From: Morchella semilibera
Taxonomy: Eukaryota; Ascomycota; Pezizomycetes; Pezizales; Morchellaceae
Reading direction: 5' to 3'
DNA length: 64,000 nt
Assembly: GCA_009192285.1 (NCBI GenBank)
Contig: WBVU01000011.1
Span: 864,668 to 928,667, forward strand
Below, piece after piece: positions 1-64,000 of this stretch. The first letter of the stretch is position 1. Each line of letters starts with the position of its first letter. Under the pieces are notes generated by a model. That model saw nothing but the letters and a program-made list of their open reading frames with translations. It was not told where the DNA came from and made no database searches. The position numbers and the translations under genes are program-made.

Positions 1-3000
1 GTTAACAAGGTACAAAGCCTATTCATTTGATGTTAGTGCCTTTGAAAAGAACAAAATACCTGGAGATGACCTACATCTCTTCTATTCTTTGAAGATCGTT
101 CGAACTCTTCATACTTAGTCCCTTGAGCGCTCTTCTAAATACGTTACGCTTTTTCGCTGGGCCCTCATCGTCCTCTTCCTCGGGTCTATATCTAGGGACA
201 CGAGGTGCCGAAGGTGGCAATGGCCGGGGGCCTTGAATAACCTTCTGCACGCTTCTCTCGGTATTTATTCCTACTTCGTCAACAATACTTCGCTGCTGAT
301 TCTCAAGTTGCTTCTTCATATCTTCAAATGAGTTTCTCATTTCCGCAGCACTCCGCACCAACGTCACTAAAATCTCGGTGTCTCTGGCATTGCGCTGGGC
401 GTCACGGACAGTAAGCTAGATATTGTCAGTATGTAGGTCTATAAAGTAGGTAGAGGGCCATACGTGATCCATTAATGCAACAATATCTTTCGACTGAATT
501 CTGTCAACTCCTCTTCCGGTTGCGCTGTCATATAATGGTGATGGCATGCCATGGGAATTCCCACTGCCCACTCTTCTATGACCACCATAATAGTCATCGT
601 CTTCAAGGCCAATACCACGAATAGCTCCCATGCCCATAGATGGACTCCCCATTTGTTGGATAGGCGTCATGGGGCCTGGTGATTGTATACCGGGATTAGC
701 AGCAGAGATATAACCTTCATCTTTTGTTTGGATTGCTGGTGACAGCGACCGAAGAGATGGCGGCATTCCATTAGATTCCTCATCGTTGTATTGGCGATCA
801 TTGGCAGGGTTAAACTGCCAATCTTCTGGCTCATGGCCAATGGGTCCCTGAATTATAGAGGGATTGGTATTAATTTCCTCATCGTCCTCTCCCAGATTCA
901 TATGCGTCTCCGGCACATTATCGCCAGCCCTAGGTAGAGCACTCGGGCCCAGCGCAGGGGCAGAGCCAGTTCGGTACGACGCATCCGACATACCCAGATT
1001 AGATGGGGCATCGAGTACAGACGCCTGATGAGAGTGTGGAACAACCGGTGTAGATCTCATTGAGGGATTCCCTCCCAGCATGAAAACTCGCTGGCCATCC
1101 TTCTCCATGTCCGTGGGATCAAAATTATGTTGGGTGTCTGTGTTCAAGTGTCTTGCTTCGATAGATGTACTCTGAATCCTAGCATCCATAAGTGCGTTCT
1201 CCTGTGCTTCTTCCCGTACTTTTGCAAAGTATGCATCTACTGCGCCATTCCTCTTGGAAACATCTCCGTTCCAATACTCATTTTCATGAATGTTTGACAT
1301 ATCCGCGTTCTCTTTCCCTTTACCTTTGTATTGACCCCTACGCTGTTTTGCCAACTTGGTGCTTTGTGTTGAACTGAGAGAAGCAATTGATAGCGCTCTT
1401 TCGCCCTCTCCGACACTTCTTCCGGAAGAAACTGAACTCACACCATCGTTATCATAACCGTTACCATTAATATTGAGATGTGAGCGCTTGTTAGCCAATG
1501 ATTTACCATCAGCACCATCTGATAGGTTACTCCTTGATGCTCGATGCGGTAAATTCAGTTCACTAAAAACCGGAAACTCTGAATCCGGTGGCGGGGGTGT
1601 ATGCCCAGTAGTCATTCCGTTCTCCTTTGGATATGGGGGGCCTGATTTTGCCGAGAGAATGGATGCTCTAGTCTCTGCATATGTCTCTGGAGTATCTGGC
1701 CTATTCGGTCCATCCGGCATCTCAAGCCTCTCGCCATTAGGAATCGCACCCACAAGTGATACCCCTTCTCCGGCTTCTGACAAAATCGGGGATTGGGGAG
1801 GGCCAAGTCCAAGGCCTGGCGCTTTAGGATACGACATATCGGACTTCTCAGGTATAGCGTCAGCGAACCCGTTGTCAATCGCATCATTTAATTCCGCCAT
1901 GACTTGTGAAACTACCTCTCGGTTGTTCTCTGAAACTTGAGAATCAGCGCCACCAGCAATTACCATACCCTGGCCACTTCCTTTTTCCATATCTGGAGTC
2001 AGAACTACCATTGGCTGTGCAACGTTAGGCATACTTAAACTCTTGTCGAGCCTCTTGCTGCCCTGGCGTTCAAGTAGAGCAGACGCAACCGTTTGGTCGA
2101 ACTTTGAAAGCTTCGTTTGGTTATTAGTGGTCTTGATCTCGTTGAGTTGCGGGAGGATAAGGCGTTTTATAGCATCTTCAACAAGATCAAGAAGCGCCGG
2201 GTTATTGATTGAGGCGGTTCTTTGCAGTTGGGACTCCTCCATTTGAGACGCCTTGCGGCGTTGTCTATTTTTCTCGGCGGTGATGTCGTCGACTTCTCGA
2301 TCACGACTCTGGCTACGGCTTCTCGCACGAGGTGCCTTTAGGTAGTCACCAGCCATCGTACTCCCACCCCTAACTTGCGATCCTCTCCGTGATTTAGTAT
2401 TACGTCCTTTGCCCAATTTTTCAAACCCTTCCATCACACTCTGTTCAATCGACTGCTTCTCGTGTTGACTTAGGGCGATTGATTCCCGATTAGATATGCG
2501 TTCCCGGCTAAGGCTTCTGCTCCTTCTACGACCCAATTTAGGTGCTTTAAGCCCAGCCTCTTCCTGAATATCGTACTCCCGACTAACACTCCTACTTCTT
2601 GCTCCTTTCTGCGACTTGGCTGAATCCTTCTCAAAGTAGCCTTCGGGTTGTTTGCTTCTTGATGCAGACCTATTCCGCCGAGCGGCACGACGATTGTAAG
2701 ATTCACTTTTTTCCCTAGGAGAGCTGTTGGTAGACTCGGGGCTAGCTGCTTCCCGAGTGATGCTGACGTACGGTTGATCGGCAGAATTATATGATGTGAC
2801 CGATGAATGGTCACCAGAAGTTGACCGATTATCACCCATAACTAACCTGTCCTCTCCAATGTGCGGCGACAGCGATATCCTCTGGGTATGGGATGGTCTT
2901 CGAGGGCTGGTACCAGCGTCCGAGATATGTATGCCATTGCCGTCAGAAGAAGTTTTAACTTGGTGGCGCCTTTGAGCCGAGGGGGTTACTTTGACCCGAA

Positions 3001-3277
3001 CGCTCGGACGACGGTTGGGGGATCCGCCACCCGGCTTGCCATTTTCGAAATACTCTATCAGCAGTGAAGTGTTGGTTCCGCTCAAAGTGGTGCTTGCATC
3101 AGCATCTTTTTTTCTTCTTCGGTTCGTTTGAATAGTAATTGGACGGCCGTCCTCGGGAATAGAGAAACTGGTGTGATCTGTCCTGCGTGACAGGTCGGTT
3201 GCAGTGTAGCTCCCCTGAGAGCTGAGTACGGACTGCTCTTGTGCATTATTCCCGCCCATTTTTGTTGAATTTACCAA
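1..3277 (-). CDS. Large Ser/Arg-rich conserved fungal protein, 3' end outside window
   Basis: Partial gene of unknown function. Exons visible on the minus strand are 464-3277, 75-415 and 1-18. The introns 416-463 (GTATGG..TACTGAC..CTAG) and 19-74 (GTAGGT..CACTAAC..ATAG) keep the frame. The first 938 residues are low-complexity, with several RSRSxSR(E/D) modules around residues 225-330 that look like SR-type phosphorylation sites. A short conserved-looking block near residue 70 begins SLLIEYFENGKPGGG. After the first intron the protein becomes ordered and probably helical (TVRDAQRNARDTEILVTLVR), followed by an acidic stretch and a basic KKRNVFRRALKGLSMKSS segment leading into a possible coiled coil. 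I believe this C-terminal part is conserved across filamentous ascomycetes, but I cannot name the family. The start at 3277 is the first ATG; a second ATG lies six codons downstream. Confidence 0.8.
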
Positions 3278-6200
3278 CTATGACCGCGTGCGGCCTAGGC
3301 GCCAAAAAAAGAGACAAATTAGAAACAGTCTAATAGGGATTTCGTGGAGAATTGATTTGGTACCTTTTTGTTGATGCCCACGTTGCTGACTCTGTCGCTG
3401 TGAATCAACCAGCCGCAAGGCAGGCAGATACACCAATAACGCCAACGGAGGAAGAAGAAAATAACTTCTTTACGGGTAGAGCTCCGCCTGGTGAGCAATA
3501 ACAGCGGAAGAGAAAATAGAGGCAAGTATTATTCCAATGAATGTATCTTCTTTTGATGGCGATTGATTGCTAGGAGAGGGAGGTAACAACAGTGATGGTG
3601 ATAACGATGATGATGATGGAGGGGGTTGGGGGTTGGGGGTTGGGTGTGAGAGGATAAGGAAAGAAGAGCGGATGAGACGCTGGAATGAGCGACGGGAGGG
3701 CCTGGCAGGTGATGGTGCTCCCAGTTGGTTGGAGGCGGGCAACCGAGGCGAGCGGCGGGGAGTGAAGAGGACGTGAATGGGGGGGGTGGTAGAGCTCTTT
3801 TCTTCCTGCTCCTCTTCCACGACGCTTTTGATCCGAGTGGTTGTAGTTGAGGACGGTGATGGTACTGTGTGTTTACTGGGTCGAGTGGCCTGGCTGCTTT
3901 AGCTGATTAGAGAGCTATTAGCCAAGGTAGTTAGGTATGTCACTGTTTGTGTTTGCCCTCTCTTCTATCCAAACGCGCGAAACGGCCGCGAGGGATGCGC
4001 GAAGAAAATTTGAATGGCAACACAACAGGCTGAGAATAGCAGTGCAGCAGAAGTACCTACAGGCGCCTGTGGGTGTAGAGGGGCCCTGGCTTTTGATGAT
4101 GATGATGGATAAACTAACCATACAGCAGGCTGAGAACCAGAACAACAACAACAACAACAATAACAAAAACTAACCCAACCAACAGCCTACTTTCGCTTCT
4201 TCTTCTCGAGCGATAAATGGTAGGCTGGGTGTAAACAAATCTCAGTGACACAAAAATAATATATGGTGGCGGCGGTGCTTTCCCTGTGTAAGCAAGCGCA
4301 ATTCCTGGGTCGACTTTTCCTAGCCCCCTCCCCCCCATTTGTTGTGCGCCTGCCCTTTTTCCCTTTTGTCCGCGGCTGAGACCGACTGCGGTAAAGTGAA
4401 TACATCACGATTGGAGCTTCCTTGCATACTCTGCTCTTATTCTAACACGGCACCCTCTTTCTGAAAATCCATAGCTCTATCAGGAGCTGATCTTGATCAC
4501 AACGGAGCATCACGCATTTGAGGGAATATCACATAATTAAAAGCCACTTGAGAAGCCTAGGTTTTTGATTTGAAACGAGATCGATGAGCTTTTTTTCTGA
4601 GCCCTGAACACTAAGGGTATACTCGCAGAATCCTACAGTAGAGTAAATATATGATGGTATATATGCTACTGTAGGTACCAACTAAAATAATTCCAAGCTA
4701 CTGATTGGGATGGTGCAGTAAATCCCTTAGGCACAAGCAACCGCTCCCGCGCGCTGCATGTAATTTTTTCGGAGGCTACATACCAAAAATGTAGGTACAC
4801 ATACCTCTAGGCTCTTAGTTCCTCTGAGTGGAAAAAGAAAAAATGCAGGAGAAGACTCTTTCTTGGTGGAGGGATGAGTTGTCTCCGCCTGCATCAGAAT
4901 TTTATCTCTTTGATCACGACGTTAAGAGTGCTGCTCAGTGGGCAGCACGTACGCCAAGGCCAAGCCTTATTATTATCCCTGACCGTTTCTATAGCAATAA
5001 GGGTTCACGCGAGATCCAAATAATGAGACAGAACCCGTACGTACATGTAGGTACACCATATACATGTATGTATACCGTATCATCCGAATAAATCCGTTGC
5101 GAGACAGCAGGGATATAGGCCAACCAGAGCCCACCTTTAGGCGTCAATATCCTTCAGATTTTGCGGTATATGACAGCGCCTAGGTATTGAGATACATGTA
5201 TGTGCATGATACATCTGAAGCATATTGTATTTTTTCCAGCCGTCTGGTTGGCTTTTCTCTTGTCATTTGTATCCAACAGCGATGCCCCTTAATCACAAAC
5301 CCGTCCCCCACAATGCCGAATATTTACCTTTAAACGTCCGCCCATTGGGGCTGGTTTTGCCGGTGAAGAGAGCTGAAAAACGACAGATGTAGGTACGTAC
5401 ATGTATACATACATCTACTTAAGCAGGTACTCTGATATCTACGGGCATCAATTACTTAACTACACATCTACATGTAGCTACGTGGTCTACTCCTACAGCA
5501 ACGGCACTGTACCTATTGGGTCCTTTTCCATCCATATCAAGTCACCACATGCGTTTCCTGGGTAAAGATGCTTATGTCTGATACCTGTCAGTAACCATCT
5601 TATGAGTACTCTACATACTTACATGTAGGTACATGTAGTTGCGTAGTTCCTTAAAGGAACGTAGTCAAGCATACGAATGAACGTGGCTCATCCCACGCTT
5701 TCTTGACATGCGGCTCTATCAAGCATTTCGACCTAAGAACTTCGCTACACATACATGTATGTACCCCCCACGAAACCGGGAACGGCACTTACCGAAATTC
5801 CGATGTCAAACTGAAGCATGTTTCACACCTGACGCTATCCGGACTACGAGGAATTTGCTACATACCTCAGTCCTGGACTATAGCTATCTGTTATTGACGT
5901 CGATCGTTAGTTCTGTAGTTCTGTTGCTGTAGATGCTCTTAGAGACCTAGGCTTTCTGCAGCCTGTGAGATATATGCCTTTGGGTCTTAATTCGGCACGT
6001 TGATTTTCTCCCTGCAGATAGGTTGCATACAACCAACCAATCAGTATAGCCACATTCCGAAGATCGGACGGCTTATCTGATACTTCCCTATGCGATGATT
6101 CGAAACAAAAATTTGCTTCTGGTGTAATTATTCATTGGGCTCAACTTCGGATCCTGGGACATCCTGGTGCATCTCAGGTGATTCGCAGTCTCGAACACAG

Positions 6201-6638
6201 AATTTGTGGGGAGATATTTTACGGACCCGCGTTTTGGTCGGCTAGATGAGAGGAGCATCGAAAAACCTCTAAGGCTATCTCTTTACCTTATCAGCTCATG
6301 AGAGACCCGCCGGGGAAAGTGGGCGTACTATTCCCTTCCAGACCTACCACAAATTTGCCCCCCAAAATAGGGAAAAATATAGGATGCAGCTATATTAGCA
6401 GGCAAATAGGAATTTTAAGTTGCGTAAGTGGGTCCTGCTACAACGGAAGCCGAGTGATATCGTATGATCTGGGATGCGGCATCTGCGGCGAGGTATTTCT
6501 GTTGTAGATCATTATGCCTGCAGTGGGGTATATGTGAGACACATCAGGAAAAGTTTTAGTAGCTTATTGGGGCAGGAGGTCTATCATAATAAATCACGCG
6601 AGAAATTGAGGATTCGAAATTTGTAAGGCACAGTAGTA

Positions 6639-6761
6639 CTCGCAAACTCCTGACGTTTGTAAAATGGACCGCTATTGCATGCCATACAAATTCGCGCCAA
6701 GTCCAAAATTTACTATGGTATGCAATAGTGGCCCATTTCACAAACGCCAGGAGTTTGCGAG
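6639..6761. mobile_element. TA-flanked MITE, family A copy 1
   Basis: A 123-bp imperfect palindrome whose ends read CTCGCAAACTCCTG and, inverted, CTCGCAAACTCCTG. It is flanked by TA at 6637-6638 and 6762-6763, and the arms pair over about 55 bp. It carries no reading frame of interest. A related element of the same length, also TA-flanked, occurs in the opposite orientation at 9601-9723. The TA target duplication plus long stem is what is expected of Tc1/mariner-derived (Stowaway-like) non-autonomous elements; the superfamily is an inference. Confidence 0.75.
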
Positions 6762-7593
6762 TACAGTGCCCACCCGCATGTAGGTTTATGTGACAAGCCC
6801 AATCACCACTGTGCACAGGTGCCCATCCCAAAATACGACCTGGGGATCATTCGCTGGTACAATATCCACTGCTCTTTCCCATCACATATACTTATACCCA
6901 TATTAGTACCTTAAATCACCAAGAATTTATTAGTGATTTAACGCTAGACGAGAGTTGAGTAGTGTCTTTTTTTCTTTTTTTTAAGAAAAAAGGTTTTGCA
7001 TTGTATGACATTTTCTTGGTAGGATGATTCAAAGGACACCCGGGTTTTTTCAACACGGGATCTAACTTTACCTGGATGTTGACACGATATAGAAAGTCTA
7101 AATCCAAGGAGGCAGAGGCTGCTAGATGAAAGATCCGGACCCAGTCTGAGCTAGCTCCTCCTCAATCGAATCATTATCAAACTAGCGAGGAGCCACTATA
7201 TGTGCATGCGCGCGCCTCGAATGCACTAGTTGAAGAGGTGCTCATAGGACATCACATCCAGTATTGGTAAATCCCCCCCCTAAAAGTGTGGTCAGTGTCC
7301 TTGACAGTTTTTAAAAGAGATACTGGCTTGGTTTGTTAGGTTTAAATTCCGATCTTCGAGTGATAATATATGATCTATAACCAAATGACCAGCGCGGCCT
7401 AGCAATAGTGATAGGTAAAATACATGTAACTTATACATAGTTTACTATATGTAAGTAGTCCATACGCTTAGGTTTTTAGATTGTTCAATGTGCAGCTTCG
7501 GTCCATTCAAACGCTGAGATATGGGGGAATATGATTAGCCATGTATATATAAATGTAGCTATATGTATATAAGTACAAGTACACGTACACGTA

Positions 7594-7676
7594 CTACGGT
7601 GTGAAGGGTAAGTGAGTAGAACTCGACGGTGCGGTTTGCGTTGCTACGTTCTGCTCACTTACCCTTGACACCGTAG
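7594..7676. mobile_element. TA-flanked stem-loop element (MITE-like)
   Basis: An 83-bp inverted repeat. The arms start CTACGGTGTGAAGGGTAAG and, from the other end, CTACGGTGTCAAGGGTAAG. They pair over about 30 bp with two mismatches around a GC-richer loop. TA dinucleotides flank it at 7592-7593 and 7677-7678. The sequence differs from the 6639 and 7809 elements, so this is a separate family. No coding capacity. Confidence 0.6.
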
Positions 7677-7808
7677 TACTTAGCGCTAGCTATAGGAGGT
7701 CTATGCCTTGAGAACACCCCATTATAATAGATACGGTTTATATGGTATAGATTATGATACAGATTTTTCAAAGAGCCAAATACATGTACCTCCCAAGTGC
7801 ACATGCTA

Positions 7809-7887
7809 TGGAGCGGTAAATGTGTCAAAAGTAATTTTACCATCGGTGGTGAAATTACTTTTGACACATTTATAATTTACCGCACCA
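7809..7887. mobile_element. TA-flanked stem-loop element (MITE-like)
   Basis: A 79-bp near-perfect palindrome with core arm GTGTCAAAAGTAATTT and its complement, a 4-bp loop and a 7-bp insertion (TATAAAT-like) in one arm. TA occurs at 7807-7808 and 7888-7889. Its short length and near-identical arms suggest a young non-autonomous insertion or a strong cruciform-forming site. No coding capacity. Confidence 0.55.
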
Positions 7888-8496
7888 TACACATGCCATA
7901 TTTTGGGACAAAGTTTATCACCGTATTAACCTAAGGTTTATGCCTAGCGTACTACATGTAGTCATATGGTACACATATATAGTCTATGTTTTAGGCCATA
8001 AAATAGGGCGTTGCTCATGTTTATCCTCTGCTCATACAGGCCCATGCTTATAAGAACACGTATTCCAGTAAGTAAATACTCCTATAGACTCGATCATGGA
8101 GCCCGGCTTTTATTTCAGACCGACCAGGTTTATTGGAATGGGGCTGTGTGTATGATATATATGTCCATCAGAAGGGGTAGAAGGCGTACAGAGAGAGAAC
8201 AAGTCATGCAGCGGCTTCCAGCACTGAAATGAAATGTCTCTTTAATTCTCCTATCTTAGTAATTCAACCCAAAAGTAGATCTGGGTGGTGTAATAGTACC
8301 AGGCTGAGGGCCGGAAATCACTTGTATATATATAAATGGGCCCGCATATATAGTAACTTCATAAATACATGTAGTGGTATTGGTATACCTCAGGGCAGAA
8401 CCAGCCTATTTCATTTTTAGGTGGCATAATGCTTAGATATATGCCTCCATGTACATGCAGTTGTGGTCAAAAAACCACAGCCGCAGCCTCTACTCC

Positions 8497-9413
8497 TTAA
8501 GTCTTACTGTGAACACAAAGTCCAATCCCAGCCAGTACGAGTGCCATCCCAATCCACGTCTCTGTTCATATTAGTTAGTGTACGCTGGTAAAAATGGGAG
8601 AAAGACTAGGGAGAAGCGTTGTTATAAGGTCAACAAACCTTTGCTAATGACCTTTCGCTCAGCAAACCACTCCCCTACTACAGTGAACAAGAAAGCAAGG
8701 GAGTTGACAATGGGAACAGTAAGAGATAGTTCTACGGCGTAGTTTAGAAACAAGTAATCAACGCGGCAGCCAAAGGGGGGGAGGGGGAGGGGGTTATATA
8801 CCAGCTTTCCCAATCAACAGGAAAAACCACACTGATCCCGTAAGATTTATGACTACACGAAACTATACATCAAAAAATGAAACACTCGGGAGATAGATAA
8901 TTGTAATTGTAACATACGTAGCGGGATCGCATAACTTGGCCTTTTTAGCATATCGAAAGCTGCAAATGCGGCCCTGTAGTAGACACGTGCAGGTTCGTTA
9001 GTAGCCTAAATAAAAAGCGATAGAATAATAGCAAACTCCATGGTGAAAACAAAACAGGTTAAATTACTAACTTCAAGATAATCTTCTTAGCCACACCGGT
9101 ATTTGGGTCCTCCAAGACCGCCCTCTTAGGCGGGCTATAGTTTACTGCTGCCTTGCGTATGAATCTACACCTCTCGCCTATAATTAGTTCCGATTCCTTT
9201 TAGATATGTACTACATGCACTTGTATGATTGTGGTTTTGGTAAGTTGGACATTGGAACCTACGGGTTGGTAAACCCCCTATGCATACTGTTAGCCTAGCT
9301 AGCTCAGTTGGTAAATGTGATATTAAATGAGTGATTACATACCATGCCATTCCGACCATAATGAAGCCAATGACCCATCGTATAACTCCAGGGTCTTCCG
9401 GTGTGTCTGCCAT
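8497..9413 (-). CDS. TMEM234-like small multi-pass membrane protein (6 exons)
   Basis: Exons 9343-9413, 9072-9170, 8918-8973, 8802-8852, 8639-8731 and 8497-8561 join into a 144-residue protein. Introns of 172, 98, 65, 70 and 77 bp have GT..AG ends; the second has a perfect TACTAAC branch site. The first acceptor was chosen because it keeps the frame and restores a Trp after GMA. The product is hydrophobic with about four membrane segments and blocks such as NLTGSVWFFLLIGKAE, LSLTVPIVNSLAFLFTVVGE and TWIGMALVLAGIGLCV. These match my recollection of the TMEM234 family, an EamA/SMR-like fold of unclear function. The largest exon is only 99 bp, so an ORF-length filter would miss the gene. Start ATG at 9413 precedes MADTPEDPG. 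Confidence 0.82.
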
Positions 9414-10055
9414 GGTGTCTTATCGTGAGAAAGCTAAGATGTGAACTAAGCTGAGGGAGTTATCGCGTGTTGACGATTGTGGTATGTACGAGAACCCTAA
9501 CCCTTTGAGAGAGCCTATGGGATCCCTGTATTGTAAATACATGTATGTATGTACCATTACCATCAATTTGATACAATACATACAATACCGGTACTGTATA
9601 CTCGTACTTTCCTGACGTTTGTAAAGGGGACCACTATTGCATACCATACTAAATTTCGGGCTTGGCGCGTATTTGTATGGCATACAATAGCGGTCATTTT
9701 CACAAACGTCAGGAACATACGAGTACTTGTACTTACATGTATGTGCTCTATGCAGGTGCCTCGTAAATCTTAAGTATAGGATATAAAAGACATCTGTATG
9801 AATTATATATTGTGCTCTTATTGGTATGATTGGATACATGCGAACTAGTTTTCGCTCAACTGAACCATTAATGAGTACATGTAGGTACATCATGCTCTAA
9901 ATAACTAATGCTTATAGCCAAAGTTCGAGCAATTATAATTCTTCAGTTGCCGCATGTAGTGGGTAAGGATAGGATGCCCGGGACTCCGTTGGTGTAGATG
10001 TAGTCGCAGCAATGGCCTAAATGGAGATAAAATACAGGTGCTCATAATATTGAGT
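9414..10055. other. Intergenic, contains MITE family A copy 2
   Basis: Upstream of the TMEM234-like gene and downstream of the gene ending at 10056. It contains the inverted-repeat element at 9601-9723 and several TACATGTA palindromes. The 157-codon reading frame crossing it reads through the palindrome and is not taken as a gene. Confidence 0.6.
9601..9723. mobile_element. TA-flanked MITE, family A copy 2 (inverted relative to copy 1)
   Basis: A 123-bp imperfect palindrome flanked by TA at 9599-9600 and 9724-9725. Its right arm (TTTGTATGGCATACAATAG..) matches the complement of the left arm of the element at 6639-6761, including the unpaired TTGGCGCG centre, so the two are copies of one family in opposite orientation. 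The outermost bases differ (CTCGTAC versus CTCGCAA). Confidence 0.75.
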
Positions 10056-11644
10056 TTACATGTATTTATCAGCCCTATTCTTCAAAAATGCAATCATTGC
10101 CCTCAACCTCCCTTCCGCATCCTCAAGCGCATGACGTGCCTCCTTCTCCTTCCCCTTATTTATCCTTCTATCGCCTGTGGCCTTTTTCTTTCTCTCTTCG
10201 ATTCCCTTCTCGACGGCTAGCTCAAGTTCCGTGCTCCAGACCAACTCTGCCTCTGTTAAGAGCAATCGCATCATACTCTCTAGTAGTATCGCAACTTTAG
10301 CATTGTCGCTAACAGAAGTCGTATTAGCAGGCCAAGGGAGATATCTATTCATGAGCTTTTCAACTGTCAAATCATCTGTTTCATCCCTCTCCGGTGCAGG
10401 GGCTTTCGATGAGATGATAGTATCGAGAATGAGCTGATTTAATGCCGCCCGATAGCTAGGCTCTGCGGAAATGAAGGTTGATGTAAAAAGCATAAAGCTC
10501 GGCGGCGAAAAACGCAATATAATGTCTTTATATTCGCGATAAAGATCCTCAATGTCGATGTAACAGCGATGGTAAGATACAGATGAGAGTAGGGATAGAA
10601 ATCGTTGTCGTAGAACAAGGGCTTCCATCCCACCCCACTCATCTGCTACACCGGGATCATCATCCTCTACATTAGAAATAACATCGACCATTTCGGTATC
10701 CTCTGATGTTGATTTAGGCGCTGCTGAAGAGGTGGTCTCGGGTTCGTTCCCTTCATCATCGATAAACGAGCTGTTGAGGCTTCCCATATTGCTCTTCTTT
10801 GGACGCTTTGTAGAAAGCTCATCTTTATAGATCGGGTTCCACCGATCTAAACTCGATGCATTCCCATCATTGGCAAAGATTGCACGAATAACCTTTTTAT
10901 AACCTGCGCTCCCTTTTGTATCTGGGAGCATTTTGACAATCAGGGCATTCTTCGACGCGTCAGGGTTGCCTGTCTGCGCATTCGTTGATTGCCTATCTTC
11001 CCAATCTGCCTCTAATACATCCAGCAAGATCTCCAATTGCAGCTTCCACCACTTCCACCTTTTAGGGTGTTTGACTGAACATGTGAATCCCCACCCGACG
11101 ATTGCCCACACATCCTCCGCTACGGCGAACAGTGACTCGCCTTCAGCAAGTTCACCAGTGAGATGATCATCAGTGGTGGTATTGGTAGCCGGCGAGTTAC
11201 CTCTATCTCTCTCTTTTTTAGTCCTTCGCCCGCGGACCCTGGTATCGTCAAACACCCACGCAGCTGCAAAGTCGGAATTAAGAGGTCCAATCGATTTCAG
11301 TATTCGGCGGAGGAGGAGAAAGGCATCAATAGGTGCTGTGGGGGTGGGCTCATTCCTAGAAAGCTGACTAGTGAGGTATGGATGGGAAACGAGGGTTGTT
11401 ATCAGACGGATGTGGGTGTGAGGGGGGACGAGGGCCGCAGAGGGCGAAGGACTGGATACACCAGGGCTTATGACACCCCCGAGACATTCAATCGCCTGGG
11501 CATCTGAGGTTTGTCAGTTATAGCAGAGAAAGGAGATAGAAGGGAAAGCAAACATAAGGATTCTTCGAGAGCACCACGAATACGATCATTAAGATTATAA
11601 GGGACAGGCTTTGTTGACCTGTATTTAGGGGGATGTTCGGCCAT
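10056..11644 (-). CDS. Conserved-looking fungal hypothetical protein, 502 aa
   Basis: Two exons, 11584-11644 and 10056-11503, give 502 residues. The 80-bp intron (GTATTC..AACTGAC..CTCAG) is inferred because the upstream reading frame is open and coherent (AIECLGGVISPGVSS..) but shifted relative to ATG 11644. The N-terminal half has helical, hydrophobic repeats (LITTLVSHPYLTSQLS, AVAEDVWAIVGWGF, HPKRWKWWKLQLEILLDVLE) and may form an alpha-solenoid. The middle is acidic and disordered (about residues 240-310), and the last 60 residues form a charged helix. I do not recognise the family. The stop codon overlaps a TACATGTA palindrome. Choice of the first exon is less certain than the rest. Confidence 0.75.
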
Positions 11645-12030
11645 AATAAATATCAGCGAGTGGAATTGAAGTAATCAATGGTAGGGGATGCGGCCTGAGA
11701 TTCGCCGAAAGTTGATTGCACTATCTTATCTACATACATGTAAGTAAAGTACATAGGATCATTGCTGCCTAAATACGTGTACCTACGACATATGTAGTAC
11801 AAGCCATATGTACCTTACTACCATTAGCTACATGTAGGTGTCTGAGTAGGCCCCACCAATCCATGTAGCTATCAGCCTCCTCCACCACTACCACCACCAC
11901 CACCACCACCAACATCACCACCCCACCACCCCCAACAAGGTACACATCATTGGTATCCTCATAACATACCCTTCTTACAACTCGCTATCGCTGTCCTATT
12001 AAGGAATTATCTGAGAAGCAACTAGTCACC
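11645..12030. promoter_or_regulatory. Divergent promoter region with (CCA)n tract
   Basis: 386 bp between two divergently transcribed genes. It contains two TACATGTA palindromes (near 11737 and 11829) and a (CCA)n-rich tract at about 11880-11935, likely in the 5' leader of the RBX1 gene. No TATA box is obvious. Confidence 0.5.
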
Positions 12031-12560
12031 ATGGCCGACGTTGATATGAAGGATGCTACCGCTACCGCTACGCCAAAGGAGGGAAAAGCTGTCTCCAAGG
12101 GTGGACCCTCTGGTGATTCTGGAAAGCCACGATTCGAGGTTAAGAAGGTGATTTCTAGAGTAACTCACGTCAAAAGAGCGATGCTGATAAAGGAACAGTG
12201 GAACGCCGTTGCCCTCTGGTCGTGGGATATCGTCGTCGAGAACTGTGCCATCTGTCGCAACCACATTATGGACCTTTGTATGTTATTCTCCTACTAATTT
12301 CAATGTGGCTCAGAACACTAACTGGGGCAGGCATCGAGTGTCAAGCCAACCAAGCCAGCGCCGTCAGTGAGGAGTGCACGGTTGCTTGGGGCATCTGTAA
12401 TGTACGTTGTACCTTGTCTCATAACTGCATACTAGTTAAAGTGCTAATTTATTGTCAACAGCACGCCTTTCACTTCCACTGTATATCTCGTTGGTTGAAG
12501 ACTCGCCAGGTCTGCCCACTTGACAACCGAGACTGGGAGTTCCAGAAGTATGGAAAATAA
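12031..12560 (+). CDS. RBX1: RING-box protein RBX1/Hrt1, cullin-RING ligase subunit
   Basis: Exons 12031-12147, 12199-12277, 12331-12401 and 12462-12560 give 121 residues. RBX1 binds the cullin C-terminus and recruits the E2 in SCF-type ubiquitin ligases and NEDD8 transfer. After a disordered N-terminus ([16 protein letters not shown]) the protein has the beta-strand [18 protein letters not shown] that inserts into cullin. A RING-H2 domain follows with CAIC, the extra CIEC zinc ligands, the H-F-H cluster of [12 protein letters not shown], and [15 protein letters not shown] at the end. Length and motifs are those of the family. Introns are 51, 53 and 60 bp with GT..AG ends. It is convergent with the next gene, 380 bp away. 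Confidence 0.96.
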
Positions 12561-12942
12561 CTTCTTTCGTTAAAGAAAAAAATCAATTTCCTACAGGAAA
12601 TAGCACGGGAAGTTTCTGGGTATATGAATAAATGAGGAAATGCCACTGAGCAGTATATCTCTGTCCGTTTAACAGAGTTCATGGAACGGTTTGGAGCTTA
12701 CAATCAGCTTCCGCCTATTCCACCAAGACTGGGATTCCGTGTAATAAGCATATTTCTTTGTATTCTATCTGTTTTACCAACGGACGTTATACATTAGGCT
12801 TTACCTCTTTTCATATACTGGCGCGGGCCCAAGCACGGATACGCATGTAGCGAGGTTCAGGCTCGATCAAAAAGTGATTATGCAAACAAAGGCTTCGCTT
12901 TTGTAAATATATATATGTTATAACGACGTGCTTCTATTTATC
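12561..12942. other. Convergent 3' intergenic region
   Basis: About 380 bp between the 3' ends of the RBX1 gene and the prephenate dehydratase gene. It is AT-rich and should hold both 3' UTRs. No gene or clear repeat is seen. Confidence 0.5.
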
Positions 12943-13972
12943 TTAGCTCTCCTTATACCGCGACCCCTTCCTACCTTGCTTATCTACATAGCTACCCAAA
13001 ACTCTCAAGCCCACACAGTATTTCTGAAGTTCCTCCAGTGCCCGCTTGGCATTATCGGTCTCGGCGTGCCCCTCAAATTCAACGAAAAAGATATAATTCC
13101 ACTTGACTACTCGACTGGGTCTACTCACAATGGAGGTGAGGTTTAGATTAAAATCCTTGAAAACCCGCAAAGAATCGCAAAGCGCACCCGGCAGCTTATG
13201 ATCGATCGTAAACGACAGTAGGCTTTTATCTTTCTTTTTCCCACCCCCCTCCTCAACTGTCCATTCACCCGTGCTCACACCGGATCGTTTACTGGCCGAC
13301 AACACAAAGAAGCGAGTAGTATTATCGTGAGAATCCTCGATATTCTCGGCAAGTATCCTAAGACCCTTAACATCACTAGCAATCCTACTAGCTATTGCAC
13401 CAGCATCCTCAAAACCTGCGGCGATCTGTGCAGCTTTTGAGGTGGAAGAGACGTCCACTCTCTCCACACCTTTCAGGTTTGCGTTGAGCCAAGCCTCACA
13501 TTGACCGAACGCCTGAGGATGCGAGTAGATCTTTGTTATTGACTTGAGGTTCCTGGCAGGGGAGAGAAGGCAGTGGTGCACATCTAGATAGGCCTCTCCA
13601 CATACACGTGTGGAACGATATTGTGAGGCGCGATCGCAGAAGAGGTCGAGCGTAAAGACTACGGAGCCATTGGTGGAATTCTCGAAGGGAACCACACCGT
13701 AGGTAACGGTACCGTCCTCGACAGCGACGAAAATGTCTAGAAGTGGTTAAAAGTGTACGGATGCTTAAGGGTACAGTTTAGAGGTACCTTCGATTGTGGT
13801 CTTGGGCTCAAAGACATGGGTATTTGGGTCGAAGCATTCAATCGCTGCCTGTGAGACCTTTTATTAGGGATTGTAATGTACGGGAATGTTAGGTAAGACG
13901 TGCCTGATGAGAATAGGAAGTTCGTGGGCCTAGATATGCCACTGAAGGTAACGGGTTAGCTTTTGATGCCAT
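12943..13972 (-). CDS. PHA2: Prephenate dehydratase (phenylalanine biosynthesis)
   Basis: Exons 13904-13972, 13788-13848 and 12943-13736 give 307 residues. The enzyme converts prephenate to phenylpyruvate. Visible family features are VAYLGPRTSYSHQAA at the N-terminus, GVVPFENSTNGSV, the catalytic TRFFVLS block (T-R-F) and a C-terminal ACT regulatory domain with LPGALCDSLRVFKDFNLNLTSI and WNYIFFVEFEGH. The first intron (13849-13903) must start with GCACGT rather than GT to keep the frame, so it appears to be a GC-AG intron. The second (13737-13787) is GT..AG. ATG 13972 gives the expected short N-terminus; an in-frame extension upstream to 14167 lacks family likeness. Confidence 0.93.
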
Positions 13973-14799
13973 CCTGACTGCTTGCTGTTTGAATTTGAGA
14001 TGGTTGAAGAGCTCTTCGTCTGTTCCCGGTTTTCGCAGCTTGCCGGCGTGGTGATAAACAGAACCTTTAACGGAAACCGTCAACCGGAGGTGTAATATTG
14101 AAAGGTGGCCAACTTGATTAATTCTCGTTAGTCCCACAGTTTTGTGTGGTGAGCCACCGGTAGCCACAAGTCTTTACAGACGTAACTGATTACGAAGTGG
14201 AACGGACTAGCGATGGATTCTACTGGAATTCCATTTTGGTTTTTGGTTGTGCTCTCCGTCTATATTCGGTAGTGACACTCACAGGCTCTGGTGCAGAGGG
14301 CAATGGTTATATTTAATTCAGTACTTGTACAATACATGTAGGCACCATACAGTAGAATTTGGGCACTGCGGAGTTGGGCGCGGGGGAGGGGTCCGACAGA
14401 GCCTCCTTTATAACTGACTCATTCGCCTCACACAAAACCCCTGTCTTGCCTACATCTTCCAGTAGGTACATGTACTCTGTGTAAGTTGGCTTCCCCGCTA
14501 CAGGCTGGCCTGCGAATAGAGAAAAAAAAAATCTAAACCGACACAGTACACTTGATTACATCTTACCCAACCACTCCAAGTTACCTAATATACATCCTTT
14601 CCCTCGCTTCCGACCATTTCCCCCTCTTCTTTTTTCCTTCATCTCTCCTACCACAATACCATATCTGATCTCTGCTGGTTAGTTAAGACTATTTCCTGCA
14701 TTTGGTTCCTCTCTTTCCTTGCCTCTCTTTCTTTTGTGTGAAACACCTTTTTGACAGTTCTGGGCGGAGCAGATTTGTTGAGAATACAAAACAGCAAAG
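13973..14799. promoter_or_regulatory. Divergent promoter region of prephenate dehydratase and eRF1
   Basis: 827 bp between divergent start codons. It contains TACATGTA near 14334 and 14465 and pyrimidine-rich tracts at 14590-14650 and 14700-14730, as is usual upstream of highly expressed fungal translation genes. No gene is supported. Confidence 0.5.
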
Positions 14800-16386
14800 A
14801 TGTCGCAATCACAGCCAAATGAGGTGGAAAAAAACATCGAGATCTGGAAGGTGAGATTTAGATATTCCTCATACTCCAAACCTGTTTAGCTTCTTATAGA
14901 CTGGACGGGTTTGGTGTTTTAGTCTCCCCCCCCCTTTTTCACTTCCTTTTTTTTTTTTTTTACAAATGGTAGAGACTGACAACTTTTTTTCTCATGCATG
15001 TGTAAATAGGTCAAGAAGCTCATTAAGCGTCTCACTGAGGCGCGGGGCAACGGGACCAGTATGATCTCGCTGATCATACCTCCCAAAGACCAGATTTCAC
15101 GAGCAGCAAAAATGTTGGCCGAAGAGTTTGTTAGTGCTCTCTTCCATTACGCTGTGTGTTGTCATGTGACGCATGAAATTTATTGATAATATTGTGTAGG
15201 GCACTGCTTCTAATATCAAATCGCGTGTCAATCGTCTCTCTGTTCTGTCAGCTATTACCTCTACCCAGCAGCGTCTCAAACTCTATCCTCGTGTTCCCCC
15301 CAATGGCCTCGTCGTCTATTGTGGTGAAATTATTACCAGTGAAGGCAAGGAGCGCAAGATAAACATCGATTTCGAGCCTTTCAAGCCCATCAACACTTCA
15401 CTGTATTTGTGTGATAACAAGTTTCACACTGAAGCGCTTTCCGAGCTTCTAGAATCGGACAACAAGTTTGGGTTCATCATTATGGATGGTAATGGTGCGC
15501 TCTTTGGAACTCTTAGTGGCAATACCAGAGAGGTTGTCCATAAATTTTCCGTCGATCTGCCAAAGAAGCACGGTCGTGGTGGTCAATCTGCATTGCGTTT
15601 CGCTCGTCTTAGAGAAGAAAAGCGCCACAACTATGTTCGCAAGGTCGCTGAATTAGCAGTGCAGAATTTCATTACTGCGGACAAAGTCAACGTTTCTGGG
15701 CTTATCTTGGCTGGTTCGGCCGACTTCAAGACTGAACTGGCTCAGAGTGATATGTTCGATCCACGTTTACAGGTTAAGATTATCAAAGTTGTTGACGTGT
15801 CATATGGTGGTGAGCATGGGTTCAACCAAGCTATCGAACTATCCGCCGAGACTCTCGGTAACGTTAAGTTCGTTCAGGAAAAGAAATTGATCGGCAATTA
15901 CTTCCAGGAGATTTCACAGGACACCGGAAAGGTCTGTTATGGTATTGATGATACCTTGAAAGCCATGGAGCTTGGTGCTGCTGAGAGTATATCCCCTTTC
16001 GACTATACTATTGTTTCACCTTGTTTTAATACCATATAGCCCTTGTTGTGTTCGAGAATCTCGATGTAACCCGCTGGACCCTTAAATCCTCCACTGGCGG
16101 AGAGATTGTCCTCAACACCACAAAACAGCAAGAGTTGGACCGCGAAAAGTTTATGGACAAAGAGTCTGGCCAAGAGATGGAGGTTATTGAATCTATTCCC
16201 TTCCTTGAATGGTTGGCCGAAAAATATAAGGACTTTGGCGCAACTCTTGAGTTCGTGTCGGACCGTTCTGGAGAGGGCAACCAATTTGTCAAAGGCTTTG
16301 GTGGGATTGGTGCATTCCTTAGATACAAAGTCAACTTTGAGCAGCTCGCCGAGGTCGATGATGAGGATGAGTACTATGATGATTGA
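14800..16386 (+). CDS. SUP45: Eukaryotic peptide chain release factor eRF1
   Basis: Exons 14800-14850, 15010-15129, 15200-15986 and 16040-16386 give 434 residues, the usual eRF1 length. eRF1 recognises all three stop codons in the ribosomal A site and triggers peptide release with eRF3. The N domain has TASNIKS (N62-S65) and the YLCDNKF motif (126-132) for stop decoding. The M domain has the catalytic GGQ at 184-186 in [13 protein letters not shown]. The C-terminus is acidic ([11 protein letters not shown]), as in other eRF1s. Introns are 159, 70 and 53 bp; the 5'-most is long and T-rich, which is common in translation-factor genes. Convergent with the next gene. Confidence 0.97.
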
Positions 16387-17099
16387 TGGTGGGGACACCT
16401 CGCGGTTTATAGCGAGGACGTCATTCCAGACATAAGGTCTGAGGGCGTCCTTGGGAGGCGGCAGCGCTTGCGCGTTGTTCGTCACTCATTTTGTGGGGGG
16501 GGCTTGGTTGTGGTGGAGCCGGAAAATAGTGTTGGTTGTTGTTGAAAATGGTAGGTCAATCAACATCTATCAATTTTTCGATGGTATAGGATTAACAAGC
16601 TATAGAGTTGAATCAAAGTCATGGAGAGGGTAACAGGCAGTCGGTACCACGAATTATGGAGGCTGGCACTAGGAATGCGGGTGGATGGGTAGGCGTTCGA
16701 TCCTATTTTCTTTGGCTTTGGATATGGCTTGGTTCTGTGAAAACATTTTATTTAGAAAATCGATCTCGTTACATTGAAAAATCTCGGTTGATGCTCCCCA
16801 TTTCTTGATAGGTAGCTAGCTATAACATGCGAGTTTCATTATTAGGTCAATTCATGTGACATCACTCGTAAACCATATTCGCTAAGTGGTGGGGTGGGGC
16901 TAGACGTGGTTTGGTTACTTCGTGTACAGAGGAGTAGAGTGACGTATGGTAATATCGTGGTTAAATTTGAGGGTCTTTACCAAAGGAAAATAGTTTCCCA
17001 GTCACTCAGTTCTCATAAATGGAGATTAGATATTGTACTTGTTATAGGTATCATTTAATCTAAACATATTCCAACGGAGAACTAGCCGCTAAACTGGGC
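16387..17099. other. Convergent 3' intergenic region
   Basis: About 710 bp between two convergent genes. It is G-rich just after the eRF1 stop and then AT-rich. No coding or RNA gene signal is seen; the short reading frames have no family-like features. Confidence 0.5.
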
Positions 17100-18854
17100 C
17101 TATTCCTTCTCGATAACAGCGGGGGCCTTAATCTCCTTGCCCTTCAAAAACTCTAGCCCCTCACCAGCCTATTACATCAAATTAGTACAAAATTCACCAA
17201 CAGTATGCGGAGAAGGCTTACATATGACACCAGAGGGGAAACCTCAACACCGGTATCGTCTTCATTTGTCTCGCTTATAATCGTCGCCCCAGCAGCTTCC
17301 AACCACTTCTTTCCCTGTCTGAGGACGTCCCTCTTGCTGGTGTCCGGGTCATCTTCTCCAGTTCCCCTAGCGTTCTTGAGGGGTGAAAATTCATCTTCAC
17401 GCTTCACTTCAAGACAGGCAAAACGGGACAGTGGAATTCTTGGGAAAATGTCAAAGACGAACTGTTCAAGCTTGATACCATTCGGCTTTTCAGGCTTAAA
17501 CTGCTCTCCAGTTGTAGTGTCACAATAAGGAATCTTCTTCCTTGCGATGTGGTGGGGCAGACTGTGTACCCACTCAGGAATAGTCTCCAAAAAGCGGGTT
17601 GAGTAGTAGTGGTTGACAATATTTGCAGCGCGGAACTTGAGAATACTCTTGTTCTTCTCGTCGAGAGCTTCCGCAGTCTCGGAATCGATTTCGGAATATT
17701 CAACGACATCAGGCTTTCCGTTTTTCAGGATGATGAGACCCACAGACTCGGTAGCATTTCGTTTGCGGACCACCTTAGTGGCAAGGTCGACATCTTTCGA
17801 AGCGGAGAACCCTATGAATACTGGATCACACACCTTGACAAGACTGTTGTCGACACAGTAGGCGTGGACATGTTCAATAGACCTTGCACGAATGTCGGTA
17901 AGGACAGATGAAGTTATGAGAGCCTGATAGATACCACCATTACCATCAGGGGCAACAGCAACCTTTGATTTTGACTCGAGGATGATTTTACCCTCATTCG
18001 AAATGCAGGGCAAAACACCTTGCTCAAAGAAGATGACATTCTCTTTCTCAAGGCCAAAGTAATTGTTTTCCTGGAAAAAGTTCTCTGTGGGTCCACGAGT
18101 AGGGCCTGAGGTCATGATGTACCAAGGCACGACAGCCTTGTCCTTGCCTACTTTCTTTGCGCCAAGGGTTTGTACACGAAGAATACGCTCGGCTTGGAGC
18201 TGGAAAAGAGATTTCTTTGAGGGTAGACCAACATCGAAGCAACCTTTGGGGGCACTGGAGCCCAGGCGAGTTCCCTGACCACCTATATCCACGTGTTAAT
18301 GGTAATTAACATAAAGGCATTGCGTTTTATTTAAGAAGCTTACCAGCCATGAGAACTACGGCCACCTTGTTATTCCCGATTAGCTCGAGACCATGTTCAT
18401 TCCATGACTCGATATCAGATGGGGCGCTGTCAAGGATGGAAGCTGTTGCGGACTCAGGAAGTGGCTCAACAACTGGAGTCTCAGCCGGAGGAGGAGGAGA
18501 GAGCGCTTCTTTAGTAATGATCTGTCGATACGATTGATTTTTATATTAGCACCCCGGCAATGGTAGTGATGGTTGAAAGGTTATTCTATAGTTGAATAAC
18601 ACAACTAGCTTTTATGTGTAATGAGAACTTACAGAAATCCTCTTAGGGTCCATCTTTGACAGCTGGTGAAAAAGGGCAGCCTTTTCGGTGTCATTCAAGT
18701 CGTCAAAAAACGCAAAAACATGTTCCTGGCCGACTTCCGCAAACTTTTGTTTCAATTCGTTGACAGCCTCCGGAGAAGGAGCTCTAATATTAGAATCTCC
18801 GCCGAGGGAGAGCTTGTTGAGGGCGCTTTCAAGACCGGACTTGATTGCAGCCAT
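17100..18854 (-). CDS. UAP1: UDP-N-acetylglucosamine pyrophosphorylase
   Basis: Exons 18633-18854, 18344-18521, 17222-18282 and 17100-17168 give 509 residues. The enzyme makes UDP-GlcNAc from GlcNAc-1-P and UTP for chitin, N-glycan and GPI synthesis. The nucleotide-binding signature [17 protein letters not shown] spans about residues 130-146 and is split by an intron inside the first Gly of GGQG. Further family blocks are [49 protein letters not shown] and FVFDIFP. The short last exon ([22 protein letters not shown]) is the expected C-terminus. Introns are 111, 61 and 53 bp. It is divergent from the VPS53 gene. Confidence 0.96.
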
Positions 18855-19884
18855 AATAGTAATATGGATGATGGTATATGTGTATATACTACTAGATGGG
18901 TTGGCTTGTTGAATGGATGATTTTCGTGGGTGGTATCACTCGATGGGTAGTAGCAATGGAGTGTAGAGTTGAGTGGAAAGGGAGTAAGAAGAACGAGGGC
19001 AAGACAAGATGTATTTATTTAAAGACGAAGAGATAAGCTAAGCTACAAGCAAAAGGAGAGAGGTTCACAACCCCGCAGAGCTTCGTGGTCGTGGCTTCAG
19101 AAAAAAGTATGGGAGGGGGCGGGGCCTTGCTGCTATGCATATCTGTTTTTGGAAGCTTGTAGTCAGTCAATTGAATGAGGAGCCAGTGCGGGACGGGGAA
19201 CCCCACCACGGGTTGGTTGGTGGGATGGTCCACGCATATGATATCCTTGCAGGGGAAAGAGACTTTTTTTTGTGCCGAATGTGAGGGAGCACGATGCTCT
19301 TCTGTAGCACTCTAAATACATGTATACATAGTCTAGACCGTCTAGTTACCTGTACATGTATGTACTGTATTGTGCCAACATACCTGTGTTTTTAATTGAA
19401 GCTTCTGACAGCAGAGTCGAGGTCAGAGTGTAAACAGTAATCTTCACGCTGGAGGGGTATGGGGGGCATAGGACACGGCATGGGATATCAGCCCTAGGTA
19501 CTAGATTCAGACCCTAACGCAGGTATGTGTGTACTACTCTGCATACTGGTATTACCCGGCCTCGGTGCCACACATTTGTGACGCTTGACGCTAAGTAACT
19601 TTGATTTCCAGCTCGGGGAAGCTTAGACTGATTATCAAAAAGCTGAGCTCTTGAAGTTCCAAGTCCCTGTGCTATTTACTTTACTTACATACAAGAACCT
19701 CTACCCTTCTTAACGCTTCGGCATTAATTAGGTAAGTAGACACGTGTGTTGTACCACAGTAAGAGAAAGGGACTGTACTGAGCTCCCGAAGTTGTTGTAC
19801 ATATCGTAACTCTGTTACTACATGTAGCCATTAACATCTCAAAAATAGCCATCTCTTGTTTATCCAAACAAATATTTTATAAAC
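18855..19884. promoter_or_regulatory. Divergent promoter region of UAP1 and VPS53
   Basis: 1,030 bp between divergent starts. It contains TACATGTA near 19318, 19352 and 19819. No gene, tRNA or mobile element is seen. Confidence 0.5.
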
Positions 19885-22605
19885 ATGTTCGGGATGAACG
19901 GCTCCAGGGGAATTCCCCCGCGGGGAGGATTGTCGGTGGATCCCTTAGACTCTGGTAGGTAACTCCCGGCCATCATAACACTCCCTTCTAACAACCTTCA
20001 TAGGCGACTACGATCCTATTCACCATCTCAATGCGCTCTTTCCCCATCCCGCGACGCTTCAGAGCGTTCCAGCAACTTCGCAGGCACTCCACAACCACCT
20101 TGAATCCCTCGATACAGAGATATCACAACTCGTCATTACACAATCCACTACAAATGCAGACTCGCTGTCGCAGATCGCTGCGGCAAAGGCGGAGCTTGCA
20201 GAATTGCTAGAGAATATAGATACGGTTCGGGAAAGGGCTGTCAGAACAGAGGATGCAATCGCGGCAATGACAGCAGACATCAAGAAATTAGACTCCACAA
20301 AGAAAAATTTGACATTATCTATGACGGTGTTGAAAAGATTACAGATGTTGAGTATGCTTCCTGGAAATTGTGTTGTGCTGGCATGGGCCCTTTATTAACT
20401 TTAACCTTAGCCACTGCCTATGAACAGCTCAAAACTCAATCAAAAAATCGCCAATACCGCGAATGCGCATCCCTTATGTCTGCAGTTCTCGAACTCATGG
20501 CTCACTTTAAGTCCTTTCGTTCAATAGACCAAATTGCTACACTCTCGCGTAACGTTGCAGATCTCAAGGCAGAGTTATTAGAGCAGGTCTGCGAAGACTT
20601 TGAGATGGTGTTTGTAAAGCAAGAGGTCGCAATTAGGAAAGGAATGTTGGCAGAGGCCTGTAATGTCATGGATGCACTTGGAGATGGTGCCCGAGGACGT
20701 TTAGTAACCTGGTACTGCAACACTCAGCTAAGGGAGTACCGGCAAGTCTTTAGAGGCAATGATGAAGCGGGCTCATTAGATAATATTTCCAGAAGATATG
20801 CGTGGTTGAAAAGAATTCTGAAGGTTTATGATGAGGAGCATCTAGGGATTTTCCCGCCAAGTTGGAAGGTCAATGAGGTTTTAGCAAAGACGTTTTGTGA
20901 GGGAACAAAAGACGACTATAAGGGGATCCTAACAAGGGCTATGAGGAGAGAGGGTGGAAAGACTTTAGACGTAAACCTATTGCTGAAGTGTTTACAGGAG
21001 ACATTAGAGTTTGAGAACTTTCTTGAGGGGAGGTTTAGCAACGATGTGAGCGATTCTATGACCCAACATAGAGGACGGAACCACTGATATTTGACAGAGA
21101 GCCTCCATAGATACAATGAGTTCTCGGGACGAACGGCCATTGATCTTTGGCAAAGCAATATCAGAAGCCTTTGAGCCCTACCTCTCTCTCTGGGTGGATG
21201 CACAAGACAAGTATACTTCCCCCGCCACAATCTTAGCTTTAGCTAACTTATAATTAGACAACTGTCTAATATGATACCTTCATATCGTGCTGCGCCTCTC
21301 CGTCCGCCTGATGAAGATGTGACTGTCCTTCCATCTTCCATTGAGCTTTTTCATTTCTATCGCATAACTCTCGCTCAATGCGCTAAACTCTCCACCGGCT
21401 CCAAACTTCTCGACCTTTCCAAAACATTCGCAAAATACCTTGACGAATACGCCGAGGTTGTTCTTCTCCACTATTTCTCCCCCGAGAAAGCAATGTCATT
21501 AGCAGCAGAGGATGTAGTTGTTGTTCTAAATACCGCCGACTACTGTCATGTTACTACCTCCCAACTGCAAGAAAAGGTGAAATCTCGCGTCGATCCAGAC
21601 GTTGCAGATAAAGTCGACTTTGAACGCCAATCGGACGCGTTCCTTGGTGTCGTGAGTGCTGCAATCAGGCTTCTTGTTCGTAAAGTCGAAATTGCAGCGG
21701 AACCGGCCTGGCGCGAGATGCGAAATGCCCCCTGGAGTCGTCTGGAGGCAGTCGGTGATCAGAGCGGCTATGTCAGTGTCCTTATTACGGCTGTCAAATC
21801 TACTGTCGGTGAGATTCTAGGTTTAGTTGGAAAAGAAGCGTATCAGCGTGCTTTCTGCGATAAAGTCGTCGAAGCCATGGCATCTGCATTCTTGGCAAGT
21901 TTGGTTGGGTGTAGACCAATTGGGGGTGTGGGCGCTGAACAAATGCTTCTGGACGCCTATGTTCTCAAGAAAGGATTTGAAGAGCTCCTCACACTTCGCG
22001 CAGAAGCCGGGACAACACCCCCAGTTAGTTACATAAAATTCGTAAATAGGACACTCACCAAGATCGATACACTTCTTAAAACACTTCAGGTGCAGAGTAG
22101 TCCAGCCGAGGGCCTCGTACAAGCATATCTCATCCATATATCTGACCGTTCAGATACCAACTTCCGCAAGGTGCTTGACCTTAAGGGAATTCGCAGACCT
22201 GATCAATCCAGCTTTGTTGAGTTGTTTCGTGCACATATGGTGACACACGACAATCTCTCTGAGTCAAATCCATTTTTGACAGCTCTTGTTGTGCCATCCG
22301 GCAATATTAGCTCCACTCCAGGCGGAGGCGGTAATAACATAAGTGGTCTTGGAATTGCTGGTGTGGGCAGCAGTGGACTTCCGGGTGCTGGTGTGCTTGT
22401 ACCACCTAGATTTGACCCAAGCGGATTGGGGAGCGCGATTATGAATGCGGCAAGAGATGGTGTTGACAGGTTACAAACACAAACGCCCGGTGAGACCGAT
22501 GGGGAGGATGGTTTAGAGGGGAACCTCAGGACATTGGGAAGATTGTTTAGGAGGGACGGAAGTGGGATAGGTATTAGAGGGCGATTTGGGAGAGAAGGTG
22601 GATAG
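19885..22605 (+). CDS. VPS53: VPS53, subunit of the GARP/EARP vesicle-tethering complex
   Basis: Exons 19885-19954, 20004-20351, 20411-21045, 21098-21210 and 21258-22605 give 837 residues. VPS53 works with VPS52, VPS54 and VPS51 to tether endosome-derived vesicles at the trans-Golgi. The N-terminus has DYDPIHHLNALFPHP, then the CATCHR coiled-coil region (residues about 50-140, ending STKKNLTLSMTVLKRLQML). TAYEQL, RSIDQIATLSRNVADLKAEL and LEQVCEDFE follow. The C-terminal half has AISEAFEPYLSLWVDAQDK and SSIELFHFYRITLAQCAKLS. The Gly-rich tail (about residue 740 on) is variable in the family. Intron 4 is only 47 bp. An internal in-frame ATG-led fragment at 21271 is just the last exon. Confidence 0.95.
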
Positions 22606-23594
22606 TGAGTGTGATGTTTACTTTTTAAGGACAAGCATTGTATAGTAGCCTATAGTTATCGTGGTTAAATGTTTTGATCTTAATATAAAAGCCGAAAACC
22701 ATTCCGATAATGACTTTACATAGAATAAATCACACTATATATTCAAAGAGTTCACACAGCTGCATGCATGTATCAAGTATAAATAAATAAACAAAGAGTT
22801 CACATAGGCATTCAAACTTCCGGCAATCCAAGTGATAACAGGATTTCGGGATATTTCCTAGATATACTTGTAGTTGCCTACAGTACCGGATGAATTAATC
22901 GGTTGTTGTTCTGATAACTGTATTGTCTCATAAGAAGAAATATTGCAGAATATTTCATACAAATAGTACATGTACATTTTTTCGGTTAGGTACAGGCCGG
23001 AAGTGACCCGGAAATGCAGAGCATTACTGGAAAGTATTGTGGTAAATACATATTTGATTTCTCTCAATACCGTAGTACCTATAATACTGCAGAACTCAGT
23101 TTCTGCGGCACCCCCTTTTTTGGTACTGCACATAATATTGTAAGCACTTTCTAGTTGCACAGGAGGGGGCAGTACCATACTTACATATGTATTTGGGTAC
23201 ATTTGATTTGAGATTTGACTAATGTTCATTTTAGTTTTGAAGGCTAACTGCTCTAAACGACTCCAAAAACTCGCGAGCATATGCATATGCCTTAGTACAT
23301 ATAAACTGGGATATTCTTATGAGTACTATTGTACGGGGGTAGCTTATGGTTGCGCAGATGGAAATAAGCCATGGGCAAATAAGATATGGTAATTTGACTA
23401 TGGTCACCGTGCAAAGGTATCAATGACTATTTGCTATATAATCCAACGGTCTACTACTACCACTGTGGACCAGGTACTACATGTACGGAGACCCCGGCCG
23501 GCGCTGTGTAACGTGGTGGTAACATGGTTGTCAACACCTTTCTTCTAGAGCCTCACAGCTCTAAACAACAACAATATCTCCTCGCACCTCCGCC
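22606..23594. other. Intergenic region between two plus-strand genes
   Basis: About 990 bp, AT-rich. It probably holds the VPS53 3' UTR and the promoter of the next gene. TACATGTA occurs near 22970 and 23480. The 142-codon minus-strand frame at 22858-23286 has no family-like features. Confidence 0.5.
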
Positions 23595-25312
23595 ATGAGA
23601 GAACGTATTACCTTCATAGTTTCGCACCCTTCCCACACCCGCCCTGACAACTTCGAGCTTAAGAAAAGTAGTCTAGGTATAAAGGCCCTTCCCCAAACCG
23701 CCCGAGAGGACCGCCTTACTTTCGACATACGCTCTCTGCCAAAGCCGGTACAGCAACTCCTCAAGGACGTTAAAGAAGCTCATTTACGATGGTCTTCCGG
23801 AAGATTCTACCAAGCAGTCGCGCCGTATAGCTCTAGAGTCCCAGCAGGATTGCATGTATTGACTAAGCCTGGGTGGATTGATCCTGCCGGGCTTTTTCCA
23901 GGAGAAAAGTCAAAGGAGTAGGTTGTTCCTGCGTCGCAGCCTTATGGATATTGACAAATAGAATGTATAGCTCAACATTCGATGACCCTTTTCTTTCCGC
24001 GGCTTTCGACCTCCACCACTTTCCTAAAGAGAGGCTCACGGCGGGTATTTTTGGAATAGGCCAATGGCCCAGAACCTTTTACTCGCCTGTTAAGTCTATT
24101 GCGCCTTTTCGGGCGTTCTTACAGAAGCTATTGATGTGGCATCATGGGATATTGAACAAGGACAGTATCTACTGGATGAAGCGATTAGAAGAACTTGGCG
24201 ATGCAGACTATATAGATCTAAAATACGATGCAATTTCGCAAAAATTTGAAGCGAGCTTATTCTGGGGCCCAGGGGAGAAGGTGTGGAGCGAGACGCTCGA
24301 AGGAAGGGGTAATGTAGAGGTTGGGGTTATGGGTGTTGAGAAGGATATAGAGGAAGATAACTTGAAGATGGCAGGGTTTATTCATGAAATTGGAGAGAGT
24401 AATGATTTTGGTACGTTACCTGGGCTTTGTTTCGCTTTATGCTACTTATTTTTGTGATCATGACTGATAAGTTGCCACCCAGAACCAACAATGTTCTCGT
24501 TCCCTTCCCGCCATCACACGCACCCTTCTACTTTCACTCTTACCGTCCCACAGCCCACTGGGCTACACCCGCGTCTCCATATCTCTATCCCAGGTTCCCT
24601 GCAACCGCCTAAGGAAGAATGTACTCTCAACGCCCATTTTGACATCCCTTCCGCACTCTTCGTTGATGTTTACCAACTCGGCGCCTCCAACATAAACCTC
24701 CTCAACTCTCTTAATATCAAGCGAGTTCGTGATGTGAGCGGTAATACAGACCTCGAAAAACCAGACTACAGCTCACAGCAATGGGGAAGTCGGGTTTTGA
24801 TCGAAATTGACACCGAGCGTAATGGTACAGGCCCGCTACAGGTGGAACTGCCACTTCATCTTAGATATCTCAACCCACGCGAGAATGCATCATCAGCTGA
24901 AGTAGTCTTTGCATGGCCCGCAGTTTTTTGGGCATGTAATAGCGACAATTGGGTTAAGATGGGTATTAACCCATTCGATCGTACAAACTTGGGATGGGAG
25001 GATTTGTTCCCTGAGCAGGTTATGTACTATCACCTCTCCCCCACTCCCGCCCCAGTAGGCGCAGATAGTGGTATGGTAGGCGTGAAGGGCGGCGAGGGAA
25101 AAGAGGGCACTTGGGGAAGCATCCAGGTCCCTGTATTAGACAAGGGGTGGGGTAATAACGAGACAATAAAGACATGGACAGCAGTGGTTGTTGTCTTTGG
25201 GTTTTTGTGGGTCTTTATCAAAATTGCTGTAGCGAGGATTGGGAGAGGAATGGAGGAAATAGGTTTTGGGACCGGAGGAAGGAAAGACGCAGATGATAAG
25301 AAGAAGAAATAG
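23595..25312 (+). CDS. PBN1: PBN1/PIG-X, GPI mannosyltransferase I regulatory subunit
   Basis: Exons 23595-23917, 23962-24410 and 24483-25312 give 533 residues. PBN1 (PIG-X family) stabilises the GPI alpha-1,4-mannosyltransferase Gpi14 in the ER membrane. The product begins MRERITFIVSHPSHT and contains the luminal PIG-X domain in the third exon (HISIPGSL, AHFDIPSALFVDVYQL, ELPLHLRYLNP, VFAWPAVFWAC). It has one C-terminal membrane segment (TAVVVVFGFLWVFIKIAV, about residues 485-510) and a basic KDADDKKKK tail facing the cytosol, which could act as an ER-retention signal. Introns are 44 bp (GTAGGT..ATTGACA..ATAG) and 72 bp (GTACGT..ACTGATA..CCAG). Confidence 0.88.
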
Positions 25313-26377
25313 GCCGGTACTTGACATTGATGGTGGGGCAGGACTGGCTGGGTAACCAAACTTATAAGTGCGTGTAGTTTACATAAATTAAAAGGGTAAA
25401 GAATATAACGCTTCCAAATCTACTCCATCAAACACTATAGCCACATAATAAAATCTTACCAAGTACCCAATTAGAACATGCATGTCTGGTAATAATAATA
25501 ATGACCTCCGAGCTAGGTTTGGAGGGATCCTAAATATATATGCAGTAGCCTTGCGAAAGACTAAGAAGATGTATATGTGCGTGTAGTTGTGCCTAGCTGG
25601 CGGCTTATATAAAGGTTTCGAAAGGATTCACCCGGTTTGATGGTATCACAGTTTAAACTTCGGCTGAGAGCGGGCGGCTCCCCCGTGTTACGCTGTTCAA
25701 GATAGTGGTGCTTGCATATAAAGTTTATGGAAACGTGCAGTGGGGGCCAGATAAGCTCCTGGGGATCGTCGGATCTGCCATTCTGGGGTGTCGGGTTGTT
25801 GCGCGAGGCGAGTGATAACTTATGATCCGACTACATACATGTTACGTAAGTACATATCACTCCACTACATGTAATTACCTGTATGTTTGAAATAAGCTAC
25901 GAGCTCTACGGTAATAGAGAGAAAACTTGTTTTCTAGGGTTTTTTGGCTTAGTCGAGGTGAAACTACTAAGCGTTAATGTAATTATACATATTAAAACGG
26001 AAAGAAGTAAAAGTTTATTCGTGCGAGAACGTCTACAGCACATACAGCCGGCCGCGTATACAAAACGTTTCTAGAAGGAGAAGGGTTTCGGAAAGAGAAA
26101 GTTAAACGAGTAAACGCAAAAGGAAATATCCCATATACTAAGCTGCTTTATAGCAAGAGAAAACTAGATGAGATCAGTACGCCTATGTCCCGAAGAACTG
26201 TTATAAACGCAAATGTAGAAGATGCTAATGATTATATCCCATAGGGTTGGGGGAGAGGTGTTATATGGTAGGGTATATATATACGCCGTATACCGGTGAC
26301 CCCAGCAGGTAGATAGTCAGATTTAACAAGAGTCCGTAACAGCGATCTTAAAGCTAACAAGCTTTCATATCTCGAGG
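25313..26377. other. Convergent intergenic region, AT-rich
   Basis: About 1.06 kb between the PBN1 stop and the ankyrin pseudogene. From about 25880 to 26280 it is AT-rich and degenerate in appearance, with no coding pattern. TACATGTA occurs near 25866. Confidence 0.45.
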
Positions 26378-27371
26378 CTATATCAATTGCATTTTGAGGA
26401 TGTTTATAAGTTCAAGGTTCCCAGTTTTCGTAGCAGCCCTTAAGGTTCTCGGGCCATTATACTTAATATCGGCCTTATTCTCTAGCAGGAGCTTGACTAT
26501 GTCGATGTGCCCGCCTTCAGAAGCCACTTGCAGTGCTGTTCGCCCATAATCATCTGGTGGAGATGCATTGACATGCATGGCTATATTCTCTAACAGGAGT
26601 TTGACGGTATCGGTGTGACCTCCTTCCGAAGCCGCCTGCAGGGCCGTTTGCCCGTTTTCGTTACGGATATCAATGTTCATCCCTTACCCAAAAATACATT
26701 CACCATATCGACCCGACCCCGTCTAGCAGATGTCACATATACCTCTATGTAACTTCTATCATGTATGGAGTCATCAATCTCCCTTAGGTGCTGGGCAGCC
26801 ACTTTATCATAGCCCGCTTCGATCAGTATTAATTCACTTTACCGCCTATCTTAGGATCGATTCCGGCATTATTTGCTAGCGACACCTAAAAACCTCTGTA
26901 TGCCCTCCCCTCCCCCCCCTTGGGCGCTCGCTCTAAGGCTCTCGCATTGACGTCGAAATTGTTTTCTAAAAGAAATTTGACAATATCGACATTCCCAACC
27001 ATAGCCGCCATTTCCAAGGCTGTTTCATCGATGGACGTTGTATCTTAGAAACATCGATATTTCCTGATTCAATAGCCAATAGAATCAACAATTTATCATC
27101 GATAGGTCCAAACCCAGAATTCTTGTCTAGTATCCTAACAAGGGTTTTTGTGTGCTCGACTTTAACCACTAAGCTCATCATTGCAATTGCTTGATCATTT
27201 GAGTGGGAAGAAATGTCAACATCCCTATCCAAGAGTAGTATAAGTATATCGATGTTCTTGGTACTAATTGCCGTCTGGATAGCTGTTTGGCCACACTAAT
27301 TTTAGGAGTGTTGGTGTCAATTCCCTTATGCAAGAAGAACTCAACCACAGCGATATGCAATGCCAAAATTA
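26378..27371 (-). pseudogene. Degraded ankyrin-repeat gene
   Basis: The minus strand encodes several ankyrin-repeat fragments in different frames. They are ALHIAV..VVEFFLHKGID (about 27320-27366), GQTAIQTAISTKNIDILILL (about 27225-27295), DETALEMAAMVGNVDIVKFL (about 26965-27035), VTSARRGRVDMVNVFLGKG (about 26690-26750) and an intact tail of two repeats with NGQTALQAASEGGHTDTVKL (26378-26680). At least three frameshifts separate them, and the 5' end stops at the stem-loop starting 27372. Ankyrin arrays of this kind often form the C-terminus of fungal NLR-like or effector proteins, but no N-terminal domain is visible, so its parent type is unknown. Confidence 0.8.
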
Positions 27372-27432
27372 GATCACGTGACTCTCTTCTTGGTGTGAAG
27401 CCCTAAGATTTGGTGGTGAGAGTCACATGATC
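27372..27432. repeat. TA-flanked 61-bp inverted repeat at the pseudogene breakpoint
   Basis: The ends are GATCACGTGACTCTC and GAGAGTCACATGATC, complementary over about 15 bp with one mismatch, and flanked by TA at 27370-27371 and 27433-27434. It lies where the ankyrin pseudogene loses its 5' part. A loosely similar pair of ends (GATCACGTGA..TCATATGATC) occurs at about 30982-31027. Confidence 0.45.
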
Positions 27433-28865
27433 TATATTAAACTCAGCATCGCTATTTTACATAGTACTCTAGTAAAAAAACGCCAAGCCCCACCAGACCC
27501 TCCGTGGGCCCTCCACTGCTCTACCGGTCTCCATACTTCATTATAATGAGCATCTTAGTTTCGTTTTCGTACCGGCCGAGAAATTTAACAAACAGACACT
27601 CCGGGGGGTTCTCTCTAGTCGGCGATAGAGGAGAGAAGAAACCCCATACCTTACTATTTTGAGAGTCGAGATATCTTTCTTGCTTTCCCATACTGTGGGC
27701 TTTCTGAGCGTGGGGGAGCGAACATGCCCCCCATAACTGCTTCGGCTAGTTTCATGGATAACACACCAGTGTTAAAGATACAGATGGATGCTGAGCCCGC
27801 CTGGTAGTAATATGGATACATGTGTTCCATAAATGTAGGCGCCGGTCCTTACTGGGCGGTTTACCCCCCAGTATATAGTAGAGTACTTAAATAATTCTAT
27901 TATGTACAAGTACATGTATGTATTGTCGGGTGTCATAAGTAACTGAACATTCAAAATTTTTGTATGGGAGCGCAACTTCAAATGGTTATTACTCCATAAC
28001 TGCAAGGAGATTGAGGAGGAAACCTTTATAGACTCCCTGGTTGTGAGAGTACCTTTACCTCTAGTGTCTCGTTAAGAGTACTTTGGAATTTTCGACTTGT
28101 TTGGTGGGTCTGTGGTTACTCTCCCAATGTTGTGACAGCGAGCAATACTTACTTTAGTTATGGTGTCGGTTTTGCTGCCACCAAGTTGCACAAGATATCA
28201 CTCGATGCGTTGTTGCTCTACTCCAGAGTAATTGATACTTCATGCATGCACAGCCCGTGGGCTATGGCAGTCTGCTCCAGAGTAGAGAAACAGCTCAAAA
28301 CCATCAAAATATCTCTAGATCTACAAGATTCGTAAAAGAATACGAATAGCTGTACCCCACCTTGAATATATAGAATATATAGTAATGTATAAATTCCTTT
28401 CCCCGTGATGCCTTATGTATGTGCATCACTTATGCTCACATTAGCCAGTCGAGAAGTGGAAATAAAGTAACGCCTTCCCAATATGAAAGGAAAAAAAAAG
28501 AGGGAAAAGAAATTGAAGAGAGAAAGGGAGAAAGGAGAAAAAGAGAAAAGAGAAAGAGAGAAAGAGAGAGAAAGAGAGAGAAAGAAAAAAAAAAAAACAG
28601 AAGCCAACTACCCGTAGTCTGGTTAAGAAACCTAAGCAGAGAACATCAAAAAACAAGGCCCTACTTTAGGGGCACCCCTCGAACGAGTGAATTTCGGCTC
28701 TATCACTATACCTTTTCCATCTACCGATACTACCCACCGGAAAATTTGTGCTAGGATTTAAGAACTAGAATGAGTTCCGCATTTGCGCTAAAAAAAACTA
28801 AAACTCTTCCACAAATAAACTAAACCACAGAATAATTAGCTTCCATTCAAATAAAAGGTCCAAAT
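27433..28865. other. Intergenic region with purine-rich tract
   Basis: About 1.4 kb without a gene. A strongly strand-biased purine tract (AG/GAAA-rich, almost no pyrimidines) runs from about 28478 to 28602 on the plus strand. The lysine/arginine-rich or phenylalanine/serine-rich reading frames crossing it are artefacts of the repeat. Confidence 0.55.
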
Positions 28866-30362
28866 TCAAATCCAAATTCTCCCCCCTGTTCTAACCACAA
28901 CCACCGCCTCAGCAGCATCATACCTCAAGCTCTCAAAGATAACCGGATTTTCCACCCAATGGTTTAAGAAGCCACCCTGTAGCACACGTCTTAAGAACTG
29001 TAACCTATGTAACTTCCACCATCGGTCCACCCTTAATACACCTTTGCTATGCACTCGCACTGTCATCCGAGATCCACGGACACGGTCATTTTTGTCGAGT
29101 GCCTCGCTATAGCGTGGCCCCTTCAGCGGATTCTCAACTGAATGCAGTATATCTGCAAAGGCAGAGTGCTGTGTCTTTTTGTTTCTCTTCGAAAGGTGCT
29201 TTTTGGATCCAGAGGATAACCGCTGCAAAATCTCGATGAGATTTTCATGACGTGGATATGGGACGTATCTTTGGATGAACTTCTTGTGTTCGTTGGGGTC
29301 GTCAAGTTCGTCTTCTTCGGCCAAAGTATAGCTCTTCTCGTACAACAATGCAATATTCTCACCAGCAGCAATCTGGACCGATATTTCGCTTGAATCAAGC
29401 TGATCCACTAAAGCATCGATGGATGAGCTTGTAATCTCCTCAGCTTCCTCAAGCTGAGTACATAAACTACCCCACTCCTCAAGTGCCGCAGTTACGACAC
29501 CTCCGTCGTCCCCAGAACCGACATTGTGACCGTCAGACTCGATTATCTCGAGGAGAAAATTCATTATTTCTTCGGTCTCCGAGAGGGCAGCCCCACCGTA
29601 AAAGGTTGCTGCGCCAAGAGTATGGATCAGAAGGGATTTGAGAGGAAGGGAGGCATTATCAGTTATCTGTCTGCATAGAGTAGTCTGAAGTTTGTGAAAA
29701 AGATCCTCGGTTGGGTCGGTAATTATTGTGATCGCAAGAGCTAAGAAGATTCATTGTTAGTGTATTCTTTTAGATTTTTTTAGGGGCTAGATATTAAAAC
29801 CGACCCTTAGCAGCCAAAATTCCCTCCTTCTCTGTTCGTCCGCCCTTGATACTCCTCACCATGGAGTCGATAAGGTCTGTCTTCTTGGAGTAGATTTCTT
29901 CCTTCGCATACTTTACCGACAGGATCCTGATATAAGCAGCGAACGCCTCTTCCCTGCCTGCAAAGCTGCTCTTTTTTCTCTCTGTAATCTCCATTATTCG
30001 GTCACCTAGCTCCTCCTGCCAGGCTTTTGAAATTTCGTCGTCATCATCAAGGACAGCAAGTTCGTCAACAGATCCGAGACTGGAAACGAATTTTTTCGAG
30101 TTAGGATACTTTGTTTTGGGTTTTTTTCTTTCGCGACTGTAAGTAATCTGGACTGAACTCGAGACATATCATACCTGAAGTTTGTTTCATCACTTAGATC
30201 ACCGCCTTCGTCATCGGTACCGGCTCTGGAGGCAGCCCGAGAACCCGCACGAGATGTGGTACGTGAATTTGCACGAGAGGAAGCGGCAGATGAGGCGCGA
30301 GATTGGGCCTTTCTGGAAACCGTTTTACCGCTGCCGAGGGCCTTTCGGCGGAGATCAGACAT
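28866..30362 (-). CDS. Interferon-related developmental regulator (IFRD) family protein
   Basis: Exons 30175-30362, 29805-30079 and 28866-29740 give 445 residues. IFRD/PC4-like proteins are HEAT-like helical proteins linked to transcription control and, in some eukaryotes, to idle ribosomes; the fungal role is not well defined. The N-terminus is Ser/Arg/Ala-rich with repeated SRAxSR units (residues about 15-50) and then acidic. The IFRD domain follows: FAGREEAFAAYIRILSVKY, a repeat ending EKEGILAAKALAITIIT, and ENIALLYEKS. The C-terminus carries the conserved GSRMTVRVHSKGVLRVDRWW block. Introns are 64 bp (29741-29804, donor GTCGGT) and 95 bp (30080-30174). Divergent from the next gene. Confidence 0.88.
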
Positions 30363-31381
30363 TTTTGTTGGTGTGGGTTTATGTTATGCGATTTTTTTTC
30401 TTTTTTTTTTCTTCTTGTTTAGTTCTTAACTGATGTTCTTTCAACTAGGCTGGTACGAGTGGACGATGTGAGGAAGAATGAAGTGTCGCCACAAGTGGGG
30501 TTATCGATAGACGAAGCTCTCGGTAGACTGGAAGATTTACAGGTCGAGTAGGAGTGTACTTCTACTATAACAAAAAAAAAATAGATTTTTCGCATACGAT
30601 CAACAGGGAGGGGAAACGTAGAGTGGGGACAATAGAAGGAAAGTGTTTGGAGAGGAGGGGATCAGGTGTTTAAGTCAGGGCAACAAATGATGTAAAACTA
30701 CATACACCCAAGTACATACAAGGTGATCATTGCCAGGCCACAATACGGCTCTTTGAACCGAAAACCAGTCCCAGCTTTTAGCAGTTAGGGCTGTCATATC
30801 TTGTTTTAGGCATGTGAAATGTATGTACTCTATGAAAGGGTCTCTTCAATATTTCGGTTGCCTGCGTCATCGCTTCACTTGCGCATAACAGAGTAAGCTC
30901 AGCTCAGATGCATGATTTAGAAGGTGTGACTGGGTGTACTCGGGGCACGCAAATATAGAACCTGCAGTTATTTAAGGTCCGGATCACGTGAGCTTATGAG
31001 CTTAAATTAAGTTAGTGTCATATGATCGCTCCCGGCCCTGAGTTACCCGATTGTGAGAGCCGCAAGATAACGAAGATTCATGGTACATCACTCGGAAGGC
31101 AATACTATAACGCTTATCATCTTATCATCAACCCCCCCCCCTTTTTTACCCGCTACAGTACCAGTAAGTAGTACATGTAGCCTAAAAAGTAGTGTGCGCG
31201 CGCGTATGTACATGTATGTATGTGTATGATTCGTTTAAATAAGTACAGGTACTTATGTTACTCGAGATTCGATCCGCTATGCTCCGACAGTATTCCGCAC
31301 CAAGAATCCCACGCTATAACTATTAAACACCAACCAGCCCACCACAGAATTCGGTGTATTCTTAATTGTTGTGTTCTTGAG
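30363..31381. promoter_or_regulatory. Divergent promoter region of IFRD-family and SER3 genes
   Basis: About 1 kb between divergent starts. It contains a poly-C/T tract (31130-31147), an alternating GC run (31195-31203) and TACATGTA near 31171 and 31207. No gene is supported. Confidence 0.5.
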
Positions 31382-32995
31382 ATGGCTGCTCCCATCACCG
31401 TAGCTCGCGATATTAGGGCTACTGTATCTCGTAGTCCTCCAACTTCAGTGTCTACATCCCCCACCACCACCTTCAGATCTCTTCATTCTTCGAATAGCTC
31501 GTTTTCTGGTTTCTCACACAATGACTACTTGCCACATCACCAGCCCACCGAGAAGGTGTTGAAGCCATTCGCTACGGAGGATATCAAGATCCTTCTCCTT
31601 GAAAATATAAATGAATCTGCTCGTACAGTTCTTGAGAAGGAGGGTTATCAAGTTGAATTCTACAATCACTCTCTCACAGAAGATGAACTGATTGATAAGC
31701 TCAAGTTTGTTCCACTCCCCTTTGTAGATGTTAAGGCCAGGAGACGGGACGGTTTCCGGTTGGGATATAAACGAGCTAACCAACAACCAGAGTTATTCAC
31801 GTACTTGGGATCCGTTCCAACACTACCCTCCCTCCATCCATCCTCAAGCGTGCCAATTTTCCAAATCTTTTAGCAATTGGTGCGTTCTGTATCGACACAC
31901 CAACTGACTCGCTCCTTCCTCTTGCACATCTTGGAATACCGGTTTTCAACTCTCCATTTTCCTCCTCCCGATCAGTTGCTGAACTTACAGTCGCCAATAT
32001 CATCGTTCTTGCACGTCAGCTATTGGACAGAAATGCTGAGCTCCATAATGGGCAGTGGAACAAGGTATCGGCCCACTGCTGGGAAGTACGTGGGAAAACC
32101 ATTGGTGTCGTAGGATATGGTCACATTGGTAGTCAACTGAGTATACTCGCAGAGGCATTGGGAATGGTGGTAATATTTTACGACATTGTTCCTGTGATGC
32201 CACTGGGGAAGGCAAAGCGAGTTGCAACACTCGATGATTTGCTTGCTAGGGCCGATTTCATTACTCTCCATGTCCCTGAGACTCAAAGCACCGATGGATT
32301 GATAGGCGCGGAACAGTTGGCCAAGATGAAGAGAGGCTCCTTCGTCATCAATACTTCTCGCGGGAGTGTTCTTGACATCCCTTCTCTGGTATCCGCTCTC
32401 CGTAGTAAACATCTTGGCGGTGCAGCATTAGATGTATTTCCCACTGAGCCAGGCGTCAATGAGAATACCTTCAATGGGTATGAAGAGCTTTCCGGCTTTT
32501 CAAACGTAGTTCTCACTCCCCATTTAGGAGGAGCCACAGAAGAAGCTCAGAGGAGTATTGGGAATGAGGTAGCAGAAGCATTAGTAAAATTCGTCAATAG
32601 TGGAAGCACTGTTGGCGCCGTCAACTTGCCAGAGGTCGCATTAAGAGGAATGAAGATTGGGGAAGAGGATAGTTTGAGAGTAAGTAACTTCCTTTAAAGA
32701 TGTATTATACCTGTGCTAATATTATACAGATCATATTCATTCATTGGAACCGTCCCGGTGTACTCAGACAGGTCAATGAAATATTGAAGGATCATAACGT
32801 GGATAAACAGATAAGTGATAGTAGAGGAGAAGTTGCATATATGGTGGCAGACATAAGCTGCGTTAAAGAGGAGGATATTAAATGTCTTTACGATAATTTG
32901 GAGAGTTTGCCCTGTGAGTTATCTTATTAGTTTCCACCCAGAGACTTTATACTAACTTGAAAATAGCTAAAATCATGACACGCCTGCTTTACTGA
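31382..32995 (+). CDS. SER3: D-3-phosphoglycerate dehydrogenase (serine biosynthesis)
   Basis: Exons 31382-31704, 31791-32679, 32730-32913 and 32967-32995 give 474 residues. The enzyme oxidises 3-phosphoglycerate to 3-phosphohydroxypyruvate with NAD+. After a Ser/Thr-rich leader come KILLLENINESA and HVLGIRSNT. The Rossmann motif GYGHIGS lies at residues 216-222, followed by the NTSRG arginine, the ALDVFPTEP block and the catalytic LTPHLGG histidine. A C-terminal ACT domain (IIFIHWNRPGVLRQVNEI..) ends KIMTRLLY, the usual fungal C-terminus. The first intron (31705-31790, GTTTGT..GCTAACC..CCAG) interrupts the longest apparent reading frame. The last exon codes only nine residues. Confidence 0.95.
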
Positions 32996-34199
32996 ATTTG
33001 TTGGAGGGTGGTTCCCGGGCTTGTTTCTGGAAGGTCGGAGATTCTTTATTCCTTGGAAATTAACCGGTTAGGAAGGGAAGAGTGGGGCGTGGCAAACTAT
33101 TCCTTTGTGTATTTTTTTTCTTCCTTGCTCTCTAGAGGCGCTTCCAGGCTCTTTATATCATGCTTTGCTTTAATTTAGTAAGGGAAAGATTAGTGAGTGA
33201 TTACCGCGCGCTGAACGTGATGATTATGCCGCTGGACCCCATTGTTGCTACCATACAACTACTTTTGGCATATCCTCGGTACGGGCAAGTTATTTTTGGT
33301 ACCAGGAAAGCTAATTTCTCAAGAGGGAGTGTTATCAATCAAACGCCAGGTACCTGGAGGTGGGGGGTGAACCATTTTATTACGGGGTTCTTTGAAGCTC
33401 GAGCTTCGAACTGTTTCTGAGCCTGGGCAGATGAGGCGTGAACTTATTACTACATACTCCCCTCCTAAATACTTCGAGCTGCCTCGAAGTTCGAGACTTA
33501 AGTCATCATCTAGGCCCGTTGTCCGTTTTAACGAGATTCCGTCCCTGCCTTACGGCACCACCCGACGGCCGCCACGACAAACAGCAGTACATACGTAGCG
33601 ACAATTACTACCAAGAAGTCTAGGCAATCCCGACAGCCTAAGACCCGACTGTTCCGTTGAATGTAGAGTGGATTACTGCATCGGATCACGCCAGGACTGG
33701 TCCATAGTCCCAAATATTGGGGGGGGGGGGGCAGGAGGTTTACTGATCGCATAAATATCCCCTTCGCGCCCATACCAGCCAAGCTGTTTGGTAATAGAGT
33801 AGGCACATGTACTTAGGTACAAGTAAGTACTTAGGTACATCATAGTTGGAATTGAAGTACGTACGCACCTGGCTGGAGGTTAGGTTGCGACCAATCACAT
33901 GGTGGTTGCCCCCACCCACTCTGTCTACATGTGTGTTAGATTGCCTTAGTACTGCACGCGCTACCCCCCGGCCATTGCCCTTACCATGGACCCTGTCAAT
34001 GATCCGGCCCGGAAGAGTGCAGTGCAGCTTCATGTACCCACGAACGTCCAGCGCCAGGATGGAGCACACAAGTGCGATGACTTCGTCGGGATTCCGAAGA
34101 TGACCCTTCTACTATTAATTCCGTGGTGTTTCCGGTCTGATAAAGGGAGAACTATCCGATCAAAGTAATACTGACTACTGCTACTAGGTACGGACGGTA

Positions 34200-34239
34200 C
34201 TCTACCCTATAAATTAGTATAACCACTATTAGGGTAGAG
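34200..34239. repeat. Small TA-flanked hairpin
   Basis: A 40-bp hairpin with perfect 10-bp arms CTCTACCCTA and TAGGGTAGAG, flanked by TA at 34198-34199 and 34240-34241. It is too short to classify and could be a deletion remnant of a MITE or chance. Confidence 0.3.
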
Positions 34240-35269
34240 TATATACATACATGTACGTCTAAATACCAAGATGGGCAAAGCACCTACTCTACTCTAGAGC
34301 CAACAAAGTTATCCACCGTGCACCTGCCCGGGCTGCCCCGCCACTTTCCTAATATGTATGCCCAAGCTGCAGGCATGTCCATCGATATAGTAGGGTACAT
34401 TAAGTAGATATGCTTACCGCGTGCGTACAGGGAGGGGAGTGAGGGACCCAAGTCTAGTGTCAGCGAAAAATAGAGATGCGGGCAGGGGCATACTCTCGAC
34501 AGAGTTGCGTCAAACTCAACCCCGCCTTGCAAATAGACATGCAGCGTGGGCCCCTATGGAATATATGCATGTTTTGCTTTAAACTCATCGGGAACCTCTT
34601 CCCTACAGTTAGTTCTTGCGTCATGCGGCGAGGGTCAGACCGGGAGATCTGGATAGCTGGTGGACCCACGGTGCAATTACTTAATGTTATTGGTATGGAG
34701 TATGTTGTATACTTCACGAAGTATCCCCACCGGCACCAACACCTGGACAGAGAAATCAACCCACCAAAGTGGGGTCGGTCAATCCACATCCATACAAGAG
34801 AGGGAGCTACATGAAGTCTTATAGCTTCCAGCACGGTACGTGCTGGGTAGCCCGGTGCCAATTGCAAGCTAGCTAGACGTAAAGTACATGTACCTACGCC
34901 CCTCATATATATATATAGAACCAATTTATGTCCGAACGTTACAAACCATATCCTCCTCCTCCTCTTTCTCCTCCTCCTCCTCGGGGCTCTCGGGGAGGGG
35001 GGGGGGGGTTACGGTCTCGGCTTTCAAACACTTTTAGCTACATACAAACCCGTGGGACGTTTTGAAATTGAATCGAATCGTCCAAGAGGTTACTCGTCAT
35101 CACCCAAGAGATCGTCGGGTCCGTGCCCCACGCCCGCCGGCGTAGCACTGCGCGGTAAGTACTCTAGAGTATATGTGGGTAAGTACATGTAGGTACACGA
35201 AGTATGTATGTATCTAGTCGTCCGGTCCGATTAGGTGTGAGGTGTGCGTAATGTACGACCTCGAGTGTG

Positions 35270-35276
35270 TATATAA
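35270..35276 (+). promoter_or_regulatory. TATA box of the CVNH lectin gene
   Basis: TATATAA lies about 150 bp upstream of the ATG at 35419. A CAAG/CAACACATCAAG-type leader between 35310 and 35335 looks like a fungal transcription start region. TATA boxes this clear are not seen at the other genes here, and suggest a regulated or strongly expressed gene. Confidence 0.55.
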
Positions 35277-35418
35277 GGGCCAGAGTCCTCCCCCGAAAAA
35301 AAAAACCCCCCAAACTCAAGCAACACATCAAGCATCCACCATCATCATCACCACTGCAACTAAAACTAAAACTACCCACCCACCTACAAGCCTTTAACCC
35401 CAAATACCCAATACCAAA

Positions 35419-35820
35419 ATGTCCTTCGCAATTTCCTGCACCAATGTCCGCATCGAGGAGCGTGATGGCCACACTTATCTCATTGCCAATGCCCGCGACG
35501 AGAACGGTGATGAGCACGGCAGCGAGTTGAACCTCGACGAGTGTCTTGGTAACAACGAGGGTGAGTAACTGCCTAACTACCTACATAAAAATCGTCTAGC
35601 CACCCGGAAACACGACTGAATAATTGAAACAGGTGACTTCAACTGGGGCGGCGGGGGCTTCACCAGCTCGGCGGAGAACACCCACCTGTCCATCGAGGGC
35701 CCCGAGCAGCTTCCGATCCTCAGATCCCAACTCAGGGATAGCGAGGGAAATACTCACGACAGGGATGTTAACTTGTCGGAGCGTATTGTCAATGGCAATG
35801 GGCGCTTGATCTTCCAGTAG
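35419..35820 (+). CDS. Cyanovirin-N homology (CVNH) domain lectin, 109 aa
   Basis: Exons 35419-35560 and 35633-35820 give 109 residues, a single CVNH domain with no signal peptide. CVNH proteins are small carbohydrate-binding lectins known from cyanobacteria, ferns and ascomycetes, including truffles and Neurospora. The internal two-fold repeat is visible. The first half runs MSFAISCTNVRIEERDGHTY to DECLGNNEGDFNWGGGGF; the second runs TSSAENTHLSIEGPEQLPIL to DVNLSERIVNGNGRLIF. Only two Cys are present (7 and one in DECLG), so the two disulfides of cyanovirin-N are not both possible. The 72-bp intron splits a Gly codon before DFNW, near the domain midpoint. Confidence 0.93.
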
Positions 35821-36971
35821 ACGAGTGTGCTGGGGACTGGAGGGTGGGGGGGTCTTGTGTGTCTGTGACAGCACGGAGAGATAGATAGATAGAGACATCT
35901 ATAAATACCACCACCGCCGTTATCGTTTGCAACCCTTGACCCATTTTAATTCTTTTGCTTCCCTTCGTTGGCCGTTGTGATAAATAAAAGTAAACTTGTA
36001 GCAAGTGCCAGTGGCCGTGTATACCCATCCATCCACACTCACACTCCTCCCATTGCAACATAGAATACAAACATATAGTAATCAGAACCACGTATCAGCC
36101 CTTCTTCCCCGCTCCATAAGATTTTTGCATCTGTGTAACTTTAGCCCACAATTCCTGGCCGGTGATGCAAAGACTCGGAGGGAGTAGGAGACCGGATCAC
36201 AGGATCTCACTCGTACCACCCCACCAAGGGCCGGCCTGTGTTGTGCTCTGCATACATGCACCTACACACCCGAACAACACAACGCAGGTTACTCTAGCAC
36301 AGCGGGCACGAAGAGAAGAGATGTCATTCCGCGCGCACGCCCACACACGCAAAAATACACTCCACGATCCCTACCATGACCATTGTTACCGCCAGTGACA
36401 CGCTGTTCTGTCCCTGCATGTAGTTTATATACCGCCTGCATGGTCAGCCGCCGAGGGCCAATGACTGGCGGCACAGGATACGCCCGCATCAAGCTATCAG
36501 CACACGGGTTCAGTTCAGGGTCGACGGGGGGGTACTTTTTTGTAAGGGACTCGGCTAACGCGTAGGGTTTTTTTTTTTTTAGCATTTTTCCATTCTTGCT
36601 ATACGAGGGGGCCCGTGGATTATAGTGGTCGAGTGATAATACGTGATTGGGACTACTATAGTTGGTACCTAGCTGAGTGGATTCAATGCTGGGGGTATAT
36701 GCTACCATTTTATAGAAAGTACGTTGATGGCTATATCATGCATATATCTGCTTAATGGTAGCATGGGACTGCCAGGTCTGTCTATATGCTTCACTATCAG
36801 TTCGCCTTTCGTGGAGCTTATGCTTATATTTAATTCTTGCTCACTGTACTCGGCATCAGCATCATAATCACGAACCTACGCATGCAGTACACATAAACTG
36901 GAACCCCCCCAAAAGGAGAGAAGGAGGAAAAAGAAGAGGGGAGCAGAACACACACTCGCACCCTCACACCA
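35821..36971. other. Convergent intergenic region
   Basis: About 1.15 kb between the CVNH gene and the BSP-family gene. It contains a short (GATA)n run (35879-35896) and a T run (36569-36580). Reading frames of up to 139 codons are present, but none looks coding. Confidence 0.45.
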
Positions 36972-37904
36972 CTACGGCTCCCCAATCCCATACAGCTCTC
37001 TATACTCCCTCCACAGCGCCTCCACCCCACACCCACTGCACACCTCCTCCCACATACCATCTCTATACTTCCCTCTCCCCAGCAGCGAATTCACCCTCCT
37101 CACCGTCCCCTCCCCGAACCTCTGCTCGAGCCACTCCAAAAAGTACGCCGTGTTCTGGTACCCGTCGTCCCAGCGCTTCCCCCCACGGCGCCAATGGGGC
37201 GGCGAGAACCCCGCCCGCAGCCGCACCCAGTCGGCGATGCCCTCCACCAGCCCGCCGGGACACGTCCCGCGCGCGTTGTGCTGGAAGCAGTGCACCATCT
37301 CGTGGCGCACGACGCCGAGGATCTCGGCGGACGCGAGCGCGGGGGAGAGCCCGCTGAGGTAGCGCAGCGAGAAGTGGATCTCCTTGTGGTCACTGTCCAG
37401 CTCGGTGGAGGTTGTGTAAGCGACACCGTCCATGTCGCGGAGGATAAGGGTTACGGAGCGCTGGCTGTTATGGGCGGGGGCATGTTATTAAATAGCACTA
37501 GAACTACCCCCTTCTTCACCGCCTTCACCCCCCTTAAAATCCATCGCTAACTAGCTAAAATAAACAGACAGACAACAGGACACAGCTACATACGTATTCG
37601 GCGCCGTCTCAAACGTATACAGCGCCTCCAGCACGCCAACGACCGCATCGTGCATCAGCGTTGCCGTGTTCGCATGCGCAAAGTACACCAGTGCCCCCGG
37701 GTGAGTTACGTCCTTGCACTGAAAGAGCAGTTTCGGGATCTGCCACTCCTTCTTCTTGGCCGGCGCCTTAGAGGAGGAAGGTGTGGGTTCGGGCGGGTGC
37801 GCGCTGGGTACGGTAGACATCTGCGTGAAGACGGGGAGGGGGCGGGTACTCTGCATGGAGGAGGAGGTGACTTCTTCTTCGTCTGGAGGGATGGGTACGC
37901 GCAT
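36972..37904 (-). CDS. BSP-family (plant basic secretory protein) HExxH metallopeptidase
   Basis: Exons 37594-37904 and 36972-37464 give 267 residues. The BSP family is a group of putative zinc peptidases found in plants and fungi. The core has the sequence EILGVVRHEMVHCFQHNARG with the HEMVH zinc/catalytic motif. GGLVEGIADWVRLRAG follows with the downstream acidic ligand, then YFLEWLEQRFGEG. The N-terminal strand is KLLFQCKDVTHPGALVYF. No signal peptide is seen at ATG 37904; the frame extends upstream to an ATG at 38009, but a 3'-splice-like CTATTCTACAG lies between them, so I prefer 37904. The 129-bp intron splits a Thr codon (GTATGT..AACAG). The gene is clearly GC-richer than its flanks. 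Confidence 0.85.
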
Positions 37905-38009
37905 GGGGAGGGTTTCTTTCTTTCTGTAGAATAGGTTGTTATGAGGTGGGGTAGGTGGGTGTGCTTTTAGAAGGTGAGTAGCTCTCTCTGGTGTGTAGCT
38001 CAGGGACAA

Positions 38010-38545
38010 GTAAGAAGGTAAATACCAAGCCCAGGTCAGAGCTCACAAGGTTCATGGGTATAATTAGTAGCTATAACAACCAGAAATTAAAATAGTAGGG
38101 GCATACATACTTGCGCATACGGGATCCTGTTCTATTGTAGTATCAGGTGAGTTGATGCTTTGGATATCATTGCCAGGCGATGGATATGACAATCACATTT
38201 AACTACGATTCGATAGTTATCAAACCCACAAATTAGTAGTGCCAGAGGCTCCGGTCCAGGATTCGGTGCGGCCCTGACCTCAACCGAGGCAGATAGATAC
38301 TCAACTGTCTTAAAATTCTTGTAATAACTTATGGAAAACAACTTTACCGATCATCTCATCGGCCTCTTCATATGCCATAAAAAATATTTGTTATCAAACA
38401 CAGGTAAAACTAAGATATCCATAAAGGCCCAGACAAAAAAAAATAAAAAGAAAGAAACACCATCCACCCATCCCTATCCCTATTAAACCTTCCCCACCCA
38501 TTTGAACAAGACTGATACTCCTATCCCTGCTGTTATGGTGTGATT
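38010..38545. other. Intergenic region downstream of RNR1
   Basis: About 540 bp between the BSP-family gene and the RNR1 stop codon, both on the minus strand. It must include the RNR1 3' UTR. A 69-codon frame (38132-38341) is open but has no support. Confidence 0.45.
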
Positions 38546-41500
38546 CTAAGCAGAGCACATCATGCACTCCTCTTTGTTCTCGATACTACAAGCCAACACA
38601 GCATCGGCATAAATATCTACCTCCCTTTCGTCACTAACACTCTTTGCGTCCTCCTCTTGGCTCTTCTTGTTTTCCAGCTCCTCCAATCCGTCGATTGAAG
38701 TTGGATCGGTGTCTGGATCCGTCGCTAGGAGTGTTGGGGATGGCTGTGACTTCTCGGAGCGAGGAGCAGGAGGTGGAGGCCCGCCAACAGAGACAACACG
38801 TGCAGAAGGTTTGGTAGCCATCATTGGTCGGGGCATCGCAGTCTGAGAAGAGTAGCCGGTATTCGGGATACGTTTCTTTCCAGGAAGAGCACGGGCAACA
38901 TTGGTATCTTCAACTTTAAGGGCTTCTTGATCAACGGTGAATTGCTGTAAAAGAAAGAATCAGTCCAAGTCCCGCAGAATTCATTATAGCAAGCTGGGTG
39001 GAACCTACAATGGCGGCGGCTGCAGCCTGGGTACGGAGATAGTACATTCCAGTCTTCAAGCCCAACTTCCACCCATAGAAATGCATGGATGTCAATTTGC
39101 CCATGGTAGGATTCTGGATATGGATATTGAGGGATTGTGACTGGTCGATAAAAGCACCGCGATCGGCGGCCATTTCAAGGATCTTCTTCTGTGAAATTTC
39201 CCAGACAGTTTTGTAGAGTGCTTTGATATCATCCGGGATATTCGGGATATTTTGTATACTGCCATTGCTGGCGATAATACGGTTCTTCATGTTATCGCTC
39301 CACAGACCCATGTCTACAAGGTCTTTCAGCAACCAAGGGTTCACAATCTGGAATTCTCCTGCCAACACGCGGCGAGAGTAAATGTTGGATGTGTATGGTT
39401 CGAAACACTCGTTGAACCCTAGAATCTGGGAAGTGGATGCAGTAGGCATTGGTGCAACAAGAAGAGAATTTCGAAGACCGTGCTTCTTAACCTTTGCTTT
39501 TAGTTCGTCCCAATCCCAAAGGTCTGTTGGGGTGACACCCCACATGTCATACTGAAGCTGGCCCTTTGAGGCTGGGGAGCCTTCGTAACTTGAGTATGGG
39601 CCCTGAGCTTCAGCCAACTCAGTCGAAGCTTCAACAGCAGCATGATAGATAGTTTCAAAAATCTGAATGTTGAGTTGTTTTGCCTGTGGGGATTCGAATG
39701 GCATGCGAAGAGCGAGGAAAGCATCGGCAAGACCTAAACATCATAATTTAGAAAATGGGCATACAAAATGGACTGAGAGGCGAGCACAAACCTTGGACAC
39801 CCACAGCAACGGGTCTATGATTCATGTTGCTTCTTTTAGCCTCCTCAACAGGGTAGAAGTTCACATCGATGATCTTGTTCAGGTTCCTGACAACAACCTT
39901 TGTAACATCATGTAGCCTTGCAAAATCATACTCGCCCCTTTGAACATCTACGAAAGTTGGCAAAGCGAGAGAAGCCAAGTTACATACAGCAACCTCGTCA
40001 GGGGAACTATATTCCACAATCTCTGTGCAAAGATTGGAAGATTTGATAGTCCCTAGATTCTGCTGATTTGATTTGCGGTTGCAGGCATCTTTATAAACGA
40101 TAAAGGGATTTCCGGTCTCGGTCTGAGTCTCCAGGATGGCATACCAAAGCTTCTGAGCCTTCATTGTCTGACGAGGCAGACCAGGGGTCTTCTCGTATTT
40201 ATTGTATAGAGCCTCAAACTCATCACCCCAAACGTCGGCTAAACCAGGCGCCTCGTTAGGGCAGAACAAGCTCCAATCACCGTTTTTCTCAACCCGTTTC
40301 ATGAACAAATCAGGGACCCAGAGGGCATAGAAAAGATCTCTAGCACGAATCTACCAATCATGTATTCCGTCAGTTGCATATATTTTTAAAAAAAATACCA
40401 CGCAAGGGCTATTACCTCTTCCTTTCCATGATTCTTCCTCAAGTCAATAAAATCCACAATATCGGCGTGCCATGGCTCGAGATAAATAGCAAAAGCACCA
40501 GGTCTTTTATTTCCGCCCTGGTCAACATATCTTGCGGTATTGTTATAAACCCTGAGCATAGGCACGATTCCATTGGAACTACCGTTTGTCCCAGCAATAT
40601 AAGAGCCAGTAGCACGGATATTATGGATATGAAGCCCGATACCACCAGCGGTTTTTGAAATCATAGCACAGACTTTCAGAGTGTCGTAAATTCCCTCTAT
40701 AGAGTCATCCTTCATCGCAACCAAGAAGCAAGATGATAGCTGTGGGGAAGGAGTTCCCGCGTTGAAAAGAGTGGGCGAAGCGTGAGTAAAATGCTTGGCT
40801 GACATGAGGTTGTAGGTTTCAATGGTCTTTTCAACATCTTCGCCGTGAATTCCGACTGCCACTCTCATCAGCATGTGCTGTGGACGTTCGGCAACTTGTC
40901 CATCTATGCGCAAAAGATATGAACGCTCCATTGTTTTAAACCCGAAGTAATTGTAGTTAAAGTCTTTGTCATAGACAATGGCAGAGTTAAGCTCGGAGGC
41001 ATGACGCATAACTGTTTCATAGGTTTGTGTTGAAATCATGGGTGAAGGGCGGCCGTTTTTCTGCTAAGGATAAGTCTACGAATGATAATACTGGCTCGGA
41101 AGGCTAAGAACTTACGGGATTAACATAGTGATACAAGTCACTTACGACTTGAGAGAATTGCTTCTTAGTTTGTTTGTGTAAGTTGCTAACAGCGATGCGG
41201 GCTGCAAGAATGGCGTAGTCTGGATGGGTAACGGTCATGTAGGCAGCAGTCTCAGCTGCCTTTATGGGCCAATTAGCACGGCTTCTTAACGTACAGTCTT
41301 TTCGATTTAAATTTATCAAGTGGACAAACCAAGTTGTCTAGTTCGACAGTAGTAACTCCTTGATACACCCCCGAAATAACCTTTTGTGTGATAGTCGCCG
41401 CATCTACATGCTCACTGTCTAGTCCATAGCAAAGGCGAGATACACGGGCAGTAATTTTATCAAACTGAACTCGTTCCTTGCGGCCATCTATCGATTGAAT

Positions 41501-41583
41501 GTTTTAGCTTTCGTTCGTATTAAAGCGATTCTAGGCAGGATTATGACTTCGTACCTCTTTTCCAGACATACATATTTGCGGTG
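38546..41583 (-). CDS. RNR1: Ribonucleoside-diphosphate reductase large subunit
   Basis: Exons 41565-41583, 41330-41487, 41116-41259, 40416-41060, 39792-40350, 39009-39733 and 38546-38944 give 882 residues. The enzyme reduces NDPs to dNDPs. The 19-bp first exon (MYVWKR) leads into the ATP-cone [20 protein letters not shown]. Active-site residues visible are the Cys of LSSCFLVAM, the N-x-C-x-E radical site in [10 protein letters not shown], and the redox CxxC at the C-terminus (EECMMCSA). [32 protein letters not shown] and [20 protein letters not shown] are further family blocks. All six introns (77, 70, 55, 65, 58, 64 bp, 5' to 3') are GT..AG. The Pro/acid-rich linker before the CxxC is usual for fungi. 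Confidence 0.97.
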
Positions 41584-42968
41584 CTTTGATGATGATAAGT
41601 CTTATGCTACTGAGTGGAGTCTGTGTGCTAGCTACGTCTCAGAATTGAGGCTCAAGGAGGGGTATAGAGGTTTGATAGTAGTTGTGCAATCCGGTGTATC
41701 TTGTACCCTTTCAATTTTGGATGAAAAGAAGAGATGGATAGAACCAATTCAAAAATGAGGACTCAATATATATATTGAGTGGACGTGATATGAGAAGTGG
41801 AGGGGAGGGGCGTTTCCAACGAGGGGCGCGTTGAGAGGGTTTTTCTCACGCGTATATTGGCTTGGCAAAGATTAGGGCTAGAAAATGTGTATGCAAGGGT
41901 TGATGTGTAGTTATCGAACACGGATTGGTTTTGGTCTGACGTACAATTACTTAAGTTGTTCGGGTGCAAAGTGTTTATGCCCAAAGCATGGAGCTAACTT
42001 TTGAACCCTGGAATGCTAGATGTGCCTGGGTTCATTTGATAATAGGTTACGCTGACATGCCATTTCTCATATTTTAGAAATCCTGCCACTAATTCACTGC
42101 TCGGAGTAATAAAATGTAATCTAGTCCCTCCCAAATATCTCGGTCACAAGAAATCACTCACTTCCCAACTGGCACTAAACCAAATTCGACATGCTGGCGT
42201 GTATTTCTAACAACAGCTTGCGATTATAGCAAACCGGAGGTTATATTAGGCCCAAATAAATGCAACTGGTATTAGCACTGGGAAAGTTCATAGGCAAATA
42301 CATCTACATACATGCCTCTTTGCCCCCGGCCTGAGCTATTACACGTAGTTTGGGTGTCGAATTAACCATACCATTAGCGCCGCCGCCAAAAAGGGCTACG
42401 GCCTGAGTCATTACGGAGACCATGTAGATACCAATTGATTACATTTTATGACTGATACGCCCGCTACCTGTCTCGGTATCGTTATGCGGCGGTCATACCG
42501 AGATGTATGAGATAGCAATTTATTCACCGATTGGTTTGTGCTGCAAAACGCATGCAATGAAGGAGTAATACATAACGACTAGGGTGAACACATGTGCGCG
42601 AGGGCTGATTACTCAATTCATCAGCAAGGTCTTGAATGCGGAAGAGTTCGGTATATGCATGTGCATTTAGATTAAACTACAAGTACGTAATGGCTCATAA
42701 AACGGCATCAGTCAAACTGATTGACGGGATTGGCTAGCCAGAAAAGACTGATAGGTTTCCTTGTATTTTCTGTAGGGCATGTATTGTTTCTATCTTCTTC
42801 AGTGTATACCCGCCACATTTCTCTATCTGATGATCGATTCTACTAACTACATGTATTATACAGGGCCCTCTATGAGCCCGAGCGAATATCTCTATAGAGA
42901 GGAGATCTAAAGAAATAAAGAAAGGAAGGAAAGAACGCCAGCAATGACACCCACTAATACCCCTAAAA
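41584..42968. other. Intergenic region with the RNR1 promoter
   Basis: About 1.4 kb between RNR1 and the downstream end of the kinase-like gene. Apart from the MCB box upstream of RNR1 I see no gene. TACATGTA lies near 42848. A GGCGCG sequence at 41824-41829 lies close to the MCB box. Confidence 0.5.
41848..41853. promoter_or_regulatory. MCB-type ACGCGT box upstream of RNR1
   Basis: ACGCGT (MluI cell-cycle box, bound by MBF in yeasts) lies 265 bp upstream of the RNR1 ATG at 41583. MBF control of RNR1 at G1/S is well established in yeasts; applying it here is inference from a single hexamer and its position. Confidence 0.5.
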
Positions 42969-45278
42969 CTATACATTTGGACTCAACAAGTCATACTTCA
43001 CCAAGTTCTCCACATCTTCAATTGAGTTGTTCAGAATTTGTCTCATCTCAAGTCCCAACCAAACCTTCAAAAAGCTCAAGTCGGCGCCTCTGTTTCCATC
43101 ATCACCTCCTAGGATACCTGCGCCACTTCCAGCTCCAATAGATCTCAACATGGGTAGAGAACTGTGGTCCATAGCTCAGTCAAAAACTCCAGACATAGGT
43201 CAGAAGCGGCGTACCTTTTCAGCAGGTCCATTCCCGGGTCTAGACTACGTCCAATTCCCTCGAGGAGTAGGATGGATAATATAACATTGATGAAATCACC
43301 CTCCATACGTACATGATGTACGCGAACCATTTGAAGGACATCGGAAAGAATATCGCCGATCGTGATGTTTCCTAAAGCTAATGTGCGAGATTTTACTGCA
43401 AGTACAAGATGCTGCATTTTAAGCGCAAATATCTCTTTGTCAATGACAGCGGAGGGGGCTCTGCTTCTCTCAATCATGAGGTGACCCGCGCGGTATCCGT
43501 CGAATTCAGCGACGGCACGGAATAGATCAAGAAAGTTATGCCGATTTTTGGCGTTAAGTTCAGTTACTAGACCCGTATCGATAAATATGAGTTGAGGCCT
43601 GTAACCTTCAGCATCAAGACGGCCTAATTCCTCTACCCACTTTTCTGGGTTTCGATGGTATGGGCTTAGCCGTGAGAGAACATCATTCGTGACTTCTTTG
43701 TGGTTGTCTACATTCTTTTCGCGCTCGGAGGTGGGGACGAGCATTGAGAACCTAGATATAAGACTAGGGGGTTCAGGTTTGTGAAAGCGAACCATAATAT
43801 TTCCAGGATGAAGATCTGCATGGATGAAGTTATCCATAATCAACATATGCTAAGAGATACTGGCTGTCAGTATCTACGCTCCAGTCATTGGAACCATCCG
43901 GAGACACGAACCAAAAAGCTGTCCAACCCCATATCAGATATATCCCTCTCAAATACCCCAGCCCCACACTCCAGAAATGCACGGAGGGGTATTCCATGGG
44001 CGAACTCCTCTATTAGTACTTCGCGGGTAGTGTAATGACTATATGGCATTGGGAATGTGACTGTGGCCCTATCTCTGAAATTCGACCGAAATCTCGAGAG
44101 ATTAGCAGCTTCAATTCGCAAATCCATCTGCAAACGCATCATTCCACTAAATTGTGCAACCTCTTCTGGGAAGGACAACCATTCCAGAGTAGGGACCGAG
44201 TGCAACAACGCTGCAAAGAAGGCCATAATCCTTAGGTCTCGGAGGACAGTCTTCTCCACTCGTGGATGAAGAACTTTAATAGCAACGTGGGAGGAGGGAA
44301 CTTCGTGGGGTAATGGCGATCCGGAAAGAAATCCAACAGTTCTGCGATATCTCCCTTTGTCTTCCTTTGCATCATTTAATTGCGGAACGAAGTCGGGTTT
44401 TAGCTTCGCCCTATAAACCTGGGCTATAGCTCCAATTCCCAGAGGAGTTTCATCAAACTCCTCGAATATATCTTCAAATGCTCTGCCGCCAAAAGCGCGA
44501 CTTATGATTCTCTTCGTTTCAAATAGCGAGTGTGGACGGGCATTAGAGTGTAATTTTGACATCATTTCGCACATCTCAGTAGGAAAAATATCTGTCCGAG
44601 ACGCTGCCCATTGCCCTAACTATTTTCATGAGTAACACTCACAAAGATGTGGTTTGTTCATACCTTTATAAATGTTGGGCCAGCTTGCTCCATGGACTTT
44701 ATTAAAAAGGTATACCACAATATTGTCCCTTGGCGCTCGTTACTTTTGTCCGGTAATCGTTTCCCCAGATATACCAAAGGCACCGCAAGAATTAAAGGCA
44801 CGAAGATTGTTACTAGAGTGACAAACCGAAATCCGGTAGCGATCGGCTCTATTAACCAGTTGATAGCCAGAATTCTTATGTGGTTGACAATACGCAGGAC
44901 GATATTCCGATCCTTTGAAAGAGCTTGTAATAGCTCTTCTCGTTCCAGATCCGATTCCTCAAGCATAAGTTGCTCAATGGTTTTCCCAGAAGGAATATCC
45001 GGGGGTGCGTTCTCAACTAGCCCCCTTCCATCCCCAGTTGATGAGAGCCCCAGAGGAGCCACCACCGCGAGTGTGGCCGAACCAATGTAAAACGCACGTT
45101 TACCATGAAACCGAGACCATTTGTTTTGTTTGTGTTGTGATGAGACATTACCAACGTTGAAGAGCGACTTTGAAGTCTGGCATGGAACTCGGCTATGACG
45201 TATTGATGCCCAGGAAAATCTTGGGTGAAGAAGGGTGGACGTTGGTAACCGCCGACAGAGAAGAGCAGATGTCCTCAT
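42969..45278 (-). CDS. CQD1: Mitochondrial ABC1/ADCK (UbiB) kinase-like protein, Cqd1/ADCK2 type
   Basis: Exons 44664-45278, 43912-44619, 43215-43849 and 42969-43161 give 716 residues. UbiB-family proteins are atypical kinase/ATPase-like proteins affecting coenzyme Q in mitochondria; yeast Cqd1 influences CoQ distribution. The N-terminus is Arg/Ser-rich like a presequence, and hydrophobic segments lie at about residues 65-80 and 145-170. The family KxGQ motif is FIKLGQWAASRTDIFP. The nucleotide loop reads GIGAIAQVYRA, the Lys lies in HVAIKVLHP, the catalytic loop is FIHADLHPGNIMV, and the DFG position is FIDTGL. The LGQWAASR and SKLHSNA blocks favour the ADCK2/Cqd1 branch over Coq8. Introns are 44, 62 and 53 bp; the middle donor is GTTCGT. 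The symbol is assigned by similarity from memory. Confidence 0.85.
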
Positions 45279-46043
45279 TATCGACGTAGGGTGACAGAGA
45301 TAGGCCTCTTGTCCGTGAAAACCGAATTGATGAAGACAAGGAGTTTAAACATACATGTAATGGGATTCTAGCTGTAGGCGGCGGACCCCGGATGGGAATT
45401 CAAAACCGGCCCCTTGTTGCACATGTCAGCATCATGGTTCACATGGCATCTCAAGTGGTATGGGTACATGTAGCCTGTGGGTTGTATAAAGCTATCGCTG
45501 ATCATGAGTTCCTATGGGCAGCCTTGGCTTACCCCCTTAAGTCCCACATTATTACATTGTGCCTCTCCAGTTGGGCACAATCATATAAAATCACCCACAC
45601 GTGAGGAGGACCCAACTTGGCCGGTGGTATCTACTTAATTGTTCTATTTCAATAAAAATTATAGTATAGAAAGTCCGATGCCTTTAAACCTACATGTATC
45701 TAACCTAGAAACAGTCTACCTAGAGTACTACATGTAGTACTCAATACAAACCGAAAGGTTATAATATAGGAAGTCTCAAAGATGTTGTAGCTAGTGCTCA
45801 TAATTCGTAATGATTATCCAATCCGGCTTCAAATAGGTACGCCCTCTTCCCTCCAACCCAACCCAACCCAAAACAAAACAAAACTCCAACCCTACACATG
45901 TCGCCAAAAAAGAAAAAACTCAAACTCCAGGGCAAGCGTGCTGTCCCCCTGTATGATTATAAAGAAACTAAAGTAACGACTCTGTTTAGGTGATCCTATA
46001 GAGCCAGGGGGGCTTCCCCCACCCCTTCAATCCTAGCCCTCTC
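45279..46043. other. Intergenic region with clustered TACATGTA palindromes
   Basis: About 765 bp. TACATGTA occurs near 45353, 45467, 45691 and 45729. The last is the centre of a perfect 20-bp palindrome at 45723-45742. No gene is supported. Confidence 0.5.
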
Positions 46044-47345
46044 TCACCTGATTCTCATAGATGATGTATCAATACCATTTACGCGATGTCTCCTGTTAAT
46101 TCTCTGCTCGTTGATCAGCGACATTGTTGGAGTTGGGTGAGGACTGCGCGTACATCGTCGTTTCCGGGTGATGCTATGGTGCAAAATATTGGTTGTGGTT
46201 CCTGTTCTTCGCCCTTTCCCGCTTTCATTAATATCTGATACATCATCATCAATATCTGATGCAGATATGGTGGAGTCACGGGAGTGATGCCGTCTTTTAC
46301 TTCTGGAGGTGGAAGAGGAGGTGAAGGCAACAGGGCTCATTAGGGTTCGGTGGGTAGAGGGGTGTGTGGAATTTAGAGCAATGGGTTTTTTAAGCTTTGG
46401 TTGAGGCGTGGTTGCTCTTCCTGCGTCAACAGATGTATCCTCGTCTAATTCGTGGGATAAAACCTGCGATGCAAGGAACCGTAGCGCCTCTAATCCATCA
46501 TCTTCGGTCGTGCCTCTTCCTACCACACCATCCACTCGTCTCGCTAGACCATTCCTTTCTGGTATATTGGTAGAGTTATGTATCTCATCCCCATCCCCAC
46601 CTCCACCCCCGTCCCTACCACTGACAGTAACATGACGATCTTCAGGCGAACGCGATGCGTCTAGCTGATGCTGCCGATTATCGCGAATCCTTTTCTTTAG
46701 CCTTTCATTTTCATCTTTGGAATCCACCAATTCATCGCGGTACTCTCTGAGAGACCTCTTTGCCTTCCGTAGCCTACGCTTATATGCCTCATTCTCCTCC
46801 GCGAGTGCGAGCTGTTGGGTTGTACTGAATGAGCTTTGGTCTAATCGCAAGACCTCAACTTCCCGGCGTGTGATTTCGGATTCAACTTGGTGTCGCGCTG
46901 CAGCCTCCGTAGTTTCCATCTCGAGAATTTTATGTTGGAGGAGATAATGTGCAGAATTTGTACGCAATGCAATGATGGAAGATGAGAGGGCTTTGATATG
47001 CTGGTTCGCAAGTTTAAGCTTTTCTCGCAGCGTTGTCAGGTCATATGAATCAATTACGGATGCAGAAAGATCTTCCCAACCCTCTATTGAAGGACTGTGA
47101 GGTTGCGTAGCTAGTGATATAGCAGAGGTAGGATCTATAGGTGTAGGCATGGTGGAGACGGAAGTGGAAGACGAAGGCGCGAAAGACTGTGCACTCGTGG
47201 AGGCGAAGGATGGCGGGGGGATAAGGCGAATTATAGGGCGACCCCTATCCTGGTGTGCAGAAGGTGTCATCTGTGATGATAGTGGGGAGGAAGGGGTGGG
47301 AGTCTCCAGGACAATGGACTGCTGGGAGTCCTCTTGTGAAGGCAT
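46044..47345 (-). CDS. Coiled-coil hypothetical protein, 433 aa
   Basis: A single uninterrupted reading frame. The N-terminal 85 residues are Ser/Pro/Thr-rich and disordered. Residues about 100-220 form a heptad-rich coiled coil starting LTTLREKLKLANQHIKALSS and containing ITRREVEVLRLDQ and YKRRLRKAKRSLREYRDEL. The C-terminal half is low-complexity and basic, with SRSKRRHHSRDS and RKRRCTRSP clusters that could be nuclear-localisation signals. I do not recognise the family. The coiled-coil segment looks constrained, the rest does not. Start ATG 47345 is the first in frame. Confidence 0.75.
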   Translation of the reverse strand: MPSQEDSQQSIVLETPTPSSPLSSQMTPSAHQDRGRPIIRLIPPPSFASTSAQSFAPSSSTSVSTMPTPIDPTSAISLATQPHSPSIEGWEDLSASVIDSYDLTTLREKLKLANQHIKALSSSIIALRTNSAHYLLQHKILEMETTEAAARHQVESEITRREVEVLRLDQSSFSTTQQLALAEENEAYKRRLRKAKRSLREYRDELVDSKDENERLKKRIRDNRQHQLDASRSPEDRHVTVSGRDGGGGGDGDEIHNSTNIPERNGLARRVDGVVGRGTTEDDGLEALRFLASQVLSHELDEDTSVDAGRATTPQPKLKKPIALNSTHPSTHRTLMSPVAFTSSSTSRSKRRHHSRDSTISASDIDDDVSDINESGKGRRTGTTTNILHHSITRKRRCTRSPHPTPTMSLINEQRINRRHRVNGIDTSSMRIR

Positions 47346-47942
47346 TGATATCAGAGATGGCGAAAGCCCTACCCGCCGTGACGTCAGTGATAGGGTGAGC
47401 GGTATTAAGTGGAAATGATAGAAGCTCCGCCTTTTTATCTGTAGGTAAAGTGGGTCGAGTAAGGTAGATGGCGCCTAAGCTTTATCGGACTATGATGTGG
47501 GAAGCTGCGGGTTGTAAACAGACAGCATGGATGGAAGGAGAGGGAGACAATATGATTGTTTCCCCGCATATCAAAACCTAGAGGTTCCATGATAAACCAC
47601 CATACACTCCATCTCACAAAGATTCTGGACTGAACTGGATCTGCATACTACCAGAATCCGGTTGATGTGGACGATTCTTGGCCACATGCAGTCCGGAAAT
47701 GCTGTGAGTACTACTGTGCGGGTGCATGTCAAGCCACATCTTCTGCAGCCACATTCATTATTATGGCCACTTAGACGAGCTCTTATAAAAAGAAGTAGAG
47801 TACCTCGACCTCCTAAAAATAAGATTGAAAATTAACAGGTTTATTACCGAGATCTCTCAATTTCCGTTTTCGTGGTCAGGTCTCTAATATCAAAAGGACC
47901 TAGACTACATGTACATAAGGACATTCTACTCTAGGTAAAGTA
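47346..47942. other. Promoter side of the coiled-coil gene, left flank of the transposon
   Basis: About 600 bp between the coiled-coil gene start and the left end of the transposon. TACATGTA occurs near 47907. Together with 56732-57221 this would have been a shared divergent promoter region of about 1.1 kb before the insertion. Confidence 0.5.
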
Positions 47943-47962
47943 CAATACCAAAAAGGGGGTAT
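47943..47962 (+). repeat. Left terminal inverted repeat
   Basis: It begins CAATACCAAAAAGGGGG and matches the complement of 56712-56731 with a single difference (G versus T at position 13). Similarity falls off sharply after 20 bp. Confidence 0.85.
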
Positions 47963-48179
47963 GGGTTAGTACGGTTGGGCAACTGTAGTACTATAGATTT
48001 TATTGAAAGACCGTAGTCTGACAAGTGCCGCATCATTTCGGCATTCTCGGGAAAATATTTTGTGAAGACTATTGTATTTAAGCGAGAATGCGTTTTGTGA
48101 TGACAACTGTATTTAAACCAAATGTGGCTGTGGTTTGGTAGCGCTATTTAATTTGTTAGAAAGCGCTTTGACCTAAACC

Positions 48180-48620
48180 GGGTAGCACTAGTGTAGCGAG
48201 GTCGCAGTGCGGCAAAACAAATAGTTAAGCAAGTGCTGTAGCAATACCGTTGCGATGCTACATCTTGACAAATGCGCACCATCTTGGCGACCGTAGCACA
48301 GTGGCAGTACAACGCTTTTTACCAAAAATAATTCTCTGGCAGAACACCGCACCACTAGTGTAGCACCGCTATTTTTCGTGTATTGCGCACTATTATCAAT
48401 ATGCTATCGCTCTGGCATCCCTACCAGGTTTGGCGAAATATTTTTTTTCCCTAAACGATGTACTGCTACTGCTGCGACCTGGTTTTCCCCTACGTGCGCA
48501 TTCTCGCTGAATTTATTTTACTCCGGTACTGCGACCTGGTTTTTCAGAATATATTTTCTTTCTAATACTGTAGCAATACTGTTTTTCCATAGGTGCGTAT
48601 TGTTTACTTCACTGTATTGC
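48180..48620. repeat. Left subterminal repeats of the transposon
   Basis: Recurrent short motifs. GCACTAGTGTAGC occurs at about 48186 and CACTAGTGTAGCACC at about 48353. CTGCGACCTGGTTTT occurs at about 48473 and 48531, and TGCGCATTCTCGC-like repeats lie nearby. CACTA-group transposases bind such subterminal arrays, which is the likely role here. The 196-codon plus frame across this region (48378-48968) is made of these repeats and is not called. Confidence 0.6.
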
Positions 48621-49036
48621 TCTGGTATCTCTCGATCAAGGTTTTTTATTAATATTATTTTATTTCTTTTCGTCATAAAACTAAGACTGACACCGCAAAG
48701 AAGACAACCCTCAAAAACGATTTACATGCAAAAACCCGCAAGAGTTATTAAAAGTCTCATATATAACGGACACTCGCACCTATACCCAGAAATCGGCGCG
48801 AAATTAGTATGCTGGATGGAAACTGAGACTTACAGGTATTCTATTTTTCGGAGGAGTCTGATCAGAAAAGAAAAGGATGTTAGTTGGGCGATAGGTACAA
48901 ATAGGCGAAATGGATGGGGATTTACCATTAGGTGCAATGAAAACGCGTGGAACTGTCAAAACACGTGAAAACTTAGCGTGATGATCATGATAGAGAACAG
49001 GAAGGAGAATACAGAGAGATACGAATGGTATTGTAT

Positions 49037-49182
49037 ATACCTGAAGCGCGTCGTGTAAACGAAAGATCACTAGGAAAAACCGTACATTAGCGAAAACTTT
49101 GATCAAGGATGGATATAAGATACCTGAAGCGCGTCGTGTAAGCGAAAGATCACTATAGGAAAAACATTAGCGAAAACTTGGA
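49037..49182. repeat. Two-copy direct repeat, 83-bp period
   Basis: About 63 bp containing CTGAAGCGCGTCGTGTAA, CGAAAGATCACTA and ATTAGCGAAAACTT is present at 49037-49101 and again at 49120-49182 with small differences. It lies downstream of the minus-strand accessory gene in the transposon, so it may be a duplicated 3' or subterminal element. Confidence 0.7.
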
Positions 49183-49557
49183 TTCTTAGATGTAAAGAGC
49201 TGATACTACATGTAGGGGTGAGGTATGGTATTAAGCGAAGGATAGGAAGATAGGAGGCGAAGAGGTGAGGTATTTGATGCATGTGTGCTTTGTGGCCTTG
49301 GCGTGCTTGGCAATAATATAATTGGCCGCTCCTGCCAAGATCATATTGGATCACTCGATTTAGCCCTCTTATTTGTGGTTAAGTGCTTGTGGTGTTTATA
49401 GAACATGCACTACCGCCATTACTCGAAAAATTAGCTGCATATGAGATCAAAGTTGCTATAAGCAGACCTGATCTACGCCCTTCAACCAATCGTGATCCCT
49501 GGCCGGAGATAGCCAACTACAATTACACCTTTCGATACATTTTTTGTTCTGCCAATA

Positions 49558-49558
<1 letters not shown>

Positions 49559-49592
<34 letters not shown>
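49559..49592. repeat. Poly-T run
   Basis: About 32 consecutive T on the plus strand (A on minus), inside the transposon and downstream of the minus-strand accessory gene. On the minus strand it could be a fossil poly(A), but no other retro-element sign is present. Confidence 0.8.
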
Positions 49593-49596
<4 letters not shown>

Positions 49597-49878
49597 ATAC
49601 ATGTAATTGATACTTCTAGGTACAGGATTGGTATTTGTATCGCGCGTGCAGTTATATATAGACGAATATTCGCGTAAACGGTGCTTGGATACATTTAATT
49701 CTAGTACTGTTGCTCGGAAAGAAAAAACACTTTTGCGTTAAAGTGCTATGGAACCCATCGTGTAAAACATTAGAGAAAAACATGATTTTAAAATCAGACA
49801 TTATGAGATAAAAAATGAAGACAAGAACTCTCTTTTATGAAATGAAAAATAGGAAACAAATACGCCGTTAAATACCGT

Positions 49879-51569
49879 TTACTCATGGTCTGAAGCCTCT
49901 TGTGATGATGTAACCGAAATGTGACCACCAGGCAATTGTGTTTCCATTATGGAGTCTGGGAAGCGCTCCTCATCTTCATCCTCATCAAATGGCGTGGGGT
50001 CATCGCCTATAGTAGGTGGTGGTATGGGCGCACGGGGTGCAGGAGGTGGGGACGCGCCCCTAGGTGCACTTGCGGGTGCATCTGCGTTTCTAGGTGCAGC
50101 TGCGGCTGCTCTTTCTCGGCGCCTTGATCTGGACTCTGCTGTCGCTGTTGGCGTCGCCGCTGATGCGGCTGCCGCTTCGTCGCTCAATTCAATATCGTCT
50201 TCGAATGCAACGAAATTGGGGTCGAGGGCTTCAATGTTTGTTGGTCTGTCTCGCTTACTGGCTCTAACTTTGGTCTGGGGCTTCTGGGGGAGGAGGACGA
50301 GGACATCGGTGGTGAATCTTTCGTAAACCTTGTATCGTCCAATACATCGCATCCGATCCCTCCCTTCTGCTTTGCTGAGTATGTTGGGCCAGTGACGATA
50401 CATATGGCTATATCTATATTTGTAATTAGTTTATCCTATCTGTATGTGAACGAGTGATGAACTCACATGAGACTGTATGACCATATTGTCTTGAAAAGAC
50501 TTCTGGCCCCTGAATCATCGAGCACTTTGGCCCAATTCACAATCGCCGTTGTTGTCCCCATTACTCGATACAGCAATTGGTACTTGAAAAGCCTACTGTA
50601 CGCCTCACGAAGATCCGCCTCTTGGAGACGTGCCAAGCCCACGTTATCTTGCTCTAGTTCGGCCTGGAGTTTATCGATCTCGTTGGCGTAATTGAAGAAC
50701 CAATTCTTGCGCCATTCTTGCACACGGCTGTAGGCCTTCTTGTACTCAGATGAAAAACGGTCTGCCTTTTTCCCCATCGCTGTATCGATGAAGCCGGGGA
50801 TGGCAGAATCAGGCCAACTAAGGTAGCGTGCAAATTCCAACCGGCATATAAATATAAGAGCGTTCCATGTTTTTCCCCCGTCAGCGAAGTCCCCGCTCAT
50901 TTGCGAGCTGTCATACTGCCGTTTCCTACGGCGGCTGTATAGCGCCTCGTCCACAAGATCAAAAATTTCCTGTGGGGTCATACTAACGGGGACCTTGACT
51001 GTCAAATCGAACGGGCGTTCTTCTTCTTCGTCATATTCGTCCGCTAGTACATCCTCTGTTGCCCTAGTACGGCGTTCGATTGGTTGGCGGTCGCGATCCC
51101 TAGCATTTGAACGCAACAAAGAGGAAAACTCTGTGCCGTTGCCAAAATCATCGAAGACATCGTTGTCATCTACTTGAGCACGGCTTGATCGTCCCTGATC
51201 CCGATCACGGTCACGGCGGTCCGGTCTTGGTGATCGGTGCCGGCGGTCTGGTGCTGGTGAAGACCGACGCTCATGATCCCTTGAAGATTGAGGTTCTCTC
51301 CGGCGCTCCTGGGAACTTTGCGGGTTTGGTGCAGCCAAACGCCTTTCAGCAGCTCTTCCTTGCCCTTGTGACTCTTGTGATCTACCCAATGTACCCTGTG
51401 AATAATCGAACGTATCCGGCGGATCATTAGAAACTGGGAAGATGGTACGTCGTGGGGTAGGAGTATCGGGGGAAAATGCATTGCTTGCCTGTGTAGGGTT
51501 ACGATTAGTCCTTGGGGTAGCAATAGGGCGCCTGCCAGGCGTCGCTCTAGGGGGGTTAGATTGGCTCAT
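49879..51569 (-). CDS. Transposon accessory protein A, unknown, 543 aa
   Basis: Exons 50467-51569 and 49879-50407 give 543 residues; the 59-bp intron (GTGAGT..AACTAAT..ATAG) splits an Ile codon. The N-terminal 170 residues are disordered and rich in Arg, Ser, Asp and Gln with RDRDRDQ-type runs. Residues about 195-395 look folded and helical: PFDLTVKVPVSMTPQEIFDL, TWNALIFICRLEFARYLSW, and a charged helix VQEWRKNWFFNYANEIDKLQ. The C-terminus is Ala/Pro-rich and acidic. I do not recognise it. It is transcribed away from the transposase, an arrangement consistent with a DNA-binding or assembly factor like the second protein of CACTA elements, but that is inference. An in-frame ATG 69 bp upstream (51638) is possible. 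Confidence 0.75.
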
Positions 51570-51873
51570 GATAAAGGGGGGCGTTGAGGGGATGATCTGA
51601 GAGAAAAGAGAGGCTGAATGTTTACATGTGGCGATCATTCATGCAGGGGTTATTCACGTCACGTGAGGTAATCGCGTCGCCGCGACACCACACCCCCCCC
51701 CCAAAAAAAGGAAAAAAAAAAGTACGCGTTTGAGATCGTTTAATCTACATGTAGTCGGTGAAGGAGGTAAAGATTTATCGCAAAAGGTAAAAAGACACAT
51801 AGAGCTACGGTTATGTTCAGTCGACTGCCTTTCTAATTATTGTGAGCTATTGTGGTATCGTGGTTAACATGAG

Positions 51874-51964
51874 TTGCCGTTACATCATGATTTATCTGCC
51901 CTCCCATGAGTTACAAATCGATTGCCGTTACATCATGATTTATCTGCCCTCCCATGAGTTACAA
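51874..51964. repeat. Perfect 43-bp tandem duplication
   Basis: The 43-bp sequence starting TTGCCGTTACATCATGA is present at 51874-51916 and 51922-51964 with a 5-bp spacer. The second copy includes the stop codon of the small minus-strand gene at 51959-52372, so the duplication affects its 3' UTR. The two copies are identical, so the event is recent. Confidence 0.9.
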
Positions 51965-52372
51965 GTTGACAACTTCGACGATACTCCATTCAAGGAATCC
52001 CTTCCAGCAATCTTCTCCTTGCCATTTGAACCATTCAGCTTCCTTGACTACTCCTACAAGCTTCTTCCCGTTATTAAGAAGCTCCAACATCTCTTTGTTG
52101 TCGTAAGTTCTGACCCAGCCAGCGACACACTCGTGCGAGACAAGTTGAACACCAATGACGGAGTGCTTGAGGGTGGTATTGGTTCCATAGGCGGACTTCA
52201 ACCAATACCATTGATTGATGATAGGCTGAGTTCCGTTGGGTAGGTCCCCGCCGACGTCTGATAAGCGAGTATAATTGTCAGCTCACGTGTACATACAGGC
52301 AATGAACTGGGGGGCCTCACAGATAAAATCGGCTCTGACCGCTACATTGTTGCCCGCTGCAGTGTCTGTCAT
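51959..52372 (-). CDS. Transposon accessory protein B, small unknown, 124 aa
   Basis: Exons 52297-52372 and 51959-52257 give 124 residues. The 39-bp intron has GTATGT, GCTGAC and TTATCAG, all canonical, and joining it extends the frame without a stop. The product starts MTDTAAGNNVAVRADFICEA and contains NGTQPIINQWYWLKSAYGTN, VIGVQLVSHECVAGWVRTYD and FKWQGEDCWKGFLEW. It is rich in Trp (six), has four Cys, and lacks low-complexity sequence, a signal peptide or a membrane segment. I do not recognise a family. It lies between the two longer transposon genes, which leaves it inside the mobile unit. The opposite-strand frame at 51842-52243 is judged to be its shadow plus the tandem repeat. Confidence 0.6.
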
Positions 52373-52595
52373 GACTGAAGAGATGTCGGCGCGATGTAAA
52401 TTGTTCTCGATATGAATTGTAGAGTGACGGAGATGATGGGGTTGGTGAGTGATGGGTGATGGAGGTGATGGAGAAGCTCCTGGGGTGCAAGGTAGCTGCG
52501 GGTCCCAAAGTGGTTAGTAAGCGCAGTATCATACAGCATCTTTTACATGCATCCACCTCAACTTTCCACAAAATCATTCTATCATCAGTAGAAAT

Positions 52596-55500
52596 ATGAA
52601 GAGACGAGGACTCCCACCAATCCCAACGCAAAAAAGGCATAATTTCCGGCGCGCAGCTTCCACTTGTATGTAACCTTGACGTTCTTGATACTAAAAACTC
52701 ATCAATTGACTGATCTCGTAGTAAATAATAACACAATCCATGGTCCCAACATACCGATTAACTGGGACGAACATGCGGAAACGATTGAGCAAATAGATGA
52801 AGAGGCAGCGGCTGTCGAAGAAGACATAGCGCCCAGCGACGAAATTGATGACAACCTGCCCCGCCAACGGGCGGTCAATCTGCTCGGAGTTGAGTATGGA
52901 GAAGATGAGACTGTAGAAGGAGAGGAGGAGATATTGGGGGGTGATGCTACTGCAAATACATCATACAAGGAGAATGAGACCATCGGTGGCGACCTCTTGG
53001 ACGATTACGAAATAGAGGGAGATACAGCGCTAGACGAAGTAGCTAAGACGGGAATGAGCCTACCAGCCGATGAAGAGGAAAACACGGATCATTTACCGAT
53101 GGATTTGTCGATAATGGCAGAGGCTGGCGATGATGATGTTTCTGTCGATGAAGTCGTCGCGGATGGACCTTCAGAGAAAACCACACAGATCGACGATTTC
53201 CATCTAGCCTTAATGATATATGTGACTGCAGCGGACCTATCAACAACCATGTATGAAGCCCTTACAGAAGTATTGGCATTAGCAACAACAGACAGTATCA
53301 AGAGGCTTCCTAAGAGTTTGAAAACACTGAAAGAACGCTGTCGCCAAACGTTTCCTGTTTCGCCGGTCAAAGCCCGCCCTGTTGAAATCAGTCTTACCGT
53401 AGCACCTCCCAAGTCGTCGTCGCCACGTCTAGCGTACTATTTCGACATCTCCCACTATTGTAAACTCTGGCTGAGCAATCCACGTATAAGATCACGATTA
53501 CATACAGGTCTTGGAGAGATTGTTGAAGCTCCGACTGAACTTTGGCACGGAGATGCTTGGATGGAGAGCGTGAGAACGACCTCGGGGGAGTTCGCTCGGA
53601 TAAAAGAAGGCGCAACGGAGGTAGTGATATTGCCGTCGGATTGTGTCGAATTCGTTGATGCACAAGGAAATGTAGCAATGGGGCGCGTGAAGGCTATTGG
53701 CATCGATCGGCGTGATAAGAGATACGAAAAAGGGGTGATATCGGCCGTCATCAATCGGCTAGTTCCAGTCGAAAATCTACCTGCACACATTAAAGACGCC
53801 ATACCAACTCCGCCCACAGAAGAAATAGATCGACTCATGCACAATACATTCGATTCGAACCTTCCTGAGCTTGTCTTGTTCGAGTCACGGGAGGTGGTCC
53901 CATGCTCGGCGATATGTTGCAGACTATGGGTTTATCTCACAGATTACGAGACACCTATATCACTTGAAAATAGTCTTCTGCCATACCCACCAACATTCTG
54001 TGTCCGGCATATTGTATACCAGGGCCTTGCAACTAGCCAAGAGCAACCCAGAGCTCGTGTTAGACCCATCACTAAGCGGCATAAGATTATCGCTGAAACA
54101 GAGCTTATACAATTATCGCGCAGCGCGGTATTGTCTAAGTTAGTGTCGAAGAGTGAGGTTCGCGCAGGTTAGTTCGATGATATAGAGGATAGGGAATGGG
54201 TGGGTTTACTGACACTACGAGAATATAGACTCCATGAACATAGTAAATAAAACTGTGTCCGTACCTTTCTCCGTTTTCCTCGACGGATTTGGTCTGTATA
54301 GAAACGCATATAAGTCTCTCAAAGGAATGTACGTGACGCCAGCTGGCATGGATGTTGATAGTCGTTCACACCTTTCGAATATGTTTGTATTGATGATTGG
54401 ACCATTCGGGGCAACGGAGTTATCGATGGCCTCTTGCCTGGCAGAAGATAGTAAGAAAATGGGGATTGGTCAAGAGATAACCCTATTCACCGGAGAGACC
54501 TTAAACGTGATTGCCTTCCCTTTGGTCTTTACCGGGGATATGCCACAACAGAATATGAATTCTGGTAATAAGGCTCACAACGCGGTGTATGGATGCCGTT
54601 CCTGCTTCGTCGCTGATACCGACAGAGGCGATTTGTACCTGGATATATTATCTACCGGGAGATACGATGGACCCACTCGGAGACTTCGCGACTACATGGA
54701 TAGCCTGAATAGTAAGCACGCAAGGTCTGCGGCACAACAGAGGTACGGACTTACGGCAGAGGGACCCTATTTTGCAAAATGCTATACGATGCTCGATCCG
54801 CAGAGATCAAATCCAAACGACCCTCTTCACGCGGAGCTACGTCTATGTAAATACTACGCGGAAGTGTTGATAGATGGTATCCTATCTCCGACAGGGACAT
54901 CAATGTACCAGAAAGAATGGAGCAACGTGAACGTACCGTTTAAATGGGGACAACCACAGAATCCAGTAACCCACAAGGGCTCTATGGTCTTTAGTGAGCA
55001 CGGCCGAATGGCGATCATGAATCCTTTTGTCTTGCTGCGTATGTTCTCTCGTCCAGCGGCACAAGGGAAAGCATACATAAGATCAGGGAGTGAGGCGCGA
55101 CTGAATGCGTCATTCAATGGTGATGGGTTGTGTCCGGCGCGAGAGGTTCAAATGCAAATACTCCGGACCGCCTTCACTCTTGCTAAAACGGTACACCTAG
55201 CACTCAAGCGATCGCTGAATCAGCGAGAGAGATATGAGTTTACGATGGCACTGAAGGAGGTGAGTCATGAGAATACCAGGTTCTCTGTTAGATGCTAACC
55301 GAAACCAAACGACAGATGCGGATGATGCTAAGGAAGTTCTTCGCGGGAAGTGCGACGTCGAAAGGCGCAGGTCATCAGAGATATGCAAACGTACCAAATA
55401 TCCACCTAGCTCTACATTATCGACAAGATATCGAGAATTTCGCTACCGCCTACAATGCCACGACGATGATGGGGGAGCAAAAACATAAAATCTTCAAACA

Positions 55501-56233
55501 GCACGCCCAGCACACGAATTCGAAAGAGAATGATTTACAGCTTCTCAAGTCGGTAAACACTTCACAAACGATACGTTTCATGCTCGACGGCACATTTGAT
55601 ACATATGCATGCCAACAACTGAAGCGTATTATCAGTCTATGCCCCAAAGTTAGGACACGTTACCTAGGGCACAAAGAAGAAGATCCTATCAGTACAGAAT
55701 CTGAGTTTAATCTTAATGGGAGTCTCCTGCGCTCCGGCAAAACAGGTTGCGGTATACCAAACAGCTCGGTTAGTCAATCAGAGAAAGCCTTTGATCTTGA
55801 ACATATATCGAAGTTATACAAAGAGGAAGAGGGGGTGACCATTGTGAAGCAAATGCGAGCCAGAATTCACTACTGGGGTTACTTTACAGGGGAATCAATA
55901 AAGAAGACGAGAGAGTACGATGGCCAGCATGTCTATCACATCAAGCCAGGGGGATTCGCCCGGTTGAGAGAAGACCCCGTCTCATTCTATCAAGTAAAGA
56001 GGATACTTACCGTAACAATCGGTACATACGTGAAGATATATTTCGTGCTAACTGCACTGAAGCGGGATACATCACTAGAGATAGAGGCTGCGCCGTATCC
56101 GGTCTTCACTGACCCAGGAGAAAGGCCGTCATTGATAGTGAATATACAAAGGATAGATCCGGTAGTTTTTCACTTTGTGGATAGAGCTAACGACTCGTGG
56201 TGGTTCAATCCATACGTGCCTTATTTTCTATAA
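52596..56233 (+). CDS. Tnp2/Plavaka-like DDE transposase, 1,154 aa, intact
   Basis: Exons 52596-52665, 52722-54167, 54229-55259 and 55316-56233 give 1,154 residues without a break. The introns (56, 61, 56 bp) are GT..AG with CTGAC/CTAAC branch sites. The first exon codes a basic leader MKRRGLPPIPTQKRHNFRRA; residues about 35-190 are acidic. The catalytic core starts at about 510. VSVPFSVFLDGFGLYRN gives a likely first Asp (D524) and VFTGDMPQQNMNSGNKAHN the second (D609), followed by CRSC (628-631). GEQKHKIFK near residue 903 gives the probable final Glu (E903). Leu/His-rich NIHLALHYRQDIENFA precedes it. These features match fungal Tnp2-type transposases I remember; exact superfamily and catalytic residues are inferred. 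Confidence 0.85.
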
Positions 56234-56404
56234 TTTTATATGTATGATAAAGATCGGCATGTAAATAATAATAAATCTCTGAAAGTACTATATTTTGTGA
56301 AGTACTGTTTCCGTGGGAATCTGGTATTGGTACAGGGTTTGGAAAAATAAATTTTTTCAAAAATACCTTATTGTGGGAGGGACGGGATTCGTGGCAATAC
56401 CGTA

Positions 56405-56700
56405 GCAATACTATAGTGTGCAGAATGCCGCTTGTCTCAAATATGATAGGGCTACTGGTTTTGCCGAATTATCGGATGGCTACGCTAGCGATAGGATATT
56501 AGCGGCAATAAGGCAGCACTAGTGTATTGACCGGGTAATTTAACCGATCCGCATTGACCATAAAGTGCGCTGTTGCCACAATGCAGCACTAGTACCGTAT
56601 TTAATTCACTACGCATTTCCCGCAAACTTTATTAGAAAGAATGCCGCACTCTTAGAAACACCGTACTAGTATCGGAGTCTACACAATAATATATCACTAC
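56405..56700. repeat. Right subterminal repeats of the transposon
   Basis: GCAGCACTAGTGTA (about 56515), GCAGCACTAGTACCG (about 56583) and CCGTACTAGTATCGG (about 56662) echo the CACTAGTG motifs of the left end, together with GCAATACCGTAGCAATACT-like units. No coding sequence. Confidence 0.6.
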
Positions 56701-56711
56701 GGTTGTATCCG

Positions 56712-56731
56712 ATACCCCATTTTTGGTATTG
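56712..56731 (-). repeat. Right terminal inverted repeat
   Basis: ATACCCCATTTTTGGTATTG; its complement matches 47943-47962 with one mismatch. TA follows at 56732-56733. Confidence 0.85.
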
Positions 56732-57221
56732 TAGTAGTACAAATATCGAATCCCAACCAGCTTCTAATCTTTAATTTCTGTAGGTGGGAATATGAACTTA
56801 CGGATGAGATATGCCATTTGCTATCCCTCAGATACCACCGCCACGCAGTGGAAATAGGTGTATAAGTAGGATTGTAAAGCTATTGGTGTATACATATAGC
56901 TACAAGGCTCTTCAGGAGGGAAACGCAGTACCTGCATGGATATCAATTGAACCGTCGCACTAGCCCACGCTTTGACCTGCTTCTGCCTCTGCTACCACGG
57001 TAACTCCCGCCCCCCTATCAACTTTCAAATTTGACTGTGTACCAAGCCTTTCCCAGGTATCCTAAAGACCCTGCATTCCCTGCATGCCCTGCATGCTGCG
57101 GGTTTTTAAACCTTTGGTATTTCACGTTTCATATCCCCTGACTCGAGAAGAGCTCTTCAAAACCCGGCTTCAATTTAGTTAAAGAACGACTATAGCTGCG
57201 GCTGCGACTATCACAATCATC
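56732..57221. promoter_or_regulatory. Promoter of the LRR gene, right flank of the transposon
   Basis: About 490 bp between the transposon's right end and the LRR gene start. It contains a TGCATGCCCTGCATGC palindromic repeat near 57083 and pyrimidine-rich stretches. No gene. Confidence 0.5.
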
Positions 57222-60200
57222 ATGGAAGACTTTAGCGATGCTAATATTGATAGCCCTACCATCGATACTGTCGATAGCAGTACTGTTGATGGTAGTGCTT
57301 TTGGTAGTAGTGCTCCTTCGAGTGTTCAGGGAGAATCACGCGAGCATTCTCCTCCGCCTACTGTTGCTCATATCTCCTACAATAATCCTCCTATTACACA
57401 GGGTCCGATTCAACTTAAAAGAAGGGTATCATCTAGGCTTCCGGTGCCCAAGAAGTTCTCTACTCCTGCACCAGCTACAATAAACGTGCCAGCTCCTTAT
57501 GGTGGTTTGAGATCGCCTTCGTTAAGGGAATCTTTTGTTTCCCCTGGTCCAAAATCTGCTTCTCCAAGACTCCCTTCAGTTGCTAAAAGGCAGTCAAGAA
57601 TTGGCGGCCCCAGCTATAATGGCGGCGGACGTAAGAGCTCCAGAGCCCCCCCTATTGCTATTTTGTTTCAAAACACCCTCAACTGACATTGAATAGTTTC
57701 TTCCCCAATTGAATCTCCATCAATAATGCCCTCAGGCCTCAAGAGCCCTCGGGTGATAGAGAACAACGCCAGGGGAGACCATACATCGCACACTGCCACA
57801 TCACTTGCCAAAAGGGCGTCAGTTCCGTCCTTGACGGGGAAGCCTCCCCCTTCCTCATTGACCAGGAAGGTTTCAGCTTCTCAGCTCCAAACTCCAGTTT
57901 CGACACCCCCTCGAAAGACTTCAACTTCGGGGCCAACTATAGTGGCTCCGCCACTTACGCGGAAGCCTTCGAATTCTTCAATGGTAGTGAATAAGAGAGC
58001 ATCAAACTCCCACCTGAACCGCAAGGTTTCAGTATCCAATCTTCCCAGTCATGATCCGGCGTCTCAAAGCCCAACTCCAATGCGCCGAAGTATCTCCTCA
58101 GGTCTCCCGTCTCCAATGATCTCAACCAAACTACCGCCACGCCCAACCCAAAGTGGACTCCGTCAGCCATCTCTCAAGGGTCCGCGCCCAGCGCCGGCAA
58201 AACCACGAACCAAGTCTCCAGAGCCGGAGCGTACAGAAACGCCAGACTCACCCATGTCACGAAAAGCAGCTGCAAATAAAGCCTCGCAATCTCTTCGTGA
58301 CACTATAGCTAAAGCCCGGGCTGCACACCGTGCGCGTGCCGAATCAATTGCCCAATCGATTTCTGGTTCAGTTGCAGGATCTATCAACGACGGTTTAGAT
58401 GGGTTCAACTTTTGTACAGATGATCCATTCAACCAGGCTATGTTTGGTATAAGTAGTTCTCAAAAATCAATAAAACAGCGAACCAGGACCGCTCGAGTAG
58501 AGGGGCGCCTCAATATATCTAATTTGCAGCTGAAGGAAATACCCGCAGAAGTATACAAAATGTATGAGACATCTGCAGAGGACCTAGAGGCTGCAGATGC
58601 AGGCGATGGTCCCAAGTGGTATGAGAGTGTAGACCTGGTTCGCTTCGTTGGCGCGGACAATGAGATCGAAGAGATTAGTCATGAGTTGGTGGAACAGTTT
58701 GGAGGACTGACTAGCATTGATGTACAGCAAATCCTTCCTCTTCACTCTAGCTGTAAAATTTTGCTGACATGGTAGTTTTAGATGCATAACAATATGTTGA
58801 TCGCATTGCCAAAGAACTTTGGAGAGTTAACTGAACTAACAGTTCTTAACCTGGTATGTGGAAAGGCAAAACACATCTGCATGCGGTCTCTTTACTAACA
58901 TTTGGTTAAAGACAAATAATAAGCTAGATTATGATGCCCTAGAAACCATCTTCCAGATCAGAACGCTGGTAGACTTGAAATTTGCAAAGAATGGGCTTGA
59001 AGGAGAGTTGCCCTCATCAATCTCTAAACTTGAGAATCTAGAAATTCTAGAACTCCAGGAAAATAAGCTGGATTCCCTTCCCTCGTCAATTGGGGGGCTT
59101 TCTAGATTACATGTTCTCAATGTTCATGCAAACCGCTTGCAAGAGATCCCACTGGAGATCCTTAAAGGTTGTCAGCTACAGGAGTTGACAGCCTCCGCCA
59201 ATAAGTTAAGGGGTACTCTATTTTCGTCGGAAGTTGAGAGTCTTGACTCTCTCCATTTGCTCGATGTTAGGAACAACCGTATTTCACAATTCAGTGAAGG
59301 CACTGTTCTTCTACCCACTCTACAGCAGCTGTATGCTACCAACAACGAACTATCCTCGTTTCCTTCTGTTGAAGGTTGGAACGAACTTTTGGTTTTTACT
59401 GTAGATTCAAACCGCTTGGAAAGCCTTCCTGAGGGATTACTTAATCTCCATAGGCTGAGAACCCTCGACTTTTCAATGAATAGTATCAAGGCTTTAGACC
59501 CCCATCTCGGGATAATGGAGGGATTGGAGATCCTCAAATTCGATGGAAATCCATTGCGGGAAAGAACTCTTCTAAACATGGGAATTGCGGATTTGAAGCG
59601 AACCCTGAAAGCCCGGCTAGCACCGCCTGAAATTGTTATCGCAGAGGCTGATGATGATACCGTTCAATCCTCGGACATCCCGGGATTTGTAGACGCTGAA
59701 AGTGCCGAGGAAGATGGGGCAGCGCATAAACAGATACTGGAAATTGGCAGGAGTGGAATTTTGGATCTAGCTTCCAAAAACTACGAGGAGATTTCCATGG
59801 AGCTGTTAGAGACTGTTGTTGGAAGCCCCAGCAGTATTGTACTCATCCACAACAAGCTCACCACCATCCCAGCTAGTATAGAGACGTTTTGCGCGTCGCT
59901 GACAATTATCGACATAAGCCACAACAAGCTCTCCGGCGATGCGTATCTGCCTACCAGAATCTCACTTCGGTCACTTACAACACTCACCTTGCAATCGAAC
60001 GGGATCACGTCCCTCAAGCCATTGCTCGACAACCTCGACGCACCCAAACTAGAGTCTCTTGACGTATCGGTCAACCGGATTGAGTCGATCGAGAGCATCA
60101 GGCCAACTTTCCCTCACTTGACAGCATTCCACGCAAGGGATAATCGGATCGAAGAGATCCCAGTTGATTCTGTAGACGGAATCAAGATCCTGGATTTGAA

Positions 60201-60417
60201 CAGTAACTCCATCAAACACCTGCCGCCTCAGCTCGCGACAGTGGCGTCCATAAGAGAGTTGAGGGTCACTGGAAACCTGTTCAGGGTACCAAGGTGGCAG
60301 GTGCTGGAGAAGGGAACGGAGGGGATCATGGAGTGGCTGCGAGACAGATTACCAGCTGAGGATGATGTGGACCAGAAATTTTTTATTAATAGTAAAGGAG
60401 ATGATGAGCTTGATTGA
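57222..60417 (+). CDS. Leucine-rich repeat protein, LRRC40-like, 1,003 aa
   Basis: Exons 57222-57630, 57697-58721, 58782-58853 and 58912-60417 give 1,003 residues. The first 400 residues are Ser/Pro/Thr-rich and disordered, with repeated LTRKxSxSxL units (for example SLTRKVSASQL, LNRKVSVSNL) that look like phosphorylation sites. The LRR array starts around residue 400 (LNISNLQLKEIPAEVYKM) and runs nearly to the C-terminus, for example LEILELQENKLDSLPSSIGG, LHVLNVHANRLQEIP and LESLDVSVNRIESI. The order of features resembles fungal LRRC40-type proteins; their role is not well defined. The 72-bp third exon encodes one LRR (MHNNMLIALPKNFGELTELT). Introns are 66, 60 and 58 bp. Confidence 0.9.
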
Positions 60418-61892
60418 ATTTCTTCCTTCCTTCTTTCTTTTTCTTTTCCCTCTTTCATTACGTTCTGCTTGACAAATTGCCCTTTGGCAATCTATATTCT
60501 CCCGCCCCCCTTCTTCTTCTTCTGCCCCTTTCAATCTCAAGACTGAATTATTTAGTAGACATAAAGCTACCCATGCAGTAGACTTTTCCTTATACCATTG
60601 TTGGAGATACATGTATATATGTGCCCCATAAAGCAAGTTAGTAGTTAGAAAACGTAAGTATGTAGTATGTAGCATGTATTAATGTAGTTGATAATCAATA
60701 ATGATACTAAGTGAGAGATTACCTCTAGAGGAGCAGTCAGCCGTACGCGTGCATATATGTATATACGAACCCTACAGCACATACAAGCAGCCCCCCTCCA
60801 CCCATCACCACCACCACCACCAACATCTCCTCAGACTGGAGGACCACAATTAACACAGCCTCCAAACTCCAATCCGGAAGTGTGTACGTGTGGGTAAAGG
60901 GCCGGTTCGGGATAGATACTAACATATGCACTTAAATAATAAAGTACATAATTCTGAGACAATCAGTCGAACGAAACCTTTGGCGGATACACATGTACTC
61001 TAGACCTGAGTACTAATGTAGATGTACCCTATTTCGGGGCCCATGGGTACTACGTACGTACAGCGTCGATACCTGTTCCGCCACCAACATACGGTACCAC
61101 CCGCCGCTGCACGGTGCGTGGGGTGGAAAACTCTTCGGTAGATATGTAGTAGCTTAAAGGTGTTGTGGTTGCACTACTGGTTTCGGGATACTTTAATGTA
61201 TAGACTACATGTATACTGCGCGCCATCTAGTAGGGGAATCACATCAACCTCATCTATACTTATGTACATACATCTATACACAAGTGCATTGTCCAGTACC
61301 AAAAAAGTGTACATGTATCCAGCCGGTCGATATAGTGGCTGAAAGTATCGATTTTCTTTTGTGGTGCTGTATATTGTATCATGTACCTGCGTGCGATCTG
61401 AGATCCTGTGTGCATTGGTTCCTCATGCATTAACGTTGTGCGTACATTGTACTGTACCCCAAATATTTAAACTGGGACTGGGAGTGTCTTGAGTTTCTGA
61501 TCTGGTGTGTGCTATGCTTTCCTGTCTCGAGCTGGTTGCGTGTGATATAATTGTGATTAATACGATGTGTAGGTGCATGTAGTTGAACCTAGCCCACCGC
61601 ATCAACCAGATGTTACTCTACCAGCACCCAGATTCAGATTCACCTATAAACAATCCAACTGTAAATAATCTAGCTGCCTATCAGAGAAGGCCAAAGGTTC
61701 AAACACCCGGGGCTGGGGTGTAATACCCACTCGGATGCATGTATTAGTAGGTTAGATCATGGGCCATCACTCGCTCAGCTCATGACCTAGGAATCGATAT
61801 TCAACAACTACTGAGCGTATAACCTATTTTATTTTATTTATCTACATGTAGCTACATGTAGATATCCCCCATTACCACGTCCAAGAAACCCC
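60418..61892. other. Convergent intergenic region
   Basis: About 1.5 kb between convergent genes. TACATGTA lies near 60609, 61208, 61312, 61844 and 61853. A GGTTCAAACAC sequence near 61696 resembles a tRNA B box but no cloverleaf forms around it. No gene is supported. Confidence 0.5.
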
Positions 61893-63668
61893 CTACGGAC
61901 TCAGCGGCCCCCTGGCCCTGACCTCCGCCTCCAGCGCACTACCACTCCCACGCCCATCCACGCCCACACCGTCCGCCCCACCCGCCGCCAGCACGCCCTC
62001 CACCGCGCCCTTGAGCACCTGCACGAACTTCCACACCTCCTCGAAGGTGTTGTAGAGGGGGCAGGGCGCAACGCGGATGACGTCGGGCTTGCGCTCGTCG
62101 ACGACGACGCCGTGCGCCTGCAGCACGTCCAGCACGCGCAACATGATTCCCGGGCGGAAGAGCAGCGAGAGCTGTGCGCCGCGCGCGGAGGGGTCCGACG
62201 GCGTCAGGATCGTGAAGGCGGCGGCGGGGGTGCCCGCGGGGAAGGCGGCGCTTAGGAGGTTCTCGAGGTAGCTGGTGAGGTGCAGGGACTTTGTACGTAG
62301 TGCGGGCATGGTGGCGGCGCTGAAGAGCTGTAGGGAGGAGAGGAGGGCCGTGATGTCGAGGATGGAGGGGTTGGAGAGTTGGTATCCGGCTGCGCCGGGG
62401 ATGGCGGAGAATACTGTGGGGGGGGTATGTTAGTGGGTTGTGGGATAATGGGGCAGTAGAGGGGGGGGGGGGTACCGTTGTCCATGTTGAAGCGGGAGAG
62501 ACGGTCATGGCCCCACCAGCCGGCGAGACGGTGGCGGTCGGGGGAAGAATGTTTCTCGTGGACAAAGATTCCGGCGATGCCGCCGGGGCCACTGCAGAGG
62601 TACTTGTATGTGCACCACGCCGCCTGTATTATTATCCATCTCATTAGCCTCCAGCGCAGCAGCAACAGCAGCAGGAAAAGAGGGAAAAGACATACAAAGT
62701 CCACCCCCCACTCGTGGAGATCCAGGGTGATGTTTCCGGCCGCATGGGCGAGGTCCCAACCGACGACGATGCCCTTTGCCTGCGCGTGCTGCGTGATGGC
62801 CTTGATGTCGAAGGCCTGCCCGGTGTAGAACTGGACACCGGAGAGGAAGAGGACCGCCGTCTCGTCGGCCTCGCGGTCAATGACGGCGTAGATCTGCTGC
62901 GTGGTGAGGGTTTGGCGCCCCCCCTCTGGGAAGATTGTCACGAGAGCGTCGGCGGGGTCGAGGCCGTGCCATCTGATCTGGCTCTCCATTGCATACTGGC
63001 CCACAGCGTCAGCTTCAAACCGCACTCAATGGGGGGGGCTACATGTAGCTAAATAGAGCCAACTACACACATGATCACTCGGGAATGCCTTCCCCTCGAT
63101 GATGATCTTGCGGCGGCCCTTCCCCGGCGTTCGCTCGGGCCGGTAGAAGCTTGCAAAGAGGGTGTGGATGTTTGCCGTGAGCGAGCCCATGACTGCGACC
63201 TCGCTGGGCAGGGCGCCGACCACATTGGCCATGTGCCGTGTGACCTCCACCTCTGCGCTGACCCACGGGCGAGAGAGGGGATGTTGGAAGTGACCGTGAA
63301 CGCCGCGAGTGGCCCATATGGTGAGCTCTTCATTGATGAGGGTGCGGGTGGCTTTTGGCTGCAGGCCGAGCGAGTTTCCGCACAGATAGATGCACGGGTC
63401 TGCGGGGTCTGTAGCAGTTTGTTAGCCATTGAGGGGACCCTTGGGATAATGAGGCATATCACGCACCGTTCTGCTCGGAGGGAGGGCGAGACTCGGCGTG
63501 CGGGTGGTGCTGGAGGTCGGATTTGGAGGGGATGAGGAATTCGGAGCGGAAGCGGGCGAGGGGGTCGGTGCTGTCGAGATGGCGGGCGTAGTCGACGGTG
63601 CTGGACTTTGACTCGTTGAATGTGATCCGGGCACCGCTGACGAAGGACCTGAGCTGCTGTGCGTCCAT
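61893..63668 (-). CDS. BNA5: Kynureninase (NAD de novo pathway)
   Basis: Exons 63467-63668, 63071-63408, 62696-62995, 62476-62623 and 61893-62413 give 502 residues. The PLP enzyme cleaves kynurenine or 3-hydroxykynurenine to anthranilate compounds and alanine. Visible blocks are [67 protein letters not shown], the PLP-lysine segment [35 protein letters not shown] and [17 protein letters not shown]. The residue after KYL is Cys where I remember Asn in most relatives. Introns are 58, 75, 72 and 62 bp; intron 2 contains TACATGTA. The coding exons are much GC-richer than the surrounding DNA. Confidence 0.95.
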
Positions 63669-63944
63669 TGAGTAGGATTTGATATCTCTCCCCTATATAT
63701 ATAGTAGATATAGATATAGATATAGATATAAATATAGATATTATTATTTCCGTAGAGGGAGAGGAAGTATTCGAGAGTTGTGATTTATCCGACAAACCGA
63801 TCATTTCTGCCAATCGTGTGACGTCGTTACAAATCGAACCCTCTTCGGCTATCGACGGCCGGTTCATCGCCGTCCCCCCGATCATTCACAATTCGAAAAA
63901 ACTCATCCATTACATTATTTATATCTATCCAACTCGCTCTCAGA
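63669..63944. promoter_or_regulatory. Divergent promoter region with TAGATA repeat
   Basis: About 275 bp between the kynureninase start and the next plus-strand start. (TAGATA)n microsatellite sequence lies at about 63707-63741. Confidence 0.5.
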
Positions 63945-64000
63945 ATGTCTCTCCGCGCCTCCCTCAGGCTCAGACTCTTCCCTCCTCCTCTCCATTTCCA
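63945..64000 (+). CDS. Possible start of a gene leaving the window
   Basis: ATG at 63945 opens a frame to the window edge, MSLRASLRLRLFPPPLHF. Arg/Leu/Ser-rich with no acidic residue, it resembles a mitochondrial presequence. Only 18 residues are visible, so both the gene and its product remain uncertain. Confidence 0.35.
   Translation, partial: MSLRASLRLRLFPPPLHF

Follow-up and report, generated by a model that had tools for sequence, protein, structure and literature searches.

The window analysed here, a stretch of 64,000 nucleotides on contig C9 of Morchella semilibera, carries a complete 8,789-bp DNA transposon with terminal inverted repeats (TIRs) at positions 47943-56731 (Table 1), an observation that is confirmed. 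The element is likely to be a cut-and-paste transposon of the CMCT clade that forms a separate lineage next to Plavaka and EnSpm/CACTA and that encodes a RAG1/Transib-like DDE transposase with a BAH-like domain. An earlier note on the window had placed the element in the broad CACTA-like group, as a TIR transposon that is potentially autonomous and has a TA target, and this description is supported. The family name given there, Tnp2/Plavaka-like, is not upheld, as no Pfam family matches the window transposase at E<=10 and the termini differ from those of Plavaka. The genome assembly used comprises 56.8 Mb in 23 contigs, denoted C1, C2 and so on.

Table 1. Features of the transposon and its target site, in window coordinates.
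Feature	Position	Strand	Basis
Left target-site dinucleotide TA	47941..47942	.	also TA in C5 copy and C1/C21 pair
Left terminal inverted repeat	47943..47962	+	TIR comparison and genome pattern search
Left subterminal repeat region, rich in palindrome GTAGYRCTAC	47963..48642	.	shuffles and motif count
Long gene, exon 2 (with stop)	49879..50407	-	gene prediction, C5 comparison
Long gene, exon 1 (start 51569)	50467..51569	-	conserved WRKNW-containing region ~50469-51023
Short gene, exon 2 (with stop), conserved domain	51959..52257	-	prediction, alignment
Short gene, predicted exon 1 (start 52372)	52297..52372	-	prediction; unsupported by C5 copy
Transposase, exon 1	52596..52665	+	prediction, C5 comparison
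Transposase, exon 2: acidic N-terminus, helical region, putative BAH-like region ~53513-54100 (residues ~288-483)	52722..54167	+	BAH-like coordinates from fold search on homologue P0002, then alignment to window protein
Transposase, exon 3: catalytic residues D519 (54282-54284) and D604 (54537-54539), CxxC 623/626	54244..55259	+	
Transposase, exon 4: HxxxH 874/878, catalytic residue E898 (55475-55477), beta-rich C-terminal part	55316..56233	+	
Right subterminal repeat region	56231..56711	.	shuffles and motif count
Right terminal inverted repeat	56712..56731	-	TIR comparison and genome pattern search
Right target-site dinucleotide TA	56732..56733	.	sequence at right edge of element

The TIRs of the element are 20 bp long and match at 19 of 20 positions, within wider arms of 35 nt that match at 83%, and TA is found on both sides, all of which agrees with the earlier description of 20-bp repeats with one mismatch and a flanking TA. 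Searched through the whole genome with at most one mismatch, the TIR pattern TACARTACCAAAAANNGGG occurs at 299 places (150 forward and 149 reverse), against 0 + 0 matches for the same pattern read backwards as a control. The TIR core thereby belongs to a genome-wide family. Among the TIR matches listed (the first 100 of 299) the variant TACAGTACCAAAAAGAGGG predominates, for example at C1:1007594 and C2:77437, which suggests a numerous non-autonomous family with such ends. The nearest start codons of the neighbouring genes, judged by open reading frames alone, lie 598 bp from the element on the left (47345, - strand) and 491 bp on the right (57222, + strand), close to the 0.5-0.6 kb estimated earlier. 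Elsewhere in the window, a lone TIR-like end CAGTACCAAAAAAGGGGG lies at 23104-23128 (- strand), and the TIR-like match at 23117-23128 (-) was rejected as a further copy for want of a partner end in the window. The match at 61294-61305 (+) was likewise rejected, the stretch being single-copy apart from C10 and its partner end not being found.

The DNA inside both ends is repetitive, and the subterminal repeat arrays reported earlier are thereby borne out. Near-identical pairs of 11-mers number 106 in the two ends of the window copy, versus 14.5 +/- 6.5 in 60 shuffles (maximum 31), with 43 versus 4.6 in the left end alone and 12 versus 3.5 (maximum 11) in the right end alone. The corresponding numbers are 66 versus 13.6 for the ends of a diverged copy on contig C5 and 11 versus 10.1 for host intergenic DNA. 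An internal stretch at 48650-49250 is also repeat-rich (45 versus 4.1), probably because of direct repeats at 49037-49155, and speaks against the repeats being exclusively terminal; a second internal stretch holds 7 pairs versus 3.7 in shuffles. The palindrome GTAGYRCTAC was chosen by eye from the window and C5 copies, and because it was picked after looking its fold-changes are descriptive: with up to two mismatches it occurs at 10 sites in the left 700 bp (14.3/kb versus 1.03/kb outside the element; 6 sites with at most one mismatch) and at 7 sites in the right 501 bp (1 with at most one mismatch). At this stringency its density is ~14-16/kb in all four ends of the window and C5 copies, versus 0.9-1.3/kb inside the copies and 1.03/kb in the rest of the window. 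With at most one mismatch it is found 6, 1, 5 and 5 times in the four ends, 0 and 2 times in the 7 kb inside each copy and 3 times in the 55 kb outside. The two-fold symmetry of the motif suggests a dimeric binder. Other features of the element's DNA are a 36-bp duplication, 83 bp apart, within 49037-49155, a long T run at 49560-49592 and a 48-bp tandem duplication at 51874-51969, just past the 3' end of the short gene.

Three genes are predicted in the element, with splice sites that are predictions from sequence: a transposase of 1149 aa in four exons on the + strand and, on the - strand, a long gene (two exons, 543 aa) and a short gene (two exons, 124 aa). None has an internal stop, and the unbroken four-exon transposase with two divergent, intron-containing genes stands as first described. 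Counterparts of transposase introns 1 and 3 and of the long-gene intron are present at matching places in the C5 copy. That copy lacks transposase intron 2, and its frame is open for 858 codons at this place; the first exon of the short gene shows no clear conservation, the match being limited to residues 27-124. When the window copy is compared with the C5 copy, synonymous sites are saturated (pS 0.75-0.85) and dN is 0.19, 0.31 and 0.31 for the transposase, long and short genes, respectively, as computed from translated matches in which some short pieces of intron are contained, with a small overlap for the long gene and residues 27-124 only for the short one. Saturated synonymous sites versus low dN indicate that all three genes have been kept as proteins and, to judge from these rates, all three are under purifying selection. 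No RIP signature was seen in the element, where TpA/ApT is 0.82 versus 0.89 in the rest of the window; (CpA+TpG)/(ApC+GpT) is 1.12 versus 1.15, and the observed/expected ratio of CpG is 1.04 versus 0.79.

Other copies with the same ends, for which the earlier note had proposed a search, are present in this genome, both as the 299 TIR-core places and as the diverged full-length copy at C5:519734-528554 (TAs included). Like the window copy, the latter has all three genes and a TA at either end, and it shares the end core; its matching DNA pieces are 66-82% identical to the window copy. A near-identical pair of relatives occupies different sites at C1:5999113 and C21:2089429, with 99.8% identity over the left 3.35 kb compared, 99.8% over the right 1.1 kb compared and 99.7% and 99.9% over two stretches in between. 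On the left, identity starts three bases outside the TA (AGC at both sites); on the right it stops at ...GCTG-TA in both; the outer flanks differ on both sides. Identity that is bounded by TAs and set in differing flanks indicates that the ends and TA targets are real, and the element family therefore moves as a TA-flanked unit. Another two relatives, at C1:4250001 and C23:2377214, show 99.7% identity across 4 kb. No empty site for the window copy was found in this genome, and when the 179 bp to the left of the C21 relative were used to look for an empty site, the only match was to that flank itself.

The window copy is present in both C9 and C10 with 100% identity across the 23,400 bases compared, and its end sequences have no identical copy in the genome besides that in C10. 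Because of its identity in the two contigs, the comparison does not speak to the activity of the window copy itself. C9 and C10, of 2,071,371 and 2,071,177 bp and with matching content, look like two versions of one chromosome. C21 and C22 are identical over two 3.3-kb stretches, and both contig pairs appear as if they were two haplotypes or a duplicated assembly; C12 and C13 have similar match positions only. Beside the C5 copy, a 2.75-kb stretch at C5:530856-533608 has the same TIR type at both ends and is likely a non-autonomous element. At C1:4743515-4743576 a 62-bp stretch stands alone in matching the left end plus 11 bp of flank, with no other element parts in the surrounding 16.5 kb.

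The CMCT clade is characterized in the excerpted text of PMC12730594 (2025) by D, D and E residues with C(2)C and H(3-4)H motifs between the second D and the E, and by mostly 5'-CA..TG-3' termini with target sites of 2-5 bp. Both are found in the window element, in which D519, D604, C623/C626, H874/H878 and E898 make up a D-D-CxxC-HxxxH-E signature and the termini read CAATACC..GGTATTG with TA. The D, D and C motifs are present in all 17 homologues, the closest named ones being from Morchella snyderi, and 9 of them also have the H and E motifs; in the remaining 8 the predicted sequences end or diverge before the H/E region.

Profile searches place the transposase apart from the named families. 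None of the 17 homologues matches PF18759 (Plavaka) above the cut-off: 4 touch the model, 13 are without a match, and the best score is 19 bits versus a cut-off of 26.3. When ten homologues were scanned singly, three matched the second half of the model (E 0.00087, 0.005 and 0.096). PF02992 (Transposase_21) has no match in the window transposase at E<=10, and NCBIfam yielded nothing credible on the homologues (best E 0.025). The transposase is not of a family unrelated to the one first proposed, but neither is it a profile-positive Plavaka. Across the genome there are 128 matches to PF18759, with exon pieces counted apart, and 25 to PF02992, and none of those listed overlaps this lineage as judged by eye. 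Bona fide Plavaka is abundant in the genome (PF18759 matches at C1:1933470, C2:1745358 and C7:827157, for example), and five PF18759 places with equal score and one TAG inside suggest recent amplification.

According to the same excerpts (PMC12730594), termini are TGT..ACA in PlavakaA and CATCA..TGATG in PlavakaB, EnSpm/CACTA has CAC..GTG ends with 3-bp target sites, and target sites are 7 bp in Kyakuja and 8 bp in Zisupton. The CAATACC/CAGTACC termini of the window lineage fit neither PlavakaA nor PlavakaB, and its CAATA/CAGTA ends and TA target depart from EnSpm/CACTA. Membership in KDZ (Kyakuja/Dileera/Zisupton), for which a profile search had been suggested, is not supported, the target site being TA instead of the 7-8 bp that the excerpts give for Kyakuja and Zisupton. 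With Plavaka the element shares the D-D-CxxC-HxxxH-E signature, 2-bp targets, the CA..TG type of end (in PlavakaB) and, in the second half of PF18759, a weak resemblance to the profile; it differs in that all 17 homologues stay below the cut-off, in its termini, in the BAH-like insert of the model and in its separate loci. With EnSpm/CACTA it shares the clade signature, the subterminal repeats that CACTA elements carry and the short accessory gene, which accompanies both groups in this genome, whereas it lacks a PF02992 match, has CAATA/CAGTA rather than CAC ends and TA rather than 3-bp targets, and possesses the long gene. ESTA, an EnSpm-like group of rusts with TA target sites and three families carrying a TET/JBP gene, is known here by its description in the excerpts of PMC12730594. 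Compared on that basis, ESTA resembles the element in its TA target sites, its RAG1-like transposase (as modelled for the element) and its CMCT signature, and differs in that no TET/JBP gene is among the three genes of the window element.

A structure was predicted for the Morchella transposase homologue P0002 from 17 sequences, with a mean pLDDT of 60.7. In the Foldseek rows shown, the model gave low TM-scores, 0.32-0.40 against RAG1 and 0.29-0.50 on target against BAH domains, with lower values for long chains of DNMT1 type; the matches include the Orc1 BAH-nucleosome structure and the Sir3 BAH domain. The model supports a resemblance of the transposase core to RAG1, and the same prediction supports a BAH-like fold that follows the N-terminal helices and precedes the RNase H catalytic core. 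The modelled core arrangement and the D-D-E residues with CxxC and HxxxH are shared with RAG1/Transib/ProtoRAG (BbRAGL), while ~10% identity, low TM-scores and a TA target, as opposed to the 5-bp target sites of that group, set the element apart. A further difference from RAG is that the putative chromatin-contact domain is in the transposase itself; RAG uses the histone-reading PHD finger of RAG2, its known chromatin contact on the vertebrate side. The beta-rich C-terminal part, at P0002 residues ~1090-1180, was barely covered by the fold search. The Pfam BAH profile, PF01426, has no match in the 17 homologues at E<=10, and the sole sequence match to a BAH chain (7cce, E 0.58) is not significant. 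The presence of a BAH-like domain in a transposase looks new: a search of one collection of papers pointed to no protein that combines the two, and the passages of PMC3599309 and PMC4352252 report none.

The accessory genes differ in their distribution. Thirteen related transposase loci were made from 27 genome matches by merging exon pieces and counting two C9/C10 pairs once; left out as more distant were C2:3133367, C4:2627236, C1:2780531, C1:1150843 and two at C1:2774732-2775477, the first three of which belong to a second transposase branch (34% identity) with copies ~99% identical. Both partner genes lie within 15 kb at 10 of the 13 loci, the long gene only at two (C1:4076412 and C20:2894640, both with stops) and neither at one (C14:491788, with stops); distances of 8 and 11 kb separate the short gene from the transposase match at C1:3833171 and C19:2103987. 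In the long protein an N-terminal part of low complexity, rich in Arg, is accompanied by a conserved region in which WRKNW is invariant in 9 aligned sequences; a single-sequence fold of the conserved part was poor (pLDDT 46.5). Fifteen long-gene loci remain after three fragments (two at C10:1710 kb and one at C19:2117241) are removed from 18 matches, and 14 of them are near this lineage's transposase (<=16 kb) and none near Transposase_21, nor does any of the 25 PF02992 matches have a long gene within 16 kb. In these counts, and in those of the short gene below, C9/C10 and C21/C22 partners are taken twice.

The short protein consists of a ~95-aa conserved domain with 25 genome matches (weakest E 9.4e-4), of which 12 are within 12 kb of this lineage, 11 are near Transposase_21 only (10 within 4 kb and one at 9.3 kb) and two are near neither. 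The chance of a Transposase_21 match within 4 kb is ~0.004 per locus. The short gene is divergent from Transposase_21 at 10 of the 11 loci, and it is found within 4 kb of 10 of the 25 Transposase_21 matches, the other 15 being without it. A short gene common to this lineage and CACTA-type elements looks new. The predicted Morchella snyderi protein P0006 begins with the short domain and continues with the transposase, a fusion made by gene prediction or real, and in 46 residues this domain is 72% identical to the short protein encoded at C1:3824527. Pfam and PDB profile searches with the long and short families yielded nothing credible, in keeping with the earlier statement that both accessory genes are of unknown kind. 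A search of a large protein set, of a type that misses short or diverged proteins (the short domain of P0006 was overlooked), gave no long or short homologues at E<=0.001 among 619 and 2 candidates.

Transposition may proceed by cutting of the ends at CA(A/G)TACC by the transposase, followed by joining to TA. The BAH-like domain would dock the complex on nucleosomes and thereby bias target choice. From position and analogy we infer that the long protein may bind the two-fold symmetric subterminal sites and pair the ends, much as TnpA of En/Spm binds subterminal sites and pairs transposon ends, and that the short protein may be a general helper or regulator serving two transposase lineages.

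The element might alternatively be a divergent Plavaka or ESTA that stands apart only through a narrow Pfam model, with the BAH-like part an unnoticed feature of the group. The matches of homologues to PF18759 (to its second half in three of the ten scanned singly, and 4 of 17 in all) would fit such an origin, as would the TA targets and RAG1-like transposase that the excerpts of PMC12730594 give for ESTA; however, it appears unlikely when no homologue comes up to the PF18759 cut-off, the Plavaka termini in those excerpts differ and the bona fide Plavaka of this genome are separate loci (by eye, among the matches listed). It is similarly doubtful that the window copy has ceased to be a live transposon and is now a domesticated locus or an old, inactive remnant. 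Its identity in C9 and C10, the TIR mismatch and the lack of an identical copy of its ends besides C10 point in that direction, but all of its predicted frames are open, no RIP signature is seen and the near-identical relatives indicate recent movement in the family. An autonomous-looking CMCT transposon of a separate lineage is preferred.

For the BAH-like part, a role as a DNA- or protein-interaction module, for example in end pairing, without chromatin contact is a serious possibility, although not the one favored here. Positions of the methyl-lysine aromatic cage, compared by eye, are mostly not aromatic in the homologues, which is consistent with such a module; on the other side, the BAH domains of Orc1 and Sir3, for example, are nucleosome binders, and both are among the fold matches. 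Somewhat less probable is a swap of the short gene between transposon lineages in place of inheritance from a common ancestor of CACTA and this lineage. The short gene is near two transposase groups without overlap among the genome matches listed, and at C1:3824527, C1:4247394 and C23:2380581 it is on the same strand as the transposase, unlike at the other loci of this lineage, and both observations would agree with a swap. However, in a tree of 16 short genes, in which good support is limited to 1 of 13 inner branches and the two long-gene-only loci are counted with this lineage, the transposase label needs 2 changes versus 5.5 in shuffles (1 of 500 as low), which indicates that the short gene mostly follows transposase type.

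The element is probably a variant lineage of RAG1-like transposons whose transposase carries a probable chromatin-docking domain of its own and which has a helper gene in common with CACTA-type elements. Tentatively, and with confidence falling a little short of an even balance, it may represent a new Pezizomycetes lineage of RAG1-like elements in which BAH docking in cis, a counterpart of the RAG2 PHD finger, steers insertion and in which a small accessory module is shared with CACTA-type elements. The antibody-gene recombinase descends from RAG1-like transposases, and the way in which such enzymes reach permissive chromatin is under active study. If this reading is true, the built-in BAH-like domain of the fungal enzyme would be an independent solution and chromatin-based target choice would become directly testable, while the shared short gene would offer a tractable case of one accessory module serving two transposase lineages in a single genome.
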